From: a virus
Strand: one strand, 5' to 3'
DNA: 20,081 bases
IMG/VR virus record: IMGVR_UViG_3300032820_000162
Span: 1 to 20,081 of that record
This document shows positions 1-20,081 of the stretch, piece by piece. The translations under genes and the position numbers were made by a program. Below the pieces are notes generated by a model that did not search any database, had not been told where the DNA came from, and worked only from the letters and a program-made list of their open reading frames with translations. Each line of letters begins with the position of its first letter. The first letter of the stretch is position 1.

Positions 1-2
1 CT

Positions 3-137
3 ACACATGCAGCGCCTATCGCTACAGGGTCAACCACTGTATTCGTAAACAGTTTAGGTGCTGGGAGAATAGGAGATGGGATTAGTGGTTGTACATCTGT
101 TGCAGCTGGAAGCCCTGACGTATTTGCAGGACCATGA
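3..137 (+). CDS. PAAR-repeat baseplate spike-tip protein (3' part only)
   Basis: Only the last 44 codons are inside the window, in frame from base 3 to the TGA at 135-137; the start lies upstream. The visible residues (PIATGSTTVFVN, then GRIGDGISGC and VAAGSPDVFAG) have the Gly-rich pattern of PAAR proteins: a repeated short beta hairpin ending in a G-S-x-x-V/T-F-x-N or G-S-P-D-V-F-x-G turn. In T4 the PAAR protein is gp5.4, which sharpens the tip of the gp5 membrane-piercing spike at the centre of the baseplate. A position just before gp25 and gp6 fits this role. The next gene starts 10 nt after the stop and its ribosome site overlaps this stop codon (TGAGGAGA), so the two are probably translated together. 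The missing N-terminus means extra domains cannot be excluded. Confidence 0.85.
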   Translation, partial: THAAPIATGSTTVFVNSLGAGRIGDGISGCTSVAAGSPDVFAGP

Positions 138-147
138 GGAGAAATAA

Positions 148-867
148 ATGGTAGATTTTACAACACCCGACTTGCCTGGAGCATCAGAAGTATATAACAA
201 GATCGCATCCAAGGTAGCTGAAGTGGAAAAAAATGTTATGGACAATTTGGAAGCCACAGCTTCTGATCTTAAAGCGAAACTGGAGCCTGATCTTCTGGAC
301 TTGAAAGCCAAGACACAAGGGATGATACCAGAGCTGCCTACAGCTCCTTCTCTTAATTTACAGTCAGAAATTACTGCTCTTTCAAGTTTAACAGCCGGAT
401 CAGATGCTCATATAGCTAAACTTGCCGCAATCGGAAGTTCCTTTGGAAGTGCAATAACAGCAGGAGGATACAGTTTGGATTCCATCACAACTGCTGGAGC
501 TTCTGCTCTTAAAGAGGCAGCGTCAATTGCATCTGGTGGTCTTCCTTCTCTTACAGGAGGTCTTCCCACCCCATCAAGTCTTGCTGCGGCTATTCCAAAT
601 ATGGAATTACCACCAGGCGCAACAGAAGCGATTGAGGTTGCGAAAGCGGCCTTACAACCAACCGTGGATGTATTGAAGGAAGCCGCATCAGAATTTTCCA
701 CAGATATGTCGGAAGATGATTCGTTAGGCATCTATGGAGATGCATTTGCGACAACTACCCTTGGTGATGCTGCGAAGGCTCTTGTTGCTCAAGCTGAAGC
801 ATTTGCAGCTGCATTTGAGTCAAGACAAAATAGGATCATACAGGAATCGGCAGAGGTCGAAATATAG
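148..867 (+). CDS. Ala-rich hypothetical protein, probable baseplate or tail-associated protein
   Basis: This is a 239-aa protein that I do not recognise by family. The ATG at 148 is supported by GAGGAGA at 137-143, a strong ribosome site at good spacing. The sequence is rich in Ala, Ser and Leu. An N-terminal helical stretch (about residues 12-60) has heptad-like Lys/Glu/Leu spacing and probably forms a coiled coil. A Gly/Pro/Ser-rich middle follows (about residues 130-155, with GGLPSLTGGLPTPSS), then another Ala-rich helical C-terminal half. There is no signal peptide, membrane segment or catalytic motif. It sits between the PAAR spike tip and gp25, so a structural or assembly role at the baseplate hub is a reasonable inference. 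A role as a chaperone or tape-measure-like accessory cannot be excluded. Confidence 0.8.
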   Translation: MVDFTTPDLPGASEVYNKIASKVAEVEKNVMDNLEATASDLKAKLEPDLLDLKAKTQGMIPELPTAPSLNLQSEITALSSLTAGSDAHIAKLAAIGSSFGSAITAGGYSLDSITTAGASALKEAASIASGGLPSLTGGLPTPSSLAAAIPNMELPPGATEAIEVAKAALQPTVDVLKEAASEFSTDMSEDDSLGIYGDAFATTTLGDAAKALVAQAEAFAAAFESRQNRIIQESAEVEI

Positions 868-874
868 GAGAAGA

Positions 875-1108
875 ATGATGAGCAGTGTGAGTAAGAAATG
901 GACAAAGGCAGTCCGTAGGAAACGAACCCCTTTGGAAGTGATGTTAGCTAAACAGGATGCTTGGTTGAAGGGGAAGAACGTAGTTCTTAATATACCTAAT
1001 CCAAATCCACATGAAACTGGCAAACCAGTTTTGAGGGTTAATGCCAAAGACATTTGGTATACACCAAAGCCATTTACTATGCAGCATAATCCTGACCCGG
1101 CAGTATAA
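875..1108 (+). CDS. Small basic hypothetical protein between PAAR module and gp25
   Basis: This is a 77-aa protein. A longer reading in the same frame from the ATG at 734 would lie inside the preceding gene and has no good ribosome site. The ATG at 875 (or the next codon, 878) has TAGGAGAAG at 865-873 just upstream, so 875 is preferred. The N-terminus is strongly basic (KKWTKAVRRKRTPLE), followed by QDAWLKGKNVVLNIPNPNP and a short C-terminal part with VNAKDIWYTPK. No known domain is recognised. I associate small proteins of this kind with the gene before gp25 in marine T4-like phages, but their function is unknown to me. The stop codon overlaps a late promoter box (1104-1111) serving the next gene. 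Confidence 0.72.
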   Translation: MMSSVSKKWTKAVRRKRTPLEVMLAKQDAWLKGKNVVLNIPNPNPHETGKPVLRVNAKDIWYTPKPFTMQHNPDPAV

Positions 1109-1111
1109 ATA
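1104..1111 (+). promoter_or_regulatory. T4-type late promoter box before gp25
   Basis: The sequence TATAAATA is an exact match to the T4 late -10 element recognised by the gp55 sigma factor with sliding-clamp activation. It overlaps the end of the preceding gene (TAA at 1106-1108). It would start transcription near 1117, about 20 nt before the gp25 ATG at 1137. A GGAG ribosome site follows at 1121-1124. T4 late promoters lack a -35 element, so the box alone is the expected signal. A chance match in AT-rich DNA is possible, but the intergenic position supports a functional call. Confidence 0.65.
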
Positions 1112-1136
1112 GTGTAAACAGGAGTTTAACTTAAAA

Positions 1137-1586
1137 ATGGCCAACGCTTTAAGAAATCCAGATGCGTTTACAGATGGTACTGAGAAGGGAAAAGGTAGAG
1201 CTTCGCAGCTATATTCTGATCTTGATTTGTTTTTTTCTAAAAACAACAGGACCAAGGATATCAGCAAAGTCTACGATGTGCAATCTGTTAAAAGGTCTGT
1301 TCGCAACTTAGTATTGATGAACGAGTTTGAAAAACCCTTTCATCCAGAAATAAGTTCTAATGTGAGGGATACCTTATTTGAGTTACTGACTCCAGTAACA
1401 GCAATTATCCTTGCTAGACAAGTACAGGATGTTATTGAGAATTTTGAACCGAGAGCTCGATTGGTTGGAGTACGAGCTTATCCAGATTTAGATCGTAATG
1501 CTTATGATGTCACCGTGGAATTCTATGTGGTCAATGCGCCAACAGAATTGATAAAATTAACCTTACCTTTAGAGAGACTACGATAA
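1137..1586 (+). CDS. gp25: gp25-like baseplate wedge protein (GPW/gp25 family)
   Basis: This 149-aa protein is close in size to T4 gp25 (132 aa). The family core is visible at about residues 60-147: an FEKPFHPEI segment, SSNVRDTLFELLTPVTA, a helix with ARQVQDVIENFEPRARL, and the beta strands VRAYPDLDRNAYDVTVEFYV ending in a TLPLERLR tail. gp25 is the small wedge subunit that binds gp6 and gp53 and provides the handshake to which the first ring of sheath subunits attaches. It was once called a lysozyme, but it is structural. The ATG at 1137 follows GGAG at 1121-1124 and a late promoter at 1104. Its TAA (1584-1586) shares one base with the ATG of gp6, which indicates translational coupling of two direct binding partners. 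Confidence 0.95.
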   Translation: MANALRNPDAFTDGTEKGKGRASQLYSDLDLFFSKNNRTKDISKVYDVQSVKRSVRNLVLMNEFEKPFHPEISSNVRDTLFELLTPVTAIILARQVQDVIENFEPRARLVGVRAYPDLDRNAYDVTVEFYVVNAPTELIKLTLPLERLR

Positions 1587-3490
1587 TGGCAACAAACAGA
1601 AGAGTAGATATTACACAATTCGATTTTGATGGCGTAAAAGCAAATTTAAAAACCTTCCTCAAGGCTCAATCCGATTTTAAGGATTATGATTTTGAAGGCT
1701 CTGGTATGAATATCCTGTTGGATACTCTGGCATACAATACCCACTATCTAGGGTTCAACATGAATATGCTTGCTAACGAAATGTTCCTAGACAGTTCCTC
1801 CTTACGGTCTAGCATAGTGTCTCATGCTAAGACGTTAGGTTATGAGGTTAATTCCTGCCGGGCTCCATATGCAGAAGTTAATGTAGTGTTGAATACTAAA
1901 GGGAAGGCCTCTGCTACTATGGAGGCTGGTCACAAGTTCACTACAACTCTGGATAAAATTGATTACCAGTTTGTTAATATTGCAGCTCAGTCAGCTTCCA
2001 GTACAGGACAAGAGATACCCTTCAACGGCCTTAAAATTTACGAGGGCACATATGTTACTACGAGATATACTGTAGACGCCTCTGATGTAGAGCAAAGATT
2101 TATTTTGCCTGAAGACAGAGCTGACACTACCACCCTCACAGTTACGTTGCAAAATTCAGTTACAGATACTACCCAAACCACTTACACTAAAGCTACAGAT
2201 ATCTCTACGTTAACTAGTGCTTCGGAAGTCTACTACTTACAGGAAGTAGAAGCAGGCAAGTATGAAGTTTACTTTGGCGATGGAGTTGTAAGTAAGGCAG
2301 TATCGGATGGGAATATCGTCCTCCTAAATTATGTTGTTACAAACAAAACGGAAGCGAACGGTGCTTCTGTTTTTTCTTCGGCTGCTGCAATTGATACTAT
2401 TACAGACATTACAGTTACAACGGTTGAGAAAGCTGTCGGGGGCGGAGAAGCAGAAAGTCTGAAGTCCATCAAACTAAATGCTCCTTTGGATTATGCTTCC
2501 CAAGGTCGGTGTGTAACCTCAGAAGACTATAAACTTTATGCAAGGAAACTTTTTCCACAAACACAAGCTGTCATGGTTTTCGGAGGCGAGGCTGGTTCTT
2601 TTGATCCCACTATTGGAGTGACCAGTACAGCAGCCTACGGCAAGGTGTTTATATCAATAAAATCAATTACAGGAAATAATCTAACTGATGCTCAAAAGGC
2701 CCAGCTGGTAACTGACCTTCAAAAGTATAATGTTGCTTCTATTACTCCTGTTATTATCGATCCCGAAATTACTTACCTTATTTTAAATGTTTCCTTTAAA
2801 TATGATTCCAACAAAACGGTCAAGGATAAAGCAGATTTAATTTCTGATGTTACAGATACTATTACGGCCTTCAACGATAATGAACTGAAGTCTTTTGGCA
2901 CCCTTATGAGGCATTCCCAAGTGGCTGCTCTTATAGACAGCACTGATACTTCAATTTTAAGTAACATCACAAATGTAACTATGGCCAAAAGGTTTACTCC
3001 TAGATTAAATGCATCTACAGGGTACAACATATATTTCAATAACGCTTTATATAATCCACATTCTGAACATAACAAATCTGGTGGCGGTGTTATCACCTCT
3101 TCAGGCTTTTATGTAGACGGTGATGCAGATAATGAGCAATTTTTTGATGATGACGGTGACGGTAATTTACGGAGGTATTATGTTGTTGGGGTTACAAGAA
3201 ATTATCAGGACAGTACAGCAGGGACTATTGATTATGTAACAGGGGCAATAAAAGTAAATGCTTTAATTATAACTTCTATATCTGATGTAGATAATGTGTC
3301 TTCAACAACAATCAGATTCACGGCCGTTCCTTCTTCAAAAGACATCGTGCCTGTTCGTAATCAGATATTAGAAATAGACTTGCTAAACAGTTCTGTAACA
3401 GGAGAAATCGATTCGATAGCAGTAGGTGATACTGGAGCCAGTTCACAATATAAAACTTCTACTAGTTACACAGCAACACAGAGTTATTAA
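1586..3490 (+). CDS. gp6: gp6 baseplate wedge protein
   Basis: At 634 aa it is close to T4 gp6 (660 aa). The N-terminal family signature is clear: FKDYDFEGSGMNILLDTLAY, then NMLANEMFLDSSSLRSSIVS and HAKTLGYE (about residues 28-90). Further on are a J-like FGDGVV motif (about 229-234), APLDYASQGRCVTSEDY (about 299-315) and a Gly-rich strand region. gp6 dimerises to form the continuous inner ring of the baseplate with gp25 and gp53. It transmits the switch from extended to contracted state. Near the C-terminus, residues 511-530 carry two closely spaced DxDxD loops (DGDADNE and DDDGDGNLRR) that resemble Ca-binding loops. The start is fixed by the TAATG overlap with gp25, with an AGAGAG purine tract at 1571-1576. 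The stop is followed after 2 nt by the next gene. Confidence 0.95.
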   Translation: MATNRRVDITQFDFDGVKANLKTFLKAQSDFKDYDFEGSGMNILLDTLAYNTHYLGFNMNMLANEMFLDSSSLRSSIVSHAKTLGYEVNSCRAPYAEVNVVLNTKGKASATMEAGHKFTTTLDKIDYQFVNIAAQSASSTGQEIPFNGLKIYEGTYVTTRYTVDASDVEQRFILPEDRADTTTLTVTLQNSVTDTTQTTYTKATDISTLTSASEVYYLQEVEAGKYEVYFGDGVVSKAVSDGNIVLLNYVVTNKTEANGASVFSSAAAIDTITDITVTTVEKAVGGGEAESLKSIKLNAPLDYASQGRCVTSEDYKLYARKLFPQTQAVMVFGGEAGSFDPTIGVTSTAAYGKVFISIKSITGNNLTDAQKAQLVTDLQKYNVASITPVIIDPEITYLILNVSFKYDSNKTVKDKADLISDVTDTITAFNDNELKSFGTLMRHSQVAALIDSTDTSILSNITNVTMAKRFTPRLNASTGYNIYFNNALYNPHSEHNKSGGGVITSSGFYVDGDADNEQFFDDDGDGNLRRYYVVGVTRNYQDSTAGTIDYVTGAIKVNALIITSISDVDNVSSTTIRFTAVPSSKDIVPVRNQILEIDLLNSSVTGEIDSIAVGDTGASSQYKTSTSYTATQSY

Positions 3491-3492
3491 AA

Positions 3493-6400
3493 ATGGCACC
3501 ATTTGATGCAACATTAACGACTAAGGTATCTCCGTTAATCGAGGGCCAAGTTCCTGACTTTGTTCAGTCGGACCATCCTCAATTTGTCCAATTTATAAAA
3601 GACTATTATGAATTTCTAGAAGCAGCTGAGATAGTTATCTCAGCTCATATTTTTCATGTAATTCAAGAAAAAACTGACAGTCAACTTATCCTTAATGAAG
3701 ATGGGTCTAAGGTAGTTACAGAAACTGGCTCTGGAACGTATGGTAAATTTGTAATAGGGGAAACCATTACAGGAGAAACGTCTGGAGCCACCGCAACCGT
3801 CCTTGTTGATGACTTAGAAAATCTAAGACTGTTTGTGTCCAGTTCTACAAGATTTCTCATAGGCGAAAAAATAACAGGAGGTTCCTCTTCAGCCTGGGGC
3901 AACATAGTTACCTATCGTGATAACCCCATAACCTCTATTCAAAAACTACTGGACTATGCCGACCCTGATAATACAGTCCACATTATGTTGGATGAGATGT
4001 TCAATCAGTTTCTACAGGCAATTCCCAAGACCCTAGCATCTGGTACTTCCAAACGTGGTCTTCTAAAAAATATTAGAGACTTGTATGCTGCAAAAGGAAC
4101 CTCCGAAGGACACAAGTTATTTTTTAGGATGATGTTTGCTGAGGAAGCTGATATCTTCTATCCTACAAAATATATGATGAGGGTGTCAGATGGCAAGTGG
4201 CAGAAGAAAACTATTATCCGCTGTGAAAACCAAGCTGGTGCCAACGGCAATGATATTATAGGGCAGTACATTACAGGCAAAACTTCTGGTGCAACTTGTT
4301 TCGTAGTCGATGCTATCGGGTTTACTCAAGGAGTAAACTCTATCACTGAATTTGAAATTTTAGAAGACTCTTTAGTAGGAACATTTTCACAAGGGGAAAC
4401 CGTTGCTGCTGATTCTCTAGCTGAAAAAGTAGAGATGAAATTTACCATTCAAAAAATTGTGGCTGGGACTACAGTTGATAAACCAGGCATGCTATATGCT
4501 ACTGGTGATACAGTTTCTTTAGACTCTACAGTAGGGAATGGTAGAGCAGTTTTACAGGTAGACCAAGTTGGGCTTGGTAGTGTAGACGAAGCTGTAATAG
4601 ATGATGCTGGAAGTGGTTATAGGGTAGGTGATGTTTTAACTTTTACTACTTCACAATTAAGTACAGTTTCAGCTGAAGGGTTTGTTTCTGTTGTTGGCGG
4701 TAGTATTGTATTGGAGGATTCCGATAACAGTGATGGATATGAGGACTACTGTACAATAGAAGAAAACACAAAACGAAGGCTTATAGATTTTACAATATGT
4801 CTTGAAGAAGACGGTGGTCAACTTTTAATAGATGGTCTGGATTCTTCTTCAACTCATGCTGGTTATTATTTTAGAACAGAAATTGGAACCCAACAAACAG
4901 TTCACGATACGTATGCTACCCCAAATGATCGTATCGTTTTAGAGGAAGCTTCAAATTCTGCGATAGGAGACATTACAAGAACTTATATAACGAATCATGG
5001 GTCTGGATATGAAGCCTTGCCCACGGTAACTATAACCAGCGATTTTGGCACGGGCGGGACGGTAGTACCAACCACTAAAGACATAGGGGCAATCTTAAAT
5101 ACAAAAAATATTGATTCTGGATTTAACTATCAGGTGGCGCCTGATGCTTCCATTCCAGTTAACTTTGTCTTGAAAGGTGTGAGTGGTTCGTTTAGTAAAG
5201 ATGAGGTTCTAACTTCTCATACTGGTACTATCACGAAATGGGATGCCGATAGACAAATTTTATCTGTCAATATCGAAGACGTTGTTAGACTTCAGATGGA
5301 GCAAGACAATGACGCAATATCCCAGCAAGTTGAACAAGAATTAAATACGGAATTGGTGTTCAGTAGAGTCCTTGGTGAAAATGTTCTAGAGACTAACGAC
5401 TATGTTTATTGGAAGGACAGAGGCCTTGCTGATATTGACTTGGACTCCAGACTAACATCTTTTGTTACTGAGCTTGGTGAGGAACGCCTTGTTACAAACT
5501 CTGATTCGACATCGCTAAACCAAGTTAGCCTGGAGTATGATTCTTCTACTTACACTATGTCACGAGCAAGAGTTGAATTAGAGGAACGGCGTGCTGAAGA
5601 TGGTAATGTAACTGTTCAAGATTCTGAAACCCAGCATTTTGAAATGTCGCCTTATAGGCGTCAGGAAATTGCAGCACTTAAATTAGACGGCCATGATGTT
5701 GGTGATCCTATAGTGATGAACGCTAGTGCTGCTGATACAGACGTTGGGGATAACATTCTTCTAGATGGTACAGATGGTTCCAGTACTGATGCTGGGAGCA
5801 ATATTATACAACAAACAGATGGAGAAGGTCGGTGGATTTTATTTGAGGATCATCCTGTTGTTTCTAATTCCCAGCAACTGAAAGATAAATTTCAATTAGA
5901 TGGTACAGAGCTACAGGTACACACTACCGGCGGTTGGGTAAACGAGAGCAGAATTGCTAGTGATGGTTTGGTATCAAGTTCTAGTCAAGTAGTTACCTCT
6001 TATGCTTCTGAAGGTATAGACATTAAGTTAGAACAACCTGAGTCTGTATTCGGTATTGATTGTGAAATTCGATTAGAAAGTGCTACTGAGGCAGGGTCCA
6101 GCAATACTGGTTTCATTGAATTGGAAGATGCCACAGATGGAAATGGTGGAGTCATCTTAGGTGTAGAGTATTCTATCGGTGATTTTATTGCTATGGACGC
6201 ATTTGACGATAAGTGGATTTTTAGGGAAGGAGCAACTCTTAAAAATAATTGGTCCGGCGCCGGGGATCGAATTAAAACAGAAGGTGAAGGCGGAGCGCAT
6301 AGTACTGTACCGCATGATCTTGGCCGTGTAGCTGATGAAACAGATGGGATGCTTTTAGAGGATTCTGTAGCAGATGCTGTCAACAACACCAAAGAATTTC

Positions 6401-9400
6401 TTATATTAGAAGGGCCCGATGGTAATTCTAGTGGTACTGGAGAAGATGGTTATTATACCTTATATGAAGCTGATACAGTCGCACATGCTAACGATTCTAC
6501 AGACAGATTTATAACTGAGGGTGGAGAGCCCATTATCGATGAGGAGAGCATATACTCAGGATTTGAAGGGCTAGGTTCTGGTAAAATTATGATGGACAAC
6601 CATTTGATAAATGGTGACAAAATAACTATACCCATAGCTTTAGATGGCACAGACAATGCCGAAAATGATAGCGGAGATTATATTATCTTTGATGGGTTGT
6701 CTGCTACAGAACGGATTGGTAATACAATAGCTCTAGAGAGCGGACTATTAGCCGGGGTGGCTGATGATGTCTTAGGAGATGACCTTCTCCATGAACCAGA
6801 AAATATGGTAGCTGGAGATATTCTATTAGACGCAACAAATCAGTCTGGCCTAAATGCTGGAGATAATCTTATTAATGAGGATGGTATCGAGTGGGTGGGG
6901 AAAACTATAACAGGAGCGAATGGAGCCACAGGACAGGTTGTAGCTGCTCTACCAGCTAAAGTTACTGTCAATAATGATTTTGTTGCCACTTCTATAGGAG
7001 TTTACAAAAATACAGACAGTCTTATTAGTGAAGACGTAATTCGTATACAGGATTCTTACTACTACCAAGATTTTTCTTATGAGGTGAAATTAGGACAATC
7101 GTTGGGCAAATATATGAATGAACTGAAAAAAGCAGTTCACCCAGCTGGGTTCATGCCTTTTGGTAAAGTTATAATTTCTACATCCCTCTCAGCCGCAATT
7201 GCACAAGCTGGTGTAGGTGTGGCTGATGCTGGTGAAGTAACCTTCTCACCAATCTTGGGTTCTGTATTGAAAGAAATTTTTGATTTACGAATTCAAAGAA
7301 GAATTGGATTACCACACACCTACGAACATGGAGCATATTTTGAGGAGTTGCGTTTAGAGAATGGTTCTGTTCCTGACAGCCAAATAGCCATTGACGGCAC
7401 AAATTTTGGGACGGCATTAGAACAAGAAGAAGGTGTGGTCATTCTCCAAAGTTTAGCTAATGATGGAGACAATATTCTGGTAACAGCTTCTGATGATGGT
7501 TCTCAAGTTGATGCGGGCGATCAAATCATATTGAACGGTACTGATGCTAGTGGTACAAACGATGGTGATGTTACAGGGGAATATGCTTCATTGCTGTTGG
7601 ACGGAACTTCTATATTTGTATCGGGCTCAACTGAGACTGTGAATGATGAAGGGTCTTATGTTTTAATGAGTGGTTCTGCTCTGGGCGAATATGAGCTTGT
7701 AGATGCTGACAGCAACAGTCTTGTACTAAATGGAACAGACGATTTTCCACGAGGCAAAAAAGATAGAATAGTGCATGAAGACGGTGATGACGCTGGAAGT
7801 AATATTGTTACAGATAATGTTGTCAGGTCAACCACACTGGTTGAAACTGGTGGTCCTATTCAAGTAGAGTCAGCAGTGTCTAACATACGTGGCCCATATA
7901 TTTGTACTCAATTGGGGGAGAGAATTGTTTCCGAAGATTTTGCAGAAACTATAGTTGATGGAGCAATATTGCCTATCAATCAAAAAATAGGTATGGAAAA
8001 TTCTGTAGGAGACAATCTTATATTTGAGGATACCTCTGGCGTTATGATGACAGAGGCTTCTACAGGAACGCAAGGTGATGGTTTCGATGTTAATTTTATT
8101 CGACTACTGAAAACAAAAATTTCTGTACCTCCGCCTAGACCCCTCAACGCTGTAGGGCTTAAACATATGGCCTTAGATGTGTTTGGTTCAGCTGTAGGTG
8201 TAGGGGGTATACAATTAGAGGATGGAGCAAGAAAACGAGGTCCGACTATTAACTCTGAAGTGATTCTTTTAGACAGTATTGATATGGGCAAAAAAGATGA
8301 TCCTCAAGATTATCGCCATTCTGGTGAGCCTATGGAACTGGAAACGGCCACCGCTGTCAACCTTGGTGTGGGAACCTCGTTTGAAGATTTTTACAAATGG
8401 ACAAGGTATGGAATTAAATTAGATGGTACTGATGGAAGCGGTACGAATGCTGGAGATGATATTGCTTTAGAAATTCCTTCTGGTGGCGTAATAATATCTG
8501 AAGATGTTGTTATTTCTTTACCCATGATAGATTTCATCAGGCCTGATATGTTGTTGATGGAGTATTGGGAGCAAAGACATTCTGAATATGGTAGGTTGGT
8601 TTTAAATGGCTCGGCATCAGATAACAGTCTTGGAGCCTTAGATGACGGTGGTCAAGTCTTACTAGATGGTACTGATCCTAGCAGTAACAACGCTGGGGAA
8701 GCGATCTTATTTGAAACAGATAATGAAGTTAATAAATCTCACGATGACAGAAACAATATAAACATACTCATGGAGACACATGGAGAAGGTGGTGGATTTA
8801 TCCTAAGAGAATATGGTGGGGGTGCTGTATCAGAAGGAGATATGATTGTACTGGACGGTACTGACAGCAGCTCTACGGATGCCGCTGATAAATTTGTTCA
8901 AGAGGATACTGAGGATGATAGGGTTGTTCAATCTCCTGGCGCTTTTGAATTAGAAAATGATAACGCATCTCATGTCCTTCTAGAAGATAATGGTGGCTGT
9001 ATAGTGAATGAGGATACAGGGGCAATTCTAGCAGAAATAGATGAAGGTGCTGGCCATGATATTAGTTTAGAAGTAGGTACTGGAGTTGGTCTTGGTTTTA
9101 AATTACTGTTAGAAGCACAAAGAATTGAAATAGAATCTGGTATAAACGATGGCGAGGTTCCAACTGCAAGTTTGGGTGATGCTTCTGTTTTCCCATCATT
9201 AACTTTGCCCACAGAAATTTCAACAAGACCTTTAGGCCATGTTGTGTTACAGGATGAGAGAGCAGTAACAGAAATGGTTCTAGATGGCACGGACGGAAGT
9301 AGTACTGATGCTGGAGACAATATTATTCTGAACGGTACTAATGCTTTGGGAACAGATGAGGGGGATAAGTGGTTGCATGAGGATCATGGTTCAGTAATTT

Positions 9401-9621
9401 TAGATCAACATTGGCAAGGGCATGTGTTATTTAATGCGACAGATGGTAGTAGTACAGATGCTGGAGATAGAATTCAGTGGGAACTTGGTACATATTCTAG
9501 CTTGTTAGGTACATATGATGCATTTTTACCATTTGGAGCTCATGCTGAGACTTTTGATAATACAAGTAGAACAAAATATGATACTATCCAACAAACTTTT
9601 GATGTATTGGAAGGTTCCTAG
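3493..9621 (+). CDS. Giant gp7-position baseplate/tail structural protein with Asp-rich 16-residue repeats
   Basis: This is a 2042-aa protein lying between gp6 and gp8, where T4 has gp7 (1032 aa, the wedge initiator). By position it is the gp7 counterpart, although direct similarity to T4 gp7 cannot be seen by eye. The N-terminus (KVSPLIEGQVPDFVQSDHPQ, then FIKDYYEFLE, residues 11-43) and KRGLLKNIRDLYAAKGTSEG plus YPTKYMMRV (residues 187-230) look like the core of a structural-protein family of marine T4-like phages. A second core block is at residues 1184-1226 (RIQDSYYYQDFSYEV, HPAGFMPFGKV). Between and after these blocks lie long Asp/Gly/Ser/Thr-rich regions with about 15 copies of a 16-residue unit, consensus LDGTDGSSTDAGDNII. 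F-x-x-GE-x-I-x-G-x-x-SGA modules are at residues 86-140, and GSGY modules near 370-390 and 500-520. No frameshift is seen. The start at 3493 is 2 nt after the gp6 stop, with CAGAG at 3479-3483 as a weak ribosome site, so translation is probably coupled. Confidence 0.85.
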   Translation: MAPFDATLTTKVSPLIEGQVPDFVQSDHPQFVQFIKDYYEFLEAAEIVISAHIFHVIQEKTDSQLILNEDGSKVVTETGSGTYGKFVIGETITGETSGATATVLVDDLENLRLFVSSSTRFLIGEKITGGSSSAWGNIVTYRDNPITSIQKLLDYADPDNTVHIMLDEMFNQFLQAIPKTLASGTSKRGLLKNIRDLYAAKGTSEGHKLFFRMMFAEEADIFYPTKYMMRVSDGKWQKKTIIRCENQAGANGNDIIGQYITGKTSGATCFVVDAIGFTQGVNSITEFEILEDSLVGTFSQGETVAADSLAEKVEMKFTIQKIVAGTTVDKPGMLYATGDTVSLDSTVGNGRAVLQVDQVGLGSVDEAVIDDAGSGYRVGDVLTFTTSQLSTVSAEGFVSVVGGSIVLEDSDNSDGYEDYCTIEENTKRRLIDFTICLEEDGGQLLIDGLDSSSTHAGYYFRTEIGTQQTVHDTYATPNDRIVLEEASNSAIGDITRTYITNHGSGYEALPTVTITSDFGTGGTVVPTTKDIGAILNTKNIDSGFNYQVAPDASIPVNFVLKGVSGSFSKDEVLTSHTGTITKWDADRQILSVNIEDVVRLQMEQDNDAISQQVEQELNTELVFSRVLGENVLETNDYVYWKDRGLADIDLDSRLTSFVTELGEERLVTNSDSTSLNQVSLEYDSSTYTMSRARVELEERRAEDGNVTVQDSETQHFEMSPYRRQEIAALKLDGHDVGDPIVMNASAADTDVGDNILLDGTDGSSTDAGSNIIQQTDGEGRWILFEDHPVVSNSQQLKDKFQLDGTELQVHTTGGWVNESRIASDGLVSSSSQVVTSYASEGIDIKLEQPESVFGIDCEIRLESATEAGSSNTGFIELEDATDGNGGVILGVEYSIGDFIAMDAFDDKWIFREGATLKNNWSGAGDRIKTEGEGGAHSTVPHDLGRVADETDGMLLEDSVADAVNNTKEFLILEGPDGNSSGTGEDGYYTLYEADTVAHANDSTDRFITEGGEPIIDEESIYSGFEGLGSGKIMMDNHLINGDKITIPIALDGTDNAENDSGDYIIFDGLSATERIGNTIALESGLLAGVADDVLGDDLLHEPENMVAGDILLDATNQSGLNAGDNLINEDGIEWVGKTITGANGATGQVVAALPAKVTVNNDFVATSIGVYKNTDSLISEDVIRIQDSYYYQDFSYEVKLGQSLGKYMNELKKAVHPAGFMPFGKVIISTSLSAAIAQAGVGVADAGEVTFSPILGSVLKEIFDLRIQRRIGLPHTYEHGAYFEELRLENGSVPDSQIAIDGTNFGTALEQEEGVVILQSLANDGDNILVTASDDGSQVDAGDQIILNGTDASGTNDGDVTGEYASLLLDGTSIFVSGSTETVNDEGSYVLMSGSALGEYELVDADSNSLVLNGTDDFPRGKKDRIVHEDGDDAGSNIVTDNVVRSTTLVETGGPIQVESAVSNIRGPYICTQLGERIVSEDFAETIVDGAILPINQKIGMENSVGDNLIFEDTSGVMMTEASTGTQGDGFDVNFIRLLKTKISVPPPRPLNAVGLKHMALDVFGSAVGVGGIQLEDGARKRGPTINSEVILLDSIDMGKKDDPQDYRHSGEPMELETATAVNLGVGTSFEDFYKWTRYGIKLDGTDGSGTNAGDDIALEIPSGGVIISEDVVISLPMIDFIRPDMLLMEYWEQRHSEYGRLVLNGSASDNSLGALDDGGQVLLDGTDPSSNNAGEAILFETDNEVNKSHDDRNNINILMETHGEGGGFILREYGGGAVSEGDMIVLDGTDSSSTDAADKFVQEDTEDDRVVQSPGAFELENDNASHVLLEDNGGCIVNEDTGAILAEIDEGAGHDISLEVGTGVGLGFKLLLEAQRIEIESGINDGEVPTASLGDASVFPSLTLPTEISTRPLGHVVLQDERAVTEMVLDGTDGSSTDAGDNIILNGTNALGTDEGDKWLHEDHGSVILDQHWQGHVLFNATDGSSTDAGDRIQWELGTYSSLLGTYDAFLPFGAHAETFDNTSRTKYDTIQQTFDVLEGS
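4831..9474 (+). repeat. Dispersed 16-residue (48-nt) LDGTDxSSTDAGDxII coding repeat
   Basis: Units begin at about 4831, 5719, 5761, 6640, 6826, 7486, 7531, 7726, 8419, 8662, 8851, 9280, 9328 and 9430, with a degenerate one near 5896. At 5719/5761, 7486/7531 and 9280/9328 two units are directly adjacent, and the 9280/9328 pair fixes the period at 16 residues. The best-kept positions are Asp or Asn at 2, Gly 3, Thr 4, Asp 5, Asp 10, Gly 12 and Asp 13, followed by two or three hydrophobic residues. Serine codons switch between TCN and AGY among copies, so the DNA has diverged while the protein pattern is kept. A beta-rich, possibly metal-binding structure is an inference from the regular Asp spacing only. 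Confidence 0.85.
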
Positions 9622-9630
9622 AGAATGTAT

Positions 9631-9644
9631 TATAAATATAAATA
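9631..9644 (+). promoter_or_regulatory. Overlapping pair of T4-type late promoter boxes
   Basis: Two exact TATAAATA boxes overlap at 9631-9638 and 9637-9644, in the largest intergenic gap of the window (9622-9669). Either would start transcription around 9645-9652 and leave a short leader carrying the ribosome site GGAAGGG (9656-9662) before the ATG at 9670. A small AT-rich hairpin, AATAGT/ACTATT (9641-9646 and 9650-9655), overlaps the expected start region. The promoter would supply the short fibre gene, gp8 and genes downstream independently of the 6-kb gene upstream. The exact matches, intergenic position and spacing make this the best-supported promoter in the window. Confidence 0.8.
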
Positions 9645-9669
9645 GTAAAACTATTGGAAGGGTTAATTA

Positions 9670-10377
9670 ATGGCATATCAATCAATCGGCATTGGGTCTG
9701 CTCCAGATGATGGAACAGGCGATACCCTTAGAATTGGGGCCGACAAAATTAATGATAATTTTGTCGAAATATATACAAAATTAGGTAACGCTAGTCTTCT
9801 TAGTAGCGGAATTAGTGCCACTGCTACGGTTGTTACTTTAACCAATCCTGTTATTACAGGCCCTACAATTTCTGGGGTTGTAGGAGGAACGCAAACATCA
9901 GCTACCATTACTACTCTTGCTACGACGACTGTTAATGGAACGAATATTAATGCTGGTGGACTTGCCTTGGCTGAAGGGTCTATAACGGATAGCACAGGGG
10001 CTATAGATTTTGGTAATGAAGATTTAACGACTACAGGTACAATTACTGCTGGTACTTTAGCAATGACTGGCGCTACTTTTAGTGTAGGTGAAAATATTGT
10101 ATTTGAGGGAGCCACAGCTGATGCTAATGAAACTACACTTACAGTTACGGACCCCACCGCTGATCGTACTGTAACTCTTCCAGATACTACAGGCACAGTA
10201 ATAACAAACGGAGACACTAATACTGTGACAGGAACTATGATCGCAGCTGATACCGTTGCAGAGGCAAACATGGCCAATGATGCGATTGGTTCAGCTGAAT
10301 TAAAAACTTTATCTACCCTATTAATTAAAAATTCTGGTGGATCAACACTTAAAACTCTTCACTGTGCTGGCGCATAA
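9670..10377 (+). CDS. Short fibre-like structural protein between gp7-position gene and gp8
   Basis: This is a 235-aa protein. The N-terminus (GSAPDDGTGDTLRIGADKIN, then DNFVEIY, about residues 8-36) is a widespread phage tail-fibre start module of the type DGTGDxLRxxxxKxNxNFxEL. It is followed by Thr/Gly/Val-rich strands typical of fibrous beta structure. Residues 147-178 carry the EGATADANETTLTVTDPTAD cassette, which also occurs twice in the fibre gene starting at 18564. The C-terminus (ANMANDAIGSAELKTLSTLL) resembles fibre-end segments. There is no chaperone or enzyme domain. The likely role is a minor fibre or adhesin attached to the baseplate. T4 has no gene here between 7 and 8, so it looks like an insertion of a fibre gene. 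The start is supported by GGAAGGG at 9656-9662 and a dedicated late promoter pair. Confidence 0.82.
   Translation: MAYQSIGIGSAPDDGTGDTLRIGADKINDNFVEIYTKLGNASLLSSGISATATVVTLTNPVITGPTISGVVGGTQTSATITTLATTTVNGTNINAGGLALAEGSITDSTGAIDFGNEDLTTTGTITAGTLAMTGATFSVGENIVFEGATADANETTLTVTDPTADRTVTLPDTTGTVITNGDTNTVTGTMIAADTVAEANMANDAIGSAELKTLSTLLIKNSGGSTLKTLHCAGA
9741..9766 (+). other. Perfect 11-bp inverted repeat (hairpin) inside the short fibre gene
   Basis: CGACAAAATTA (9741-9751) and TAATTTTGTCG (9756-9766) are perfect reverse complements separated by ATGA. The hairpin encodes the conserved DKINDNFV segment about 70 nt after the start codon. No U-run follows, so it is not a standard intrinsic terminator. 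It could stabilise or regulate the mRNA, or be a coincidence of the codons used for a conserved peptide. Confidence 0.55.
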
Positions 10378-10395
10378 ATAAACGAGGGAAACAAA

Positions 10396-11892
10396 ATGAC
10401 AGCAATTATTACAGAAAAATTCAGACAACATAATGCGGGCCAGTTTTATGAATCATTTAGTGAAACTTCTGCAAACACCTATTATCTTTTTATAGGAAAA
10501 GCAACCTCATTTACTACTGGTACTACAGGTGGGTCGGACACTGCTCCCCCCACACCTTCAGATGGGCCATCTCAGGAATTTTATATCTGGGATGACATGA
10601 TTGCTGCTAAAGCCATAAGTTCCTCTTATATCAGTTATGCTATCCCTCGCAGAAATTGGGTTAATGGAACAATTTATGACCAGTATCATCACAACATCAA
10701 TTCTTCTAACACAGCAACATCTGGGGCTACCAACCTTTATGACTCTACGTTCTTTTTCATGACTTCAGACTACAGAGTGTATAAAGTGCTTGACAACAAT
10801 GCTGGAGTTGCATATAGTGGTTCGGCTCCTACTACGGAATCTACTGCTCCTTTTTCATTGGGTGGATATATTCTTCAGTATATGTATTCTCTTACAAGTT
10901 CTGAAATTGAGAGATATCTTACCACAGATTTCATGCCTGTATCAACAGATTCGGTTGTAAGTGCAGCTGCTACGGATGGAACGATTACTTCCCTTAATGT
11001 TACTGCTGGTTCTAGTTACACAAATGGTACTTATTATGCTGCTGTATATGGAGATGGAGCAGATGCTGGAACTTCCTCTGGTGCAATCGTAAGAATAACT
11101 ATTTCCAGCGGATCAATAGCATCTTTTGGTTTAACTGCTGGATCAGATACAACGGTCCATGCGGCTGGGTCTGGATATACGTATGGTACGGTTAATTTGT
11201 CTTCTGGGTATACCTTTTCTGATGCTGAATTGTCATCTGCTGCAGCTACGGGCGGTTCTGGAGGTTCAATTGAAGTTGTGATTGGCCCTAAAGGTGGGCA
11301 TGGTTATAATTCTGTTGAGGAACTAGGCGGGCATTATGTTATGATGAACACCACATTGACACAAGCTGAAGGGGATGATATAACGACAGCAAACGATTTT
11401 CGTCGGGTAGGAATTGCAGTTGATCCTTATGAGTTTGGATCGTCAACTGTTGCTAGTGATCCTACCATCAGACAAACCTATGCATTAAAGTTAACTACAG
11501 TTAGTGGGACTTTTGATGTTGATGAAAAAATTTCACAAGCCAGTACAGGGGCTATTGGTAAAGTTGTGGAGTGGGACAGTGCTAGAACTATTCTTTATTA
11601 TCAACAAGAGAGATTTGGTGATTATGGAACGAATGGGTCTAGTGGAGCATATGTTGCTTTCAGTGGAGCCAATCAGGTTACAGGATCAACCTCTAATGCA
11701 TACGGAACACCTGATGCTTCAGCTGATTCAGCTGTAACTCTTGCTGGAGGGGCTACTATTACTTTTTCAAATGGTTATGCCAATCCAGAGCTTCAGCCAG
11801 ATAGTGGAAAAATTATATATGTTGAGAATCGGAAACCAATCAGTAGGTCTTCTGATCAGACCGAAGATATTAAACTAATAGTGGAGTTTTAA
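10396..11892 (+). CDS. gp8: gp8 baseplate wedge protein (enlarged)
   Basis: This 498-aa protein matches T4 gp8 (334 aa) at several landmarks I can recall. These are IITEKFRQHNAGQFYESF near the N-terminus (T4: IVTSKFRTEKMLNFYNSI), IPRRNW at residues 83-88 (T4: IPRRDW), a DYRVYKVLDN strand (about 125-133), and the C-terminal segments IIYVENRKPI and DQTEDIKLIVEF (T4: MIYMENRPPI, DQTEEINILFTF). gp8 is the wedge subunit that forms homodimers and joins gp7, gp6 and gp10 in each wedge. The extra length lies mostly between residues 183 and 470. It includes two Gly/Ser/Tyr-rich GSGYT-type modules (about 195-280), a PKGGHGYNSVEELGG block (about 298-312) and a GTFDVDEKI...TGAIGKV module (371-395). The start at 10396 is preceded by GAGG (10384-10387), 18 nt after the previous stop. 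Confidence 0.95.
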   Translation: MTAIITEKFRQHNAGQFYESFSETSANTYYLFIGKATSFTTGTTGGSDTAPPTPSDGPSQEFYIWDDMIAAKAISSSYISYAIPRRNWVNGTIYDQYHHNINSSNTATSGATNLYDSTFFFMTSDYRVYKVLDNNAGVAYSGSAPTTESTAPFSLGGYILQYMYSLTSSEIERYLTTDFMPVSTDSVVSAAATDGTITSLNVTAGSSYTNGTYYAAVYGDGADAGTSSGAIVRITISSGSIASFGLTAGSDTTVHAAGSGYTYGTVNLSSGYTFSDAELSSAAATGGSGGSIEVVIGPKGGHGYNSVEELGGHYVMMNTTLTQAEGDDITTANDFRRVGIAVDPYEFGSSTVASDPTIRQTYALKLTTVSGTFDVDEKISQASTGAIGKVVEWDSARTILYYQQERFGDYGTNGSSGAYVAFSGANQVTGSTSNAYGTPDASADSAVTLAGGATITFSNGYANPELQPDSGKIIYVENRKPISRSSDQTEDIKLIVEF

Positions 11893-11894
11893 AA

Positions 11895-14800
11895 ATGCCT
11901 CTTAAAACAGATTTAAATGTAACACCATATTTTGATGACTATGAGCCAACCAAAAACTTTCAACAGATTTTGGCAAGGCCTGGGCATGCTGTACAAGCTA
12001 GGGAATTGACTCAGTTACAAAGTATTCTAAGAAATCAAAATGAAAGGCTTTCTGATTTTGTTTTACAGGAAGGTTCTGTTGTCATACCAGGCAGTGTTAA
12101 AATAATGCGGCAAGTTGCTTCATTAAAACTTGAAAATAGTTATGGGGGAGAAACTATTGATGTAACAGAGTATAAAGATGCTGTTATAACAGGGACAACG
12201 ACAGGGGTTAAGGGTACAGTAATTCATGTAGAAGCTGCTACTGCTGATGACCCTGCTACTTTTTTCATTAGACCTGTTGCTGGAGGCACTGATACTGCTC
12301 CTGCTGATGGGAACCCAGTACTATTATTTCAGGCTGGAGAGACTTTATCTGCTAGTATAGGTATAACCAACGGTTCAACATCATATTCTGTTGATGATAT
12401 TTCTGCTCAAGTAGCGGCAACTGATCCTCATGCTCAAGGGATACTTATAGGTATATCGCCAGGGGTTTATTATCTTAGAGGTGGTTTTGTTGAGGTTGAT
12501 CAAGATGTTATAACTCTTTCAAAATATTCAAGTGGCAATGTCAATTGTCGAGTTGGTTTTATTGTAACTGAGGAACTTGTTACTCCAGAATCTGATCCTG
12601 ATCTTTTGGATAATGCGGCTGGGACATCAAACTATGCTGCAAAGGGTGCTCATAGGATGAAAGTGTCTGCAACATTTTCACAACTTCCAGCTGGTTCTTC
12701 TGATGATGCTAATTTTATACAGCTATTGGAAATCAAAGGTGGCCGTCCAACCAGTGAAATGAATAGATCAGAATTAGGGCATATTTTACAAACCCTAGAA
12801 AGAAGGACTTATGATGAATCTGGCGATTACACTGTTCGTCCTTTCATGTATGAGGCAAAAGAATCTGTAACTCTTAATGAAAATGTAGGCGTATATGCTA
12901 AGGGCGAGGAAACAGAAGGAGGGGGTACTGCTTCTAATGATCTTTTAGCCCTTAAAGTATCGCCAGGTAAAGCCTATATTAAAGGTAAAGAAGTTGAAAA
13001 AATGCTTAATACCTTTGTTGATATAGAAAAAGCTAGAAGTTTTCTTAATGTTAATGCTGGTGCAACTGCCTATGATATCGGCAATTATTTAAACGTAACA
13101 AATGTGTACGGTATGCCTGATATTTCTTTTATTAGTGGTGAAACGACTCCCTACAAACAAATTAGTATGATGGATACCCCAACTTCTACAAGAGGTTCGG
13201 CATCTGGAACTAGAATTGGTGTAGGTAGAGCAAGAGCAATAGAATATGCTTCGGGAACTGTAGGCCCAGAAGCTACATATAAATTTTATATATTTGATTT
13301 TAGGCCATTTACTATTGTTACGTTGAGTGCTACACCAAGTCCCACCTTAACTGCAAACCAAACAACTGGAGGTACACAAGTTAAGGGAGATGATTCTGGT
13401 GCTACAGGTTGGGTATTTGAAGACGGCACATCTGCTGCTAACCTTATTTTAACTAATGTGTCTGGAACTTTTCAGGCAGGGGAAAAACTTACTGCTTCTG
13501 ATAGAAGTGGTGAGGTTGATGATGGGTCCACTGACTTAACTATATCTAGGGCGATAACGAAAACTGTTTCTGAATGTAGACAAGTTCATATGCAAGATGA
13601 TGACACTGGCCAACACTTTACTGCTGACATTGTATTATCTCCCACCACGACTACGGAATCCTTTGTCCTATTAGATGGAACTGATGATGTTGGATCAAAT
13701 GTAGATGATCATATTATTGGAGAATTGGATAAAATTCCTCTTGGCTTGCAACGTGGAGCTGCTAGTGGTACTGGATCAAATCTAAATCTGGCCAAGTTGC
13801 AATTCGCTGAAAAAAACGCAGCGCTGTTTAAACTTACTAAAGATATTGTTAAGACTCATTTGACTACAAAGAATGCTGGACAAAGTGATACCTCTTATTA
13901 TCTTAGAAGGCAATTTGTTGAAACTTCCAGCAGTGCTGGTGTTGTAACAATTAGTGCCGGAACTAACGAAGTTTTCTCTGGTCATACTGAAACAGATTAT
14001 ACTGTTACTATACTTCAGGCTGGTTCTGGTGGCACTGGAAGTCAGGGCGATCTTGTAAGTGCTGCTACTGGTTTTTCTGGAGGGGGGAGTTCTACCTGTA
14101 CTATCACAAATAATGCTGTTTTTGGTAATGGAGCGAAGGTAAAAATTCTTGCTACATTATTGAAATCTTCTGCTACTGCAAAGACAAAAAGTGCCAAGTT
14201 GATGAAACAGGTGAAGGTTGCGACTGGCACTGCCGATCCTTATGGAACTAGACCTACTGATAAAACAATCTCTCTAGGAAGAGCTGACGTATTTAAACTT
14301 GTTGCTGTTCTTGATTCAGAAGATACAGGCACGGATGCAACGGCTCCAGTGTTAACTTTAGGTAATATTACAGGGAATTTTATTAAAGGAGAACAAATTA
14401 CGGGATCAGTTAGTGGTGCTATAGGCAGAATTATTGATACTTCATCTCCGATGTCTTATGTTCTTAAACGAGGAACCACCATACAGTTTAGTGCCGCAGA
14501 TACAATAAGTGGGTTTTCTAGTGAGGCATCTGCTCCAGTGTCGGCTGTGGCCACAGGTAGTACCAATATTACACAAAGATATGAACTTGATACAGGCCAA
14601 CGAGACAACTATTATGACATTGCTAGAATAGTACGGAAGCCTGGAGAGGGCCCACCTCTAGGAAGATTGCTGATTGTACATGATTATCTAGAACATGGTA
14701 CAGGAGATTTCTTTACGGTTGACTCTTATGTGGATGTCGCAGATCAAATGACTTACGAAGATATTCCTGTCTATTCTGCTACGAAAGTTGACCCTGATGA

Positions 14801-17800
14801 TCCTGCTCCTTCTGGAGAATTTAAACTACAGGATTGTTTTGATGCTCGGCCAAGAGCTGAAAATATTGCCGGCGCAGCTGCGAATGTGGAAACAGTTGAT
14901 GAGATAACAGGAACATCGTTTGATTTTGTAAATAGGCAGTTTGATGGTACAGGGGCTTCACTGGTTGATTTTATAAAACCCGCTTCAATAATTGTTACTG
15001 ATTTTGAATTTTATATTCCCTATAGAGGATTGCTTTATTTGGAACGAAGAGGTGATATTAAATTTTTAAAGGGTGTTGCTTCTGAAGCTCCAAGATTTCC
15101 AGTTTTAAAAGATGATGTTATGAAGCTGGCTGAAATTGCTGTCCCGGCGTATACATTTAAACCTTCCGATGTGGTTATTAAGAGAGAAAGAAATAGACGA
15201 TATACTATGAAAGATATCGGTAAGTTGGATCAACGTATTCAACACATAGAATATTATACTGCTCTGAATTTGTTGGAAAGAGATGCTGAAGGATTTGAGA
15301 TTCAAGATGCTAACGGACTGAATCGTTTTAAGTCTGGATTTGTCGTTGATGATTTCTCAGGCCATAGAGTGGGAGATGCAAAACATAAAGATTACAAGAA
15401 CAGTATTGATATGCAGAATAACGAACTTAGGCCAACTGCTGTGCCTAAGGGAATTCAGATGGAAGAAGCTGCCCAAGATGATGCTACAAGAGCAGGGGTT
15501 GGATATCAAAGAACAGGTGATCTTATCACACTACCATATACTGAAGTATTGTTTCAAGACATGCCTTATGCTACAAGAGTAGAGAGGGTCACGCCTCTTT
15601 TACATTCTAATTGGGTAGGAACTATTGAACTAGACCCATCAGGAGATGAATGGTTTGAAACTGAAACTGCACCTGATCTTATTGTTAATGTTGAAGGTAA
15701 CTTTGATACGTTTACTGCAAACAATCAGCATGCTGTAGGGACGGTATGGAACGCATGGCAAACTACTTGGTCTGGAGTTGTAGGATCAAGAACGACTACT
15801 ACTGTCGAAGATAGTTGGACGAATGTTGCAAGAACTGTTACTACTTCCAGAACAGATTTAACAAGAAGTGGCGTGCAAACAGATATCGTACCACAGATTG
15901 ATATGGAATCTCAAGGAACGAAAGTAATTCAGAGAGCCTTTATTCCTTTCTGCCGTGCTAGAAATATTACATTTACAGGCACAGGATTTTATCCTAATAT
16001 AAGGTTGTATTGTTTCTTTGATAAACAAAATGTTAATAAGTATTGCACTCCATTGTCAGGATTTACTACAGACGCAGCTGATGTTAGTGGTGTCCCTGTG
16101 GCAGAATCTCCTTTGATCACTACGGCAGCTGGAGAAATTCAAGCTGTGTTTGCTCTTCCTGATCCGAAGGAAGCGGGTAATCCCAAATTTAAAACAGGGG
16201 AGGTTGAGTTTAGGTTAACTTCTAGTTCAACGGATGTTCGTAGTAAAGACCCAGAAACCGAAGGAACTACTACGTATCAAGCCGTGGGTATTTTGGAAAC
16301 AGAACAAGAAACGATTATTGCTACGAGAAATGCTAGATTAGTTTCTAGGCCAGTATCACAAAGTACTTCTGTAACTTCTTCTTCTGTTATGGAAACACGA
16401 ACTGCGGATCATCATCAGTCTTGTGGTTGTGGTTGCGGTGGTGATCCTATTGCTCAAACATTTACGGTTGAGGCTGATCCTCATGCTGAGATCGATGAAG
16501 CTGGAACAGGCAGGGTAACTGTTAAAGACCGATCTAATGGTAGGTTTATAACTTCTGTTGATATATATTTTCAAAATAAAGATGAAAATTTGCCATGCAG
16601 TATGGAAATTCGGGCATGTCAAAATGGATTTCCAAGTCCTAAAATCATGCCTTTTGGTAAGAAGACTTTAAAACCTATCAATATAGATTTGTCTTCAGAT
16701 GGTACAGTACCGACTAACTTTAAATTTGATTCGCCTGTATTTGTACAGCATGAAAAAGAATATGCCATGATTTTACTCACATCTTCTCCAGAATATAAAA
16801 TTTGGTTGTCTAGGATGGGAGAAACTGTTGTCGGTGATGGTGCTGGCAGGACGGTATCGGAACAACCTCATGCCGGTGTGTTATTCAAAGGGCATAATAA
16901 TAGAACGTGGGCACCGTCCATGACAGAGGATTTGAAATTTAGGCTTAATGTTGCTAAGTTTGATACGACAGCAGCTGGTAAATGTCAATTAGTGAATTCT
17001 GAACTTCCTACCAAAAAGCTGAATGAAAACCCTCTCGTATTTGCAAATGGTAATACTTCTCTATTGGTTAAACATAGAGATCATCAAATGTATTCCACTT
17101 CAAATAATGTTACTATTACTGGTGTTGTATCAGGAGCAGAAACAACTTTAGCAGCAGCTCTAGATGCGGCCTCAACTTCATTAACACTATCTTCTGGTAC
17201 AGATTTTGATGATACCACTGGGAAATTTGCTTATGATGCTAATTCTACGTGGTGGTTAAAAATTGATGATGAAATTTTGAAATATACTGCTATTAGTACC
17301 ACAGCTGTATCCAGTATGACTAGAGGCCAATCCAGTACTACTGCTACCACTCATGCTCAAGGAGCTAAAGTAGAATTGTATATGTTGCATAAAGTACCAT
17401 TTACAGAGATTAATAAAACACATACTTCTCTTGCAAATATTAATGTCGATTCGTACACTCTTACTTTGGAAAGTGCTCCTGTAATTAGTGGTGATGAGGC
17501 AACAAATGGTGGAGAATATGTTTATGCATCTGAAAATGCTAGTTATGATGTAGGTATGCCTTCGATTAGCACTATGGAATTGCCAGGAACAAAAATAACT
17601 TCACATATCAGGCCGATGTCAGGTACTAGCCCATCAGGCACACAAACTTCATTCTTAACAACTTCTGAATCAGATTCAATAGAAGTTAATTTAAATGATA
17701 ACCAAGAATTTGATACTCCATATTTGGTGGCTTCTGGTATTAATGAGACAAACGAAAATGGAGGTAAAAAATCTTTGCTAATAGATACTGTACTTACTTC

Positions 17801-18326
17801 TGGAAATTCTGATATAAGTCCAGTAATCGATACTGGTAGGATGACATTTATTGCAGTAGGTAATAAATTAAATAAGATTGATTCTTCAGGCGATTGGTAT
17901 CCTTCTGGAGATTTTAGGGCATCAGTGGAGCCTGATGGTGATAATAATGCTTGCATTTATTTAACCAAGAAAGTGACTCTTGAAAATCCAGCAACTGCTC
18001 TTAAAGTATTTTTTGCTGGCCACAGACATTCTTCTTCAACGATCAAGTCATACTATAAGATTTTGAGAACGGATGATGCTTCAGAATTTGATGACTTGGG
18101 TTATGTTGCTTTCAATTCTGATGGTTCTACAGATACTCCTGCTCAAGATGCTACAGGTAGAGACTCCTTTACACAATTTGTGTATACGGCTGGAGTGACA
18201 GATGATGGCATAGGAACACCTTTGGATGATTTTATTTCTTTTCAAATTAAAATTGTATTACAGGGAACAAATACTGCTGAACCACCTCGCATTAAGGATT
18301 TAAGGTGTATAGCATTGGCAATGTAA
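11895..18326 (+). CDS. Giant DUF4815-like virion structural protein
   Basis: This is a 2143-aa protein. The N-terminus (YFDDYEPTKNFQQILARPGH, then AVQARELTQLQSILRNQ, residues 12-48) is typical of DUF4815 phage proteins. Later family blocks include NRRYTMKDIGKLDQRI with HIEYYTALNLLE (1100-1128), MPYATRVERVTP (about 1221), IPFCRARNITF with YCFFDKQNVNKYCTP (about 1347-1385), and a DPIAQTFTV segment at 1517. Between residues 1506 and 1516 is a HHQSCGCGCGG cluster, a possible metal site. Other modules are GE-x-I-x-G-SGA units (524-545, 827-850), one LDGTD unit (593), and a short beta module with WLKIDDEILKYT and SMTRGQSS (about 1749-1826). The family is known as virion structural protein. An outer-baseplate or fibre-network role is an inference from position after gp8. 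Translation is probably coupled: GTGGAG at 11881-11886 lies in the end of gp8, and the ATG is 2 nt after its stop. Confidence 0.88.
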   Translation: MPLKTDLNVTPYFDDYEPTKNFQQILARPGHAVQARELTQLQSILRNQNERLSDFVLQEGSVVIPGSVKIMRQVASLKLENSYGGETIDVTEYKDAVITGTTTGVKGTVIHVEAATADDPATFFIRPVAGGTDTAPADGNPVLLFQAGETLSASIGITNGSTSYSVDDISAQVAATDPHAQGILIGISPGVYYLRGGFVEVDQDVITLSKYSSGNVNCRVGFIVTEELVTPESDPDLLDNAAGTSNYAAKGAHRMKVSATFSQLPAGSSDDANFIQLLEIKGGRPTSEMNRSELGHILQTLERRTYDESGDYTVRPFMYEAKESVTLNENVGVYAKGEETEGGGTASNDLLALKVSPGKAYIKGKEVEKMLNTFVDIEKARSFLNVNAGATAYDIGNYLNVTNVYGMPDISFISGETTPYKQISMMDTPTSTRGSASGTRIGVGRARAIEYASGTVGPEATYKFYIFDFRPFTIVTLSATPSPTLTANQTTGGTQVKGDDSGATGWVFEDGTSAANLILTNVSGTFQAGEKLTASDRSGEVDDGSTDLTISRAITKTVSECRQVHMQDDDTGQHFTADIVLSPTTTTESFVLLDGTDDVGSNVDDHIIGELDKIPLGLQRGAASGTGSNLNLAKLQFAEKNAALFKLTKDIVKTHLTTKNAGQSDTSYYLRRQFVETSSSAGVVTISAGTNEVFSGHTETDYTVTILQAGSGGTGSQGDLVSAATGFSGGGSSTCTITNNAVFGNGAKVKILATLLKSSATAKTKSAKLMKQVKVATGTADPYGTRPTDKTISLGRADVFKLVAVLDSEDTGTDATAPVLTLGNITGNFIKGEQITGSVSGAIGRIIDTSSPMSYVLKRGTTIQFSAADTISGFSSEASAPVSAVATGSTNITQRYELDTGQRDNYYDIARIVRKPGEGPPLGRLLIVHDYLEHGTGDFFTVDSYVDVADQMTYEDIPVYSATKVDPDDPAPSGEFKLQDCFDARPRAENIAGAAANVETVDEITGTSFDFVNRQFDGTGASLVDFIKPASIIVTDFEFYIPYRGLLYLERRGDIKFLKGVASEAPRFPVLKDDVMKLAEIAVPAYTFKPSDVVIKRERNRRYTMKDIGKLDQRIQHIEYYTALNLLERDAEGFEIQDANGLNRFKSGFVVDDFSGHRVGDAKHKDYKNSIDMQNNELRPTAVPKGIQMEEAAQDDATRAGVGYQRTGDLITLPYTEVLFQDMPYATRVERVTPLLHSNWVGTIELDPSGDEWFETETAPDLIVNVEGNFDTFTANNQHAVGTVWNAWQTTWSGVVGSRTTTTVEDSWTNVARTVTTSRTDLTRSGVQTDIVPQIDMESQGTKVIQRAFIPFCRARNITFTGTGFYPNIRLYCFFDKQNVNKYCTPLSGFTTDAADVSGVPVAESPLITTAAGEIQAVFALPDPKEAGNPKFKTGEVEFRLTSSSTDVRSKDPETEGTTTYQAVGILETEQETIIATRNARLVSRPVSQSTSVTSSSVMETRTADHHQSCGCGCGGDPIAQTFTVEADPHAEIDEAGTGRVTVKDRSNGRFITSVDIYFQNKDENLPCSMEIRACQNGFPSPKIMPFGKKTLKPINIDLSSDGTVPTNFKFDSPVFVQHEKEYAMILLTSSPEYKIWLSRMGETVVGDGAGRTVSEQPHAGVLFKGHNNRTWAPSMTEDLKFRLNVAKFDTTAAGKCQLVNSELPTKKLNENPLVFANGNTSLLVKHRDHQMYSTSNNVTITGVVSGAETTLAAALDAASTSLTLSSGTDFDDTTGKFAYDANSTWWLKIDDEILKYTAISTTAVSSMTRGQSSTTATTHAQGAKVELYMLHKVPFTEINKTHTSLANINVDSYTLTLESAPVISGDEATNGGEYVYASENASYDVGMPSISTMELPGTKITSHIRPMSGTSPSGTQTSFLTTSESDSIEVNLNDNQEFDTPYLVASGINETNENGGKKSLLIDTVLTSGNSDISPVIDTGRMTFIAVGNKLNKIDSSGDWYPSGDFRASVEPDGDNNACIYLTKKVTLENPATALKVFFAGHRHSSSTIKSYYKILRTDDASEFDDLGYVAFNSDGSTDTPAQDATGRDSFTQFVYTAGVTDDGIGTPLDDFISFQIKIVLQGTNTAEPPRIKDLRCIALAM

Positions 18327-18327
18327 G

Positions 18328-18564
18328 ATGACAGAACAAAAGCAAATTCAAGTTGAAGGGCATGAAGACCTAGTTAGGAACATGGATGGAAGTCAGGCTA
18401 TTGTCAATCGTAACAGAAGTGCTTACGAAATGGCTAAAAAACGGGCTGCTGATGCTCAGGCACAAAGAGATGAAATAAGAAATACAACGAGAGAGATAAA
18501 TACTTTAAAGTCTGAGATGCATGAAATAAAACATCTCTTACAAGAACTGGTAGGTAAAGAATAA
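18328..18564 (+). CDS. Small coiled-coil protein, probable tail or fibre accessory
   Basis: This is a 78-aa protein starting 1 nt after the stop of the giant DUF4815-like gene and overlapping the next gene by one base (TAATG). Residues 28-76 are highly charged and helical, with heptad-like hydrophobic spacing (REINTLKSEMHEIKHLLQEL), so a coiled coil is likely. There is no signal peptide, membrane segment or known domain. A short trimeric or dimeric connector, or an assembly helper for the fibre encoded next, would fit the position, but this is inference. The ribosome site is weak, and expression probably depends on coupling to the upstream gene. Confidence 0.78.
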   Translation: MTEQKQIQVEGHEDLVRNMDGSQAIVNRNRSAYEMAKKRAADAQAQRDEIRNTTREINTLKSEMHEIKHLLQELVGKE

Positions 18565-20081
18565 TGGCAATTACAGGTTCAACAGTAGCAGCTACACAAT
18601 CTCTTGAAGAGTTTAGACTTGAGTTCAATAAAATTGTAAGTGATGTAACTCAACTTCAAGATAACCCCACATATGGTACTTCTCTTATTTTTGAGGGTAC
18701 TACTGATGATGCATTTGAAACTACATTTACGGTTTCTGATCCTTCAGCTGATCGTACTGTAACTATTCCAGATGCAGATGGGACAATTCTGCTAACTGGT
18801 GCAGCTGCATTTTCTGTTGCTGATGGGGGAACTATTGGTTCTGCAACTTCAGCTGAAGCAATGACAATTGCCTCAGACGGTGTTGTTACATTTTCTGATC
18901 CTCCTGTTTTAACAGAAATTGATTCTGGTTCCACTATTACATTGGATGCTACTACAGATATTGTTCTGGATGCTGGTGGTGCTGATATTTTCTTAAAGGA
19001 TGATGGCACTCAATTTGGTAATCTTGTAAACAATGGGGGTGAGTTAAGAATTACCTCCAGTTCTTCTAACACAACTGCTCTAAGTTTTAGTGGCGCCAAT
19101 ATAACTGCCGCAGGCACTTTTACTGGTGGCGGACTGATGACTACTGGTGGGAATATTGTTATCCCTGATGCTGGTAATATCGGTTCTGCAAGTGATACAG
19201 ATGCGATTGCAATTAGTTCTGGTGGGGCTGTAACTTTTTCACAAACACCAATTTTTAGTTCAGACATTACACTTACAGATGATTTATATCTGGATAGTGA
19301 TGCCTCTGTTATCCATTTGGGTGATAATGGAGATGTAACTCTAACACATGTTCATGACACTGGAGTTCTTATCAATAGTTCAATGCAATTCCAATTCGGT
19401 GATGCTGGTACATACATTCATCAAAGTGCTGATGGTGTTTTAGATTTAGTATCTGACACAGAGCTAGAATTAAATGCTACCACTATTGATATCAACGGTA
19501 ATGTAGAAATTAGTGGCACTCAGGCACAAGTTGGTGTTGCAACATTTACTGCTCGGGATGTTCATAGTGGTGGTATTACCATTGCAGATGCTGGTCAAAT
19601 TGGTTCGGCTTCTGATTTAGATGCTATTGCAATATCTTCTGCTGGTTTGGTTACATTCAGTCAAGAAGTTCAAGCAGAAGGTGGCGTTCAGTTATCTGAC
19701 AACGACAAGTTGATGGTAGGTACTGGCGACGATATGCAACTTTATCATGATGCTTCAAACTCTTATATTACAAATGCTGTAGGGGCTTTGAAGATCGCAA
19801 CAGAAACTTCTGGTATTGCAGTTACTATAGGACATGGAACTTCTGAAGTAACGATTGGAGATAACCTTACGGTTACAGGCAACTTAACGGTTAGTGGTAC
19901 ACAAACAGTTGTTGATACTGTTACCATGAACGCAGCTAATGCTATTATACTTGAAGGTGCAACTGCGGATGCACACGAAACAACCTTAACACTGGTCGAT
20001 CCAACTGCTGACAGGACAATTACCTTTCCTAACGAAACAGGTACAGTACATACTTCTGGTGGAACGACAACTCACACTGCT
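18564..20081 (+). CDS. Repeat-built tail-fibre protein (5' part, open at window end)
   Basis: The frame is open from the ATG at 18564 to the last base: 506 codons with no stop. The ATG shares a base with the preceding TAA. The N-terminus (MAITGSTVAATQSLEEFRLE, then FNKIVSDVTQLQ) is an anchor-like helical segment. The rest is Gly/Thr/Val/Asp-rich beta modules common in marine phage fibres. These are two copies of the ETT...DP-T/S-ADRT cassette (about residues 44-80 and 463-500), three IGSAS-type units, a DSDASVIHLGDNGDVTLTHV block (about 245-265), and a DDMQLYHDASNSYI block (about 389-402). The likely role is a long or short tail fibre for receptor contact. The receptor-binding tip, and any intramolecular chaperone, would lie beyond the window. 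Confidence 0.85.
   Translation, partial: MAITGSTVAATQSLEEFRLEFNKIVSDVTQLQDNPTYGTSLIFEGTTDDAFETTFTVSDPSADRTVTIPDADGTILLTGAAAFSVADGGTIGSATSAEAMTIASDGVVTFSDPPVLTEIDSGSTITLDATTDIVLDAGGADIFLKDDGTQFGNLVNNGGELRITSSSSNTTALSFSGANITAAGTFTGGGLMTTGGNIVIPDAGNIGSASDTDAIAISSGGAVTFSQTPIFSSDITLTDDLYLDSDASVIHLGDNGDVTLTHVHDTGVLINSSMQFQFGDAGTYIHQSADGVLDLVSDTELELNATTIDINGNVEISGTQAQVGVATFTARDVHSGGITIADAGQIGSASDLDAIAISSAGLVTFSQEVQAEGGVQLSDNDKLMVGTGDDMQLYHDASNSYITNAVGALKIATETSGIAVTIGHGTSEVTIGDNLTVTGNLTVSGTQTVVDTVTMNAANAIILEGATADAHETTLTLVDPTADRTITFPNETGTVHTSGGTTTHTA
18817..19671 (+). repeat. Three-copy intragenic fibre repeat (IGSAS...DAIAISSxGxVTFSQ)
   Basis: Three related units of about 33 residues are at 18817-18912, 19153-19248 and 19573-19671. 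Copies 2 and 3 are the closest: DAGNIGSASDTDAIAISSGG versus DAGQIGSASDLDAIAISSAG, each followed by a VTFSQ strand. Copy 1 is more divergent (DGGTIGSATSAEAMTIASDG). The regular pattern suggests repeated beta-structured shaft segments. Nucleotide identity is only partial, so these are old duplications. Confidence 0.75.

Follow-up and report, generated by a model that had tools for sequence, protein, structure and literature searches.

The window, a virus fragment of 20,081 nucleotides (20 kb), carries a T4-like baseplate module with genes for gp25 (P0009), gp6 (P0004), the protein P0001, a gp9/10-N-like fibre protein (P0006), gp8 (P0005), a DUF4815 protein of 2143 aa (P0002), whose name in relatives is VrlC, and a fibre. 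P0001 (3493..9621, plus strand, like all features given below) is the repeat-bearing protein at the gp7 position; it has 2042 aa and a net charge of -223. The position of its gene between gp6 and gp8 fits T4 gp7. A PDB search with the whole of P0001 did not match the T4 gp7 chains and gave a single match at chance level (E 0.17), and T4 gp7 is reportedly absent from pelagimyophages (PMC7029224). The N-terminal baseplate wedge domain, which lies outside the repeat region (residues 16-226, 3538..4170), was recognized by PF23786 Baseplate_wedge with 39.1 bits (curated cut-off 27) and by phrog_3465 (E 1.4e-77). This match, together with the gp25, gp6 and gp8 neighbours, is in agreement with the initial annotation of the carrier as a baseplate protein.

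Conservation in P0001 is highest over about 600 residues at the N terminus and in a core domain at about residues 1131-1280 (6883..7332), which is common to the proteins at the gp7 position in HTVC008M, Mosig and Melnitz. The remainder is an extension bearing the repeats. The closest cultured relatives, Methylophilales phage Melnitz and the Pelagibacter phages Mosig and HTVC008M, are classed as Kyanoviridae and have counterparts of 896, 874 and 1016 aa, respectively; protein lengths among the near relatives range from about 810 to 2042 aa. Judging by these relatives, the phages carrying the repeat look like marine T4-like phages. The HTVC008M protein (YP_007517921, gp055, annotated as head closure Hc2) also follows gp25 and gp6, has ends homologous to those of P0001 and likewise contains repeat units, although only four in its 1016 aa, whereas P0001 has about 14 in 2042 aa. 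No units were found elsewhere in the HTVC008M genome.

A repeat family of about 15 units at residues 430-1995 of P0001 had been proposed from the sequence, and we have now confirmed it. About 14 units can be listed. Thirteen 16-residue windows of P0001 agree with the unit LDGTDGSSTDAGDNII at 7/16 or more (mean 0.35 and maximum 4 in 1000 residue shuffles), and a 26-column profile run over the window detected 11 units, every one in P0001 (E 5.5e-15 to 2.4e-4). The first unit begins at 4828 and the last finishes at 9477, close to the span of 4831-9474 proposed before. Both the consensus match and the profile identified IDGLDSSSTHAGYYFR (residue 446, 4828..4875), LDGTDGSSTDAGSNII (residue 757, 5761..5808), LDGTDNAENDSGDYII (residue 1050, 6640..6687), LDATNQSGLNAGDNLI (residue 1112, 6826..6873), which adjoins the conserved core domain, and LNGTDASGTNDGDVTG (residue 1347, 7531..7578). 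The consensus match added TASDDGSQVDAGDQII (residue 1331, 7483..7530), the degenerate unit LNGTDDFPRGKKDRIV (residue 1412, 7726..7773) and the companion unit VMNASAADTDVGDNIL (residue 741, 5713..5760), which represents a related type appearing elsewhere as LDASA..TDVGD. The profile also detected LDGTDGSGTNAGDDIA (residue 1643, 8419..8466), LDGTDPSSNNAGEAIL (residue 1724, 8662..8709), LDGTDSSSTDAADKFV (residue 1787, 8851..8898, E 5.5e-15), LDGTDGSSTDAGDNII itself, which equals the consensus (residue 1930, 9280..9327), LNGTNALGTDEGDKWL (residue 1946, 9328..9375) and FNATDGSSTDAGDRIQ (residue 1980, 9430..9477). The exact 16-residue tandem at 9280/9328 noticed initially is present, and further tandems lie at 5713/5761 and 7483/7531. 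For three units in the C-terminal part, conservation at orthologous positions exceeds that of the flanks: across distant orthologues, identity was 0.62, 0.68 and 0.58 in the units at residues 1643, 1930 and 1980, compared with 0.23, 0.36 and 0.30 in the respective flanks. The DUF4815/VrlC-type protein (11895-18326) contains one degenerate unit, LDGTDDVGSNVDDHII (13671..13718), at the place where its orthologues have a unit.

The consensus of the unit, [DG]x[IL][VLI]L[DN]GTDxS[SG][TS][ND]AGDx[IL][LI]x[EDN], was derived from 460 distinct units, 339 of which were not matched by the search pattern, so that the main bias of that pattern was removed. The unit is 16-22 residues long and consists of two short hydrophobic segments, each with an acidic or amide end residue, and a loop between them that opens with GTD and closes with AG[D]. 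The second segment corresponds to the I-x-x-E-D-G strand initially said to follow the units often; it is better described as [IL][LI]xE, and the literal form is rare. By its sequence, the unit reads as the commonest form of a general strand-loop-strand grammar, in which a hydrophobic triplet plus D/N/E is followed by 5-13 loop residues, a [GAEN][DESN]x step and a hydrophobic pair plus D/N/E. With 9-residue loops, this grammar occurred 228 times, compared with 1.4 times in shuffles.

The four Asp residues at positions 2, 5, 10 and 13 were initially thought to resemble the spacing in calcium-binding repeats. The whole set is present in 3 of the 14 window units (residues 1050, 1787 and 1930) and incomplete in the other 11, and in the larger collection all four positions are acidic in just 67/460 units. 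Thr at position 4 (97%) and Asp at position 5 (94%) are nearly invariant, and Glu at position 18 (63%) is otherwise replaced mostly by D or N. In contrast, position 2 is D in 54% and N in 38% of the units, position 10 is N in 53% and D in 42%, and position 13 is D in 61%. Among 35 orthologue pairs, replacements affected T4 in 2.6% and D5, L1, E18, G3 and G12 in 7-11%, whereas the values for positions 2, 10 and 13 (17-22%) were about equal to those for variable loop positions. Similarly, the nonsynonymous/synonymous ratio was 0.39 at positions 1, 3, 4, 5, 11 and 12 versus 0.94 in the remaining parts of the genes (p 9e-13), and 1.44 at positions 2/10/13. The ratio for whole units (0.93) equals that for the rest of the genes (0.95), which counts against exceptional conservation of entire units and places the constraint at some positions only.

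These data bear directly on the reading in which the loop Asp residues would chelate seawater Ca2+ and lend stiffness to an adhesive or protective layer. The abundance of Asp/Asn in the loops, which also contain Gly and Thr/Ser, the strongly acidic character of P0001, the constraint on D5 and E18 and the apparently marine carriers are all consistent with it. However, D5 and E18 are the only constrained acids, and there is positive covariation of D and N between positions 2 and 10, which leaves the loss of a charge at one of them uncompensated. Part of the replacements at these two positions will probably be D/N swaps, so an Asx role may be possible there, but not a fixed set of four carboxylates. 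The repeats of RTX, thrombospondin type 3/dockerin, EF-hand and FG-GAP proteins are likewise short and rich in Asp, Asn and Gly, but they differ from the unit in spacing and in the acids required. Pattern scans of P0001 for EF-hand, RTX, TSP3/dockerin and FG-GAP gave 0 matches each, and no Pfam family of calcium-binding repeats matched P0001 at E<0.1. The four-Asp calcium signature was therefore rejected in the form proposed. The loop may bind metal, although the conservation pattern does not indicate it, and we consider a calcium-binding repeat unlikely.

To follow the unit beyond the window, loci were gathered by a DNA pattern for the motif, which retrieved at least 119 stretches in viral contigs and four in 84,980 prokaryote genomes. 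One of the four prokaryote stretches matches a viral contig of the set in length (13588), and others contain phage genes; for these reasons, all four look like phage contigs within bacterial bins. Among the matches listed, 119 of the 123 loci fetched by the pattern have a gene for a T4-like structural protein related to those of the window. The matches listed contain at least 152 unit-bearing ORFs (102 gp7-like, 9 DUF4815-like, 8 fibre-like and 33 others), a sample rather than frequencies of protein types because the census started from a DNA pattern. Scans of ten of these ORFs identified three tail sheaths (phrog_23, E about 1e-124), the neck protein Hc2 and fibres, and PHROG scans of 20 of the other and the fibre-like ORFs revealed tail sheath, neck protein Hc2 and further fibres. 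A single phage may carry units in several proteins: the 47-kb contig G005 has them in ORFs of 526, 727 (sheath), 1821 and 2193 aa, and contig G006 has 20 units over six ORFs. The DUF4815 family carries its unit at one orthologous place. Among close relatives, units are gained and lost. A tblastn search with the repeat block gave only weak unrelated matches, for which low-complexity masking by BLAST was probably responsible.

The tail sheath allowed the insertion to be compared with relatives lacking it. A unit was present in 15 of the 50 near-complete sheath proteins, nearly always as a tandem pair between NWGTD and YTAV. Two sheath lineages have the tandem pair in one loop, whereas their relatives have no insertion. 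Well-supported branches of the sheath tree force a minimum of two changes in the presence pattern, which could be either one gain with one loss or two gains. The insertion place aligns to about residues 312-330 of T4 gp18, the exact residue being uncertain because the alignment is gappy there. By this alignment it falls inside domain II (189-345), which belongs to the solution-exposed fragment of gp18 (PMC3004832).

The likeness of the units is maintained at the protein level. Codon identity at shared residues was 43% among the P0001 units, about as expected from codon usage (40%), and 47.6% between units of different contigs, equal to the control (47.0%), so that recent copying of DNA cannot be what links the genomes. 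On the same grounds, recent tandem duplication was rejected as the origin of the similarity between genomes. A mobile or palindromic in-frame DNA element was rejected between genomes as well, since the copies share no conserved DNA and no tandem DNA array was found in the window. Within one gene, some copies are close (up to 44/48 bases), and in the pair L004/L005, whose genes are 97.8% identical overall, indel or block turnover occurs at the units.

The unit is thus spread over non-homologous virion proteins, often several per phage, with turnover between lineages, and it occurs alone or in exact 16-residue tandems, embedded in a longer succession of strand-like segments and loops; what the genomes share is its protein sequence and not its DNA sequence. 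We propose, with somewhat more confidence than doubt, that the repeat is a portable surface unit, an optional decoration on virion proteins of marine T4-like phages. Each unit would fold as a strand-loop-strand and protrude from exposed loops in all carriers, and the units together would build an acidic, multi-copy layer on the surface. We infer this fold and the surface projection only from the sequence and the sheath alignment, because the AlphaFold models of residues 1270-2042 and 420-1290 (pLDDT 35 and 43) were below usable confidence. The initial suggestion of a calcium-stabilized decoration or adhesive layer on the baseplate agrees with this proposal in its decoration or adhesion part but not in its calcium signature, and the idea extends beyond the baseplate because the unit is also found in sheath, neck, DUF4815 and fibre proteins.

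The distribution is like that of phage Ig-like domains, which PMC9230969, with reference to earlier work, describes as optional, repeated and surface-exposed in unrelated virion proteins including the tail sheath, as exchanged between phages and as thought to give weak adhesion or stability. Our unit similarly occurs in several non-homologous virion proteins and is patchy among relatives. By this analogy, an accessory use would be most likely: either the host surface would be contacted weakly and multivalently, or tail parts would brace each other. Ig-like domains are beta-sandwiches of about 80-100 residues, whereas the unit has 16-22 residues and sits inside loops, as a single insert or in tandem. 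No Ig-like Pfam family matched P0001 at E<0.1.

Residues 430-1995 might also form one long repetitive beta structure, a beta-solenoid or adhesin-like stalk with the unit as its commonest coil. The strong strand-loop-strand grammar with its several loop lengths points in this direction, as do the exact period of 16 in 31 of 314 neighbouring unit pairs and a weak match at residues 1814-1857 to PF16168, the stalk repeat of AIDA-type autotransporters, which also consists of short strand-turn repeats (18.4 bits, E 0.0024). However, this match is below the curated cut-off of 27 and does not cover the units as a class. Apart from 16 and a spacing of 27 (another 27/314), neighbour spacing is irregular, sheath and neck proteins, where units are inserted singly or in pairs, leave no room for a long solenoid, and the low-confidence AlphaFold models did not produce one. 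Such a stalk is accordingly rather unlikely.

An acceptor role of the loop Ser/Thr/Asn residues, which phage or host enzymes would glycosylate or otherwise modify, appears improbable. The loop is rich in Ser/Thr, with Thr4 nearly invariant, and the host recognition cluster of pelagimyophages often contains glycosyltransferases (PMC7029224). On the other hand, the Ser/Thr positions 6-9 vary, and a structural cause would explain the conservation of Thr4 equally easily. The Asp/Asn hydroxylase encoded near these genes in phage Mosig was rejected as a modifier of the unit since Mosig has no units. It is highly improbable, too, that the unit acts as a virion-wide homotypic connector, with sheath, neck, baseplate and fibre units pairing mutually and holding fibres or tail parts until host contact; if it did, one small motif would join many tail proteins. 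Functionless, neutral low-complexity expansion in tolerant loops would account for the gain and loss of units between close relatives, the wide range of protein lengths and an overall constraint equal to that of the rest of the genes, but it deserves equally little credence given the strong constraint on L1, G3, T4, D5, G12 and E18, the recurrence of the same residues in unrelated proteins that lack DNA identity and the conserved C-terminal units at orthologous places.

No nameable motif had been recognized in the unit initially, and this still holds. The unit had no match in Pfam, and no NCBIfam model covers it. Its profile mapped to no characterized fold, with chance-level matches only in PDB (two metalloproteinase chains, E about 0.7), and literal unit strings were not found in the 5.39 million papers searched, most subscription journals being outside this coverage. 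Judged by sequence, the unit appears to be a very small promiscuous virion module absent from Pfam, PDB and NCBIfam. As a portable surface unit, it would be a small and easily recognized counterpart of the promiscuous Ig-like domains, with the constrained residues kept across carrier types. Much of the virion protein mass of marine T4-like phages, which rank among the most abundant viruses, is unexplained. For the giant proteins at the gp7 position, the unit offers a handle for annotation, and a calcium story that was tempting but weak is removed. The cultured phage HTVC008M, with its four units in a single protein, makes the function of the unit testable.

The protein encoded after gp6 is giant in the cyanophages S-CAM3 (L130), S-PM2 (L131) and P-HM1 (L132), with sizes of approximately 3046, 3049 and 4447 aa, respectively, as calculated from the annotated coordinates and including the stop. 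Large extensions seem to be tolerated at this position in marine T4-like phages. The Asp-rich unit of 16 to 22 residues was not found in these three giant proteins, and the S-PM2 genome contained a single weak match to it, which lies outside the post-gp6 protein.

The main unit is often followed by a companion loop, LDASAxxTDVGDxxLxE or LDTAADENDxLLYED (comparison loci L117, L129 and L081), and these loops may be modules equivalent to it. P0001, the gp7-position protein of the window, also carries repeats of a second type, F..GETITG.TSGATA, in its N-terminal region (window 3742-4404), as do its relatives. Many gp7-position proteins are closed by short FD-x-T/S...FD motifs, e.g. FDNTSRTKYDTIQQTFDV (window 9535-9618; also L006, L003 and L017), which possibly serve as a C-terminal docking signal.

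The contig PAWD01000044.1 (L128), assigned to a Thaumarchaeota MAG, is probably a wrongly binned phage contig, since it matches a viral contig (L021) both in size (13588 bases each) and in the unit-bearing ORF. In another locus (L127), a 2OG-Fe(II) oxygenase gene (4067-5134), whose product might conceivably modify the units, is located near the gene of a unit-bearing protein.
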